This document shows, piece by piece, positions 1 through 64,000 of a stretch of 64,000 nucleotides of DNA. Source of the DNA: Rhizoctonia solani (taxonomy: Eukaryota; Basidiomycota; Agaricomycetes; Cantharellales; Ceratobasidiaceae); assembly GCF_016906535.1 (NCBI RefSeq), contig NC_057372.1:2585501-2649500 (forward strand), in the 5' to 3' direction. Position numbers and translations under genes: made by a program. Positions within the stretch are counted from its first letter, which is position 1; each line of letters opens with the position of its first letter. The notes beneath the pieces are model-generated. The model was not told the origin of the DNA. It did no database searches and worked only from the letters and a program-made list of their open reading frames with translations.

Positions 1-785
1 ATGCGTCTGCGGGTTCTGTTAGAATAGTGTAAGGTCGAATCATATCTACGGGAACGATAGACGATCTGCAAATTACGTGGTATGTGTTAATTGTAATAGA
101 AGTTCTACAGACCCAAGCGACTACGAAGTGGTCGGTCGGCACACCAAGCACGTGCAAGACTCCAGAGAGGTGCATAAGGTACGAACTGGGTGCGCTCTAC
201 AAGGGAGCGGTATCTTTGGGGGATCGATCCAGCCTATTTTCTTGCGAGTACTATAGAGGGAACAGTTGATATAACCGCTCCTCTTCCATGAATGAGAAGC
301 TATATGACTTCGTTGAGAAGTATTAGATTAAACGTCAATATTATAGGTGTAATCAAGTAGAAACAAGGATAAGCAATATAGTAGTGCGCGCTACCAATCT
401 TTGTGACACAAGAAATCTAGGGATGCGTGCACCACATTCTACATACCGATGCCAAGCAGATTATAACGGCGCGGAGTAAATCATGTTGGCCAGCATGAAC
501 CAAGTGATGCTGAAAATTCACGGCAAAATACCAAAGAAATCATTCATTGCGATTGTCACGCGTTGTTTGCTTGTCGAAGGATCAAGTGAGGGTGGAATTA
601 GGCGCTGGGCGGCTCGGTGTGCGGATGCAAAAAAAATTAAAGATCTCCCGTGGCGAGCCATAGGGCAAATTGCTACCACCATCTATCTTTGCTTGTGACG
701 ACTCATAGATCGTCGCCAAACTATCATCCAAGCTCAGTCGACACATTAAAGTCGACTACTTGGATCCAGCGTTTTTTCTGCAATC
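1..785. other. No recognisable gene (window start to eIF4A)
   Basis: Only short open frames without recognisable motifs occur here, the longest about 70 codons near 483-698. The last stretch before 786 presumably holds the eIF4A promoter and 5' leader. I see no clear TATA box or repeat. Confidence 0.5.
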
Positions 786-2261
786 ATGTCGGGGTAGGTG
801 CATCAATCTCTTTAGTACTGGCATAGGGTTGATGGTCAAGGGGTATTTTAGCGAAGAACTTCAGGACATCAATGCCAATGAGATCGAGTCCAACTGGGAC
901 CAGGTCGTAGACAAGTAAGCACTACTCGGCCTACTTTGGAATTTTATCTCACCGTGTTCCCTTTATAGCTTCGACAACATGGACCTCCGCCCCGAGTTGC
1001 TCCGTGGAGTGTATGCATATGGGTAAGTTATCTCATCTGATCCTGATGGTCTTGATCTTATATATTTTCTAGTTTTGAGCGCCCCTCTGCCATTCAGCAA
1101 CGCGCTATCGTGCCCGTCATCAAGGGCCATGATGTTATTGCCCAAGCCCAATCGGGTACTGGGAAAACCGCCACCTTCTCTATCTCCATCTTGCAAAAGC
1201 TTAACCTGGATGTGAGAGGCACCCAGGCACTCATCCTGGCTCCCACACGAGAACTTGCCCAGCAGATCCAAAAGGTGTTGTCGCTCTCGGTGATTATATG
1301 AACATCACTAGCATGGCATGTGTCGGGGGCACCAACGTTCGTGAGGACATGGCCAAACTCCAGGAGGGCTGCCAAGTAGTCGTTGGAACCCCCGGGCGTG
1401 TATTCGACATGCTTAAGCGTGGTGCTCTCAAAGCCGCAACCATCAAGCTTTTCTGCTTGGATGAGGCCGATGAAATGCTTAGCCGTGGATTTACCGAGCA
1501 AATCTACGATATCTTCACGCTCCTCCCCAGCGACACTCAGGTTGTGCTGCTTAGCGCCACCATGCCCGCCGATGTCTTGGAGGTTACCAAGAAGTTCATG
1601 CGCGAACCTATTCGTATTCTTGTCAAGCGTGATGAACTTACCCTTGAAGGTATCAAGCAATTCTACATTGCCGTCGAGAAGGAGGAATGGAAACTCGATA
1701 CCCTTTGCGATCTTTACGAAACCGTTACGATCACCCAGGCTGTCATCTTCTGTAACACCCGTAGGAAGGTCGACTGGCTTACGCAAAAGCTCACTGAGCG
1801 CGAGTTTACTGTGTCCGCCATGGTACGTATTATTATGTACTCGTACCTTGCAGGATTTTAGACTTATCAGCCCTTCCTTTTAGCACGGGGACATGGAACA
1901 GGGCGTCCGTGAGGGTATTATGAAGGACTTCCGCGGCGGAACTTCTCGTGTTCTGATCACTACCGATTTGCTTGCACGTGGTATTGACGTGCAGCAGGTT
2001 TCCCTTGTCATTAACTACGATCTTCCTGCCAACCGCGAAAACTACATCCATCGCATTGGCCGTGGCGGTCGTTTCGGTCGCAAGGGGGTGGCCATTAATT
2101 TTGTTACGACTGAAGACGTCCGCATGCTCCGTGATATTGAACGTAAGTTTCATGTCCTCGTCACATCGCATCAAGACTCCAATTGATCGCTAAAATGACT
2201 TTTAGAATTCTACAACACTCAAATTGACGAGATGCCTCTCAACGTTGCCGATCTTATCTAA
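786..2261 (+). CDS. TIF1: ATP-dependent RNA helicase eIF4A (DEAD-box), frame broken once
   Basis: Translation initiation factor 4A, the cytoplasmic DEAD-box helicase of the eIF4F complex that unwinds mRNA 5' leaders. Six exons can be read: 786-793, 852-914, 969-1022, 1073-1822, 1884-2142 and 2206-2261. Helicase motifs appear in order: [10 protein letters not shown] (motif I), PTRELA (Ia), GG and TPGR (Ib), DEAD (II), SAT (III), ARGID (V) and [11 protein letters not shown] (VI), ending NVADLI. The start gives [12 protein letters not shown], as expected for the family. The frame breaks at about 1275-1283: 8 nt lie between the codons for QIQK and ALGDYM where 9 are expected, so the literal frame stops at 1299. 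Everything else is conserved in an essential gene, so a sequencing or assembly deletion is more likely than a pseudogene. Identity is near certain from the motifs. Confidence 0.95.
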
Positions 2262-2901
2262 ACAGACCCCAAAATTCAACTTGCTACTGTACTTTTTCGT
2301 GTAGATTAGGCTGAGGTGTTGGAGGGTTTTGTTCGTACCCATTTTTTTTTTAGTTCTTTCCTTGTTTTGCTCTGTCTCTCGGATATCACTTGGTTGCCCT
2401 GAAGTGAAGGATTCACGTTCCATACGCATACTTATTAGCACCGGCATGTTCGTCCCTCTCTTGGCAATACATATCTCATTTTTACCTATCTTTTTCGAGC
2501 GTGCCAAGGATGTAGGTATGAAATTCTAGTGGGTTTAGTTTGGGTCACCGGACCGGAGAGGCAGGTACTTCGGACCGGATATTCTTGGCGTATCATTCCT
2601 CTGTTCTTACTAGGGTGGCCTTGGAAAAGTTATTATTATGCATACGATCAAGAATTGATTTGATTATTTAGAGAATACACGGTTCTAGGAACTCAATGGC
2701 TATACACGGGATGATTTCAAAAACGATAGCGAATACAATGCTCGTCTTTTACCCAATCGCATAGGATACCGGTGTCATTAAGGTGGGCCCTTGCTCTTAG
2801 CCAGCGCTTAGTTCCATCAGTTCGCTCGCCGCTGAATTACTTGCCGGATACAAAAGCAAAGGTGAAAATGTCCGGTCTTGCACACTACGCCTTTCTGTGT
2901 T
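2262..2901. other. Intergenic: eIF4A 3' region and upstream of MFS gene 1
   Basis: T-rich downstream sequence of eIF4A followed by the upstream region of the transporter at 2902. No conserved coding motif, repeat or RNA gene was recognised in either strand. Confidence 0.4.
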
Positions 2902-4810
2902 ATGACTACTGATACATTCCCACAGGCATCACCAAAAGCAACTCGCCGTGACGAGGATGCCAAGTCGGTTGCAAGCCAGATCGAGGCTGCGTACCAAGTC
3001 CAAGTCCAAGACAAGGAGGCTGACTTCCCGGACGGAGGGCTGCGTGCTTGGTTAGTCTCTGCAGGGGTGAGTCATTTTGTGTTTTGTGCGCGTTTGTCCT
3101 ATTTAAAGTTTCGCGCCTCGAAATAAAAGGGGTTTGCTATTACTTTTAGCACGTACGCTGATTCATATTAGCCACAAAGTTGCACAAGTGTTGAAATTTC
3201 ATGTCACTGGTTCTCTATGGTTGCACTTCATGTTTAATTATAGATTCGGATTCATAAACACATGGGGTGTAAGTGCCTTATTCATCGTAGCCAATGCATT
3301 TACCTTATAGTATAAGCCAGGTATTTCAAGCTTACTACCAGGAGACCATGCTCCCCCACATTTCTCCTTCAAAAATGTCCGGTCATTCCAAACCCTGCTT
3401 TACGTAACAACTGACACTACTGTTTCCCAGTGCATGGATTGGATCGATTCAGTATGCCCTTGTTTTCTTTCCCGTAAGTTTGTTCAATAAACACGCTCCA
3501 CACAATCTTCTAATCAGCGATTCGAATAAAGGGGCTCGTGACGGGCCGAATGTTCGATTTGGGCTACTTCCGTGGCCCTCAACTCGCTGCGGCCGCGTTG
3601 TTTGTTGCGGGAACTTTCTTGACTGCTGAATGTAAAGAGTATTGGCAATTCTTGCTATGCCAGGGACTGGCAGTCGGAGTACGTGTCCTACATCTTTGTG
3701 CAAGTGAACGTTTACGAAGGTGGCTTGTAGCTTGCGTCGGGACTTTTGTTTGGGACCATGATTCCGGTCATAACCCATTGGTGTATGTATGCATATGGTC
3801 CAAATCGGCCAGGTTACTGACTTTGGTATTAGTTAAAGCTCGTCGTGGGTTAGCCATAGGCATTGCAGCCTCCGGGTCAAGTATCGGAGGCACAATCATT
3901 CCTATCGTAGCGAGACGGCTTATCCCGATGATTGGGTTCAAGTGGGCAATACGAGTGTATGTAACCCTTCTCAATCCGCTATGCCCCCTCCTTTGAGTCG
4001 TTCGTACAGTATCGGGTTTATCCTACTTGTAGTTGTTGTGGTAGCCGTTCTTACTACCCGGCGTCGACTCCCACCAGTGTTCGTTGCCGGAGGACTGTTA
4101 AACCCCAGTGCATTTCGCTATGCTCCGTACTCGCTTTATGTATTGGCTGCATTGCTGGCGTGGTTAGGGTTGTATACTGGTTCGTTCGTTTCTGCTAAAA
4201 TCAGGCCCCAATTTATCTCACAACTATGCATATAGTCCTAACGTACTTACAGGTGTATGCAAAAGAAGTCAAGATTTCCCCGAATCTAATCCCCTACTTG
4301 ATCTCGATTTCCAACGGTGCCTCATTCTTCGGTCGAATAGGCTCCGGCTACCTATCGGACCGTATAGGCCCTCTGAATGCACTCATCCCAGCAACGATGA
4401 TCACCGGTGTGGCCACTTACGCATGGCCATTCGCACGCAGCGATGGATCTTTGATCGCCATCGCATGCATATACGGTGGCTCTCTAGGATTCTTCACGGG
4501 CATGTGGCCGATGCCCGTTTCGACCATGGGTAGCGTGGACGACGTGGGTCGACGAACCGGGATGTTGATGAGTATCGTCACGATCGGCGCTCTCGCTGGT
4601 CCTCCGAGTTCTGGTGCTATCAGAGACGCTACTGGGAGCTTCGAGTATGTGGGCTATTATGCAGGTGAGAGGGTGGCTTGTGGCAACTTTGTTTGATGGA
4701 GTGCTTAGTCATGGCTTGCAATTGTTACAGGATCGGTGATCGTTCTTTGCGTGTTGTCAATGGTTGGTGTCAAATACGCCACGCTAGGACGTTTCACTGG
4801 TAAACTATAG
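2902..4810 (+). CDS. MFS monocarboxylate-permease-like transporter, copy 1
   Basis: Predicted 12-helix major facilitator of the fungal monocarboxylate-transporter-like (MCT/Mch) group, a plasma-membrane or organellar permease; the substrate cannot be told from sequence. Exon 1 (2902-3066) ends with the family hallmark DFPDGGLRAWLVSAG just before the first helix. A micro-exon follows (3130-3152), then FGFINTWG, VFQAYYQE, WIGSIQYALVFFP, a loop containing FDLGYFRGPQ, AECKEYWQFLLCQG, ARRGLAIGIAASGSSIGG, RIGSGYLSDRIGPLN and DDVGRRTGML, all separated by short introns. It closes with GRFTGKL and a stop. All exons join in frame, although one intron (after SPSKM) uses a weak GTCCGG donor. It is the first of three same-strand paralogues (also 5819 and 12921), which implies local duplication. 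Confidence 0.85.
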
Positions 4811-5818
4811 TTTGAGAATCTTATGTGATCGACGGTAGCACAGTTAGATATCGGAATAGATAGTCGAGTCGAATTTCACGCGCATTTTGAGATCACCTTT
4901 CTACCCGAGGAATGTCCAATTTACGTTAAGATGAAGTTATTCTTATCTTCATTTGAGATACATTATCAAACAAAGTTGTTCTCGGTTTATCGTCAGGGGT
5001 GGAGGAAGATTTGTGCGGCAAAGGATACGCGGTGTATCCTTGAACTTGCACCATGAGACATGGTGCCGCAAGGCACATGCTTCGGCCCGGTCAACATTCG
5101 ACTCGATATCGATCTAGACCTTGCCAAAATTAGCAATGGGATGCCGTTGAAAAAGTGGGCCCGGCTGCTCCACCAACACAGTACTAGTACAACACTTTTA
5201 GCACGTCATTCACCGCGTTGTAATCCATATAATGCGAAGATCAAGTTTAGTGAATTGGTGGATAAAGCCAGCACTGGCCGTGGGCGTCATTCGAAGCATA
5301 TTCTGCCTAGCGTTAGGAGTGACATCGGCCCCGCGGACCAAGCCAGAGATCGTGTTGTGTGAATGAATTGAATGTCTATGAGCGCCCCCACGGGTCAGCA
5401 TGAGGCCAAATGTGATTACGCAGCAGCTCGCCAAGACACTATGAGGTAGTTTCGCGATGCGGACACAGGCAGGATGGCGTGTTGAGAGGCAACGAGAGAT
5501 TTGGAGGGGGAGGGGAGGGTATAGTTATCGAGCAGAGTTCTAACTAGGCCAAAGATATTGTATTCAATCAATCGAAAGGTGACTCTGCTAAATGAAGTAG
5601 AAAAACACTTAGCGATTCATTCAACCTTTAGCGAGGACAAGCGGGCCCACACCCTGAAGATATTATTACCCGGTTCGGACCGGTTCTGATTGCGGCACCA
5701 CACGGCACGCTCGCTCAGCAAATCTTGCGATGAAATGTATTCAGCCCCTTCGAATACTCCGCGAATAAAAACACAAGGCTCCTTCTTGGTTCGGTTCGTG
5801 CTCTCCCTCGACTCCCCC
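4811..5818. other. Intergenic between MFS copies 1 and 2
   Basis: About 1 kb without a recognisable gene. A GC-richer stretch at 5060-5360 is open in one frame, but the translation has no recognisable motif and no splice-compatible continuation. I treat it as non-coding. Confidence 0.4.
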
Positions 5819-7784
5819 ATGACGACTTCACTCGTGCCTTCGTCCCGCCCCATTTCACTCGGTACTACCGGCGATGACATCGACGGAAAGACGATTGCGG
5901 AAAGTGATACCGGCAAGAGAGAATCCGGTCTGGATCCGGACCAGGAAAAGCCAGAGCACCATCGCCTGGCTAACATCGATGCTGCCCCCGATCGCGAGGA
6001 ACTGAAGAAGGAGGGAATCGCCCAAGGCGAAGACGAGTTTCCTGATGGTGGACTACGAGCTTGGCTGGTTGTTCTGGGTGTAAATCATTTTCCTTTCCAG
6101 TCCGTAAGATAACAGTATCTGACCCTCTTGACGTATCATACTTCGGAACATAGGGCGCATGTGTGACGTTTGGCACGTAGGTTTCTCGTTTTTATTTTAA
6201 CATCGCGTCGATGTTCGCTTGTGCGGTCAGCGTACATCAATGCCCAAGATTGACTTGATACTGACTCTTTCATGTGGTTTACAGGTTCGGATTCGTCAAT
6301 GCCTGGGGTGTAAGTATTCTATCTATCTTGAGTTCAATCAGAAAACAATAACTCTTCTTAGGTATTCCAAGCTTACTATCAAGAGACTGTTCTTTCCGAC
6401 ACCTCGCCATCCACAGTGTATGTACACTGGTGTCCTTATCATGCTTCCCCCCGCTAACAATCCTACCAGAGCATGGATCGGGTCGGTGCAGTATGCCCTT
6501 GTATTTTTGCCTGTAAGTATTATCCGCACTAGACTGAGATCGCCCTATTTATGAAGACGAATTTCTAGGGCCTTTTGACTGGAAGGTTATTCGATTTGGG
6601 TCATTACCGGGTTCCCCAAATATTCGCGGCTGCCTTGCTTATTATTGGGACGTTCCTGGCCGCTGAATGTCATGAATATTGGCAGTTTTTGCTTTGCCAG
6701 GGCATTGCCGTAGGTGTGAGTAGATTATGTTTATCTTTTGTCGACCCAAGCATGACATAGGATTTAGCTTGCTTCGGGCTTTTTGTTCGGACCAACAATT
6801 GCAGTCGTGTCTCATTGGTGTAAGTAGTTGATTGCGTCGCATGTTAATGAAGCAACTAACGGCATCGGCAGTCCGTGCTCGTCGAGGTCTGGCACTAGGT
6901 ATACTCGCATCTGGCTCTAGTATTGGTGGTACGGTGATACCTATTGCGGTCAGAAAGCTCATACCAATAGTCGGTTTCAAATGGGCAATGAGAATGTATG
7001 CACTTTGATCATTGGTTATGTAACCATAGTTGACCCTTAGCCTTTTCTAGCATTGGATTCATTTTGCTATTCGTTTTGACCGTGGCCATTCTTACCCTGC
7101 GTCGTCGTCTTCCTCCCAAAAAGGTCTCTGGTGGTCTATTAAACCTCAAAGCATTCCTACACATTCCATATTCGATTTACGTTTTGGCTTCGGTGGTGTC
7201 CTTCCTTGGATTATACACAGGTGAGCATAGATCTCATCATACGAACCAGCGAGCTGACAAGTTCCTAGTTTTGACTTATCTTGAGGTCTATGCAACCGAG
7301 ATTGGTCTTCCAGAAGATTTTGCATTCTACATGATTCCCATCGCCAATGCAGCGTCTCTGTTCGGTCGCGTCGGCTCGGGAGTTGTTAGCGATCGTATTG
7401 GGCCCATCAATACTCTTATCCCAAGCACTCTCGTCGCTGGAGTATGCACTTATGCATGGCCTTTTGCCCGTAACAAAGGGTCGCTCATCGTACTGGCTTG
7501 TATCTACGGCGCCGCTTGTGGTGTATTTGTCGGAATGCTTGCAACCCCAGTGGCCAAGATGGGTAGTATGGACGATGTAGGAAGGAGGACCGGGATGCTT
7601 ATGAGTGTTATTGCCGCTGGAGCCGTTGCTGGTCCTCCTATTTCGGGAGCTATTCGCGACAAAACGGGTAGCTTTATTCAAGTAGGATATTACGCAGGTT
7701 CGTGGCCTTCTCATTCATAGTAATGCCAACATTCTTACATGCATTTATTCAGGTTCCATGATTATTCTCTGTGTTTTGTGTTGA
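5819..7784 (+). CDS. MFS monocarboxylate-permease-like transporter, copy 2, C-terminus cut by frameshift
   Basis: Second paralogue of the MCT-like permease array. The hydrophilic N-terminus (MTTSLVPSSRP) leads to DEFPDGGLRAWLVVLG, then micro-exons GACVTFGT and FGFVNAWG and the same chain of motifs as copy 1 (FDLGHYRVPQ, AECHEYWQFLLCQG, ARRGLALGILASGSSIGG, RVGSGVVSDRIGPIN, DDVGRRTGML). ATG 5819 was chosen because it gives an N-terminus like its siblings; an upstream in-frame ATG at 5690 is possible. In the last exon the frame meets TGA at 7782-7784. With one added base at about 7779 the reading continues to a TAG at 7829-7831 with a tail (VKFVALGTLRGKF) matching copies 1 and 3. A single-base loss, real or artefactual, is therefore likely. 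Otherwise the transporter is complete. Confidence 0.85.
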
Positions 7785-7831
7785 TTTGCGTCAAATTCGT
7801 GGCGTTGGGCACTCTCAGAGGAAAATTCTAG

Positions 7832-8129
7832 ACCCAGTTACTTCAAAATAGACTTTACAATCAGCGTGATTGGTACACGATCCATCATGAAATGCTCTTA
7901 CTTTACGTTTTTTTACGCATACATAATGCAATTGGCCTTTCTGCTATCGAACGTTTTGAGAAATAGGTGGCCGTACGAGTGCGTGTCATTTTTCTGGTGT
8001 TTCTTGGACGTTATTCCTAGTATTATTTGTTTGTGCTAGCTGAATATTCACTTGAAGGGGATACCAGATTCTTTGGTGTATGAGAATAAGTGGTGATTCA
8101 CGTGACCAAATTCCCAGGGTAACCCATCG
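7832..8129. other. Intergenic after MFS copy 2
   Basis: AT-rich sequence with no recognisable gene, repeat or RNA. Confidence 0.4.
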
Positions 8130-9703
8130 AAAGCTGACCTGTTTTCCAACTTACTTCGCCATGCTTTGTGTCTTACCACGGAGATTATAGTACGGATACT
8201 TCAATATCTAGAACCCATAGATGTCGGGATCATTCAGAGGGAATGTCTCCTGTCACTTTGAGTGAAACAGGCTAAAACGGGTGTTTGACGTTACAGATAA
8301 ACCGTTATTTCAAGGGTATTGTCGATAACGATCTCTATCTTCAATACATTCTTCAACTGGAAAAATCAGGATACGTGATTCCGAAAGTAACTCGGAAGAC
8401 CTGAGCTATTCAGATATGATACAGGCGCTACAAAACCACCAGAAGAAATGGCAGCGTATCGAACTGGGTGAACCCAAGTTTATCGAATTCCCAGATCCAC
8501 ACGATACTGTGACCTACTTTGCGGATAACCTGTATGCCTACTATCATCGCACAGGAAGGGAGAGTGATGGCTCTAGTTGCTGCACCCTTCGTCTTTATCT
8601 ATTACCATCTCTTAATACGGGAATCGAGTTCAACACTGGCACTATGACATCTTGGATACCTTCGTGCGAGCCTTTGCAACGCAGCCCCGGATTGACTTGT
8701 TGGTTCTTCTTGAGTCTTGTCCTTACCCGGATGACCGAGGCCGTTTCGTGAGGTGCTACCGAATCCACTTGCGGTCACTGTCCACCAACCAGCCGCATCC
8801 TTATGCCATCGACGCTACTCCTCTTCTTAATCTTGGTCTACTTGAACACTATTTTCTTACACGACGACCGCCTATTCATATCTATGGGAGAATGTTATCT
8901 TTCATTTTTCGGCCCAATTTCGAGCACCCGGAAGGTGAACCGTTAATTATAGTTTTTGACTGGGTGATTGGTGTGGAGGTTGGGGTAAGCAATCTTTTCT
9001 ACAAGGGACACGATATGGATCTCATATTATTTTATATAAGCGATATTATCTTCCGGCTTATACGGAATACTCAATTTCGTTCATTTCTGAGGAGTATTTT
9101 ATCATACCTCAAGGCTATCGATCTATAGAAACGAACCAATCCAATCCGACGGGCAGAATCGATTTGTACTATTCACCCATTTGTGATGACGGAACACGAA
9201 TTCGAGAGGTCAAACATGTTGCCAGTCTAGCTTTTCCTTCACTCCATAAGGATCAAAGCGGCCTGTCTCTACAGGTTCATTGTGTACCTTCGGTTGTACC
9301 CAAGACCCCCTATTGGTTCACACGATTGGGTAATATACCTAAAACCTATGAGCAGAACTCCTCGGATCACTTATGCTTGTATTACGAGGCTTCTACTGAA
9401 AAAGAGACTCTCCATTCCAGTTATCAGTCCGAGCTTCGTTTTAGTAAGGATCTGGGGACCAGTGGCCTGTTGTTTATACCTTTCCAAGGGCTACTGAGTT
9501 TATTCAACCGGGATTACTGCAATCATCGTAGCAATTCAGAAGGCCCGGCCTTGATTCCGTGGGAAGTCTGGGGATCTTGCACAATCTGTCTTCCCGACAC
9601 CGAGCTCCCTGACATAATTTTGCATGGAGGGAAGTACCTATTCTTACGGGGTAGCTCCGCCCCTCATTCTCCGGATGATTCATTGTTTCCGATAGTGTAT
9701 TAG
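8130..9703 (+). pseudogene. Broken F-box-like protein gene
   Basis: Fragments of an F-box-type protein are readable in order but not in one frame. They are an F-box-like segment at about 8130-8265 (TTEIIVRILQYLEPIDVGII), NRYFKGIVDNDLYLQYIL at about 8300-8355, a middle block from 8377 (DSESNSEDLSYSDMIQAL), a block near 8640-8990 (DLLVLLESCPYPDD) and a C-terminal block to 9703 (GRIDLYYSPICDDGT). A canonical splice donor is missing after the F-box. One-base deletions are needed at about 8375 and 8636, and no ATG precedes the F-box in frame. This layout resembles the WD-like/F-box adaptor proteins abundant in Agaricomycetes. It is either a decayed copy or a gene damaged by assembly errors like those elsewhere in the window. 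The family call rests on the F-box segment and overall layout only. Confidence 0.5.
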
Positions 9704-10614
9704 AGCTAAAGTTTCGGCAGCTATCACAGGCGAAGGTCCCAAACAGCGGCAACTGGGTTTGTACATCCAAGTCGAACCAGGACACTACATCGAGAGAGCC
9801 TTCTTATGCATACACAATAGACTGTCGCACCCCGGTACAAGAATCGCACGAGCTCGGAATACTTGGAGAGGCATTGCCAGATATCCGTGCCTATTGCAAG
9901 AAAACAGCGGTCAATGTGGACGAAGAAACCAAGTGCAATATCAATGACTATGATGTTATGGCAAACGACGAGCACTGTAGGTTACTCAGTATTGACATGT
10001 AAGACATACCGATGCTTACTTGGAACGTTGATCTTTACTACGCCAGTCGCGATTTACACTTGGGTATGCTATTTAAATCCATTCTTTTGATTATAATCGC
10101 CCTCATAAAGGTTCCAGGAAAATGATACCAAGGAGATCAGTGCGGTGTTTGTATCTATACGTTATGACCGATAATTCCACACGCGTATAGCAAAGGATTT
10201 ATGTAATAGTCATACCTTTCGGCTATTCTGACCCCTTGGTTATATGTAAGGTTAGATGGATTTTATTCAAGCCAAGGTTCACTTATAAATCTCTACGCTC
10301 AAGGACACATAACTCCCGCGATATTGACTGTCACCTTTTCCCACCTATGCCAGCCGCCAATCGCGCTGTTGAATTAATAATCACTTGTATATACACGCTA
10401 ATCAGCTTCCAGTCCATCACGCAACATGATTGGGCGCGCGCCGAATTACAAATTTGTCGGGTACCATTTTCCGTTTGGCTTTGAAAGCGGTAGCTCATTA
10501 TATGCTATAGATCAAAACAACACTGTTAGGTATAAAAGACTCACCGGGCCGTAGACGTTGCTTTATTATTCGTCCAATAATTCTGCTCTCCTCTCAACAC
10601 CTCACCTATCCACC
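9704..10614. other. Tail of broken F-box region and upstream of OYE gene
   Basis: From 9704 to about 10002 one frame stays open without an ATG (it contains KFRQLSQAKVPNSGNWV and GILGEALPDIRAYC). It may be a further exon of the broken gene before it, but no family was recognised. 10003-10614 is the upstream region of the OYE gene. Confidence 0.35.
10531..10537 (+). promoter_or_regulatory. TATA box of the OYE gene
   Basis: TATAAAA lies 84 bp upstream of the ATG at 10615, a plausible core-promoter distance in fungi. No other TATA motif lies closer. Confidence 0.5.
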
Positions 10615-12000
10615 ATGCCTGAAACGTCGAGACTTTTTGAACCCCTCAGGGCCGGGAACCTCACACTCGCCCATCGCATCGTCATGGCTCCTATGACCAG
10701 GTTAAGGGCAACCGTAGACGGCGTAGTCACTGCCATTACTGCAGAATACTACTCACAACGTTCAACTATTCCGGGAACCTTGCTCATTTCAGAAGGAACA
10801 AGCGTTGCTGCCGAAGCTGGAGGTTTTCCCAATTTACCAGGATTCTATAACGATGCCCAAGTTGAGGGTTGGAAAAATGTAAGGAGAATTTCTGTCTAGT
10901 CTTGTTTAGACGATGTCTTACATGGCATTCTGCAGGTTGTTGATACCGTCCATGCCAACGGATCATACATTTATCTTCAAATTGCAGCACTTGGGCGGGT
11001 GGGATACCCTGAAGTCCTTGCCGCTGGTGGACACCCATACGTATCCTCATCACCCGTTAAACTTGAATCGCGATCAGAAACTCCGATAGAGCTCAGCCAA
11101 AACGAGATTAAACGATATGTTGGGCTATATGCGGAAGCAGCTCGAAGAGCTGTTCATGAAGCTGGGTTCGATGGAGTTGAAATCCATGCGTGCAAGTACG
11201 TTCGTTTTTGGATCCGTTTGAGTAATGTTCTAAGGCTCCTGGATACTCTAGTGGGAGCTTAACAGAGCAATTTATACAAGATGTCGTAAACAAACGAACC
11301 GACGACTATGGAGGCTCTATCGAGAATAGGTCTCGCTTTCTGCTTGAGGTCGTTGATGCCGTGATAGATAAAATCGGGGCCAGCCGCACAGGAATAAGGT
11401 TCTCGCCTTGGAGCAAAGGACAGGGTAAGTCCTATGTGTACCCAGCGGAACGGCGCGCATATTCAGCTTATTTATTAGAGATGGGGATGAGAAATCCAAT
11501 ACCAACATACACCTATATCATCTCTGAACTCACCAAGAACCATTCCGAGCTATCCTACATTCACATGATTGAGCCAGGGATTAATTCAGCGGATAATGGG
11601 ACTACACAAGAGCTTGACGAGGGAGTCGTGGTAGGTCAGCGCACTGAAGTATTTGCCAAATAACCCTGACATGATGACAGGCTTCGAATGAATTTGCGTA
11701 CCAACTCTGGTCCCCTCGCACTTATCTCACTGGTGGTGGTTACGACCACCTGTCTGCCCCAAATACAGCTGATAAACTCGAAAATACGGCGGTAGTTATT
11801 GGACGTTTGTTCATATCTAATGTATGTTTTTAGTGAGACTTTAAACCTCAGACTAACGATTATTTCAGCCTGACCTTCCTCTTCGAATCAAGTTTGGGTT
11901 GGAACCCGTTGCTTCTGATCCAAGCACCTATTACAGCACAGGCCCTGAATCTATCAAAGGTTACACCGACTACCCTTTGCTACCTCAAGTCCGGGCTTGA
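10615..12000 (+). CDS. Old Yellow Enzyme-family NADH:flavin oxidoreductase
   Basis: FMN-dependent ene-reductase-like TIM-barrel protein. The N-terminus ([12 protein letters not shown], then [13 protein letters not shown]) and the later [10 protein letters not shown] and GYTDYP motifs are typical of fungal OYEs. Exons: 10615-10878, 10936-11195, from 11252 to the GQ codons near 11425, then from about 11479, with two further short introns before the end at 12000. The active-site segment reads [18 protein letters not shown]. The substrate-binding His and Asn pair (H-x-x-N) is kept. The tyrosine two residues after the Asn, the usual proton donor, is Ser under the best splice model (intron 11196-11251). 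This could mean altered chemistry, as in isomerase-type relatives, or lost activity. The catalytic loop depends on that one intron, but no alternative acceptor restores Tyr. Confidence 0.9.
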
Positions 12001-12920
12001 GGCCACGGGCTGCTCTTAGTTGAAATTCTTGTTCAAGAATTTGAATATTATGATAACTTCTTTTAATAGAGAGTCTTATTCTAGAACTTTGTTCTTTATG
12101 GTGACTTTAGCGTCAGTACAAGTAAAAGTTCGAGGGCTTCACAATAATCCTTTTGAGATCCAATGACCAGCACGTGATTAGTTAACAGCCACCTTATTCT
12201 GTGGGCACCCCTGACCATAGGCTGTGTGATCTCGCACTCGAAGAATTTGCGTGTGCCGATCATGAACTCAAGAGTTTATGTTCCGAATAACTTGGCGGTT
12301 GTTCCTGGCACCTAAACTTGGGCCCATACTGTATAACATTCGATTGCGCTCTTTACCTCGCAAATTGACTCCAGAGTATTGAGCTCCATTTGAATCCAGA
12401 TCTATCATGTTTACTCCCATCACTGGCCAAGTCAGGACTTCAGTAGCGTGGTGATCTGATTGAATAGAGAAGGCTGTGTCATAGGGCTAGTGGCTGATCG
12501 GACTCACCGCAACTGACGCGCAGACATGAGGCTGCCTCCGGTCTGCTCCCAACGGATTGATTACAACCACTCTGAGGAGAACAGGTGACGTGGGCAAAGA
12601 AACACGGGGGGGGGGTGGACGACGGGCGAATCTGAGTACCTGGTGCGATTGACAAAGAGCTCGTCGACTTGGTGGTGTATTGTAGATCGAGCAAACTGCC
12701 CGAGTTTCTGCTCAACTCAATCATCTGGCGCTTAAAGCTGTGCTCTTTAGCTGCGTCGGTCACAACTGATGATGCTCATTCGATTTCAGCATCGGCACCA
12801 CACTGCATCCCGACTTATCAATACATTGACCTAATCTCCACAGACGCTGCCTCATGCGAATAAAAGGCCCCCGGCAACTCGTTGTGCGTCTCATCCCCCC
12901 CTTCCACAAGAGCGACCACG
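12001..12920. other. Intergenic between OYE and MFS copy 3
   Basis: No gene recognised. A G-run of about ten bases occurs near 12606-12615. The stretch before 12921 presumably holds the promoter of MFS copy 3; an ATAAAAGG motif lies near 12860. Confidence 0.4.
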
Positions 12921-14982
12921 ATGTCGGGCCGAGCTCCTTACAACCCTTTTAATCCTTATGACCCGTATGACCCATACGACCCATACAGCCCATACGGCCC
13001 ATACAATTCTTACAGTCTGGTCAATCCGTATAATCCTTATACGGCGCATGGGACTCCAGATTCCCGAAGTCCAACGCAATCCATCATTGAAGAGGAGAGG
13101 ACGTTAATAGGTGGGACAGGCTATTCGAGGATAGGTTCTCTCCAAGAGGAATGGCAGAACACCGACTTTGGACCTGAGCAGAAACTTGCGGAGAAAAAGC
13201 CTGAGGCACCGGCGAAAGACGAATTCCCTGATGGAGGATTGCGCGCTTGGATGGTTGTAGCGGGCGTAAGTTTCTGTGATTTTGCTACGCCAGGAGCCTC
13301 TACTGACGTTTCGGGGATACGCCTGTGTAAATAGTCCATGTGTGTTACTTTCGGAACGTAGGTTTATTATACTTCAGCACCGGTGGCCTTGGAATCTGGC
13401 GACTAACAGCTTGACTTCATATATGTAGGTTTGGATTTGTCAATGCTTGGGGTGTAAGTGGACCACGACTTTGTGTCATTCAGCTGGTATTGATATATTG
13501 GTGTTAGGTTTTCCAATCCTACTATCATGAGGATATTATGGCGGATGTCAGCCCATCTGCGATGTTAGTTACTTATCTTGTATTTTGCTCAAGCATACTA
13601 ATACCAGCTTGCAGCTCCTGGATAGGATCCATCCAATACGCCCTAGTTTTTTTTCCTGTACGTGTTATTTTGTACTAAAAAAAATGTTATTCTAACTATC
13701 CCGAACACAGGGGCTGATAGTCGGGCGGCTTTTCGACTTGGGGTACTTTCGAATTCCCCAGATTGCTGCCAGTATCGTCCTTGTGGGCGGAACATTTCTG
13801 ACGGCAGAATGCAAAGAATACTGGCAGTTTCTGATTTGTCAGGGCGTTGGCGTTGGGGTGAGCTCTTTTGCTGACGTACTCAGACTTAAGCTCATACCAA
13901 AGTGACATAGCTCGCCTCTGGTTTCCTGTTCGGCCCAGCAATTGCCGTAGTATCACACTGGTGTACGTCTTTCAGTTTATAATCGCTTAAACAAACTCTC
14001 ACCCTTGATGTTAGTTCAAAAACGCCGTGGTTTAGCATTTGGCATAATCGCATCCGGGGCAAGCATCGGAGGAACGGTGATCCCTATTACAGTGCGCAAG
14101 CTCATTCCGCTTATCGGGTTTCAATGGGCCATGAGAGTGTAAGGTTCTCCCACACTGAAGCTATCAGATCTCATAACTTCCTCACAGGATTGGCTTCATT
14201 GAGCTGGCTGTCCTCGGTACCTCCATCCTGACTCTTCGCCGCCGCTTGCCAGGCAGGAAAACTTCCGGTGGATTGTTAAACTTCCAGTCATTCCTTTACA
14301 TCCCATATTCCCTCTACGTACTGGCGGCAGTTATATCATTCTTGGGGTTGTATACAGGTAGAGTCGACGTCTAATTGAGCAACGGCAATACGGAGGCTAA
14401 TTATAAGCCCATAGTCCTGACCTATCTTGAGGTCTACGGAAGAGAGGGAGTAGGGATCCCAAAAGAATTTTCTATCTACCTGATTCCCATTGCTAATGCC
14501 GCCTCCTTAGTCGGGCGAGTAGGGTCAGGTTACGTCACCGATAAAGTAGGGCCTCTCAATACCCTCATCCCGAGCACGCTTGTTGCCGGTATATGTACAT
14601 TCATCTGGCCATTTGCACGCTCTAAGGGTGCTCTTATCGCTGTGTCTTCTGTTTACGGCATCGCATGCGGGACCTTCGTTGGCATGTTGCCTGCTCCTGT
14701 AGCCAAAATGGGCAGCCCTGAAGACGTTGGAAGAAGAACCGGTATGCTCATGACAATTGCGGCGACTGGTGCTCTCGCTGGCCCGCCAATATCCGGAGCC
14801 ATCTTGGGCAAGACTGATAGCTTTGTTGCTGTTGGATTATATGCAGGTGCGCGTCCCGCTTACCACTAGTGGATCCTTGTCGCTCACTTAGCCTTGGAAC
14901 AGGTTCAATGATTATTGTTTGTGTCCTTATGCTCATTGCAGTCAAATATACTGCTCTGAAGAAAATCTCCGGTAAATTTTAG
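12921..14982 (+). CDS. MFS monocarboxylate-permease-like transporter, copy 3, with Pro-Tyr repeat N-terminus
   Basis: Third member of the MCT-like array and the most complete. ATG 12921 opens a cytosolic tail unlike its siblings: about 25 residues of tandem three-residue x-P-Y units (NPYDPYDPYDPYSPYGPYNS), then an acidic linker and DEFPDGGLRAWMVVAG. Micro-exons SMCVTFGT and FGFVNAWG follow, then VFQSYYHED, WIGSIQYALVFFP, FDLGYFRIPQ, AECKEYWQFLICQG, KRRGLAFGIIASGASIGG, RVGSGYVTDKVGPLN and DDVGRRTGML-like EDVGRRTGML. It ends KKISGKF. All exons join in frame. Substrate unknown; the family includes fungal riboflavin- and monocarboxylate-type permeases. It is separated from copy 2 by the broken F-box gene and the OYE gene, so the array expanded before or around those insertions. 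Confidence 0.88.
12949..13011 (+). repeat. 9-bp coding tandem repeat (x-Pro-Tyr units)
   Basis: Imperfect 9-nt units, mostly of the form GACCC(A/G)TA(T/C), encode consecutive x-P-Y tripeptides at the N-terminus of MFS copy 3. The units vary at third positions, so this is an old expansion held at the protein level rather than a fresh microsatellite. Confidence 0.7.
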
Positions 14983-15830
14983 TTTAGATTTATGTTCCTT
15001 CAAATGGACCACTATGGATGTGATCGATTGCTCATTATATTGTATATACACGCATGTAACTTATTACAAATTATTAAACCCGCGCATATATAGACAGTGC
15101 CACGTTCGTCGCGCTTTATTTAACATAGTCCATATGCATAAAGGAAAAACACGTACGTAGGAAGTTATAGTTGCATATTTTGTTGGAGTTGGTGTTATAG
15201 TAGGGAGATTCTGCAAAACCCATCAGAGGTCGCGAGCCCGAAATGCTCGAGAAGCATAAACGAGCTTACCATGAGCGTCTCGCTTAAGCTTCTCGAACAT
15301 TTCGGGCTCACGAACTCCGTCAGATTTTGCAGAGGAGTGAGGTTAAAGATTCTTCCATCTGTTGTAGCGAGTAATATTTACCTCTAATCAGTCTTAAAAG
15401 TTGAAACTTAGCGTGTAGATTGGACTAGTTTTGCTATCTGCGCTGTTGTTTTGGCTTGTCCCTCCCCGCGAGAAATGCGATTGGGGTCCCAGAGTCCAAT
15501 TTTAAGTCATATATGCGTACTGTCCACATTTATATGCGTATTTGATATTAATCTACGGGGGCCAGTCAATAAAGAGAAATTGCGGTGCATGATTGTTTAG
15601 CTTGTTCTTTGATTATCCGATTTAGGGAGCCTACCAGATTCCCATCATCTATGCGTATACCTTATTGATTTAGGTCTCATATATCCATCAGCTCCGCACA
15701 GCCTCGGTTTATTGGATTGAGTATATGGCTTGATCATGTGCACCATATTTCCTGAATTAGGTCTAGTTAAAATTTCGATAATCCACAATAAAAGGATATC
15801 CCTCTCCATTCGACCATCGTTGCTTGCATT
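14983..15830. other. Intergenic with hairpin, upstream of sterol dehydrogenase
   Basis: 848 bp without protein-coding motifs. It contains the inverted repeat described separately at 15210-15333. The rest is AT-rich and shows nothing recognisable. Confidence 0.45.
15210..15333. repeat. Long imperfect inverted repeat (55-bp arms, 14-nt loop)
   Basis: Arms 15210-15264 and 15279-15333 align without gaps at 45 of 55 positions. Seven of the ten differences are transitions, and all seven become G-U pairs only if the minus strand is transcribed, giving about 52 of 55 paired bases in that RNA. It could be a small MITE-like element, a milRNA-type precursor or a terminator-like structure. No target-site duplication was found. 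Confidence 0.7.
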
Positions 15831-17541
15831 ATGCCCGGTTGGATTATCCTTGGGGTGACTGTTTCATTTGTCGTGTATCTATTGGCTCTTCATAGACGTC
15901 TCACTACTCCCAACCCATCTGCGCTTACTTATAGGGGTCCGCCTATTTCTAGTGATGACTTGGTCAAAGTGACTCTCCCCACGCCCCATGACATTGCTGA
16001 AGCGATAAAAGCGCATGGCCCTGTGACTGGAAAGGCATACGTCGTAGTTGGGGGCTCAGGCCTTGTCGGCCAATACATAGTACGAACACTACTGGCGCGC
16101 GGCGAAACTCTGGTCCGCATCATCGATGTTGTTGAGCCGAAGGTGGCCGGCAATTCGGATGCCAATGCGGTGGATAGTCTATCTCGTGCCGAGTTTATTC
16201 AAGCAGACGTGACCGACTACCAGTCAATCGCAGATGCCATATCTCGACCTTTCGGGAACACCGGACGAACGGCGGAGGCGGTGATACATACGGTAGCATT
16301 AATCAGAAATTTTGAGCGCCTGGAATATCTTAAAGATCTTAGCTATCAAGTAAACGTCGAAGGGACAAAGAACGTCCTTAGAGCGTCGCAAGACCTTGGA
16401 ACTGTTGGTTCATTTGTGTACACGTCTAGTGCTGGGATATTTGCTCCTCCCTCAAATTTCTTACGGCTCGGAGTTCTCGGCTCTCGAGGAAGAGCTGTGT
16501 TCGGGGATGATGCGCCGGAGGACAGTCCGAAGACCAAAAACCACTATACCAATACAAAGTTTGAGGCCGAAAAAATAGTCCGCGCTTCAGATGGTGTCAA
16601 GAACATTCGTACAGGTGTTTTAAGGCCCGGAATGTAAGCTATAATTCGCTACCGACTACTCGCGTTTGATGTATCAACGTTAACTAACAAGCGCTGAAGG
16701 GCTATAATGGGGCCCGAGTCTATATTTATTTCTATGGTAAGCGGAATTTTCTGTTGAGGCCTCTCGTAGTTGACCATAAGGGTTACAGATCCTTAAAAAC
16801 ACCGGAGTCAACCCTACTTGGGGAGGAAAGTGAGTAAAGTGGTCGTGCGCTACTTTTTCCCTAAATTCAAATTTTCATGGTATAGACATATGAACAGCAT
16901 GGTAAACGCATGGGATGTTGGTCGCGCTCACGTCCAATTATCGGATGCTCTCTTCGAGCGCCCAGAAGACGTTGCCGGACAATCATTTGCAATAACAGGT
17001 GAAGCGGCCATTTATCCTCTTTCTGAGGTTTTGAAAATGATGCAGGTGAGCCGTGTGTGTATGGATCTTGTTCTTATGATCAAGCGTACAATGAAACCGA
17101 TAGTTTTATAGCCAACACGATCTAAAGTTCCAGCCAATTTCGGGTGTGTGTACCTAATCTGGATAATCCACCACAACTCATTCGCTATGCAGAGCTAATG
17201 ATGTATTTTCTCTCGTTCTTTGTTGAGGCAATCCTACTAGGTCGATACCTCGTTCTCAAAATGGTGACTAATATCACTGGAGGCCAATTAGCACCAGTGC
17301 CTAAATGGGCTGTGGAAACCAAACTACAATATATTCAACCGGCGATGTGGGATCTTAGTCTCATGGATATAATCATTGATGATAGTCGTGCTCGCAAGAT
17401 TCTTGGGTAAGTGAAGCTTGTTCTTCTTTTTCTTTTGTTACATTTTAACCTCTGTGGACTATAAGTTATAGGCATTATTGGACGACAGAGCAAACAGTCA
17501 GATGGGTTGTGGAAGTGGCAGAGGGGCGCTATCCCTGGTAG
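15831..17541 (+). CDS. 3-beta-hydroxysteroid dehydrogenase/isomerase-type SDR
   Basis: Extended short-chain dehydrogenase of the 3-beta-HSD family, which includes the sterol C-3 dehydrogenase (decarboxylating) of ergosterol synthesis. It starts with one transmembrane anchor (MPGWIILGVTVSFVVYLLA), consistent with an ER-membrane enzyme. The NAD-binding Rossmann motif is GGSGLVGQ, and the catalytic YxxxK is in HYTNTKFEAEKIV with TSS upstream (VYTSSAGIF). The first exon runs to about 16632. Short introns then precede AIMGPESIFIS, ILKNTGVNPTWGG, HMNSMVNAWDVGRAH and the C-terminal part with a second hydrophobic stretch (MMYFLSFFVEAILLGRYLVL). The end is RYPW then TAG 17539-17541. All exons join in frame if an intron with a GTGTGT donor at about 17139 is accepted. 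Whether it is the Erg26 orthologue or a paralogue cannot be decided here. Confidence 0.85.
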
Positions 17542-18085
17542 TATAGAATGTATGTACCGATCGATCATGATTCAGAGCAAAGAATACAATAGCCCCTGTA
17601 TAAAACTTATATTCCGAACATTCGTGAAATTAATGTTCGAACATATTGGATGTTGAGCAATGGAGATCAAGAATAACGCACGAGGCGCAGGGACGTTACA
17701 CCTTATCATAGGGTATGTAAAGTTCCAAGCTTGTGGGGTTGGCGTCGCCATCACGTGCACGAAGATCATATTGGCCTCGAGGCCAGCCGGCCAAGTCGAA
17801 GTATTTCTGGGCTACGGCGCATAAGCACAACACGCGACATCCTCGCGGCTTGTTCTTTTCCCTTTTTGAACCGTGTAATATTTTCTAAAAGAACCATCCA
17901 CCTCCTCACGACCGCCACCCCTAACTAACGACCTTTTTACACGATTAACCGACTCTGCCCGCTCTACCTAGTTGGACTCTTCTTTTGTCTCTCTCTGCGC
18001 ACGAAAATTGTATCCCAAGCCTACTGAACTTTTAGATTGGCAATCTTTCATCGGACCTAACGCGACAGTGCCCGATCAACTAGCT
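17542..18085. other. Intergenic before the thaumatin-like gene
   Basis: No recognisable gene. The frame of the next gene stays open upstream to about 17972 but has no ATG before 18086, so it is treated as leader. Confidence 0.45.
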
Positions 18086-19532
18086 ATGTTACTGAATTCT
18101 GAACGGACCTTGGCTATCCGGGGATTTCTTCTCGCAACGCACATTGCCGTAGCGGGTGCTCGCCGGTGGACTGTAAACAATGACTGCCCTTTTACTATTT
18201 GTAAGTACTTGTTGTTCGGCTCCGGTCTTTAAGTTTTCGTGACCATCTTGACCATTTTTCTCTCACAGGGCCAGCTATCTACACTAGTAATACCTCTGCG
18301 GTCACCTTGAGTGGAGTCGAAACCGGCTGGGAAGCTCCTCCCAACAGCTCACGTTCATTCGTTGTCCCAGAAGGTTGGCACGCTTTTTTATTTTGTTTCG
18401 GTCGGCTACGAGGGATTTAAACTCTATTCTTTCTGCGCGTCCTTCGGTCAGGTTGGTCTGGTGCATACATATGGGGGCGCCGTGATTGCAATTTTTCCTC
18501 GGGAAACAGTCCGGCAGACACCAATACGACTATAGGAGGATGCGTTTCGGGAGGATGCCCAGGTGGTTTGTACTGCACGGGGTTAGGTTCTCCACCTACG
18601 ACGCATGCCGAATGGACTTTGGCTCCTGGAGATGGCAGCGGGGCAGACTACTACGATATTTCAATAGTAAGCCGTTTTCAACGATGGATATTGTACTCGA
18701 ATCCGCAAGGCCAGTCCAAGTGTTTCTTTGGTACTCACCCACTTTTCCAACAGGTCCAGGGGTTTAATTTGCCCATGTCGGTCGTGCCGAGTGCGGTGGA
18801 ATGTGGGATTGCGGAGTGTGCAGTAGATCTCAATGCGGGTTGTATGTCACACATAACGGGAGGTTATTCGCTGTTCTGACGTCTTTCTAGGCCCAGATCC
18901 CCTTCGAGGACCTTTTGCCCCCAATACCAACAACACAGTTCCGATTGGTTGCAAGTCCGCGTGCACAGCAAACCTGGACGGGAACCCGGATAACAGTGCT
19001 GCCTGCTGTACAGGGCAATTTGCCGAACCGGGCGCATGCCCTGCCAGTGGTGTTCCATTTTACGACTATTTCAAGAACGCATGTCGTTTTACATACGCAT
19101 ATTGTGAGTTACACTACCTTTTCTATATTACGTTCGCAAATCGACATGGGAAATCGGAATATAGCACAAGACGTGACTTCGGGTACAGCCCTACAGACTT
19201 GTCCTGGTTCCAGCTATCCAGACTACGCTGTTACTTTTTGCCCTCCAACCGTTTTAGCGTCAAACACTACCACGCAGAGCGGCGGCCATATAGCCACGTC
19301 CGGGACGATAACTGGTATTCCATCTATGACTCCCGCAGTCACAAGTACTCTCACTTCATCGAGGAGCTTAGGGACATCTCTGGTGAGTAACTTGTACTTG
19401 GAGAATATAGTTATTTCTCAATATATTATATCCCAGATTCCCTCCAATGCCAACAGCGCGAGCACTCTACCTGTCATGCAGATTGGATTAATGCTGGGAT
19501 TGGTTACCAGCATTTGGGGTTCTGCCCTGTAG
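18086..19532 (+). CDS. Thaumatin-like protein with probable GPI anchor
   Basis: Secreted thaumatin-like protein; relatives bind or hydrolyse beta-1,3-glucan and act at cell walls. ATG 18086 is the first in frame and begins a weak signal peptide (to about IAVAGA). The TLP core then follows in exons joined in frame: RRWTVNNDCPFTIWPAIYT, GWEAPP, WGRRDCNFSS, GGCVSGGCPGGLYC, EWTLAPGDGSGADYYDIS, GFNLPMSV, ECAVDLNAGCPDPL, CKSACTANL, CCTGQFAEPGACP, YDYFKNACRFTYAY and CPGSSYPDYAVTFCP. Many paired cysteines are kept. Unlike plant TLPs it continues into a Ser/Thr-rich linker and a C-terminal hydrophobic stretch (MQIGLMLGLVTSIW) after a small-residue site (NSAS), the layout of a GPI-anchor signal. It ends 234 bp from the convergent heme lyase gene. 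Confidence 0.9.
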
Positions 19533-19765
19533 TTCTATCGTGCCTGACTATGCTACACTTCGAATTCTGGTGCATTATAGTATAATAATCAATTTATGTA
19601 GCAATCATGTTAATTTGAGAACCAAACCTAGCATCCTTGCAGAACCCTGGACCAGTCGCTTTCACACATATACCAGAGCAGTGATACAATATTTGTTACG
19701 CAAAAACTTCGCACAAACATAAGAAATACATAATTGATCGTCGCTGAAAATTATGAAACAACTTT

Positions 19766-20493
19766 TCAACCTATCCAGTCCGCCCAGAAACGTTCGAGCC
19801 GCATTTTCACGGCCTCCCAATTGTCAATTGCAGGACGTACATCCAAGTAAAACGATACATTGGGTTGAGAGTTATGCATAGGCCCCAACCCAGTTGGCGA
19901 GGATCGGCCGGTGTAAAAGTCGATTACGTATCGCATTCGTGTACCGCACCTATCTATCACCCAGTCGTGGCGATCGAACGGGGCTTGGTAACTGCCACGC
20001 GGCATAGTAATAAGTTTGTACATCAGACTTATGTATCATATGATAATACTCACCCCAGTAACGTCTTGAGCCATGCTTTGGGGGTCCTATCCCCTGGTCG
20101 GCCTTTGAAACTAACGAGCTTGACTCCCCCACACGCCTCGGCGCCCCGACCTGCCTCCCAAGCCAAGAGTTCATGCCATGCACGCTCGTTTACCGCATTA
20201 TGGATCGGCACAATAACACGCATATCAGGTGCATGGGGGCTGTGGTTCTTTCGTGCCATAGCGGCAAAGAACTGAGCCTCTGAGGGGTACACCCATTTTT
20301 GTCCATCGAGGCGGGGGATAGACGACGTCTCACGCAAGGTAGGAAGCGACGTATGTGGTATCTGTCCTACATCCGAAGCCGCGCCTGGAACGGGAGGGTG
20401 CCACGATGGCGGGGTGAGGTTCGCCCATGCCGCACGATTGGTATGGTCGACTGGGCACTTGTCTGCCGTGGTCTCCTCTTCGTGAGAGCTCAT
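19766..20493 (-). CDS. CYC3: Cytochrome c heme lyase (holocytochrome c synthase)
   Basis: Mitochondrial intermembrane-space enzyme that attaches heme covalently to cytochrome c or c1. Two exons (20493-20054 and 19991-19766) join in frame at LLG/YQAPF. Visible family features are the N-terminal heme-regulatory CPVDH motif, then [45 protein letters not shown] with the conserved His, and RYVIDFYTG, ending RFWADWIG. The length of about 220 residues is short for the family but complete from CP motif to C-terminus. ATG 20493 is preferred to an in-frame upstream ATG at 20535 because it places CPVDH close to the N-terminus. Whether it acts on cytochrome c, c1 or both cannot be told. Confidence 0.92.
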
Positions 20494-20642
20494 GATCACG
20501 TGCGAGTCAGAAAAATTATTGATCGTATTTTTCAATTACAGCTCGTGTCGAAATCTCGCAACAAGCACAATTGTAACCCAAACTAGCAACCTTTATATAC
20601 AAATAAGAAAAATGGAATTCATAATAAATAATCGGTTATTAG

Positions 20643-22970
20643 TTAACTTGCTCGGCCTTTGCCCTTATCGCGCCTCATGTCAATCCGCAGCTGCTCCCCA
20701 GCAAATTCGATTGCGGCGTCTTGATTCTTGCCGTCCTCCACCGCGCGAGTGTAATAAGCCTCAACTCGCGCATAAATAGCACCGTACGTGTTAGCCAACG
20801 CCAACAACTGATCTTCAACGGTATCGAGGAGTGTCTCATTGGTTTCTTCAGCTTCGTTAACCTGTATAGATTTATCCGTAGATTCAGTCCCCGTTTCGTC
20901 GCCTTCGGATTGGGACATGGACATATCCACCGGGGTGTATCGACTTGAGTTATTCCCACGACATCGACATCCGGGTCTTCGTATGGAGACTCCTCAATTT
21001 CGTCTTGCTCCTCATCAACACTCATCTCAGCCAACTCGGCATTATGTCGATCTACTGCCCCTTGAGCACCTCCGAGGACGGCCTGATCAATAATGCCATT
21101 CCCCAATTGAGTAGAAGATGAATCTCCTTGCTCTTGGTCGAGTTCTGGCTCAGTATCAGGGCTTTCCTCTCGAATCGGTTCCGCCCTCGGAGGAGGCGAG
21201 GCGCGAACAGGGGAGGAAAGCTCGCTTGGGGGTTGTGTGGGAGACTTGAGGGGAGGTGCCTCACGAGCCTTTTGTGAAGCCGAGGTCCTAAACATTTGGG
21301 CTTAATTCAATTATTTTTACAAGTGAATTATTATATACTTACTTGATGAATGGGGGTGCCTCAGGCCGAGAGCCCGTTTTGGCTCTCTTTACCCCTCTAG
21401 GGGTGGGTCTGGTAGGCTGAGAAGCAGATTGTTTGATTTGTTTGGGTGGCTCGGGGTCATCTTCAACTTCGCTAGAATCCGATGCTCTGCGCTTGACGGG
21501 CTTTGGTTTAGCTCTTGCCTTCGAAGGTCGAGCCTCCTGAGCTTCTTCCTCGTCGCCGTTCGCTTCATTGGGCCTCTCCTCACCACCAACATACTCACCA
21601 TCCTCGCTTTCATCGTCACTGTCTTTGATGCTACTATCAGGGAACTCCGGAACCCTGTGTTTCTTAGGCTTTTTCTTAGTCTCTCTCTCGTCGACGGCCT
21701 GAATAATGAGCGGATCAAAATGAGTCCTCTTTATCTTGTACCGCTCTCGCCACGAATGCCAAGTGTGTCTGTGCGTCCACCAAAGGTGTTCGGCCTGGTT
21801 AATGTGGGTCAGAACAATTTCATACATCGGCCATCAAGCACGGCACTTCACTTGTTGTACTAAAACTTGGTATGGTCGATTACCCTGCCGACCAGCTTGG
21901 TTTCTACCAAATTGGTAGGCCATCCAAAGAATCAACCGTTCGTCATCCTCCTCGGTAAATTCAGTTCGAGGCCTATACGGGATCGTGAGGACGCTCGTGG
22001 TAAACGATCAATAAATTAAAAAAGACTCACGCTCCAGGTTTTCTACCGGGCTGAACGAGTGGCTTCGGCCTAGCAGCAGGAGGGGCGGTCAGGCGACCAC
22101 CTGCCCCAGTCAATGTAAAACGTTTTCTTGCTATGGATGACTTCAGCCAGTCCGAGGTTTCGAACAGCTCTATTTGGCGCCACCTCTTGTCCCTGGCTGC
22201 CGACCTACGAAAATCTTTATGATGGATCACGGCTTGAGTCTCGGAAATATCCACGTCGGGGTTTCCTCCGCGGAGCTAAAAGAAACAACGTTGGCCGACG
22301 ATGGCACCATCATAGATTGAATAACTTACCAGGATATCATACCTCAGGTTCTCAATCTCGTCTTCAGACAGAGATTCATGGAGATGAAATTTCACTGGTT
22401 TATCCTCCTTTACGAAAAGCAACGACTCTAGAGGGGACATGAGGCTACCCCGTTTGATGCTTTCCTCGACAAAGAGGAAGGAGACGACACATCGCGTTCG
22501 GGTTGACCTTGTTGCCAGCTCCAGTTCGCCTTCTTCAGTTCGTGGGTCTATAAGAGAGTATCCTTCTCTCGGACGTTCATCCACTACTTCGCCACCACAT
22601 TTCTGATGCGTAACGGAATTGATAAGATAATCCGGGGATGTTTGTTGAAGATTCTGAATGAGGAACATACCGCAATCTGGTCACGTATATCATTAATGGT
22701 ATCCCAATCTTCCCAGTCTACAATATAAAACTTGATACTTTCTTCCATTCCATCAATATTTTTGACAAAAAGTTTTGACATATCCTATAGCGATGTTAGA
22801 AAATCAGAGGCTTGGATGCAAGATATCCTATCCACCCCAGAAGATTGTTTCTTGGCCAGGGCCGCCTTGTTCTGTTTTCTCCTATCTACTTCCTCTTCAT
22901 CCGTTTCGCCATCATAAGTCTGCCCTTTCTTGGAAGATGCCTTCGAGACGCTTGGATGCTCGCGAGCCAT
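20643..22970 (-). CDS. RAP1: Rap1-type telomere protein (BRCT plus Myb domain)
   Basis: Probable Rap1/TERF2IP homologue, a shelterin-like telomere protein. Exon 1 (MAREHPSVS..., lysine-rich) joins over an intron with a clear CTAAC branch point to DMSKLFVKNIDGM. Next is a BRCT-like region (IVDWEDWDTINDIRDQIA / KCGGEVVDERPREGY / RCVVSFLFVEESIKRG). A Myb domain follows in two exons (FTEEDDERLILWMAYQFGRN, then HTWHSWRERYK), the HTWxSWRxRY signature typical of Rap1. After it come NLS-like KKKPKKH, acidic and proline-rich stretches and a C-terminal helical part (LLDTVEDQLLALANTYGAIY). The frame must shift once at about 20926-20935 (one base missing) to reach the final segment ending KGKGRAS. The Rap1 call rests on domain order and the Myb motif. 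Confidence 0.78.
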
Positions 22971-23172
22971 AGATTCAGAGAGGTAAGGTTAGATCACGCA
23001 AGAAGAAGCCAAAACATTTGCCTCGACACGTGATCTTTGCGTATCACGTCCAAGCAAGGTCAAACAATCAAATTCAAGGCAGCATTTTAAGTACAACAAC
23101 ATAGGTGCTCGTCCATGTACAATTTTGCACAGTAAATAACGGGAGCTGAGGCGAGGGAGGGTTGCCTCATTC

Positions 23173-25331
23173 TTACTCGACTTTCCTACGAGGCGGGATA
23201 GCCCAGAAAAATAAGGCAGAGAGGGAAGCTAGCACCATCTAATAATTTACAGTCAACAACAATTAGCACCTTGGTGACATCGCAACTTACAATAACGGGA
23301 GGAAGAATATGCAGCCCTGGTTTAACCTTCCCAATCGTAATACCGAAAAGTAACGGCCCAAGAGTTGCCCCAACAAGCCCCAGTCCTGAGATGAAAGTTC
23401 AGTACGAACCAGCTGTGTTTCAAGTAAACAGAATACCGATTGTAATAGAAACCGCTATCCCCTTAAGACTCGGTGGAACGCGAGTTGATATAATGGACAA
23501 GATTCCAGGCGTATTTGGACTATACAGATATCAGTCAATGGTGGTCTAAACAAACAGACTTTACGCATATGACCTACCCCAAAAAGAACCCGGCAACGGC
23601 AATACCAATCCAGTTGGACACGGTAGAGTTGACAGCCCAAAGCAGACCGATTGCCCCACCGGTAGCTACTAATAGGAGCGTATTTCCTATTCTCTCACGA
23701 ACGTGAATAAATGGCAAGGAAAAAAAATTCTGCCAGCGGTGAGTCCTGGAATCGGGTCGCCTGAGCTATTGTCGTTTCGACGGTTGTGGTTACTCACCAG
23801 CCCAGAACATGGATAGCTGATATCGAGAAACGTCCGGCCCGGAGCCTTTTACATCGATCAGGTATGATGTTAGCCACTAAGTTTCGTAGTCATTAGTCAT
23901 CCACTAAGCCCAAATGGTGAGAACCTTACATTACTAAGTGTATCAGCAATTGCGAAGCTAAGAATGATCAGGATTATCCCAACCCTGATGTATGCATTCA
24001 GATATCGAATGTGCGTTGCTCATAGCAGCATCATGTGCTAACTGACTAACCAAGTCGTTGGTATGTGCATCACTTTCTTGAACTTTGCGCGTACACTTTT
24101 GTGTTCGGATGTTTCCTCGTGATCAGATGGCATCACATAACGCTTGAAGAGCATAAAATGGCAGATGGTGACCAAGGCTGCCAGAGAGAACGGGAACCAA
24201 TAATAAAGCTGTATTCCGATGGGTCAATATTCTGCACAAATCCGAGTGCGGTTGGTATTTCCGCTGCTACGAAACTCACCCTCCATGCAATGCCAGCTTT
24301 GGCCAGTGCTCCAACGACGAAAGGAGAAACTAGCTACAAATTTCGATGCGTGTAGGTAGTGTCTACCCGAAAGTTGTACTCATTTACTTACTGCTCCCAG
24401 CTAGACAAAAAAACGGGTTAACCCAATTTTATTTTCCAAGTATTGGATTAACTTACCCCGAAGAATGCATACAGGATATTCATGAATCGGCTGTTTTCAA
24501 ACTGCCATAACATAGCGCATGAATGCAGAGGACCCGGACGAGCAGAGAAGATACCCACATGAGATATCACACTGGTAAGGCAAGCCTCGTAGAAACCTCC
24601 TCCAAAACCCATGAGGCAGAGCCCTACCATCACAACCGGGAAAGGTGGAGCGAAGGATATGAGCAACGATCCACCCCCGTACAGGATTCCCGCCATCTAC
24701 AGTCATGTTAATTGAGATTCTCTGAGCTAGAAACTATCCTCACCACTAAAACATTGCGTGTCCCAATTGCATTCTGAAGGACGGAGTTAATCATGCATGA
24801 GATTAGGTAGCTATATATATATACACGTTATTCAAGATAGTATAGTTGATTCGAAGTAATCTACATACCCTCCAAAGCCTGCAAGGAACACAAGAGAAAC
24901 CACCTCGTAAGGTAAGTGGTAATGGTCTTGAATTGAGGGCAAGTTGGCTCCCGTAGCAGTGTCATTAAGACCGACTGCGAAAACCCCCATACAAGACTGC
25001 CAATTTTAAGTACATCTTGGCCACCCAATGTCTCGTTAAATAACCGAGATAGACATACCCCAGCTAAGTAGAAGACCTTATCTTCTATGTAAACCTTCCC
25101 AATGCGGAAACCAGAGCCCTCAGCTTGGGCTGTATTATTGATCGTAGCGTGGACCGAAGTAGATGCATTTACAGAACTGTTTAGACTACCTCCAGAAAAG
25201 TATTGCTCGGTCTCGGCGAAGGCATCAGGGGCTTGTGAGTGGGGATTCTTGACCCCATCAAAGGAGGGTCCATGTTCTAAATGTGGATGTGCATCGAGAA
25301 GCTCGATCTCGTAGGCCGCGGTTTGGCTCAT
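23173..25331 (-). CDS. BSC6-like MFS transporter A
   Basis: Major facilitator of the group annotated as Bypass of stop codon 6-like/FucP-like proteins; substrate unknown. A long hydrophilic N-terminus (from MSQTAAYEIELLDAHPHL) precedes GLNDTATGANLPSIQDHY, the family motif in helix 1. Next are YLISCMINSVLQNAIGTRNV, MAGILYGGGSLL, MVGLCLMGFGGGFYEAC, NILYAFFG, LVSPFVVGALAKAGIAWR, YYWFPFSLAALVTICHF, SFAIADTLSN, HVRERIGNTLLL and AGFFLG, ending WAIPPRRKVE. More than ten short introns are needed. Gene B at 25811-34588 is its tandem neighbour with the same exon plan. I checked exon joins at representative places, not base by base throughout. Confidence 0.8.
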
Positions 25332-25810
25332 GCCAGATTTTTAGCTAGGGGATGTTAGAGCAGTGGGAGTGGAGGACTTGGTAAGTACCTCAATAAAAGG
25401 GCCAGGTGTGTGTAATGAGCCCTAGTGTAACGATGACAAGACGGTTTGACTCGACCGAGAAAAATGCTATTTGATTGGAAACGTAAGTCACACGAGTGTG
25501 GGGTAAACGATCAGTTACCCCAGTCCCTGACCCAAGAGACATGTTCTGGCCGTTGATCAATTGACCAATAGCCATGCGGTATAGTCACGCTACTCTATAT
25601 GTATACAGTAATATAATTGGGTACGTTTGAGGCCACCGGGTGTATTTTATACGTCCAGGCACCGGATCTTCGCCTCAACGCCTTAACAATTTAAGCTATA
25701 CCTACGGAAACGTTCCGCAGTTCCATCTATTAAGCAAGCAGGCTAATACTAGAGAGTATTCGCGAGTACATTCCGCCAGGAGAAGTATATTTCGTGAGAG
25801 TAATCAGATT
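25332..25810. other. Intergenic between MFS transporters A and B
   Basis: Upstream region of transporter A and 3' side of transporter B. No other gene was recognised; short open frames here lack motifs. Confidence 0.4.
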
Positions 25811-28800
25811 TCAGTCACGCTTTGTGCGAGGGGGGATGGTCCAGAAAGTGATGGCCGAGAGCGAGGCCAGAACAATCTACAATAAGATGTGAATATATTC
25901 CCGCCGCTGGTTCTCCGACACTTACTATTACGGGCGGCAGAATCCGTAGACCAGGACCAACCTTCCCTACTACTATGCCGAAAAGTAGTGGACCAAGAGT
26001 GGCACCAACAAGGCCCAATCCTTTTAAATGGTTAATATTAAGTTATACTCCATGTGCGTGAATATGTACCGATGGTAATAGATATGACTATACCCTTCAA
26101 ACTCGGTGGGACACGAGCAGAAACTATCGAGAGAATACCAGGTGTGTTAGGACTGTAAATTATCAAAGTGTCAGTTATAATAATGCTTTGATCCCGCGCA
26201 TACACCCACCCCAGGAAAAATCCAGCGATAGCAATAGTTGCCCAGTTGGTGAAAGGAGAAGTGAAGTTCCACAACACTGCCAGTGCTCCTCCTGCGCATG
26301 CAAGCAGTAGAGTGTTCCCAAGTCTCTCACGTACATGGATAAAAGGAAGCGAAAAGAAGATCCGACCGCATGTAAGACCTGTGCAGTATATTTCATTTCT
26401 CAGCCGGATAATTTCAGATAGTAGGGAAAATACTCGCCGGCCCAAAACATGGATAATTGATAGCGGGAGACGTCTGGCTCCGAGCCTTTGGCCTCAATAA
26501 GGTAAGATGTAAGCCACTATATAGCCATTTATTAGTAGAGATCTTATCCCAGGGAGCCAAAGTTCGTACACTACTTAATGTATCGCTGATCGCGAAACTA
26601 AGAATAATGAGAATTATCCCAATCCTACAAAGCATTATCAGCTCGTATAACAGAATAATTCATAGGGAGTCTCACCAAGTAATCGGGAGTCGCATTATCT
26701 GTATAAAACTCGTACGTGCGCTTCGTTGCTCAGTATTTTCATGATGCTCGTGGTCGGATGGGGTAACATAATCTTTGAAGAGTACAACATGGCAAAGGGT
26801 AACAAGCAAAGCAAGAGAAAGAGGGAACCAATAATACGTCTAGAGATTCTGTCAAAAACATCGTCGAAAGTCTTTAGCGTCTCACTTACGTTCCATGGAA
26901 CGCCAGCCTTAACTAGCGCTCCTATAATAAAAGGAGAGACCAACTAAGACCATACATAAGACAATAGTTTACTATCTAAATACAGTACGCTTACCGCCCC
27001 AAGCTGAGCTGGAACAATTAGTTGAAGATTTAGTCATTGTAAACACTCTGAACTTACCCCGAAGAACGCATACAATATATTCATAAATTTGCTGTTATCA
27101 AACTGTGCTCAGATTGTCAGGAACTAATTCACATTACAATAATTAAGTACTCACATGAGAAACAATACTGGTTAAACAGGCTTCGTAGAAGCCTCCGCCG
27201 AACCCCATCAACCCAAGCCCAGTTATCACGAGTGGGAAAGGGGGTGCAAATGAAATTAACAAAGACCCTCCGGCGTACAAAAGGCCAGCGATCTTGAGTC
27301 ACCGCTGTCAGGTCAGCTGACATTCAGTCGGGAGGACCCCCGATTATCCCGGGGGAGGCTTCTTCGGCTTCCGGACATGGATCCTAGTGGCCGGGAGGGG
27401 GAGGCATCGTTTTTTCCGGACATGAAGCCCTGGTTGGAGGGGGGTAGGCATCGTGCAAATCCGGACATGAAGGGGTCGCCGCGGCCCGAGGCTTCTTCGG
27501 CTTCCGGACATCACGTGGAGGTCCATCCTCCGGGGAAAATTTTTTCCGGGCGCTAACGCCGTCAAAGGGTCACTTTTGATCGTAACGGTATTCAACTTAC
27601 AGCCTCGCTCGGGGCTAGGTTATGTTTCTAGTATATCAACCTACTGTATTTACTAGTTTAAGTTGAATTTATTGTTTTCCCATTCCGTTTTGAGCTTGAT
27701 GCCCCGGGTATATGCGTTTGCATTTGGCTTATAATTACCAACACTCGGGGTTATTTTCTGAGCTTCGCACACAAATTTTTCGTTGGTGTTAGTGATTTAC
27801 GTGACCATAGCCAGAGTCAGAGCTCCTTCGTGCTCGAATTTCCATCTCGTGCGAGTACTATGGGAAGTTTAGGCAAATTGTCTGCGCGTAATATCATTGC
27901 GCCCGGGCAGGATATAATCGAACAGAACAGCGCGCTTTCCATCCCCAATATTTTCTTAAATTTGCTCCCCGCCTTTGATGCTCCAGTCCCCGATGCTCTT
28001 CGATTCACTTTCCCACCTCTGAATAATAATTCGCCCGAGCAAATCGCCTCTTCTACGACTCGTTTCCACGATCATTTGCCCACAGCAATTGGTGCGGATC
28101 TCATTGGTCATTCGATTCCCGATCCTACACTCTTCCTATCTCTGCGGAAAGAGTGGCAGAATGTACAGCCCGATGAAGTCCAGTCGATATTCCATGTGAC
28201 AACGATGGAAACGCTCATTATTACCCAATCTGGATATTGACATGGTGGGAATTAGTGCTATCAGGCAGACAGAAACAGGACCAATGGCGTAGCGCGTGTG
28301 ACTGGCTATCCCAAGCTAAATCGACTTCAAACCACCCGGCTGCTTTACAAGTTTTCACTCAAGCATGGGATTATATATCGCATATAGGATGGGACACTGC
28401 AATTCCGTTCGAAACCAGATGCTCTGCCGCTGATCTATCGTTCTTTCTCTCAAACAATTGGTTGGCCACTCGACATATTGATTGGATGCTCGAATCGGCG
28501 CAGCTCCGCTTTGAATCACGCGAACCAGGCGAGGCTCAATTGCGACCTCCCCATAATTCAGTTATTTTCTACTCACCCGAAGTCCTCCGGGGCATTATTC
28601 GACGATTCGAAACCATTCCACCCAGTATTCCTCCCGAAGCGATCTCTCGGTTTCTTTCGCCACTTCAAAATCGGATTCGAAATGGGGAGCGCCCACTGCT
28701 CTATACCGTCTATAACTACTCTGACGTACACTGGATCGCGCTAGAGGTTGACTTCAACCGGCAGGTCATCCGTTATGGCGACTCGATGGGTGGCCAGAGA

Positions 28801-31800
28801 AGTTCGGCTCGCATTCGGAATATAATCAACGCCTGGCTGAAAGCGACTTGGGGTTACGACAAATTTGTGTCTGAACAGATGCCATGCGGTACTCAAGTGG
28901 ACGATGCGACTTCCTGTGGAGTTTGTGCGGTCAATACCATTGAAAGGCAGGTCTTTGAAGACCCATTATGGGACGAAGGTCTTGCCTCGGCATATCGGGC
29001 ATCAAAATTTGTGGAAATAGCGTACCGAATATTAGTGCCGAATGTAAGCTTCTCCTTGTGCCTATTGCTGATCCCGTGTATCTACTAAACATATTTATTT
29101 CAAAGGGATCTGATTCCATTATCAACCCCCCATTGCCGATATCGCGCATATTGGCCAATTCGTTAGCTGGGTCAATCGGACAAGGTTTATTTATTGCCGA
29201 GCCCCCAACATCTCCTCATCAAGCCTCCGGTTATCTCTCCTCCGATGACAATTTCTTCGATGGATTTTCTTCAGATGTAATCGAGAATGTCGAATTCAAC
29301 GCCTTAAACTTATCCGATGACCAGACCGATGGGGATGCAACGGATGATCCAGAGCTCGTGCATCGAAACCAGGTTTTGATACGCTCGGGATTGGACTCAG
29401 ACTCGAGTTCAGACTCCAACTCCAGCTCAGAGAGTTTGAAACGCCCGAGAAAACGACAAAAGCCTGGGAAGTCGGCAGCACATACCCGGACTGTCTTAGG
29501 AGCCGTTCGCGAAGGAAACTTTCAAATCGACAACCTTCGATGGGCTCGTTTTGAAGCAACGATCAAAGATCTCGATAATTATGCTGTGCTCGATCGCGAA
29601 AACCCACTATATGTACGACACTCGACATGCGGGAATAAGTTCAAGATGCGCCAGCCATACGATACCAAAAATTTCAAAACACACGTCCAAGCAAAAACTT
29701 GTGGGCCACAGGCGACAGGAGCATCCTCAGGAAGAAAGTCAAAAAGCTTGAAGAAGTCCGATGGTGCCGGAATGCTCCCTCTCACCTCGTTTGCTGGTTT
29801 CAAACGGCGTTCTGACCGCTCTATCAGCACTAGTGCAAATCTTACTGGCCCAGAGCCACAGCTTTCTACTCCTGGCTTGCCTGCTATGGTCGCATCTTCG
29901 TCATCTACTTCAACACCATCTTCTCAGCAGGAGATCGAGCGCATGTGCCCAGGCCTCTCGGAAGAAGATATGTCAGGTATATCTAATTACTTGCTTCGAA
30001 CTACGTATATTGGGGGAGGAAGTCGCGCATATAAGCACTTTGCGTTTGCTCTTTATTCAATACCATATGCCGAACTCGGAGCAGAAGAGCAACAGAATGT
30101 TCGGAACGAAGCTCATGGAAATGTCGCCTGGCGTGTAGATGAGTCCCGTAATGTTGTTATTGCCTCGGCCTGTACTCGCATTGCTCGAAGAGGGCGCACT
30201 TCAGACGGCAGATTGCGTTCATGCAAAAATTGTGCGGCTCTGTTGAAGCTCCGACGTTTCAGAGCCGCTGTCCGATATGAAGCAAAGCCGAATCAAAAAT
30301 TTACCAATAGGCGATGGGTTCGGGCATCCTCGTGCATGCAGTTTGCGAAGGTACACGGTGTGTATGAACTCATTGTCAACAAGGTAAGTTACATTCATTA
30401 TTATTTAATTTCCTTTCAAACTGAAAAATTGATGATTTTAGGACGAGAGGACTCCAGCGCAACGATTTCTTTTACAGGTACTTAAAGGCGAAATGAAAGA
30501 TCGAAAGATTTTCTGTGGGATGGTTGAAGTGATGGCAATGATGGACGACAAGGCGCTTCGTGGAGTTGGCCTTCAGAATGCCAAATATCCCCCCGAATTC
30601 GACCAATTTTGCCACGAAATCGTCAATATATCCCCACTTGCATATCAAACATTTCGTAACATCTTTGGGGGTCGAACTGCATCGAATTTTCGGTATGTAG
30701 CACCAGTTATTATCTAGTTACAGGCCTATTGAGAGTCTTTGTAGAGTAATCCGAGGCCGAGAGCGTCGTTTCCCTCTAGCAATCGACGATGGTGTTTTCG
30801 AAATTGCACAGATTTATTTTTCTTCGATTAATTACACAGGCCCGGTGTGCTTGTCATGCGATGACACCAAGCTCCTGCCCGCTCTCAAAACCTACTACGA
30901 TACAAGTACAAAACTGTGGTATTTGCTTGGCGGAACTACGGGCGCCATCGCTGTTGCAAGCACAGAAGAACTTACGTCAATTCTGAAGGATGGGAAACTT
31001 TCCAAGGCTTCGAAGGTACGATCCTTAAACTAGCGCTGGACTTGGGCCTAATCCCTATTATAGCTTCGGCTCTGGGTTTTACAGGTCCCATTGCCGCATA
31101 TACCCCCTCTTGCCATTGCTGCACTACCAATTGCCTCAAATGCTACGACCCAGTCACTTATTGGCTACTTGAAACTTGTCATTCAAGGCCTACTTGCCCG
31201 AGGAATACATGTCATTTCGTATGCTACGGATGGCAGCGCAATCGAACAAAATATCCAGGAGTCACTCTTTATGTCCATGGATAAATACCGACACTATACT
31301 GTCCCGCATCCTTCACGGCGCCTTCCCAACAGCCTATCTACTCCAGACCCCTTGGACTTCAAACTAGGTCTCTTAGACGGCAAGACCAAGGATAATCCAT
31401 GTGTAATCATCCAGGATAGTAAACACGCACTCAAAACATTGCGTAATACCCTATACTCAGGTGCTCGGCTTTTAGTAATGGGTTCCAGGACACCAATGTA
31501 TTCTCAAGTTCGCGACATTGCTGAAGATCCCGATTCAACCCTCCATCGTCGCGATGTCGAAAATAACGATCGGCAGGACGATGTTTCCACGGAATGTGTA
31601 TTCAACCAGTTCACACTTTCATTCGTAGTCAAAAAACGACCCCAGTACCTTGGCTTAGCAGTCTATCTATACATAGCAGGTGAACTCGGTGATGCATACC
31701 AGAGCCGACACATTTTGCACGCAGATCGGCTGTGGATGGTACTTCGAGCAAAATTCTTCTTCGATTTCTGGCGACAATTTCTCCTGGACTCTGGCTACTT

Positions 31801-34588
31801 ATTATCTCGATATTTCATCTCGCAACAGGCTTTCAACATCTTAACAACAATAATTGAGGGCTTAATCTTGCTCATCTATGCTTATCGTGACTATATGCCC
31901 GAGGGGACTCCCCTTTTACCCTGGCTGCACTCGAGTGAAGCCTGCGAACACTTTTTTGCCGAAATGCGAAAGCTTGTTCCAGACTTTACATACCTTGACT
32001 TTATTTTCTCTGTGCCTAAACTTCGTGTTCTGCTCCGCGCATCCTATCGAAACAGTCCCGAGTTTTCCGCAGCATCGACAGAGCGTCAGAGGAAAGCAAC
32101 TGGCTACCAGCATACATACATGGATTCAACAAATGTTGACTTGTCACTTCTAGCTTGCTTCCCAACAGACGGCGAGATTGCAGAAATTGCATATATTGCA
32201 TACCGCGAGGCGATTCTACTTGCTCAGGCAGTGAATATACTTCCCGATGACCTGGTCCCTGCAACAGCGCTGGACCATACAAGTACATTTGATCAATCTG
32301 AAGAAGATACAAGCCCCGAGTCCAACACAGGTGTGGCAGAAGACTTATCATCAAGTGAAGCGTTTCAAGAGCTAGTTGAGCTTGCAGATGCCCACGACCT
32401 TCCGCTTGAATCAATTTCTATTCAACGCGATAACTTAGTGTATGCTAATGCGGCTCTTCAAACCGAGGCCACGGCTCTCATGTAAGTGGACAAAATCTCT
32501 CTAATTGTTCCCAAATGGCTGATAATATTTTCCTGCCACGGTGTTTTAGTGACAACCTTCCCCCCGAAAACGATGCCGATGTACTGCTTGACCGCACAGC
32601 CGTTGAGGAACATACAAAATCGACCACAGAAATGTCTGACCCCAACTTTCTTGAGTCACAAATTCAAGATATGAATAGCGAAACCTTTCCCCAACAACGC
32701 TCTTTGGTCGAGCTCAACTTTGATATCCTACTGCAGATCCGACAGCGCCATCAAAATCCACGCGCACTCAAGAGTAGCAAAAATTATGCAAAATTTAAGG
32801 CAGGCGTGAGCATATATTGTAGTCACTCATCGTCAACACTGATTATTGATATACGATCATACATAGCTACTAGGTAAAACTGCCTCCCAACAAGGGGAGG
32901 TCCTTCCAGGCTCATTGGCTACCCCGCACGCATCGGAAGGACTATCAACAGAGACAAGTCACGCAGCGCTAGCTCGCTCGTTCTTGCAGACATTGCGCGA
33001 TCATGAGCTTAGTAGTCATAAGATCTCCCCCCGCCTACAACGCTGGATTGTAAGTGGGGGTGAGACGGATGGACAATTCAAGGGCAACACAGCAAATGCT
33101 AAAAAAGCCGCAGAGACCCGTGCAGACTCCGTAAGTAATGTTTCAAGTTCGCTACTTTACCAGAAAAACGTTGTAAATAACCGAATTCTTGATAGTATGT
33201 CAAACTTCGACGCGATTGCTTGCGGAAACGCGGCATTCCCAGGCTACTCGAAGATATTGCCACGGCACGAATTACTATCATTGACCCAATCAAACCCGGG
33301 ACTTTTGTCTGGATTATGTTGGAAAAGCAAATTATGCTTGGACGAGGTAAGTCTTGACTCATATTTATGCAGAAAAACTCAAACTGGATATTACAGTTAT
33401 GGCTATATACATCAAGGAGGGCGGATACAATGGGATGAACCTATGGGTCCCCCAGACCACTCATCTCGGGCACATCTCATATGTCGCAGTCCAAACCTAT
33501 CAGAAGGTTGCATCGCGGGCCAAGTATCGTGCTATACATCTTGGTCGGCCAATGGAGATCCCGTACTACCAACTTGTACCGACAAACGAGCTCTTGATGC
33601 GCGTCGGCTTCGTAAACACGCCAGGCTCGGAAACTGAGGACATCGAATTGAAGGATCGCCACATTCTCGACGAGAGAGATGAATTGGCGCGTCTTTTACC
33701 CGAACTAGAGAAGGCCGGTATACCACGAGTGGGTTCAAAAGCCAGAACGGGATCGTAAAAGGAAAATATGTATATAGATATAGATATGTACATTTAAGCG
33801 CCGGGCGCATACGGCCCGAGGCATCGTTCAACTTCCGGACATGGAGGGTTTGGGCTCCGAGGCATCCGCGGGTTCCGGATATGAGTCATATAGGTGGCCG
33901 CCGAAAAGCTTCCGGATATGAACACTAGTAGGAGGCCGGATTTCCGAAGAAGCCTCCCCCGGGATAATCGGGGGTCCTCAGTCGGGTAAGGTATAGTCAC
34001 GGGCTCACAAGCAACACAGAACGTGTCCCAATAGCATTCTGAAGCACGGAATTAAGCATGCACGAAATCAGGTAGCTGCGGAGTTTGATGATTAAATTAT
34101 GGGTTAAAATAAAATAGTTTTGATACATACCCTCCAAATCCAGCAAGGAAGACAAGCGATACGATAGCGTAAGGCAAGTCATAATGTTCCTGTATTGAAG
34201 GGAGATTGGCTCCGGTGGCTGTATCGTTTAGGCCTACAGCAAAAACACCCATACAAGCCTAAAAACGAGAGTGAGACATGGGTGTCACTGCCGCCTTGTT
34301 ATAACTTGTACATACTCCAAGAAGATATAAAACTTTGTCATCGATGAAGATGTTCCCAACCCGAAGGCCTGAGTCTATGGCTAAATCGATCGAGCCGCTT
34401 TCTCCTCGGCTTGAGTCGATTGTATGAGCGTCAAGGTCTGGGGGACCTGGGTTCAAGAAGTACTGTTGGTCGCCTACCAAGTGGCCGCTGAATGTGCCAT
34501 AATGAGAATCGGAGCGTTCAAGCGGTCGGTCGTGGTCCAAAATCGGGAGCGTTTCAACTTCTGCTTGGCAAACAACTGTCTGGCTCAT
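25811..34588 (-). CDS. BSC6-like MFS transporter B, interrupted by a transposon in one intron
   Basis: Tandem paralogue of transporter A with matching blocks: an N-terminus rich in acidic residues (MSQTVVCQAEVETLPILDH), a helix-1 region, IGTRSVLL, IAGLLYAGGSL, MVSPFIIGALVKAGVPWN-type residues, and an end at FWTIPPRTKRD (TGA 25811-25813). Between the exon ending in SVLL (34009) and the exon beginning IAGLL (27292) the intron is 6,716 nt because it holds the whole element at 27333-33978. Taking out the element and one copy of its 8-bp target duplication leaves a 62-nt intron with GTGAGC donor and CAAG acceptor, normal for this genome. The coding sequence itself is not broken by the insertion. 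Expression may still be affected, since such a long intron is unusual in fungi. Confidence 0.78.
27325..27332. repeat. Target-site duplication, left copy (CAGTCGGG)
   Basis: CAGTCGGG directly precedes the left terminal repeat and recurs directly after the right one (33979-33986). An 8-bp duplication is typical of hAT, P and KDZ-type DNA transposons. Confidence 0.9.
27333..27367 (+). repeat. Left terminal inverted repeat of the transposon (35 bp)
   Basis: Matches the reverse complement of 33944-33978 at every position. Internally it is nearly palindromic (CCCCCGATTATCCCGGGGG). Confidence 0.92.
27369..27513 (+). repeat. Left subterminal direct repeats (TTCCGGACATG)
   Basis: Four copies of a 12-bp motif close to TTCCGGACATGR start at 27369, 27414, 27459 and 27502, spaced about 45 bp apart. 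They probably bind the transposase, as subterminal repeats of other DNA transposons do. Confidence 0.8.
27860..33758 (+). CDS. Transposon protein: Ulp1-like protease domain joined to RNase-H-like transposase
   Basis: One multi-exon gene of roughly 1,800 codons. Exons are about 27860-29043, 29106-30383, 30442-30692, 30745-31015, 31064-32481, 32550-32805, 32874-~33130 and two more, to TGA-type end at 33758. The N-terminal half has a C48/Ulp1 peptidase pattern: His in DVHWIALEVD (28729), Asp in RYGDSMGG (28780), Gln in CGTQVDD and Cys in TSCGVCAVN (28915). A Ser/Asp-rich linker and a possible zinc-binding segment (HSTCGNKFKM...KTCG) follow. The transposase part has acidic candidates in CDDTKLLP (30860), YATDGSAIEQN (31229) and SEACEHFFAEMR (31937), plus IQDSKHALKTLRNTLYSGA as in P-type transposases. 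One-base losses at about 28234 and 32964 break the literal frame. Two separate proteins instead of a fusion remain possible. Confidence 0.8.
33833..33921 (+). repeat. Right subterminal direct repeats (TTCCGGAYATG)
   Basis: Three copies at 33833, 33873 and 33910 are in the same orientation as those at the left end. The latter two read GGATATGA instead of GGACATG. Confidence 0.8.
33944..33978 (-). repeat. Right terminal inverted repeat of the transposon (35 bp)
   Basis: Perfect inverted copy of 27333-27367, followed at once by the second target-site copy. Confidence 0.92.
33979..33986. repeat. Target-site duplication, right copy (CAGTCGGG)
   Basis: Identical to 27325-27332. It marks the insertion point within the intron of transporter B, 22 bp from the intron's donor side. 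Confidence 0.9.
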
Positions 34589-35094
34589 CTAGATCACGGT
34601 TACAGTACCAGATGAAAGTGCAAACGAAGATGGAGGTGGCCCAAAAGTCCAGTGGAGGTCAGTCGGCCGAGACATTAAATACCAATGACAGGGATAGTCG
34701 TACGTAAGGGGTCACAATATTATGGCAAATTCGAAACCGGCCATATTCGTGGTGTCATCTGTAATGATTGAGATTTGATTATAGTTCTTGGGGCACGACA
34801 GTTTAAACGCAAGACAGGAAGCACAGAATTCCTCTCACGGCTCTGACTTGATTTTCGATTCAGTCAATTCGGTAGCCAGTCCTGGATCATGCCCTTCACA
34901 TGTTGTCACGATGACACGGGCCGGAACCCAGTTTGGCACGCTCTGAGCCCAAGCTTGGATTGTGGGGATTGCGGGGATGGTTCTCGTGGTCTAGCGCCGA
35001 TCCTGGTAATATTTATTCAACACAAATGTAATTATTATACCTAAAGAAGTAAATTCAAATGTGTCAGGCCCGATGTTAGACGTCCAGTCGCGAA
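34589..35094. other. Intergenic between transporter B and BET4
   Basis: Holds the upstream region of transporter B and the 3' end of the next minus-strand gene. No additional gene recognised. Confidence 0.4.
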
Positions 35095-36477
35095 TCATTC
35101 GCTGGTCAAGGCATCGACTATCCAGGAATTGTCAACAAGAGAATCATTCGAAAAATCTCAGAGTAGAAAACTCACGCTGATCTTGATACATTTGTTGTCG
35201 CATGGGGTCTATTTGGATCAGTCGCTCCGTAAGAGTTCTACATTCCCGCAGGAGGTCAGGTTTCGCGGCCGAATCGTGACTGGCTAATAAAGACTTGTAG
35301 TGCACAAGTGCTTGTAGTGGCCCTACAAGTGGTTCAGAAACGACTTAACGAGAAGGCACAATGACTTACATTTGCTATCAGACCCAACCTCCACAACAAG
35401 CTCTTCAATTGAGCTGATCTCAGATTTCACGGTTACGGCGTCATCTCCTTCACACACTTCAAGTTAATCACCTAACACCTCAAGAACCGAGGTGTAGCAG
35501 CCCACCTTTCCCAATAAGCCATCGGTGGTACAGCCAAGCGCTCTGATCGCCCGGGTCTGTCCACAGAGCATTCCTCACAAATTCAAACTCTGTGCAGCTC
35601 AACATCAGTGTCACTTGGGCTTGAAGCTTTCTGTTCACCTTCAGATTTAGCGGCCGCTTCTAGCTCTGGGCAATCTCTCCATAGTACCCCAAATACCTTC
35701 GTCCGTTGATGCCATGCACTAAAATTGGAAAAGTTCTGTTCTATCTTACGAGTAGTGTATGCCAATTCAGATTCGGGGGATCGACGATCAGGCTCGGGCA
35801 CCGAGGCCAAAACGTAGCGTCTATAGTTCCAAGCGTGGAAATTTCTTGAGTCTCTGTCCAGCATTTTCTCGACGATGGCAAGTTCGCGTGCCCAAATGCT
35901 CGATTTCCACGACTTTTCGGCCCCCTCTGGACCATCTGGAATATTTTCCAAGCACCAACGGCGGTGGTTCCAGAGCCAGTAGACCTTGGGGTGTACTTGC
36001 AGTGCAGCCAAAGTCAACGAAAGCTCACCATCTACAGCCTTGAATACTTCTTCAGGAGAGCTTGCCGAACCGCGAGTTATAGATACTCGAAATTGCACCG
36101 ATGTGACCATATCTTACCTTTTCGGGAAAATGCCGTCCGCTAATACTGTTCTTCGAAAATTCCATGCAGTATACAGTTCCGGATATAGGGCTAATAGAGT
36201 TGTGGTCGCTTCAAGTGATTCCTGGCTTAAATCTTCCTTGGATCTCTGGAACGAAACAAATCCTTTAAGTTCGAACCCGCCAGTGCATAACGTAGCTGCT
36301 CACGCGATCAAATACATCTTTTTCGATTGAAACCAATCTGTCAATCTTTACACGCTCCCGCTCCTTTTGCGCTTTTATAGCCTCTTCTGTTTGCTTGATG
36401 CGCTTGATACCGTGCTCCTACCAAGCCATTGAATAATAGACTCGGATCAGACCAAATCACCCAACCATTATAAGTTA
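35095..36477 (-). CDS. BET4: Rab geranylgeranyltransferase alpha subunit
   Basis: Alpha subunit of GGTase II, which attaches geranylgeranyl groups to Rab GTPases with the beta subunit and REP. The gene shows PPTA-type repeats: [63 protein letters not shown] and [19 protein letters not shown]-terminal parts are [11 protein letters not shown] and [15 protein letters not shown]. What looks like a stop after [16 protein letters not shown] is explained by a 49-nt intron (GTGAAC...CACAG) that joins AAKSE to [10 protein letters not shown] in frame. The start is least sure. [12 protein letters not shown] is preceded by splice acceptors rather than ATG, which suggests a first exon of little more than ATG at about 36477. 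The end at about 35095 also rests on one intron model. Confidence 0.85.
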
Positions 36478-37104
36478 ATCAGTTAAAAATTTCGATATTG
36501 TCGCTCAAACTTTCGTGGTCAACGGGATCGTCGCGGTAGTCAGGTCCCACTTTGGAAAGAATTAGAAAGAGCTGATAAATAAGCGCCCAAGAATAGCATT
36601 GACCGAGTCGATACTAATGATTATAATTACTAGCGATGGTGGGTGCGGCTTGTGCAGGATTGAGAATACCTGATATACAATCGCAGGCATAGGCACAATT
36701 GCTACCAATTTGAGCGATACGAACCCCACCACCCGGCCTGGCCGAGTATATATTCAGTAATTTGTAACTTACGTGGCCACATAGTCTACAGGTGACCGAA
36801 CCAATGGTCCCCGCCAATCGGAACGAGTCGGCGAACAGATAAAATGCCCAGGATCAACCACACTCGACGATTAGCCGGGAGGCTTTCAGTGAAATGAAAT
36901 TAACCAGTTCCCTTTTTTGGGATCCCTTTGTGACCATTTTCGGATTTCTCTAGTCTCATTTGAGTATCCCTTAGATTCTACTTTTCGAGTTATCGAAAAC
37001 AATCGTGATAATGCATCAAATCTTCTCTGAGACGACCCGGCCACATGGGCGCCAGCTTCCAAGAAAGTTCGCCACCTTCATCGGCTGAACGGGCGCAGTG
37101 ATCT
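36478..37104. other. Intergenic, divergent BET4 and SUKH-gene upstream regions
   Basis: About 630 bp between divergently transcribed genes, presumably holding both promoters. A short cysteine-containing open frame on the minus strand near 36614-36817 lacks an ATG and was not accepted. Confidence 0.4.
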
Positions 37105-38744
37105 ATGCCAGAGCTCAAAACTCCAACGATTTACATGTATGTGGGTATCACTTTCCTCTTGTCTCTCTCGGTCACGCCTCTCACCATGTCTGGCTATTTC
37201 ACCTCGCGTATTTCAGGCGCGCCAAAACGCATCTTGTATGCACACAACGAACACAGTGTGGTCGAGACTGCCGGGATGATTGCTCGCGACATGGCATTGC
37301 ATGGCTACCTTGAAGAATCAGCAATGGTCATCGCTCCCATCTGGAACTCGGCTGTCCAGGGTTATACAGACTTCTCACTTGCTTTTGTCCGAAATACTCT
37401 CTCTAACTTTGGTCTGGATTTAATCTGGAAGGGCGCAAATTTTGTTCCCCCAGGGCTTGATAAATGGGAGTCTGCATTCGATGTTTTGAAATACAAAGAC
37501 GAGCTGATAGAGATACAACAACGAAAGTACTTCTGTTTCGGTGCAAACCCGGGACACGAATCGGGTCCCAATGAGGTGCTTGGTCATTGCTCCTGGCAGG
37601 TTATACGGGATATGTTAATGGTTTGGGAAGATCCAGGTAAGCTCAACAGTTTATCTACTTATAGCTTGACGTTAAATATGATCAGATACGCATATAATGT
37701 ACCTTCCTTCTCAGAGGACGGAGCTTGATGCACTCGTGCGCCTGGAAGCGTATATCAACCAAGGACTATCAAACACCCCTGCAGTCGAGGAATACAGACC
37801 ATGTATACTGGGACTCGAGCTATCTCTGAAATATGAAAGGTCCCAGTTAGCGCACGAGTTCCTTGGCACAATAGCTACTCAGATAGCGGGCGCAGGCCCC
37901 CTCGCAAACCCAATTCTTCGAGACCTTGCACTCACTCCTCGAATTGGCCATATAGTGCGCAACAATTCCTGCCTTAAGCACGCGACCAGACTCAATAGAT
38001 CCAGGGCCCAAACAATTGCCTTTGAGACCGCTCAATCAATAGATTCAAGGTTTCGATGGGGAGAGGCTCGTCCTTATGCAGCCCTTTCTTGGGAAGCTTT
38101 ACTCTCCGAGATCGAGATATTGGAATCCAAAGCATGGAACGATGAACATGAGCCGTATCTACCATTTTTCCGCCCGCCAGCAAGCATAGAGCAAATCACA
38201 CGAGTTGAACAGAAATTAGGAGTCACACTACCACAAGACTACAAGGTATGCTCAAAATCTTTAATACGTCTCTTGAACAATTTTTCATTTTACCTTGTTT
38301 AGGAATTCTTAACAATATCAAACGGTCTTGGTTCATTCAATCGATACGATGTTGCCCCGCTGCTATCGGTTGACGAGATATTTTGGGACACAAGATACGA
38401 CGGACTCAAGGCCGAATATCGCCGGTTCGAGTCCGATTCACTCATTTCCCAACTCCCATCCTTAAATAGAATACTTCAAGTGACTGACACCGACGAGGAC
38501 CAATACTTATACTGGTTGTTGATCGAACCCTCCCTTATTCAAGAGGCAAGAGAGTCAGTAGGGGAGGATGGACCTGACGAGTGGCTTGGGGCCACCTACG
38601 CTGCCTGGGACCCACAACTTACTCACCGTGGTAGCTTTAGGCAGGTGTAATTCAATAGCAATTTTATGTTTACTTACTTTTTAACTCAGAGTAATGATGG
38701 AACGTCGTTTGGCAGGTTTGATCAAGGACGAAGAGACTCAATAA
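37105..38744 (+). CDS. SMI1/KNR4 (SUKH) domain protein
   Basis: Long protein whose C-terminal half has a SUKH fold, as in yeast Knr4/Smi1, which links cell-wall synthesis to cell-cycle and calcineurin signalling. The N-terminus (MPELKTPTIYMYVGITFLLS) has a hydrophobic stretch that could be a signal anchor. The middle is helical (ARDMALHGYLEESAMVIAP, LELSLKYERSQLAHEFLG). The SUKH core reads IEQITRVEQKLGVTLPQDYK, then after an intron EFLTISNGLGSFNRYD, and further on SLNRILQVTDTDEDQYLYW and WDPQLTHRGSFRQ. The likely last intron uses GTAATT at 38649 and joins to VMMERRLAGLIKDEETQ, ending at 38744; without it the protein stops at 38650. The role in this fungus is inferred from the domain only. Confidence 0.82.
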
Positions 38745-39080
38745 AGCCCCATGTGTGGCAAGACTTATTGTGAAACTGCACAGTTGGGGTCTACTACTAT
38801 CTCTTGCAAGTATTTACTGAGAATCCGCGCAATTCAAATAGTTTGCTATATTTGGTAAATGTTGGGATTACGAGCACAGTTGTGTGTCTAGTTTCTGTAC
38901 CAATCATCCTTGAGAGTGACTCACCCTGACCCTGACGGTGGCGTGATTAGTCATCATTAAGATGCCTCTCGGTACCGCGCTGGTGCTAGTTTCTCATTCT
39001 ACTTTCACATATAAATACTCACGGGCTCCTCCTTGCTTTGAATCAAAACACGGTCCATCGAAACTGCGCATTCTGTGAAT
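38745..39080. other. Intergenic before HEL2
   Basis: 336 bp with no recognised element. Probably the 3' region of the SUKH gene and promoter of HEL2; a TATAAATA motif lies at about 39009. Confidence 0.45.
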
Positions 39081-41547
39081 ATGTCCTCTAATAGTAACTC
39101 TTCGAATAATCGTCGTGGTCGAGGTGGTCGTCGAGGTGGACGTGGAGGAAGGGGTAATAACGCAACATCCAATGGGACAGTGCGATCATCCCCTGCTGCT
39201 CCAAATGGTTCTGCCAACTCGAATAAAGCAGCACCTACACCTGATACTACTAGCGCCGATTCTGACGAAATGATCTGCTGGATCTGCGCTGAACCTGTCA
39301 AATTCTACGCACTATCTGAATGTAATCATAGAACATGCCATGTTTGCGCACTACGACTCCGGGCTTTGTATAAACGCACCGATTGTACGTTTTGCAAGGT
39401 GGTTCAAATTTATCGATCAATGGGTGGCGAGGTGGCTCACCTTTGCCTTATTAGCATCCTCAAGTATCGGTTATATTCACAACGTCAGCGACAAAGGGTT
39501 ACTCAGACTTTACGCCAAACGACATTCCATTTTCCGATCCTAAACTTCAAATATCTTTCGAAACGAAAGAAATGATGGAGGATACAATGATCCTACTCCG
39601 GTTCAATTGTCCTGACGCGGATTGCGATGTCATTGCTCAAGGCTGGGGCGACCTCAAATGGCACGTAAAAGAGAAACACGATTCGATACTGTGGTAAGCA
39701 TAATTTTTAGATATGTTAAAGAAAAATCCTTTATTTTTGGCTGCAGTGATCTGTGTATTCGTCACAAGAAAATCTTTGCCCATGAACACACGCTCTACTC
39801 CCCTGTCACGTTTAGTCTTCATATGCCATCGGTCCATACTCGCCGGTTCAGTGCTCAAGAAAAAGCTAACGCGAGTTTACCTGATATTGTCCATCCAATG
39901 TGTCAATTTTGTCGGGAATGCTCCTTTGGTGATGATGAACTCTTTGCGCATCTACGAGAGCATCACGAGGAATGCTTCGTCTGCAAGCGAGAAGGGGTCA
40001 GAGACCAATAGTGGGTACCAGCATTTATCCGCCATTATTCCCCTCTCATAAATTCTAGCTTTCGTAATTATGAGCAGCTTGAACAACATTTCAAAGAGCG
40101 ACATTATCCCTGCACCCATCCCACATGCCTCGAGCAAAAGTTTGTCGTATTCGCCACTCAACTCGATCTTCAGGGCCATCAGGTGGATGTCCATGGAGAA
40201 CAAATGTCGAGTCGGGATCGGCGAGATGCACGTCGTGTTGATCTTGCTTTTAGCTCCGGAACTCGAGGTGGTAGAGGTCGAGGCGGCCGGGTGCAAGTGA
40301 ATGAAACAACCGAAAGCAGAGCAAGAGAGCCTCCAGCACAAGCTACGACCCAACCACCTCCGCAACCAGGTCCCCCTCCAGGTCGAGGAAGTCGACGTGC
40401 TGCATTCGGCGCCTCTTTAACGGTCGGAGGGCCTAGTGCACAAAATGGATCACCGGCTTCTCAACAGGGGCCACCTCGACCCCCTCCTTCACGGACACCT
40501 GATCCTGATGTTGATCCCGAGACATTAGAGTAAGCATGGTAGTTCATTCGCAGAAGTTTTCTTTTTTCTCATTTGATAACAGGCAACACAATCAATTCCT
40601 CAGTCTTTTGGATTTGTATGCGTCCACAAACGGCGCAACAGCGATTCGAGGCGCGATTAGATCGTACAAATCGAATGAATCGAGCGCAAAGGACATGCTT
40701 ACAACCATTCGTACCGTGTTGGACGATAACATGAACGCAATGTCAACTTTAGTCAACGGTCTGGTTCCTCTATTTGACGAAGAAAAACGTGGTGATATCC
40801 TCAATGCATGGAATGGCATGAAGATCGAGGTAAGTTTGTCCTTGGTCACCAAGTAATGTGGTCCAACTAGAGCTCCATCATTAGCAACGAGATCAATTCC
40901 CATCTCTTACACCTACCTCTCTTGGATCTGGTTTTGCTGATATCGCAAGTGGCCGGGTTTTAAACGTCAAGCATTCAACTCGATCATCTGGTTCCCGAGC
41001 GGGCTCATCATCTCGTTCTACTGGTGCAGTATGGGACCGTGTCGAACGGGTTGCAGCTGGGCTCGGTGGGCCTACTCCCGCATTGCAATCCAGTGCCGCT
41101 CCCAAGCCTATCAAGCCGAATCCTTTCCCTCCGCTTGGTGGTGGTGCCGGTGGTGGTACTTCGCGGTCCGGTGCCTCGAGCTCGTCTACTCCATGGAGTG
41201 GCAGTGCGACGACACAAAGTTCACAACACATTATTATAGCACCTGCAAGAGCGCCCGAGCCGGTGAAGAATAATGCAGGAAGGCCCCCACCTATAACCAG
41301 CTCGAGTGCGTTCCCTGAACTTCCGAGCTCATCTGCCTCGAGAGCTGCGATCCCGAAGATGAGCGGAAACCAATCTTTGAAGAGGATCACTGGCGAATCT
41401 CCTGCTCTCGGTAGTGTATGGGGTGGAGGCTCAGAGAACAACACTCCTACAATCGAAGAACCGGCGCCTGCAACGAATGCTGGCGGGAAAGGGAAGAAGA
41501 AGAAAGGAAAGGAAACGTTATTCACATTGGGCTCGTTCCCTAACTAA
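39081..41547 (+). CDS. HEL2: RING E3 ubiquitin ligase Hel2/ZNF598 (ribosome collision sensor)
   Basis: E3 ligase that recognises collided ribosomes and ubiquitinates small-subunit proteins to start ribosome-associated quality control. An RG-rich N-terminus (RRGRGGRRGGRGGRG) precedes the RING (MICWICAEPVKFYALSECNH, RTCHVCALRLRALYKR, CTFCK). After an intron come HPQVSVIFTTS and FTPNDIPFSDPKLQISFE, then C2H2-type fingers (FNCPDADCDVIAQGWGDLKW, LCIRHKKIFAHEH, CQFCRECSFGDDELFAHLRE, CFVCKREG, HYPCTHPTCLEQKFVVF, LQGHQVDVHGE). A proline/RG-rich region, a helical block (LLDLYASTNGATAIRGAI) and a low-complexity tail ending KKKGKETLFTLGSFPN complete it. Exons join in frame. It is convergent with the D-serine dehydratase gene, 74 bp apart. 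Confidence 0.92.
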
Positions 41548-41621
41548 ACTCCATAATTTGGTCGGCGAGCATACATTGTACTCTGGGTGATATTACGATA
41601 CAGTAAATTGCAGCTTTGCTT

Positions 41622-43262
41622 TTACCAGCCTTTCCAAGGAACCCAGACATCGACGACTTTGCTACCCTTACTCTCGTCCTTTGAGTCGACAATGTAGTAC
41701 CACGGGTGTCCGGCTGCGGTAAGGCAGGCATGTTGGCCGACGATCGCTTGAATTTGTACACTTAGTAAACGCAAAGCTGGTGAGCTGCCGTCGAACTTAC
41801 CCACTACATCCCCAAGCCTCAGGATATCATGCTCTTCCTCCGGGGCACACTTGTTGGTTCTGGTTAGTATACCATGTTCTTGGCTAATCCTCCCAAGCGT
41901 CCATCCCGTTTCCCGCGGCCTCCATACGATCCTTTCGCCTTCTCGCAAAATGTTCACCACCTTTCCAAACCCAGGGATTGGCCCGCTATCCTTGCTCATG
42001 CCAATTGCACCGACATCGCACATGGCTTCATCGCCATCCCCACGACCCGTATAGTAAGACGCAATACTTGCAAGAACGCGTTGAGATACGTCTTCGTCCC
42101 TGACCAAGTTAGTCGCCAATTGCTGAGAATCCAACATAGGGTAATTTCCGGCATGTAGTTCGATTGCACCGTTCAGTGGGTTAGGAACTTGGATGTTATC
42201 CCCCGACACGGCGTGCGCGGTGGGCGTTGCGCCTACCGAGAGTACAAACGCCGGCTCAGGTAATCCGTGTGCGTGGTATTTGGGAATCGCTTGCCCCGCC
42301 GCGGCATTTACAGCTGACAACTCTGTGTGCAAGTTCGAAGCGGCTTGATCTTGGGATGTCGATGCGTACGAGTGGCCTGCGTGCGCATAGAACCCGTGGA
42401 CAGAGACAGAGGCGGAAGGAATACACGTATCCAGGAGTCCGTTGAGTTCTGTAGAGAGTGGTGTTACACCTGCTCGTCTGGACGATGGGCTAACGTTAAG
42501 AGATTTGGTTATCGGGATTGGGGAGAGTGTGGACTTTACTTTGTGCCAACGTCTAGCTTGATAAATATGTTCCATCGTGAGAGTGATGGGTTTGTGGTCG
42601 GGTGCTCGCGATCGAAGGCTTCCAGAGCTCGGACTTGGTATGGGTGGTCTACCATTAGTCGAAGGACGGCCCCGTAGGTGGATAAAGCCGTTCGGAACAT
42701 GTGGAGGTCTGCTATTTTCGCCGGTGATATCGGAAGACCGTACAAAATCTCAAATGTTTTTCTTATTTTAGACCCAGGGGAAGTAAGGAAGGCTAAGAAT
42801 AGAATGACTCACATCGTTGACAGTGCCATCCGCAACGAGCCCGGCATGCAAGATACCCCAAGCCTCCGTAAGAGTGGAAACGACGACAGAATGAGTCTCC
42901 GAAGCGGACGACTTGAGTTGCAGACGGATGCCTTCAGCAGTCTACAGGCCGTCAGTGGTGCGAATCTAAACCAAATGGACCCGAGAAGGAAAAGTGACCT
43001 TGTGCGTTTTCACATGTGCGCGAAACCCGGTGCCTAACTTGAGGGCTCTCTGGTGCATCCGAGCACAGTTTTCTGCAAATGTTGCTCGGTCGATTACGAG
43101 TGCCGGTGTCCGTAAATGAGTAAGGGATTTTCCTCTAAATTCAGAAACGAGAGCCTCTTTGTCTGGGAGATTGATGTATGCATGCGGTGTTAGGGTTTGA
43201 GGGGGCAGCCCGGGTGTGAAGAGATTGATATGGTGACCATGTGAGTGGTGCTTTCGAGACAT
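41622..43262 (-). CDS. DSD1: D-serine dehydratase / D-threonine aldolase-like PLP enzyme
   Basis: Fold-type III PLP enzyme with an alanine-racemase-like N-terminal barrel that deaminates D-serine to pyruvate and ammonia; zinc-dependent in yeast. The N-terminus is His-rich (MSRKHHSHGHH). The PLP lysine lies in RAHVKTHK, within RTPALVIDRATFAENCARMH...FRAHVKTHK. The first intron (GTCACT donor) leads to TAEGIRLQLKSS. Further blocks are WGILHAGLVADGTVND, IFIKLDVG, HGFYAHAGHSYAST, VSVGATPT-like LSVGATPTAH, ELHAGNYPMLD, and the C-terminal domain EEEHDILRLGDVV then GQHACLTAAGHPWYYIVD, where the His-x-Cys pair matches the zinc ligands of DSD. It ends DVWVPWKGW. It shares a 153-bp divergent promoter region with SF3B2. 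Confidence 0.88.
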
Positions 43263-43415
43263 TTTTAATTACTGGCTGTCCCTTGTGGGTGGTGGAGTTT
43301 AAACGTGAGGTCGTACAGCAGCTGGGACCATTATGTATGCAAGTGCAACTCGGTAGGCGCTGACGAGCAAGCGCCAGCACTGCCACATCACAACAACTTG
43401 TCCGCGTCTTCAACG

Positions 43416-45566
43416 ATGCCAGTCACCGTCGATCCTTCGAGCAATGCGAACGGAGTAGCCAAGCCCGGCGCCAAGGGAAAGTCGAAGAACCAGTTCCGAC
43501 GAGCAAAGAACAAGGCTAAGAAGGAGCAACAGCAAAATGAACCGGCAGCGACATCCAAGGTCAAGGTTAGTGTGGCATTCCTCCATTGAGAAGTCTGAAT
43601 TAAATACTATTATTTCAACAAATATATAGTTTGAGGAAGAGTCGGATAGAGGGATGGATGTAGATGGACAGAGTGATGTCGAGTACGTGTCTGAGGCGAT
43701 TGACGTTAAAGCACCTGGTCTGGAAGCCTTCTCCAACGTTTTTGCCCGTTTCCAGGCAGACGAATCCTCTACAGACGTATGTATCCTATTCAACAGTCTA
43801 GTCTATCTGCTTAATAGTACCACAGGTTAAAGAAGAAAAAGTTGCGACCAAGGGAGATATCATCTATTCCGATGAGGAGATGCCCTCGGACGACGAAGCC
43901 TCGGACAACGAGAAGAAGACCATGTCCAAGCGCAAGCAGAAGAAAATGGCTCGACTCTCAGTGGCCGAATTAAAACAGCTCGTCAAGAAACCCGAAGTCG
44001 TCGAATGGACCGATGTTTCTGCTTCCGACCCGCGATTGCTCCTCCACCTCAAGTCTTATCGCAACACCATTCCCATTCCTGCTCACTGGTCTGCAAAACG
44101 TGACTACCTCCAAGGGAAGCGTGGTATTGAAAAGCCTCCGTTCCAGCTTCCCGCATTCATTGCCGATACCGGAATTGCCACGATGAGAGACGCGGTCAAG
44201 GAAAAGGAAGCAAACATGAGCTTGAAGGCCAAAACTCGTGAGCGCGTCCAGCCTAAGATGGGTAAGATCGATATCGACTACCAAAAGCTCCACGATGCAT
44301 TTTTCAAGTTCCAGACCAAGCCTCCTCTGACTGGATACGGTGAAATGTAAGTTTTGATCGGTCAACCAGTCAACTCAAGCAACCTAGCTAAACTCGTTTG
44401 GCAGGTACTACGAGGGAAAGGAGTTTGAGACTTCATTAAAAGAAAAGAGGCCGGGTGATCTTTCCGCTGAACTCGTGGAAGCGCTTTCAATTCCACCTCT
44501 AGCCCCACCACCCTGGCTGATTAGTATGCAAAGATTCGGTCCACCACCGAGTTACCCCACGCTTAAAATCCCAGGACTTAACGCTCCTATTCCGGAAGGG
44601 TAAGCTATTCGAGAAACATGTTTATATTCTGGGTCTCACACCTGAATTGCAGTGCACAGTGGGGTTTCCATCCTGGTGGCTGGGGTAAGCCTCCTCTGGA
44701 TGAGTACAACAGACCGTTGTATGGAGACGTGTTTGGTGTATTGGCTAAACCAGAAGCCGAGGTCGGTTTGTGATCGATGTTAAGGGCGCTCATACTGACT
44801 GCGGTTCTACAGGAAACCGAGCCTATTGACAGAACGTTGTGGGGAGAGCTTGAGCCCGAGGAAGAAGGTGGATGGCGTTCAAATATCCTGAGACTTCGAG
44901 TACTTACTCCCCATCTTTAGATTCAGAATCAGAGGAGGAGGAAGAGGAAGAGGAGGAAGAGGAGGAAATGGAGCAAGATGAGGATGGCGAGGCTGCCCCA
45001 TCTGCTGACGGATTACAGACGCCTTCAGGATTGGAAACTCCCTCTGGACTCACTTCAGTGGTGTCAACCGTACCCGGCGGAATCGAGACCCCCGATTTCC
45101 TCGAACTACGCAAGCGCGACTCTGGTGCCGTCGAAGCATCTTCTGGGCCAAAACAACTGTACCAGGTGGTGCCCGAGCGGCAAACGGCTGTGCGTGGACT
45201 TATGGGCAGCGAACGCGGCTACGACCTTGGTTCCATTGGGGCGACTGGAGCAGGCGTTCCTGTTCTGGGTGAAGAGCGATCGAGTAAAGTGAGTTGATTT
45301 TTTTCTGTCTGGCGTTGAATATTCACACTGACATTCCACAGCGCCGAGACGGGGTGGATGTATCAATCGATGCCTCCGAGCTTGAGGGGCTTACCCAGGA
45401 CCAAATTCGAGCCAAATATGATGCCATGTCCCGAGGTAATGCTGGTGTACCCGGCTCTGCCAACAAGGAGGATTTCTCGGATCTTATTTCGAAAGAAACA
45501 GCAAAGCGCAAGGCCAAGGCCGAAGCGACCAAAGCCAAGGGCAAAGAGAAAGAGTTCAAATTTTGA
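43416..45566 (+). CDS. CUS1: Splicing factor 3B subunit 2 (SF3b145/Cus1)
   Basis: Subunit of the SF3b complex of U2 snRNP, needed for branch-site recognition. The basic N-terminus (KGKSKNQFRRAKNKAKKEQQ) is followed by acidic regions. The conserved core is KQKKMARLSVAELKQLVKKP, VVEWTDVSASDPRLLLHLKS, NTIPIPAHWSAKRDYLQGKR, GIEKPPFQLPAFIADTGIA, MSLKAKTRERVQPKMGKIDI and DYQKLHDAFFKFQTKPPLT. The PSP domain follows (PGDLSAELVEALSIP, PPPWLISMQRFGPPPSYP, FHPGGWGKPPLDEYNRPLYG). A glutamate run after an intron and a helical C-terminus (KEDFSDLISKETAKRKAKAE) end at KEFKF. ATG 43416 was chosen; the frame stays open upstream to 43305, where the translation does not look conserved. Confidence 0.93.
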
Positions 45567-46163
45567 CCTCTATGCGCGAGTTTGCACACAGACAGATTTT
45601 GTACTCGTATATTAATTTGTTGCTATTACTAGGACTTATCTATTTCCCCGAATCACGTCGGGTCGTTGTAAGCAGCAGCTGTTGCGAATAAAACATGCGA
45701 ATTTCTTCTTGATACAGACCGTGGTTATTTGATGCGTCAAATTAATCATGCTGGGAAGCCTGAGAGCCAGGAGCTGAAAGGTCTAGGTCATCGGGTGAAT
45801 GGTGGCAACAGCGCAAAATGGATTATTGCGTCTGCTTATCACTAGGCTCCACAATAGCCAAAGAGGCTTACACAGCCCCCCCGTCTATTATCCAAGGGGC
45901 GGCGACGCAACAACACTCGCGCGTAATTGCCCGTATAAGCCCAGAAATGAGCATTGTTCAGTCGAATCATTAATTATGAACAACGAGTTTGAAGTTGTGT
46001 CTAACTCGAACGCACTGGCCAATCGCGCCTGAACCAGTATGAATACACTTTGTTTCTAGCTAACCTCTGGGGTATATCAAGTCCATGACTAGCGGCAGTT
46101 CCTCCAACGACACACTCGCCTACTTTTCACTACTCACTCTCGTTGCTCATTTACCAACAGGCT
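45567..46163. other. Intergenic after SF3B2
   Basis: No gene or repeat recognised. The AT-rich start is the 3' region of SF3B2. Confidence 0.4.
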
Positions 46164-47123
46164 ATGTCGATCCCAAAACATAATGTTCCTTGCTTTGCCC
46201 CGCCCGTTAATTATCGATACAAGATCGACCCGAATGTCGCGTGGGTTAGGTCGGCGCCTTCTCCTCCTCCTCCTCCTCCTTCCCCTCCTTCTGCCCCTAT
46301 AGCTACTGGGCAATCGTCACCCCCACTCACCGATTCACCGAGTGTGACACCCTGGGGGACCCCCGTGCCGCTTTGGCGAGCCAACGACCGCGTATTGGTA
46401 CAACTGCACCCTCCAAGCGGTGAATGGTATCATGCCACCGTTGTTGAAGTGCTCGTTCCTATTGAAGTCGATAACCTGTCCGAAGAGGAGGTCAATAAAA
46501 TTCCACCTGTACGAATAGTTTCTAGAGACAAACGCGCGCATATACTCACCGTAAAGCCGAATTTCAGTCACGTCTGGCAAGGATACTGTGCCGGTACACA
46601 GTCAAACTTATTGAACCAGGTAATTTAGCCCCTTTTTGGACTGAGATCGAGGAGAGGTTCTTAGTACCGGCGTGCCTTGAGGGGGCGCTGATAGACAACG
46701 TGGTCAAGTTTGAGGTTAGTGTGTCTACCTCTATACGAAATATCCAGTGATTGATGGCGGGTGTTGTAGATGAACGAACGAGTTTTGGTTCGATTTTCCA
46801 ACGGGGAGAAAGCATATACCCATGAGGGATATATTTCCTACGTTTTCGGAGACAAAATCATTGTAAGCCAACGACCTTGTGGATCAAGAAACGAGCTCTT
46901 TATTCACGCTCTCTCGATTTTTCAGCGAGATAAGCATATGTGGCATGTTGTGCCCCGGCTTTACCAAGTCTATATCGATGAACTGGCGACTTCTGGATGC
47001 TGGACTGCAGAGTCGATTATCAAGGTTGGCTCTCAAAGTCCCGAAGAGGCAAACATTCTTCCAGCCCCACTTTTGATTGTCCCTTCCCAAGATTACGAAA
47101 CATGGCTGATGGAGCAGTCTTGA
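46164..47123 (+). CDS. Unknown protein with two SH3-like motifs
   Basis: Not recognised. ATG 46164 begins MSIPKHNVPCFAPPVNYRYK, then a proline run and PLWRANDRVLVQLHPPSGEW-type residues. A 60-nt intron (GTACGA to TTTCAG at about 46510-46568) joins KIPP to SRLARILCRYTVKLIEPGNL, and another leads to MNERVLVRFSNGEKAYTHEG. The repeated pattern N(E/D)RVLVxF/L followed by a glycine turn and a second strand suggests two small SH3/Tudor-like barrels, but this is inference. The end is MEQS at 47123. The intron model is needed because the literal frame stops at 46628. Alternative: a chance joining of exons from a decayed gene. Confidence 0.55.
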
Positions 47124-47892
47124 AAGCAATGATATGCAGTGGTGAGCAAGTCTGAGTCCACTTGATCCCTAAGGCTTTAACTGGGCTAAGTACAATCAAA
47201 TAAGGATCTGGCTGTTTCAACTGAAAGAATGGACATATCTTCGTGTATCTCGTGCAATGTGTTTTACTGATTAATGATATCCGGATTTATTGAAGCGAAT
47301 GAGTATAACTGGATAGGAGGTTCATATGGGTTAAAACTAGAGGATGAAATAGTCACATTAAACGATCAACCCTCAGCTTCTGTAGACATAGGTAAATATC
47401 TAAAGGCCTGTCATGCTCTTTAGGTGGGCTGCCAAATCCCTCCCGCTTTATTGGTTCATCACTGGGCCCACCGACAATATGATGAGAGAAATGGCCTTTG
47501 TCAGGATGTTTAACGCTAAACGGGCATTCTTGCCTGGGATGCTTAAAGGCTAATTTACAGCATAGTACATTGGTCCCTCCCTGGTTACCGTCGTCCCGTC
47601 GGAAAACTGACAAACTTAATAGCACGGTAGTACTAAAAGTACTAACATGCGATGGTGAGCAAGTTTGAGGATATCTAGGCCCGGTGCCTCAGCCGACCGG
47701 TCCACATGTCCGAACAACGTTTCAGTTGGTTCAACTAAAACCGCGTAGATGACCTTATGTATCATGCGTCTCACTGATCCATATACAAAATCTAACCTCT
47801 CAAATTGGGTATGGTGTGGTCAAATAGGATCCCAATGGATTAAGACTGAAATCATTACTAAATAGTAAGGTACCAGGCTCCAGTCTGAGATC
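47124..47892. other. Intergenic after the unknown SH3-like gene
   Basis: No gene recognised. A short match (TGGTGAGCAAGTYTGAG) near 47141 and 47654, with loosely similar flanks, hints at an old local duplication too diverged to define. Confidence 0.3.
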
Positions 47893-48069
47893 ATGATCAT
47901 CCAAGCTCCCCCTGATTATTGCGACTTCACCTACGCCCCAGGATACATTGCCAAGGCACTTGTGTTGTATTGCTTTATGACTGGACAGCCCATCGATGAT
48001 ATAATAGGAGAGATGTTTTTGTTGAAAAAATTCGATGCTGGGCCAACCATCCCAGCTTGGGAGGCTTGA
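47893..48069 (+). CDS. Small ORF, 58 codons, unknown
   Basis: ATG 47893 to TGA 48067-48069 encodes a 58-residue peptide starting MIIQAPPDYCDFTYAPGYIA and ending TIPAWEA. Composition is ordinary and not low-complexity. It lies alone in a 1-kb gap and 59 bp from the end of the convergent peroxygenase gene. It could be a short gene, the last exon of something lost, or chance. Confidence 0.25.
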   Translation: MIIQAPPDYCDFTYAPGYIAKALVLYCFMTGQPIDDIIGEMFLLKKFDAGPTIPAWEA

Positions 48070-48127
48070 AGACTGATTGAAAATAAGTGTGTTAGAATTT
48101 CATCGTTGCACTACGCATATACTGGAC

Positions 48128-49771
48128 CTACGCAAAACAGAATAGATTATTGCCCTCTAAGAGGTTCTTGGCATTATAAGCACCACCAGTAAGATCATCC
48201 AAGTTGGCTCCTGCAAAACTATTAGGTTTCCCCGTCTGCTTGATAATCAGATGATAGGAAACATGTCAAGTTTGAACACAACTCACGTTTCCACCAAACG
48301 AAAAGAATTGAGGGTATCCAGCGGCAACCTTGGCCATATCCGGGAATATATGAGTAAAAAGACCATAGTCATCTGGGCGTCGATACCAATTCTCGGGAAT
48401 ACGCTAATGCAATCAGGGACCAATTCAGCATGCTAGGCATTTACAAACTTTACATACGACTAACATACCTCCTGCCCAGGTTGGTACGAAAGGTCATCTC
48501 CATCTCCAGTCACACCATAAAACGTTTTCAGAACACCATGGTCAAGGAAACCATCCGGACGCTCAGCCGAATGATTAGATAACAATGCAGGTGACAAGAA
48601 ATGCGTGAGTGTTGATACAAAAAGACCAGCAAACTATCAGCATGTGTTAGTACTTGGTGACTTTAGGCTAGTCTCTGATAACGCACTGGAGAAGTAAAGT
48701 AACTTAAGGTAACAAAATGTTAAACAACATTCTGAAGGAGTCAAGACACACTTACTGTGGGTTACTGTACAGATGATGTTAGTTTAGCAATGGGCTACTC
48801 ATGCAGAATTGAAGCTGATCGCTCACGTCGAAATAGAATTCTCCCGGGTCCACCCTCGATGCTTTGCCATTACCTCCATATCAAAACTCGCGCCCTTGCC
48901 CTCTGTATGTGTATTTATTTGTTAAGGAAGCGGGCCTAAGACTTTTGATATCTTACCTGGAATTAGATTGTAAAGTTTCTTAAAGTGCATCATGTTGAGG
49001 GTAATGCTGTCGCCACCATTCGTGTATGCGTCCCCGCGTGTGGGAGAGGCATCTCCCTCCATTTGGTTGTGAGTACCGCTCAGACCCGGCGGGGGGTCGG
49101 GACCACCTACGACTAGTTAATCATTCGATCTACCACTATAACCGTACTGCCACATACCAATAGACATAGTTTGGCGTGGGATGTCACCTCCGTGTGCGAC
49201 TATACCTCATTAGTACCATGTCAGGTGCTATATCGCAGGATTACCTACTTCCTTGCACTGTAAAAATCGTAGCTGCATCTGTTCCCATTCCAAATACGTC
49301 GTTACTAGCGTAAACAATTTGTTCGAGTGTCGCCTAGAGATAGGGATGCTGTTTAAAGCACGGCAACACAGCATGTAAATTTTACTCACCACACCACTAC
49401 GAGGGATGAAACCATGGTTCGCCAAAGCCTTTTTTAATTGAATTAATACTACATAGAACCGCCCAATGTGTGCATACATACATTTAATCCTGCGCATGGG
49501 CCCTGCAAAGTGTGAAAATAAATGATAACCCTCGTAGTTGAATCCAAGAGCTACTTACTCGTCGATCGTTAGGGCCGGGTGGTCGAAACTCATGCTCTCC
49601 AGATACATCGATCTTTTGCTTCACTGGGTCAAAGCCAGTAACGCCTTGGCGCTTGGTATGTGAGCCTGAGCTCGCAAAAGGACATCCGCTGCCGCCGGAC
49701 CCACTACTAGTAGGGAAAGCGGCGGAGGTGGCGACAAGGGCAAGGGAGAGCGTGAAAAACGTAGTCCGCAT
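48128..49771 (-). CDS. Unspecific peroxygenase / heme-thiolate peroxidase
   Basis: Secreted heme-thiolate peroxygenase of the chloroperoxidase/UPO family, which uses H2O2 to oxidise C-H bonds and aromatics. ATG 49771 begins a signal peptide (MRTTFFTLSLALVATSAAF). FDPVKQKIDVSGEHEFRPPG leads to the heme-ligand loop, read across two introns as GPCAGLN-ALANHGFIPRSGV. The axial Cys is present but the usual PCP is PCA. Next come ATLEQIVYASNDVFGMGTDA, GGDIPRQTMSIG, GPDPPPGLSGTHNQMEGDAS, TRGDAY, SITLNMMHFKKLYNLIPG, HRGWTRENSI and RIPENWYRRPDDYGLF, ending NLDDLTGGAYNAKNLLEGNN then LFCFA. The EGD...R pattern matches the acid-base Glu and Arg of the long UPO group. About ten short introns. An upstream in-frame ATG at 49882 would bury the signal peptide. 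Confidence 0.85.
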
Positions 49772-50576
49772 GAGTACCAAAAGCAAACGGAGAGAGGGGG
49801 GACGACGAAATAGGCAACACTCATACTGGCAGATTTTATAACAGGCATGAATACAAGCTATGCTGGATTGGGATTTTACCACGTGTTAGTATAACCGACT
49901 AGACGTCAGTTCAAAATGAAATTAGACCCGACGGATTCAGTGGCCTGTTGGTTGACCCGAATTACGAACATCTGAGAAGACAAGTAGGTTTGACAGCTGC
50001 TCGATGCAGTTTCAAACGAAGGGCTTAAAAATTCATGAGAAGTGTTGGGAATCAAGCTGCACCGCACGCATACATAGACTTGCAACCGTAGATATGTTGC
50101 GCTTTATTCCTACAATGTATAAATACCGCTTTAATCTATCAAACTAGGGTAGACTTATCGTTAGGTACCTAATGAATTATCGACCAATTATCCCAAGGAT
50201 TGCTAGAGGTCGCTATACGTACTATTGGCAGTGTGTCACAAACACGAGGTCCGAATACGTTATGCGCTATCTACCAAAGGGTTGAGCTGACGCCTAGCTG
50301 TCAACTAGTCTGAGCTTCAGGTAGGTTCTGAATGGGAGTTTTCAGTGTCGGCGTTCTGAGACTGAGTAGGAACAAACTATTCTATTTGAATAAAAAGAGT
50401 CCCGACGTTCTTGAGAACCAGAAGACCACTATATTGATAATAGGCCCGGGGGGGGGTCTAGGTGCCGTACATTTACATACACACCGGTCGCAAGCAGATT
50501 CACTTGAGATTGGGTACAGTATCACGACCCCATGATATTCCGAGTCCTTATGCAAACAACAGTGGAGTAAAATAAA
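49772..50576. other. Intergenic, peroxygenase promoter side
   Basis: About 800 bp with no recognised gene. Contains a G-run near 50447-50456; otherwise AT-rich. Confidence 0.4.
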
Positions 50577-50687
50577 TGCTCCCTGTCAGGCTCGAACTGA
50601 CGGCCTTTGGATTTGGGTAACTCATACCAAGAAAGTTACTCATACGCAAATATGAGACCAACGCTCTACCAACTGAGCCAAGGAAGC
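50577..50687 (-). tRNA. tRNA-Met (CAU, elongator) with 38-nt intron
   Basis: Cloverleaf read on the minus strand: acceptor GCTTCCT pairs with AGGGAGC, D-stem GCTC/GAGC, anticodon loop CTCATAA, variable loop AGGCC and T-arm GTCAG-TTCGAGC-CTGAC. The anticodon CAT gives Met. The first base pair and T31/T39 mismatch match eukaryotic elongator rather than initiator Met-tRNA. An intron at 50613-50650 sits one base 3' of the anticodon, the canonical place. It is long for a tRNA intron and holds two copies of TATGAG, each complementary to the anticodon loop. Confidence 0.93.
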
Positions 50688-51021
50688 GTTCACGTGACAC
50701 CACTGGGGTGGCGCTTGAATTTGTTCAATCTGCTCCACTGCTGATCCACTCGATACATGATACAAGTAGTAAAAAGGCTGGCAAAAGCTTTCGGTTTCAA
50801 ACCAAGTCATTCAACACAACACGGGATACGGTAAATTGGGAGAGACCAGAGAACAAAGCAAACGGAGAAACAAGTCGGAAGATGAGTTTAGAGATGGATA
50901 AAAGGGATACAGTATCGAGTGCAGGATAGGGATCTAATGCAGCGCGAGTAAGGACAGAGACGATTAGGGGGTATCTAGAGGTGATTCTATGCGAGCGAGC
51001 CAAATCGGGCAGTGCGTGAGG
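50688..51021. other. Intergenic between tRNA-Met and PNS1
   Basis: 3' region of the minus-strand PNS1 gene and upstream side of the tRNA. Nothing else recognised. Confidence 0.4.
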
Positions 51022-53618
51022 TTATACAGTGGCCCTGCGCGCTACTCCTTCGAACTAAAACACACACGAATGATTAATGTGTATTTTACATTTAGATACA
51101 AGCTTAGGAAACTCACCACTTCCTTGACGTCCTTTCTTGGAGTCGCGCCAGCTTCGTAATCCAAGCAGTAGCATAGGAACAATGCATCAGTCCTAATTCG
51201 CAAACGTCAATCATCTCACTCAATACCCAGCAAGTTATCAAGACTTACGCGTCGTCCACGATCCCGACGCAAAACCTAACACTGACAGTTGTTCCAGCTC
51301 CAAAAAGGGCCGCAGCAAGCGGGGCATAGGTAGGATCTCCCAAAGCGTGTGCCGCAAAAATATACCCTCCGATAGAGGCAAAAACACCGAGCGCGATCGC
51401 AGTAGCGAGTTGCACGTTTGCCAGCAGTCGATCTGCAAACCAGGTCAGCCCATTGATCAACCAATCACAGAGAATCGACTTGGAGTAGTCTACGCACATT
51501 CACGTCCCAATCGTTTAGTACTTCCCAATGCTCTAGCGCCAACAAGCCTAGGAACGCGTCTTGCACATCCCCAAACACTGTCCCCACTTACGCCGACCAA
51601 GATTTGAACATCTTCTCCGTCACCGAACCTCGACAGCCAGCCCAGTATCGCACCGATTACCTCGGCTTGGCCAAAGCTCACTATCATGTTGATTAAGATC
51701 GCTTTGGCTTCTGGTGGGAGTGGAATAGGAGCGCGAGCGAGCATAGCAGGGGTAGTAATTCGGCGAACTGTCCTAAGGAAAACCGAGCTTGCTCGCGAGA
51801 GTGTGAGAACGAGGGCCGAAGCGCAGACCGATCCTAGTGCGGGACCGGAAGCGCGGAGCAAGGCCAGGCGAGTGGTGTCGGTTGCCTCTTGGAGGAGTGG
51901 GGGTGCCGCAACTGGAGGTCTAAAGTAGTCAAGTCAATAGGTGTGAATCGGTCGACATGCACATGGTAACTTACGCATAGTACCAACTAGCTACTACGGC
52001 CGCAACGCTTGCCCTCAATATACCCCTAACGACTGCCCAACTCCACATCCACACAGCACAAACGAGCACTGCCATCCACCATGCCCACCCCTTGACCTTC
52101 CATGTAAAGTCCAATCCTTTTCTTTCGAATGCACCAACCAGGAGGAGCCTGAATATTAGAGCTAGGAAGGGAATCGATAAGACGAGAGCTGCCACCAGAA
52201 GCGCAACAGAAAGGCCAAGAAGAGGCGGATAGCTGAGGATAAGTGAACTGGACAACGAAACGGCCGAGACTCCTCGAAGTAGTTTCTTGTAGCGCTTGTA
52301 GAGTGCTCCGGCGAGTAACACCGAGACGACGAGGGGTAAGAAAGAAAACAAGCGAAGACTGTGTCGATCAGCATTGGAACCCATAGTCAAGGCTCCAATA
52401 ACTTACCCAACAGTCTCTCCCCACGTTTCACCAACGCCATCTCCGTCCCACATGAAGCTTCCTCCGAATGCCCATACTGCAGCGAAAAGCAAGGCCAAAG
52501 GGGCAGCAAGAGCCGTGGCTGTCAACACAGGCTTGACAAAGTACCTAAGGAGGATGAGGTACAAATAACCGAATATCGAGGAAAGAACGACCACGAGCGT
52601 AAGGAGTGGGATGGTGTGTGTCAAGGTGGAGAAAGGAGTGGTAGGCTTGTGGCCGGAAGCTGGTAGCTTATCGGGTTTGGGGTGGGACTGGGGTAAGAGG
52701 TGAGTCAGCGCCCAAGATGGAAATTGGAGGTGAGGCGGTAAAGATACGTACGTTTGTAAAGAAGATGATCACGATTGAGCCGATGAGTGAAAAGTATGCT
52801 TGTACACCATGCTGCAGTCCACACGGGGTCATTGTACTTTCGATAAGGGGTCCGAGCAGGGTCAGGCAAGGTAAACACTGAGCGCTCGACGCCATCGCGA
52901 GGCAATAATGACTCGTGCAAGTCGATATGAGTGACAGATGGTCCTAAATCAATTTGATCTCGACGAGTAGGAGGGGGAGGGGGCGTTGGGTGTGGATACG
53001 ACTGTGAGAGCGCAGGGCTCTGAGGGAAAAGCGGCAAGTCTTCCGACGAATCGGATGCTTGAGAGCCTTCGTCGGAGCTCGAGTCGAAATGAGGGTCCGG
53101 GGGCGACATGGCAGCTCGCGGTGTCGGGAAGAGCCCGGATGTGCCGAGTGAGAGAGATGAGCTAACCAGCCCGCTGCAGCAGGCCTTTGCCTTCGGGGTG
53201 AAGGGGACCGAGGGGGTGATTGGATAAGCGGTATCGAGTCTGGAGGCATCAAATCGTCAATCGTCTCCAGTTCGTCCTCGTCCAAATAAGGATTTTCCAC
53301 CTCGAGCTGTGGTGCCCGAGCTCGTCCATGTGGCAACTGGGGCGTTGACGCTCTGGAATCCACTTCAGAGTCGCCGGTTCGACTCTCTCTTTCGTCATCG
53401 TTTTCCCCGTTGTCGAAGATAGTTGTCGCCCCAGCCAGCATAGGTAAGCCATCGTCATCTAGTTCGGCAGCTGAACGGCGGGAATGCGTCGAGTCTTGGA
53501 GCCCAAATTGAGATTCATTTCCCTCGGCCATAGAGTAAAACATAGGCTGGGATTCATTGTTCGTCACCGCAGAGCGACTGAGGAACTGTGATGCATAGGT
53601 CGAAAACGACGCAGGCAT
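51022..53618 (-). CDS. PNS1: Pns1/CTL choline-transporter-like membrane protein
   Basis: Multi-pass membrane protein of the choline transporter-like (SLC44/Pns1) family, of uncertain substrate in fungi. The long hydrophilic N-terminus (MPASFSTYASQFLSRSA; acidic, Ser/Pro-rich; DPHFDSSSDEGSQASDSSED) precedes many hydrophobic segments: IPLLTLVVVLSSIFGYLYLI, LALLFAAVWAFGGSFMW, LLVAALVLSIPFLALIFRLL and WWMAVLVCAVWMWSWAVVRG. The conserved C-terminal block has GLTWFADRLLANVQLATAIA, YIFAAHALGDP, FCVGIVDDATDALFLCYCLD-type residues and ends VFEGVARRATV. The N-terminal frame shifts at about 53128-53141 (one base missing between AHPG and LFPTPRAAMSPPDP). An ATG at 53109 could also serve as start of an uninterrupted shorter protein. 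Exons are separated by short introns. Confidence 0.82.
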
Positions 53619-54194
53619 AATTAGGTGCTGTCGTCGCGTGCGAGTAAAGAGGTGGCGAAGGGACCACTTTGTTACACAAAGTCACATGACATCACAGCGC
53701 TTACCGAGTCACCACTTTCCTATCCAACCCAGGAATGACTCCAATTTCTGCGAATTCCCAGCCTGGTTTCGGGTAGATGAATTGCAGGGATAGGTTGTGT
53801 ACGCCAGTCGGGTACTGCAAGATAAAGGCATTTAGGACCGGTTATCACCGAAACGCAAGGATTGATTAGGGTGAGCAACCGAATACATGTCACCCCTATA
53901 AAAATGGGTAATGCCCCTAAAGTTTGAGAAGCCCTACGCAGTATATGGGAGTACCACTTGCGTACCAAGCCAATGAGTAAACACCAACAGAGTCACCCCC
54001 CCTCTCATCGCGCTGTTGAGTACAAGGCGATGTTATCTCCCAGGTCCGTTGTGTAAGCGCTAGGAGGACGAACAGTAATAAGATCGGGATTTCGCTAGTT
54101 TATTTCACGAGATCGTCTACAACCAGCTTCTGAGCACAGCCACATCGAGTGTGCCAAATTGGTAATATCATTATTGATTCCAGATCAAGCCACC
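53619..54194. other. Intergenic, divergent PNS1 and unknown-gene upstream regions
   Basis: About 575 bp between divergent genes. No coding motif or repeat recognised. Confidence 0.4.
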
Positions 54195-55292
54195 ATGAGC
54201 AAACGTTTTGCATCCTTTGGTGGTCCCTCGGTGCCCACTTCTTCTCCTGTCGCAGGCCAATCGACGAACTCGAATCCGACCAAGTCCGGAGGAAAGAAGA
54301 AGTCCAATCCTACTAGTCCCAATCCTCGTTCTCCTCGACCCAAATTCGATACATCGGGATCTGGCACTTCTGCGCATGCTCCACGAAGGTCAAAGGCCCA
54401 AGAAGAAACTGAGATTCAAGCTCTGGTTCGGTTGACACTCAAGCGCGCTTCTCTGGAATTAAAAGGATGGGGAAAGACGGGTGGGAAGTTTGGATTGCAA
54501 GATGCTAAACTAATGGTCGATCAAGTCACGGAACTCGAGTAAGTCTCGTAAATAATTCTTTCTAAATATCACTATAGTAGTCCATTCAATAGTAACTCGA
54601 TTGGATCGCTCTCTCCAAAAGTACAACCGACGTTTAGAGTGGTCTCGCAGAAATTAGATTACATAAGACTCCATCGAGACAATATACGAAATGCGTCTCG
54701 CGAAATAGTACGTCCTGCAATCGTTCAAGCCAGTGGAGCCACTAAGTTGGTAGCTAGGACCGTAGCTTCTCCACCCTTGTCAAACGAGCCAATGCACTTG
54801 AGCAAGCGCTCATGGAATATGCGCAAACGAATGGTATTGAAGCTGCTGAAGATAACCCTTTATGGGCGGATAGAACCTGGTCCCTTGGGCAGTTTGGTTA
54901 GTTCTTTAGCTCAAGGACACAATAATGGGAGTCTTAAGAGAGTGACAGTGCTTCACATGCACCAAATTCTCCGACCCTTGAGTAGGTATCGACATACATT
55001 CCAGCTGCTTTCCGAAAAGATCATTGCGTATAGCTTGTCCGGTGGATTAAACAGCGACGGTGTTGATATTCCGGAAAGCGAACGCCCTAAGCCATCTAGA
55101 GGAGCGGTGGCTCCGACGTTTGAAGAGACCCGGAACGCGATGGTTCTTTGGGCGACAGAGGCTGCGTCCATCGAAGAGTTGGCCAAGAGTGGAGCGAGAT
55201 GTGCGCTTTGGAGGTTGTGGGATGGGATAAAAAGTTCGAGTTGGATGCATATTCGAGTGACGAAGATGAAGATGAAGATGAGTTGGGTTGAT
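54195..55292 (+). CDS. Unknown protein with acidic C-terminal tail
   Basis: Not recognised. Exon 1 (54195-54540) encodes MSKRFASFGGPSVPTSSP, a Ser/Pro/Lys-rich region and a helical part (TEIQALVRLTLKRASLELKG, LQDAKLMVDQVTELE). The middle is unclear because several frames are open between 54594 and 54960, including EQALMEYAQTNGIEAAEDNP in one frame. The last part is convincing: RYRHTFQLLSEKIIAYSLSG, DGVDIPESERPKPSRG, TFEETRNAMVLWATEAASIE and LAKSGARCALWRLWDGI. One missing A in the run at 55229-55233 would join it to KFELDAYSSDEDEDEDELG and a stop near 55290; as written the frame runs on to 55304. The acidic tail makes the corrected reading more natural. Exon structure is uncertain. Confidence 0.55.
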
Positions 55293-56148
55293 GGTGCTAG
55301 GTAGTAGTGATGAACCTGGGGCAGGTTTGTGATAACGAGCTCCTCTATAACATGTCGTTCGCGATGGTCTCTCACACAAGTTGATATTGATGGTGCGGGT
55401 TGTGTCGTACTGTTACAGTTATGAGCTTGTTCAACATGTATACAGTAAGTAGAGCCAGTTGAGGGAAGAGTAGCTGGTGGGGGTGCATTGCTGGAAAAGT
55501 AGAACACCCGGGTCTATATCGTTCAGACTGGAGGAGCATCATATGAAGGTAAAGCAAATAAGCCCAGAGAAGCCCGGTCACATTTATTTGTCTGACTTGT
55601 GGTCCCATACGTTCCGAGGGAAACAAATCCATTGCGTTTAGCGATCACATAGCAACCTCAGCGCAGATGCCGCTACATTTTGCTATAACTTTCCTCGATG
55701 ACTGGCCCCAAGTATCAACCACATCAGTCGGGCTCGAAATCCTGACTTCGATTTTTGATCGAAGGTGTTCTGATTGGGAATTGGGTCACCTGGATCATGT
55801 TGTCACGTCATCCCACTTACCATCTTGTCATCCTCCTAACGTGTCAGATTTCAATCGATAGGTTCGACTTGGAGAGTCGTCCTCCAATTTCTGAGTTTTA
55901 TATGCTCTACACAACTCGTGCCCCACACTATGTTCCAATTTCTCCACCGGCGATCCCGTTTCCTATCACTCGTGTCTAATCACGTTTACGGCTATCAGGA
56001 TCCACAAAGCATACGTTGCTCTACTTCCTTTACCAAAGGTACCGTTGAAACACCGGGTACCATCTACAAGCACGCCGGGGGCAACTGGGTATATATAGAG
56101 ACCATGCGCTAAACGGGACACCCATCTTCAACAACACTTCGAGCAACC
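55293..56148. other. Intergenic before the P450 gene
   Basis: About 850 bp without recognised coding potential. Its right end holds the P450 TATA box. Confidence 0.4.
56090..56097 (+). promoter_or_regulatory. TATA box of the P450 gene
   Basis: TATATATA lies about 55 bp upstream of ATG 56149, a plausible core promoter. Confidence 0.5.
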
Positions 56149-58315
56149 ATGTTTACTGAACAGACTCACCTCACAACCACCCAATACGGCCTTACTGCGG
56201 GGGCGCTCCTGGTGAGTGCTTTAGACCCGCTATATGCGACCATCGGGCCCTTTCTGACGCAACCACAGCTCGCATACTACCTTGTTCCTTACTTGCTCGA
56301 CCCGCACGACTATCGTCGTAGGTTTTCTGGGCCCCTCGCTGCATCCCTCAGCAACTGGTGGCTCTCGAATAGTACGCAGTCTGGACGTCACTCTGAGATT
56401 ATCCATGAGCTTCATGAGAAATACGGTAAGCTTGTTAAGCTTGGTGGTGGCAGCTTCGTAACAACACTTCTCCGACTCTAGGAAAGTTTGTCAGGATTGG
56501 TCCTAACCACATCAGTATCGCCGATCCAAATGCTCTAGATGCAAGTATCAGTAAATTATTCTATGGTATACGTCACGATGCTAACAAAGAACCAACTTCG
56601 CAGGCTGTATACGGACACTCGAATGGGCTACTAAAATCCGAGTTTTATGAAGCCTTCAAAGCCGATCCGAACGGCAACGTGTTTAACATTCGAGACAAGG
56701 CCGTTCACACAAGTATGCACTATTTTTTTTCATGAATCGAGCAGTGACTGACACGCCTCCAGTGAAGCGCAAACGCATCGCTAATATCTTCAGTGCACAA
56801 AACGTCCAGGCCTTTGAGCCACGCGTCCGGAGCCACGTTGAAAAGTTCTGTTCCCAGTTAGACATCAGGTGTGAGGAGGCTCTGAAAGGTGTCTCCGGCT
56901 TCAACTGGGATGCCAAGGATGGCAGAGTTGTTCTCAACATGTGTCCTCGTATGTATTTCCCTATCTCAGTCATATGTTCTAACTTATGTATGCGTCCATT
57001 TTTGTAGAGTTCTCTTACATTGCATTCGACATCATCAGTGACCTATCCTGGGAATCCCATTCGGACTGATTGAAGCGCAAAAGGACTCGATCCCTGCCGC
57101 TTTGTCTCTCATCTCCAATAAGAAAGTTGCAGACTTGCCAGTTATTCACATGATAGCCCAGGGAACAATTGGTGCCGTGGCTCTCGCTCCTCATCCTCCA
57201 CTGCTCCAGAAGATACTCCTTTTCGGTGCACCCTGGCATATCCCAGATCTAATTGCTCGCCGCGACTTTGTGGAAGTCACCAAGGCGGCTGTCAACACAC
57301 GGATCAGCAAAGTGGAGAACGGAACGATCGATAACGAGAATAGGTGTCGACCTGTTGGACAAGCTCTTCGAGGTCACAAATACCGACGGATCACCGTTAT
57401 CCAGAGAAGAGATCGATGCTGAGGCTTTGGTGACCATCGGAGCCGGCAGCGACACCACAAGCAAGTAAGTATATGCACATATGGCCTATAATTCTTTGAG
57501 CTCTGCTGACCCGGTCCCTGTATAGCTCACTCGGTGCTCTCTGTTACTACATTGCTTCGCACCCCCAGGTCAAGAAGACACTCCAGGAGGAACCTCTGCT
57601 GACCCGGTCCCTGTATAGCTCACTCGGTGCTCTCTGTTACTACATTGCTTCGCACCCCCAGGTCAAGAAGACACTCCAGGAGGAACTCGATTCAGTCCAT
57701 GCTTCTGCTGACCAAGGTGAACCTGAACTCGCATATGGCCTTGCCAGCTTTGAACAGGTCAAGAACCTTCCCTACCTCAACGCTTGCATAAAAGAAGCTC
57801 TACGTTTGCACTCCACGGTCGGAGGTGGCCTCCCGAGTCGTGCCTCCCGGAAAGACGATGACAGTGGCGGGTGAGACGTTCAACGAGGGGAGCATCATCA
57901 GCGTCCCCTCGTACTCTACCAACCGGTCAAATGTGTGGGGTACGGATCCCGAAGTGTATCGTCCAGAGCGCTGGCTGGATGGTGGATCGGAGGCACTGAA
58001 CAAGTATTACGTCCCTTTTTCAACTGGCCCACGGTAGGTTTTCTATCGAGTATATGTATAACAATGCTTAAATTGAGGATTACGCAGTGCTTGCGTTGGT
58101 CGCAATCTTGCCAACATGAACATGATATTGATCTCCGCTACATTCTTCCACCGATATGATGTTGAGTTGGCTACTCCTACCACTCAGGTACTTGTTTTAC
58201 TTTTTCTCACTAAGCCAGAGTTTAATGCTAATGTAATCCTACGCAGTTTGAGGTCAAGGAGGGATTTGTTCGAGAAGCAGTTAAATGCAATGTGGCGATC
58301 AAACGTCGTGTTTAA
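56149..58315 (+). CDS. Cytochrome P450 monooxygenase, frames disturbed and exon partly duplicated
   Basis: Fungal microsomal P450. An N-terminal hydrophobic region precedes IHELHEKYG-KFVRIGPNHIS. The I-helix reads EALVTIGAGSDTTSN, followed by SLGALCYYIASHPQVKKTLQ. The ExxR motif is in CIKEALRLHSTVGGG, then PPGKTMTVAGETF and VYRPERWLDG. The heme loop FSTGPR-ACVGRNLA carries the Cys ligand across an intron, and the end is KCNVAIKRRV. Resemblance is to benzoate- or pisatin-demethylase-type families, without a firm assignment. The frame is disturbed at about 57048 (one base missing), 57345 (one extra base or two missing) and 57833 (likely two missing C in a C-run). A 93-bp direct duplication (57501-57593, 57594-57686) covers an intron end and exon start. 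Either a decaying gene or assembly error. Confidence 0.82.
57501..57686 (+). repeat. 93-bp exact tandem duplication inside the P450 gene
   Basis: 57501-57593 and 57594-57686 are identical as read. The unit contains the 3' part of an intron, its acceptor (CTGTATAG) and the first 68 nt of the next exon. Because 93 is a multiple of three, splicing to the first acceptor keeps the frame and adds 31 residues; splicing to the second gives the normal protein. Confidence 0.9.
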
Positions 58316-58685
58316 AGCACGCCAGAGGCTATAGTACATCATATATGTGTATTAATATTCCTATTACTAAAATGTATTTATCTATTATTTGACGGGGTAT
58401 AGGAGGCATATCATGGTATTTATAATGGAGGAAAAGCACAAGCCAATCACGTCGGTCACCAGTACAGCCCGCAATGTATAAACGCCTGTAGTTTGTCCCC
58501 ATGCCCCTAGCATAGAGGCCGAATAGGCATACGTGTCGGTCATATAAGCTAGATCTTTCGATGGTAATAGGAATACTCAAAATTCGTGTGTATCAATTAT
58601 TAATAAACACCTCCAGATTATCAAGGCGAGCAACTCGACAGACTTGTAAATTATACTGGTAACATAACCTTATAGATTAGTTGAT
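58316..58685. other. Intergenic between convergent P450 and F-box genes
   Basis: 370 bp of AT-rich 3' sequence of both convergent genes. Nothing else recognised. Confidence 0.45.
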
Positions 58686-60329
58686 TTATGAATCAGAGTC
58701 AAAGAGCTCCCATTCCTCGATAGGACTCGGCATATTGAACCCAATGAAACTGATAGCGGGCTCAACGCCTCGCAAGTTGATGTTGACGTCTCTCTCGTCT
58801 ATGCGGTCTTCGGATTCGCCGTCTTGATAGAAGGCGCAACGATAAAATATCAGGTTCTCGAGAGCTGGTAGGTCGATCCAGCGGGGAAACACATCGAGCT
58901 CCACCTCGCATTGTACCATATACAAGTTTTGTAACTTTGAATGAGAAATCAATTCATCCGATTCTGGTTCAGACGAAGCGTTATATCCGTCCCAGGAGAG
59001 AGTCTGAAGGCCTGGGCATAGCTTGAGAATACCAACAAGTTCGTCTTTATCGAAGTCATTCGCGTGAAGCAGCGCTACATTTGTATGCGCAAAGAAGACA
59101 TAAATAGCACTCGATGTTTGTAGTGGCAAACGGGGTATGTCTTCGTTAGGTGCACTGGAGAGAGAAAGCTGGAGCGGGCACGACCCGGGAGCGATCATTC
59201 CAAGAAATGCTGGAACGAATATATGCTTCATCAAGCGAAGATTTAGGACCTCTAAGTAGTTGAGCCGGATGGGCGCAAGCGAACCTTCGGGAACTGAATG
59301 GACAATTTCGAGGGCGAATTCAAGAACACGTAGATCAGGGCTGGCCTGTAGGATTCCCCTAAGGTGGAATTCGGAGATGCTGACCGCTGATGTACGTGGG
59401 GTGAGACGAAGTTCAACAAGTCCATAATACGCCTTGCTTGTCCAGAAAGGATAGAATGCATGCAAGCACATTTTCTTGATGGAAAGCAGGACCGCTTCGC
59501 TGGCAACCGTATACATCTGCTGGTAAAATCCCACACCATGCTCGGGCATGTCCGAATCAGGCATATCGAAGAATACAAAAGTAGAAGCAAGACTATCGGG
59601 CTCCCGTGTAGTAGTCAACGTGGTAAAAGTTCCTGGAACACAGTATGTTAAACAAGCAGAAAGGGTATTGCGATATGTATCTGTTCGGATGGTTTGGTAG
59701 ATTCGTAGGTCCAAGGATCGTATGTGCGGTGCAACAGCTTTGACAAAATGGTCCAAAGAAGCGCTAGAGGGCCAATCACCAATAGGATCAGTAATGTAGA
59801 TATCCAATGGCATACCACCTGCCCGTACGGCAAAGCTTTCAGAGCGAGGAAGAAGACTAGCGCTAACCGCTCGACAAGGCGATAAATCGATTCGCGTCCA
59901 GAGATGGGGCGAACTGAGGGCTACTTTGCGCCAATAAGTGCAGACATGAGAAAGTACCTCGGAAGAAATTGTATTTCGGGTATTATTGGCTCGATTCAGA
60001 CGCGGGTGACGATGCATATTCCCTATATTGTCCGGGCCAAGAGCATATTGAAAGATGTTGGAGAGTAACTCCGGAGGAAGTGCGTTCACAGGCACCAGAT
60101 GGTTTGAGCAGTTTCTTGCCCAGTTTATCGTCGCTCTGGCCGCTTGCAATTTGTGTCCGAGCCCACTGACTATCGAGGCTTCGGAGGCTACACGCTGTGA
60201 AAGTACGCTTGGTACTGCACTAAATGATTCACATTTCAGGTAATAATCCCGAACGTTCGAGCAAGCCTTCAAGTATCTTTCAAGAGCACTATCGAGAAGG
60301 AAGCTGGCAAGATTTAGCTCATCTATCAT
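58686..60329 (-). CDS. F-box/LRR-like protein
   Basis: Single-exon protein of 547 residues, unusual here in having no introns and no frame break. A helical N-terminus (LASFLLDSALERYLKACSNV, ...SGLGHKLQAARATINWARN) is followed by an F-box (VNALPPELLSNIFQYAL) and then SEVLSHVCTYWRKVALSSPH with LWTRIDLS, the pattern of Agaricomycete F-box proteins. Leucine-rich repeat-like stretches follow (VAPHIRSLDLRIYQTI, YYGLVELRLTPR, GILQASPDLRVLEFALEI, LKLCPGLQTLSWDGY, LPALENLIFYRCAF), ending WELFDSDS. It is likely a substrate adaptor of an SCF ubiquitin ligase; target unknown. Such genes form large, fast-evolving families in these fungi. Confidence 0.88.
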   Translation of the reverse strand: MIDELNLASFLLDSALERYLKACSNVRDYYLKCESFSAVPSVLSQRVASEASIVSGLGHKLQAARATINWARNCSNHLVPVNALPPELLSNIFQYALGPDNIGNMHRHPRLNRANNTRNTISSEVLSHVCTYWRKVALSSPHLWTRIDLSPCRAVSASLLPRSESFAVRAGGMPLDIYITDPIGDWPSSASLDHFVKAVAPHIRSLDLRIYQTIRTDTYRNTLSACLTYCVPGTFTTLTTTREPDSLASTFVFFDMPDSDMPEHGVGFYQQMYTVASEAVLLSIKKMCLHAFYPFWTSKAYYGLVELRLTPRTSAVSISEFHLRGILQASPDLRVLEFALEIVHSVPEGSLAPIRLNYLEVLNLRLMKHIFVPAFLGMIAPGSCPLQLSLSSAPNEDIPRLPLQTSSAIYVFFAHTNVALLHANDFDKDELVGILKLCPGLQTLSWDGYNASSEPESDELISHSKLQNLYMVQCEVELDVFPRWIDLPALENLIFYRCAFYQDGESEDRIDERDVNINLRGVEPAISFIGFNMPSPIEEWELFDSDS

Positions 60330-60862
60330 ACTGTTGATGGCGCGCCAAACAGATTCGTTCGCAAAGTGGGAAAATGTACCCCATAATAAGCGCCTGGCGC
60401 TTTATTAAACATACAAACATGACCTGCTGGTCTGTGACTGATAATTTTGACTGTCAAAGAAGCCCGCGAACCAGTTGTATTCAAGCTAAGAGACTAATAA
60501 TAAACTGATGTAAAAACTAGAGCCATATGCTGACGCGTAAGCCTGGGAGATGATAATATAGTACAACAAGCTCGAACCGGAGATATATGGATAAGATCAA
60601 GGTAAAGGAAGTAGTTCCTTTTCCTCTTCAAAGAGAAATGGAGGTTTTAAGAGCCAAAATGTGCTCGGCGTCTTTCATCTGGTAGTGCTTGGTATAGCGT
60701 GGGAGGGCCACCCATTCAATACCTCAATTTAAAATGAATGACATATTTGTTGAATTCGACTGACCATCAACCCATGACACATTTATCTCATTTATTAGTA
60801 GCCTGAAAGCTTCTACTCCATGTTCAGCCAGTCTTGCACCTATAGGTAACACTAAATAAGAA
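60330..60862. other. Intergenic between divergent F-box and coiled-coil genes
   Basis: About 530 bp. It may hold a short first exon of the next gene (for example the ATG near 60590 followed by a GTAAAG donor), since the coiled-coil frame opens without an ATG; not certain. Confidence 0.35.
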
Positions 60863-63662
60863 GTGCTTTGGGTGGCGAACCAGCTAACCAGGTGGCGATA
60901 TGATCTGTCAGGGTCCTCTCACGAGACTCTAAGCGCCGAGTATCTTGGTTCTTTCACCACAGCTGTTCCTGGCCCTCGTGTCCTGGAATGCATCGAGATG
61001 CACCAGATAGATATCGGACTCGATCACCCTGTTGCTATTGAAATTTTGAGCTTGCGGGATGCTCTTTCCCAGCAACAGGTATGTTAGTATAGCCTATATA
61101 TTCGTACTAGGAATGCTCATTGAACCTAGCATGCGACCCAGCAAGCTACTGCTCAAGTTCAGAAATATGCCACGGAAGTGTCTTCAGCAAACAAAAAGAC
61201 ACGGCAGCTTAGTGCCGAAACAAGACTCTCCAGGCCGAGCTTGATATTCTACGAGCACCACGCCCCGTTTCTACTCCCTCACCAGCCGAAGCCGAACTGA
61301 CACTTGCCCTCCGACGCGCTAACTCTCGGCTTGAAGAAACGGAGACTCAACTACTAGAAGCACACGTTTCGGTTTCACACGCCCTTGCGGAGCGAGAGAG
61401 GACCTCTGATGAGGTTTCGGAGGCATATCGGATGCTTGAAGTGGCTCGGGCTCAAGACGTGGAGTTGCGGGCCGTTCTAGCAGAAAGAGATGCAGAGAAG
61501 AGGTTCTATGAGCTTGCTTTGGGAGAATATGCCGCACTTGTCAGGGACATGGAGAAACGCGAGGGGGAGGGCAGTACGCATCTGGATTTCAAGAAAAGGA
61601 CTGCTGCGGGGGAGATAGAACGGATTAAGGAGCTTACGACTGAGGTTGCGAGAGCAAATGCGGATATCGAATCGCTTCAGGCTCAATTAGATGCGGAGCG
61701 GCGTGCAGGAGAATTAGAGCGGATACAGTTGGCTGAGGTCAGGACCGAGCTTGGGAAGCGTGAGGTGGATGATAAGTCTGCGGCTGCACTTGTTGAACGG
61801 TATATGTGAGTATTCGAGTGACTCAGAACTGACAGCAGTCCATCGGGACCTTTGCTGAATTTTCGCTCGTTCGATTCACTCTTCACAAGGAAATTCTCAC
61901 AGCACCATACGGACGTGCTTCAACGTGCTCTAAACGATCAATCAACACGACATTCCGCAACCGTTAACTCCCTATCTCAACAGATTGAAAACCTGGAGCG
62001 GGCTCTCGCTGCTGAATCAATGCGTACCAAGCAGTTGCAGTCTTCTGTCGATATCCTTGTGGAAGACTTAGCACGAGAGTCCTTTGGGAGAAGAAGGGAA
62101 GTTCGTGTCCGGCTTGCGATCGCCGGACGAACTGCAAAAATCGAAGAAGACCTGCGAAGGTGGGAGCGTAGGATCAGAGAAAACTCTCGGTCACATACCG
62201 CTGGACAACCCTCTGAGTTGCTATTAGGTCTGCAGGAACTCGAACAGTTTCGGGATATTGTCAACTCGCTTGGGGCTCCTCTCATATTCCGTGACGCTGC
62301 ATCTCTGGTTCCGAGGATGATACCCTTAACGGACCACTCGCCCGTATCCTTTCTGCAGAAATTGCTGTCGAGAGTCTTGCGGCTGAACTTGAGCGCGAGA
62401 TGACTCGCAGGATTGAGCTCGAACGGGAACGCGCCCAACTTCCAACAGTTCCTCTCATAGAAAAACCAAGTTACAAAATTCCAACTCTAAAGGCGAAGGT
62501 TCCTGCTTCTTCTACAATACCTTCTTCGGCATCAGTTTCCATTGCATCTCTTCAGAGTAGCTCTGGTCCATCTCTGGAAACTAGCGAGACTTCATCTAGA
62601 GCTTCCTTGGAAGAGTGTGTTCTGAGTGCTCCTGTTGTGCTACCAGGCGCCCCTGTCGTTAATTTACCTCAAACTCAACCAGAAATAGATGACCTTTTTA
62701 TTGTCGCGGCTCCGCCAATTATTTCATCCACTTCCTCGCCGGAACCGCCATGGGTTTCTGTTGTTCCTTTCTCCTCTAATTTTTCTCCCCCACTCGAACG
62801 AGCCAACATACCCGAGCCCCGCTCTTTACTCGACAGTCCAGAAGTTCAAGAACTCCTTTCTCAATTGCCTACAGCTCTACAACGATATACCCCTTTCCAA
62901 AATACATTCCGTGACTGCCACGTTACCCTCACCGCACTTAAATCCGAACTTCGTGTACGCCCCCGCACCCATTTGCTGACGGCTGTCGAACGACTATATG
63001 ACTACAATGAAGATGCTCGCGTCGAAATCGAAATTCGAATTGCGGACGAAGCGCGCAAGGCCAATGGATTTGAAACCATGTTGCGGTTGTCGTTGGCTAG
63101 CGTCCTTGACGATCTCCGGGCATTTATTGACGGTTCAGCACCTGACATTCGCAAAGCGCTCGAGACGGCTGAACGAAAGCGTAACGAACTGGAACACGAC
63201 ATATCTGCTATCAAAGCATCCGTATATGCGCCTGAGGCTCATAGCCAGGCCGAGATTGAAATTCCCACTTCTCAACCTCCTCCATCTCCGCTATGGGGCC
63301 GAAAGATGTCTTTGGGCCCCGGATTGCTGGGTGCTGGCCGGCCATTGTTGAGGCGCGCTGGATCCGGAACATTGGGGCATAGTCGGGCATCCTCCTTGGG
63401 CGGAGAAGAGCATTCCGAGTTGTCGCCCAAGGACCCACTGGCGGGACTTAGGCTGAAGATACCCATGCCCAATATGGCGACTAGCCCACTCCCATCTCCG
63501 ATGAAACCGGGCTCTCCGCTAGTACTGGAACGTACCCGAGTAACATCTATGTATCGTATAGGTTTGGGAGGTAGCCGATCCCGCTTGGATATCTCGAATC
63601 GGAGCACGACGGTGACTCCTACGTTCAAGGCCGATGAGGAAAGTGACGATGGTGTAGAGTAG
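60863..63662 (+). CDS. Coiled-coil protein, unknown role
   Basis: Long coiled-coil protein with a disordered C-terminal half. The first readable part is EYLGSFTTAVPGPRVLECIE and HPVAIEILSLRDALSQQQ, but no ATG opens this frame, so the true start probably lies in an upstream exon. After an intron the coiled coil runs through AELTLALRRANSRLEETETQ, MLEVARAQDVELRAVLAERD and ELTTEVARANADIESLQAQL. A further intron precedes KFSQHHTDVLQRALNDQS and SLSQQIENLERALAAES, then AEIAVESLAAELEREMTRRI and a Ser/Pro-rich region. The C-terminal part has a second helical block (LTALKSELRVRPRTHLLTAV; ALETAERKRNELEHDISAIK) and ends with SP motifs and DEESDDGVE. One-base losses at about 61218 (A-run) and 62302 must be corrected to join the parts. 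Function not recognised. Confidence 0.7.
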
Positions 63663-64000
63663 CTCCTTTAATGTTTTGTTTAGCTTTATTTATAATGGTG
63701 CACTGTTTTTGTCTGGAACTTTCGTATCTATTATGATCTAGATGTAAAGGGGATCCTGTTTTCGAGAGTTGATTTAGTTGATGGCTTAATCCATTATAGC
63801 AAGCAGCTATAACGCTATAGTACTGTACCTCTGTAACGAGCGAAAGCCAAACGGTTCTGAATATCACTACCCAGTCTCGGAGTAGAGATTCGACCCATAA
63901 TTTATGAGAGTGGACTGAATGCAAGCCAGCACTGGCTCTTGAAGTTTCTTGGCTTGGTTGGCTTGGATCTGTGAGCACACACCCTACCTGGCTTCGAAAA
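63663..64000. other. 3' flank of the coiled-coil gene
   Basis: T- and A-rich downstream sequence running to the window edge. No gene recognised. Confidence 0.4.

What the first reader, a model, noticed from the sequence alone, without database searches (positions are those of the whole stretch)
27333..33978. Complete DNA transposon whose single gene seems to join a SUMO-protease-like domain to a P/KDZ-like transposase
Seen directly: perfect 35-bp inverted ends, an 8-bp flanking duplication (CAGTCGGG), and one plus-strand chain of exons with a Ulp1/C48 His-Asp-Gln-Cys pattern (28729, 28780, 28915) continuing into a segment with candidate acidic catalytic residues and an IQDSKHALKTLRN motif. 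Known: P, hAT and KDZ elements make 8-bp duplications, and some KDZ-type elements carry Ulp1-like peptidases. Inference: the two activities are made as one polypeptide of roughly 1,800 residues. That arrangement, and the exact superfamily, look poorly described.
Basis: partly seen in the sequence, partly recalled or inferred. Interest (0 to 1): 0.75.

Follow-up and report, generated by a model that had tools for sequence, protein, structure and literature searches.

The report
Fungal P transposon that seeks E-boxes
A fungal jumping gene with seven nearly identical full-length copies in one genome, whose one predicted gene joins a SUMO-protease-like domain to a P-element-like DNA-cutting enzyme, sits in 12 of 13 traced insertions exactly four bases from the same kind of short DNA word (TCANNTG), likely because a host protein bound there guides it.

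The parts
27313..27320 (.). E-box-like target word TCAGCTGA, 4 bp outside the left TSD
   Evidence: table, offset scan; sequence
27325..27332 (.). left copy of 8-bp target site duplication CAGTCGGG
27333..27367 (+). left 35-bp terminal inverted repeat
27369..27512 (+). four subterminal TTCCGGACATG-like repeats (starts 27369, 27414, 27459, 27502); candidate transposase-binding sites
   Evidence: binding inferred
27860..29043 (+). exon 1: N-terminal region and Ulp1/C48 peptidase domain; frame broken by a 1-bp deletion near 28200 in this copy
   Evidence: domain
28729..28917 (+). C48 catalytic residues His 28729, Asp 28780, Gln 28894, Cys 28915
29044..29105 (+). intron 1 (62 bp, GT..AG) between the peptidase part and the transposase part
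   Evidence: predicted
29106..30383 (+). exon 2: linker with conserved Cys/His positions, possible DNA-binding zinc finger
   Evidence: conservation; zinc-finger role inferred
30442..30692 (+). exon 3
   Evidence: predicted
30745..31015 (+). exon 4: start of RNase H-like core, first catalytic Asp at 30860
31064..32481 (+). exon 5: second catalytic Asp 31229, D(2)H motif 31415/31424, catalytic Glu 31946; acceptor at 31063 preferred over 31084 because RLW is conserved in homologues
32550..33758 (+). exons 6-9 (32550-32805, 32867-33130, 33196-33346, 33397-33758): C-terminal region with a predicted beta-rich domain
   Evidence: predicted exons; domain, modelled in homologue P0031
33833..33920 (+). 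three subterminal TTCCGGAYATG repeats (starts 33833, 33873, 33910), same strand as those at the left end
33944..33978 (-). right 35-bp terminal inverted repeat
33979..33986 (.). right copy of 8-bp target site duplication

Best explanation
This is a DNA transposon whose one predicted gene joins a Ulp1/SENP-like peptidase domain to a P-element-type transposase, and which sits in 12 of 13 independent insertions exactly 4 bp from an outward TCANNTG E-box, likely because a host bHLH protein bound to that E-box tethers the incoming transposase-DNA complex at a fixed distance. Shown by sequence: the ends, the 8-bp duplications, the seven nearly identical copies, the shorter internally deleted copies, the conserved catalytic residues of both enzymes, and the fixed offset. 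Predicted: the splicing and both folds. Inferred: that it moves by cut and paste, with the transposase binding the subterminal TTCCGGACATG repeats, cutting and joining with its D-D-E residues and, like P, using GTP; that the E-box is read by a host bHLH dimer; and that the peptidase removes SUMO (or a related modifier) from proteins at the target or from the transposase itself, which would open occupied or SUMO-silenced sites.
Confidence: 0.55

Rival explanations
1. The element's own protein, through its Cys/His-rich linker or its C-terminal beta-rich domain, reads the E-box directly, so no host factor is needed.
For: Offset is rigid (12 of 13 at exactly 4 bp), as expected of a domain built into the transpososome. 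The protein has conserved Cys/His positions, and a C-terminal beta-rich region is predicted with good confidence in homologue P0031. One of the seven subterminal repeats overlaps a TCACGTG (27511); the other six end in ACATG or ATATG followed by A or G.
Against: Six of seven subterminal repeats do not contain the E-box. Tolerance of the two central bases is typical of bHLH proteins (general knowledge), and no HLH domain was hit in P0002.
Confidence: 0.35
2. The Ulp1 part and the transposase part are made as two proteins from two transcripts, or are separated after translation.
For: No RNA data here; 15 of 90 homologues of 1,500 aa or more do not show both catalytic sets; a peptidase could cut its own chain (inference).
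Against: One open chain across a short GT..AG intron in the intact copy L009, to which L010-L012 are identical; 75 of 90 long homologues have both in one predicted protein. Promoters or ends between the two parts were not looked for.
Confidence: 0.12
3. The E-box association is a by-product: elements land in open promoters that are rich in E-boxes, or survive there.
For: Drosophila P favours promoters and origins (PMC7776569, passages read), and TCACGTGA is enriched in this genome.
Against: A regional bias does not give one exact spacing: 12 at offset 4 against 4 at all other offsets together.
Confidence: 0.03
4. It is a KDZ- or hAT-type transposon.
For: KDZ (Zisupton) and hAT elements also give 8-bp duplications (PMC12730594, passages read); Hermes (hAT) is Foldseek's third match, E 1.8e-5.
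Confidence: 0.03

Closest known systems
P elements of rust fungi (Repbase P-1_PSt, P-1_MLP, P-2_MLP, P-N1_MLP, P-N2_MLP)
   Same: P superfamily in basidiomycetes with 8-bp duplications, autonomous and short forms, published in 2011 (PMC3164196, one passage read).
   Different: That paper's main text does not contain the words Ulp1, SUMO, protease or peptidase; their proteins and target sites could not be compared here, so kinship with the present group is open. Hosts there are rusts; the homologues found here are named from other basidiomycetes.
Drosophila P element, THAP9 and Galileo (P superfamily in animals)
   Different: No THAP domain found; Ulp1-like peptidase in front; target word lies to one side of the duplication at a fixed offset. 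P and Galileo are reported to prefer 14- and 15-bp palindromes at the duplication (PMC4168063, passages); P transposition is called not site-specific although it has a target consensus (PMC7776569, passages).
Ulp1/SENP cysteine peptidases (C48)
   Same: Catalytic His, Asp, Gln, Cys and fold.
   Different: Joined to a transposase in the predicted polypeptide; substrate unknown.
KDZ elements (Kyakuja, Dileera, Zisupton) of fungi
   Same: 8-bp duplications (Zisupton) and basidiomycete hosts (PMC12730594, passages).
   Different: Transposase core here is P-like.
Retrotransposons guided by a host DNA-bound protein (Ty3 with TFIIIB, Tf1 with Sap1; recalled, no call)
   Same: Fixed-distance integration beside a host protein's site is the behaviour proposed here.
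   Different: Those are LTR retrotransposons with integrases; here a DNA transposon.

Membership tests
P superfamily (by catalytic core) | RNase H-like core with the P-type arrangement | tested here: met
P superfamily (by catalytic core) | DDE triad plus D(2)H motif (definition read in PMC4168063) | tested here: met
P superfamily (by catalytic core) | P-type HTH domain (PF12017) | tested here: inconclusive
   P0070 above cut-off; 1 of 12 members of A3 at E 5.5e-4; not in the window's pieces or in P0002
P superfamily (by catalytic core) | 8-bp target site duplication | tested here: met
   12 of 13 insertions perfect, one 7 of 8; X and Y after re-pairing the flanks of two recombined copies
P superfamily (by catalytic core) | GTP as cofactor; 17-nt staggered end cleavage (known for Drosophila P) | not testable with these tools
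   biochemistry needed
[quoted passage not shown]
   no THAP hit in Pfam scans of the window pieces, P0002, P0006, P0013, P0070, P0081; THAP reported absent from fungi (PMC7776569, passage). So it is not filed as an animal-type P element
C48 (Ulp1/SENP) peptidase | His-Asp-Gln-Cys catalytic set and fold | tested here: met
C48 (Ulp1/SENP) peptidase | cleaves SUMO | not testable with these tools
   NEDD8 protease ties in fold
KDZ | KDZ transposase domain | tested here: inconclusive
   no such Pfam hit; best fold is P
hAT | hAT transposase fold | tested here: inconclusive

The most novel reading that the evidence does not exclude
A widespread group of fungal P-type transposons chooses its targets by docking on E-box-bound transcription factors at a fixed 4-bp distance, and carries its own SUMO protease to strip or remodel that bound factor or its SUMO-dependent silencing so that the site becomes open: a self-contained 'find, clear and insert' machine in one polypeptide.
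Probability: 0.3. Interest if true: 0.85.

Novelty: new variant of a known kind. Interest (0 to 1): 0.66.

Why it matters
A DNA transposon that places itself at a set distance from a transcription-factor word would be an unusual case of sequence-directed DNA transposition in eukaryotes, and a possible tool. It also shows a second enzyme domain joined to a P-type transposase in many fungal proteins. Four copies are identical and short deleted relatives with similar ends have moved too, so the question of who reads the E-box can be asked directly in yeast with a short donor.

Tried and rejected
Single-frame Pfam scans of the second half gave no transposase family; the family's sequence profile against the PDB found Ulp1-type peptidases and not P, so the P assignment rests on the predicted fold, the signature and one HTH hit. 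Sequence-only match of the window's Ulp1 exon to SENP1 is not significant (E 0.16). PHROGs gave nothing for P0002. More families of this kind in the genome were sought: the searches found only copies of this family and one short stretch at C16:134892 (not), so the target pattern could not be tested on a second family. The copy at C16:1812365 is a 1-kb fragment with one end; its known side has no E-box at the offset, and it is not in the 13. The short copies towards chromosome ends share flanks and are counted once: both flanks were seen for five, one flank for two, and four more (C1, C9, C10:50823, C16:217981) were not fetched. KDZ and hAT were considered and set aside. Literature: ten searches. 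One listed paper, opened on checking, reports P elements in rust fungi (PMC3164196, one passage), so P in basidiomycetes is not new; its main text lacks the words Ulp1, SUMO, protease and peptidase. Other passages seen: PMC12730594, PMC7776569, PMC3985635, PMC4168063, PMC10983969, PMC7181583, PMC6399891. In these listings and passages I saw no Ulp1-joined P element and no E-box-directed DNA transposition. Most listed papers were not opened; Repbase and subscription papers were not searched, so this group may already be named there. PMC4399808 is not held.

Full report
Observation. The window holds one complete transposon at 27333-33978 with perfect 35-bp inverted ends and an 8-bp duplication CAGTCGGG. 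The window lies in a 40.7-Mb, 16-contig genome. Contig lengths 3756861, 2895836 and 2432125 equal those given for proteins P0002, P0003 and P0010, which are named from Rhizoctonia solani with RhiXN_ tags, so the genome is taken to be that fungus.

Copies. The perfect 35-bp end occurs 13 times, giving six full-length pairs. Aligned, the six differ in 37 columns: three one-base gaps of the window copy, and 34 columns of the C15 copy (L013), which are gaps or substitutions near gaps. L009, L010, L011 (all on C2) and L012 (C4) are identical over 6649 bp. A seventh copy lies at C2:378704-385322; compared in two pieces with L009 it shows one substitution in about 6,600 aligned bases and a few small gaps. 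A copy about 80% identical in protein lies on C6, with stops. Shorter, internally deleted or fold-back relatives lie on C5, C10, C12, C13 and towards many chromosome ends. Two C2 copies have exchanged duplications: L009 is flanked by GTGGCATA and AGGGTATT, and the seventh copy by their partners, as expected if the inverted copies recombined.

Gene. In the intact copy L009 a nine-exon chain gives 1,804 aa. The public model P0002 (1,819 aa) matches it at all 1,804 residues and adds seven residues (LRLWVLQ) at one acceptor and eight at another. RLW is conserved among homologues, so I take the acceptor at 31063, giving about 1,811 aa. The window copy has a 1-bp deletion near 28200 and its frame ends in exon 1. 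The peptidase stretch is open in four copies and interrupted in the window, C15, C6 and seventh C2 copies. Splicing is predicted only.

Fusion. Both catalytic sets stand in one predicted protein in 82 of 120 homologues, and in 75 of 90 that are 1,500 aa or longer.

Ends. Seven TTCCGGAYATG-like repeats (up to two mismatches) lie within 420 bp of the ends, all on the same strand, against one in the 5,806-bp interior and 13 in the other 57,354 bp of the window. They are candidate transposase-binding sites (inference).

Target site. I took every insertion for which both flanks had been fetched and could be read, counting the duplicated one towards the chromosome ends once: 13 insertions. Reading outward from the duplication, 12 have TCANNTG at exactly 4 bp on one side (seven at the right end, four at the left, one beside a fold-back whose ends are alike). 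The word occurs only four other times, at offsets 15, 29, 41 and 63, in all 26 flanks. The core is CACGTG in 8, CACATG/CATGTG in 3 and CAGCTG in 1, which is the window's. Insertion X is the exception; the one-ended C16 fragment, outside the 13, also lacks it on its readable side. Flanks otherwise average 25% identity, at most 40%, so they are not one repeated target. TCACGTGA occurs 2,910 times in the genome against 675 for its reversed word; the chance of four or more of 13 at one offset is 3e-13, and 2e-11 with 60 offsets allowed. The pattern was noticed before it was tested, but the margin is large.

Mechanism. Shown: ends, duplications, copies, offset. Predicted: gene and folds. Inferred: cut-and-paste movement, and a host bHLH dimer on the E-box that holds the transpososome so that joining happens 4 to 12 bp away. 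Reasons: CA..TG is fixed while the centre varies, no HLH domain was hit in P0002, and the word is enriched in the host. Direct reading by the transposase remains open (0.35). The peptidase may remove SUMO from the bound factor, from chromatin proteins or from the transposase; nothing here decides which.

Novelty. P elements with 8-bp duplications are already reported from rust fungi (PMC3164196, one passage), so a P element in a basidiomycete is not new. Drosophila P and Galileo are reported to prefer palindromes at the duplication, not a word to one side at a fixed distance. Ten paper searches of open-access papers showed me nothing on a Ulp1-joined P element or on E-box-directed DNA transposition; most listed papers were not opened.

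Noticed in passing
L009 (C2:354579-362227) and L014/L047/L053 (C2:378704-385322): Two inverted full-length copies 17 kb apart have exchanged target duplications (GTGGCATA and AGGGTATT), which implies an inversion of the segment between them by recombination between the copies.
   Followed up: yes
L018-L024; further places on C1, C9, C10, C16: A 1.2-kb internally deleted relative recurs 16-188 kb from a contig end in the seven loci fetched, with the same flanks, so one insertion was probably spread by duplication of chromosome ends.
   Followed up: partly
whole genome G000: TCACGTGA occurs 2,910 times against 675 for the reversed word, a 4.3-fold excess, as for a widely used host regulatory site.
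   Followed up: partly
window copy, L013 (C15) and the seventh C2 copy: Differences from the four identical copies are nearly all small gaps: either very young copies with assembly indel errors, or real small deletions.
   Followed up: no
P0001, P0094, P0074: Public names such as 'methionyl-tRNA aminoacylation' and 'Methionine--tRNA ligase, mitochondrial', or a precomputed PF09334, are attached to proteins of this transposon group, perhaps by fusion to a neighbour or by annotation transfer.
   Followed up: no
L052 (C5:464870-465240): A short fold-back relative; the stretch TCACATGATGGAG occurs twice within about 90 bp beside it, and the nearer one holds the target E-box.
   Followed up: partly
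35586-36113 and 39042-39572 of the window: Neighbouring genes: a protein prenyltransferase alpha subunit (PPTA, minus strand) and a RING-finger protein (plus strand).
   Followed up: no
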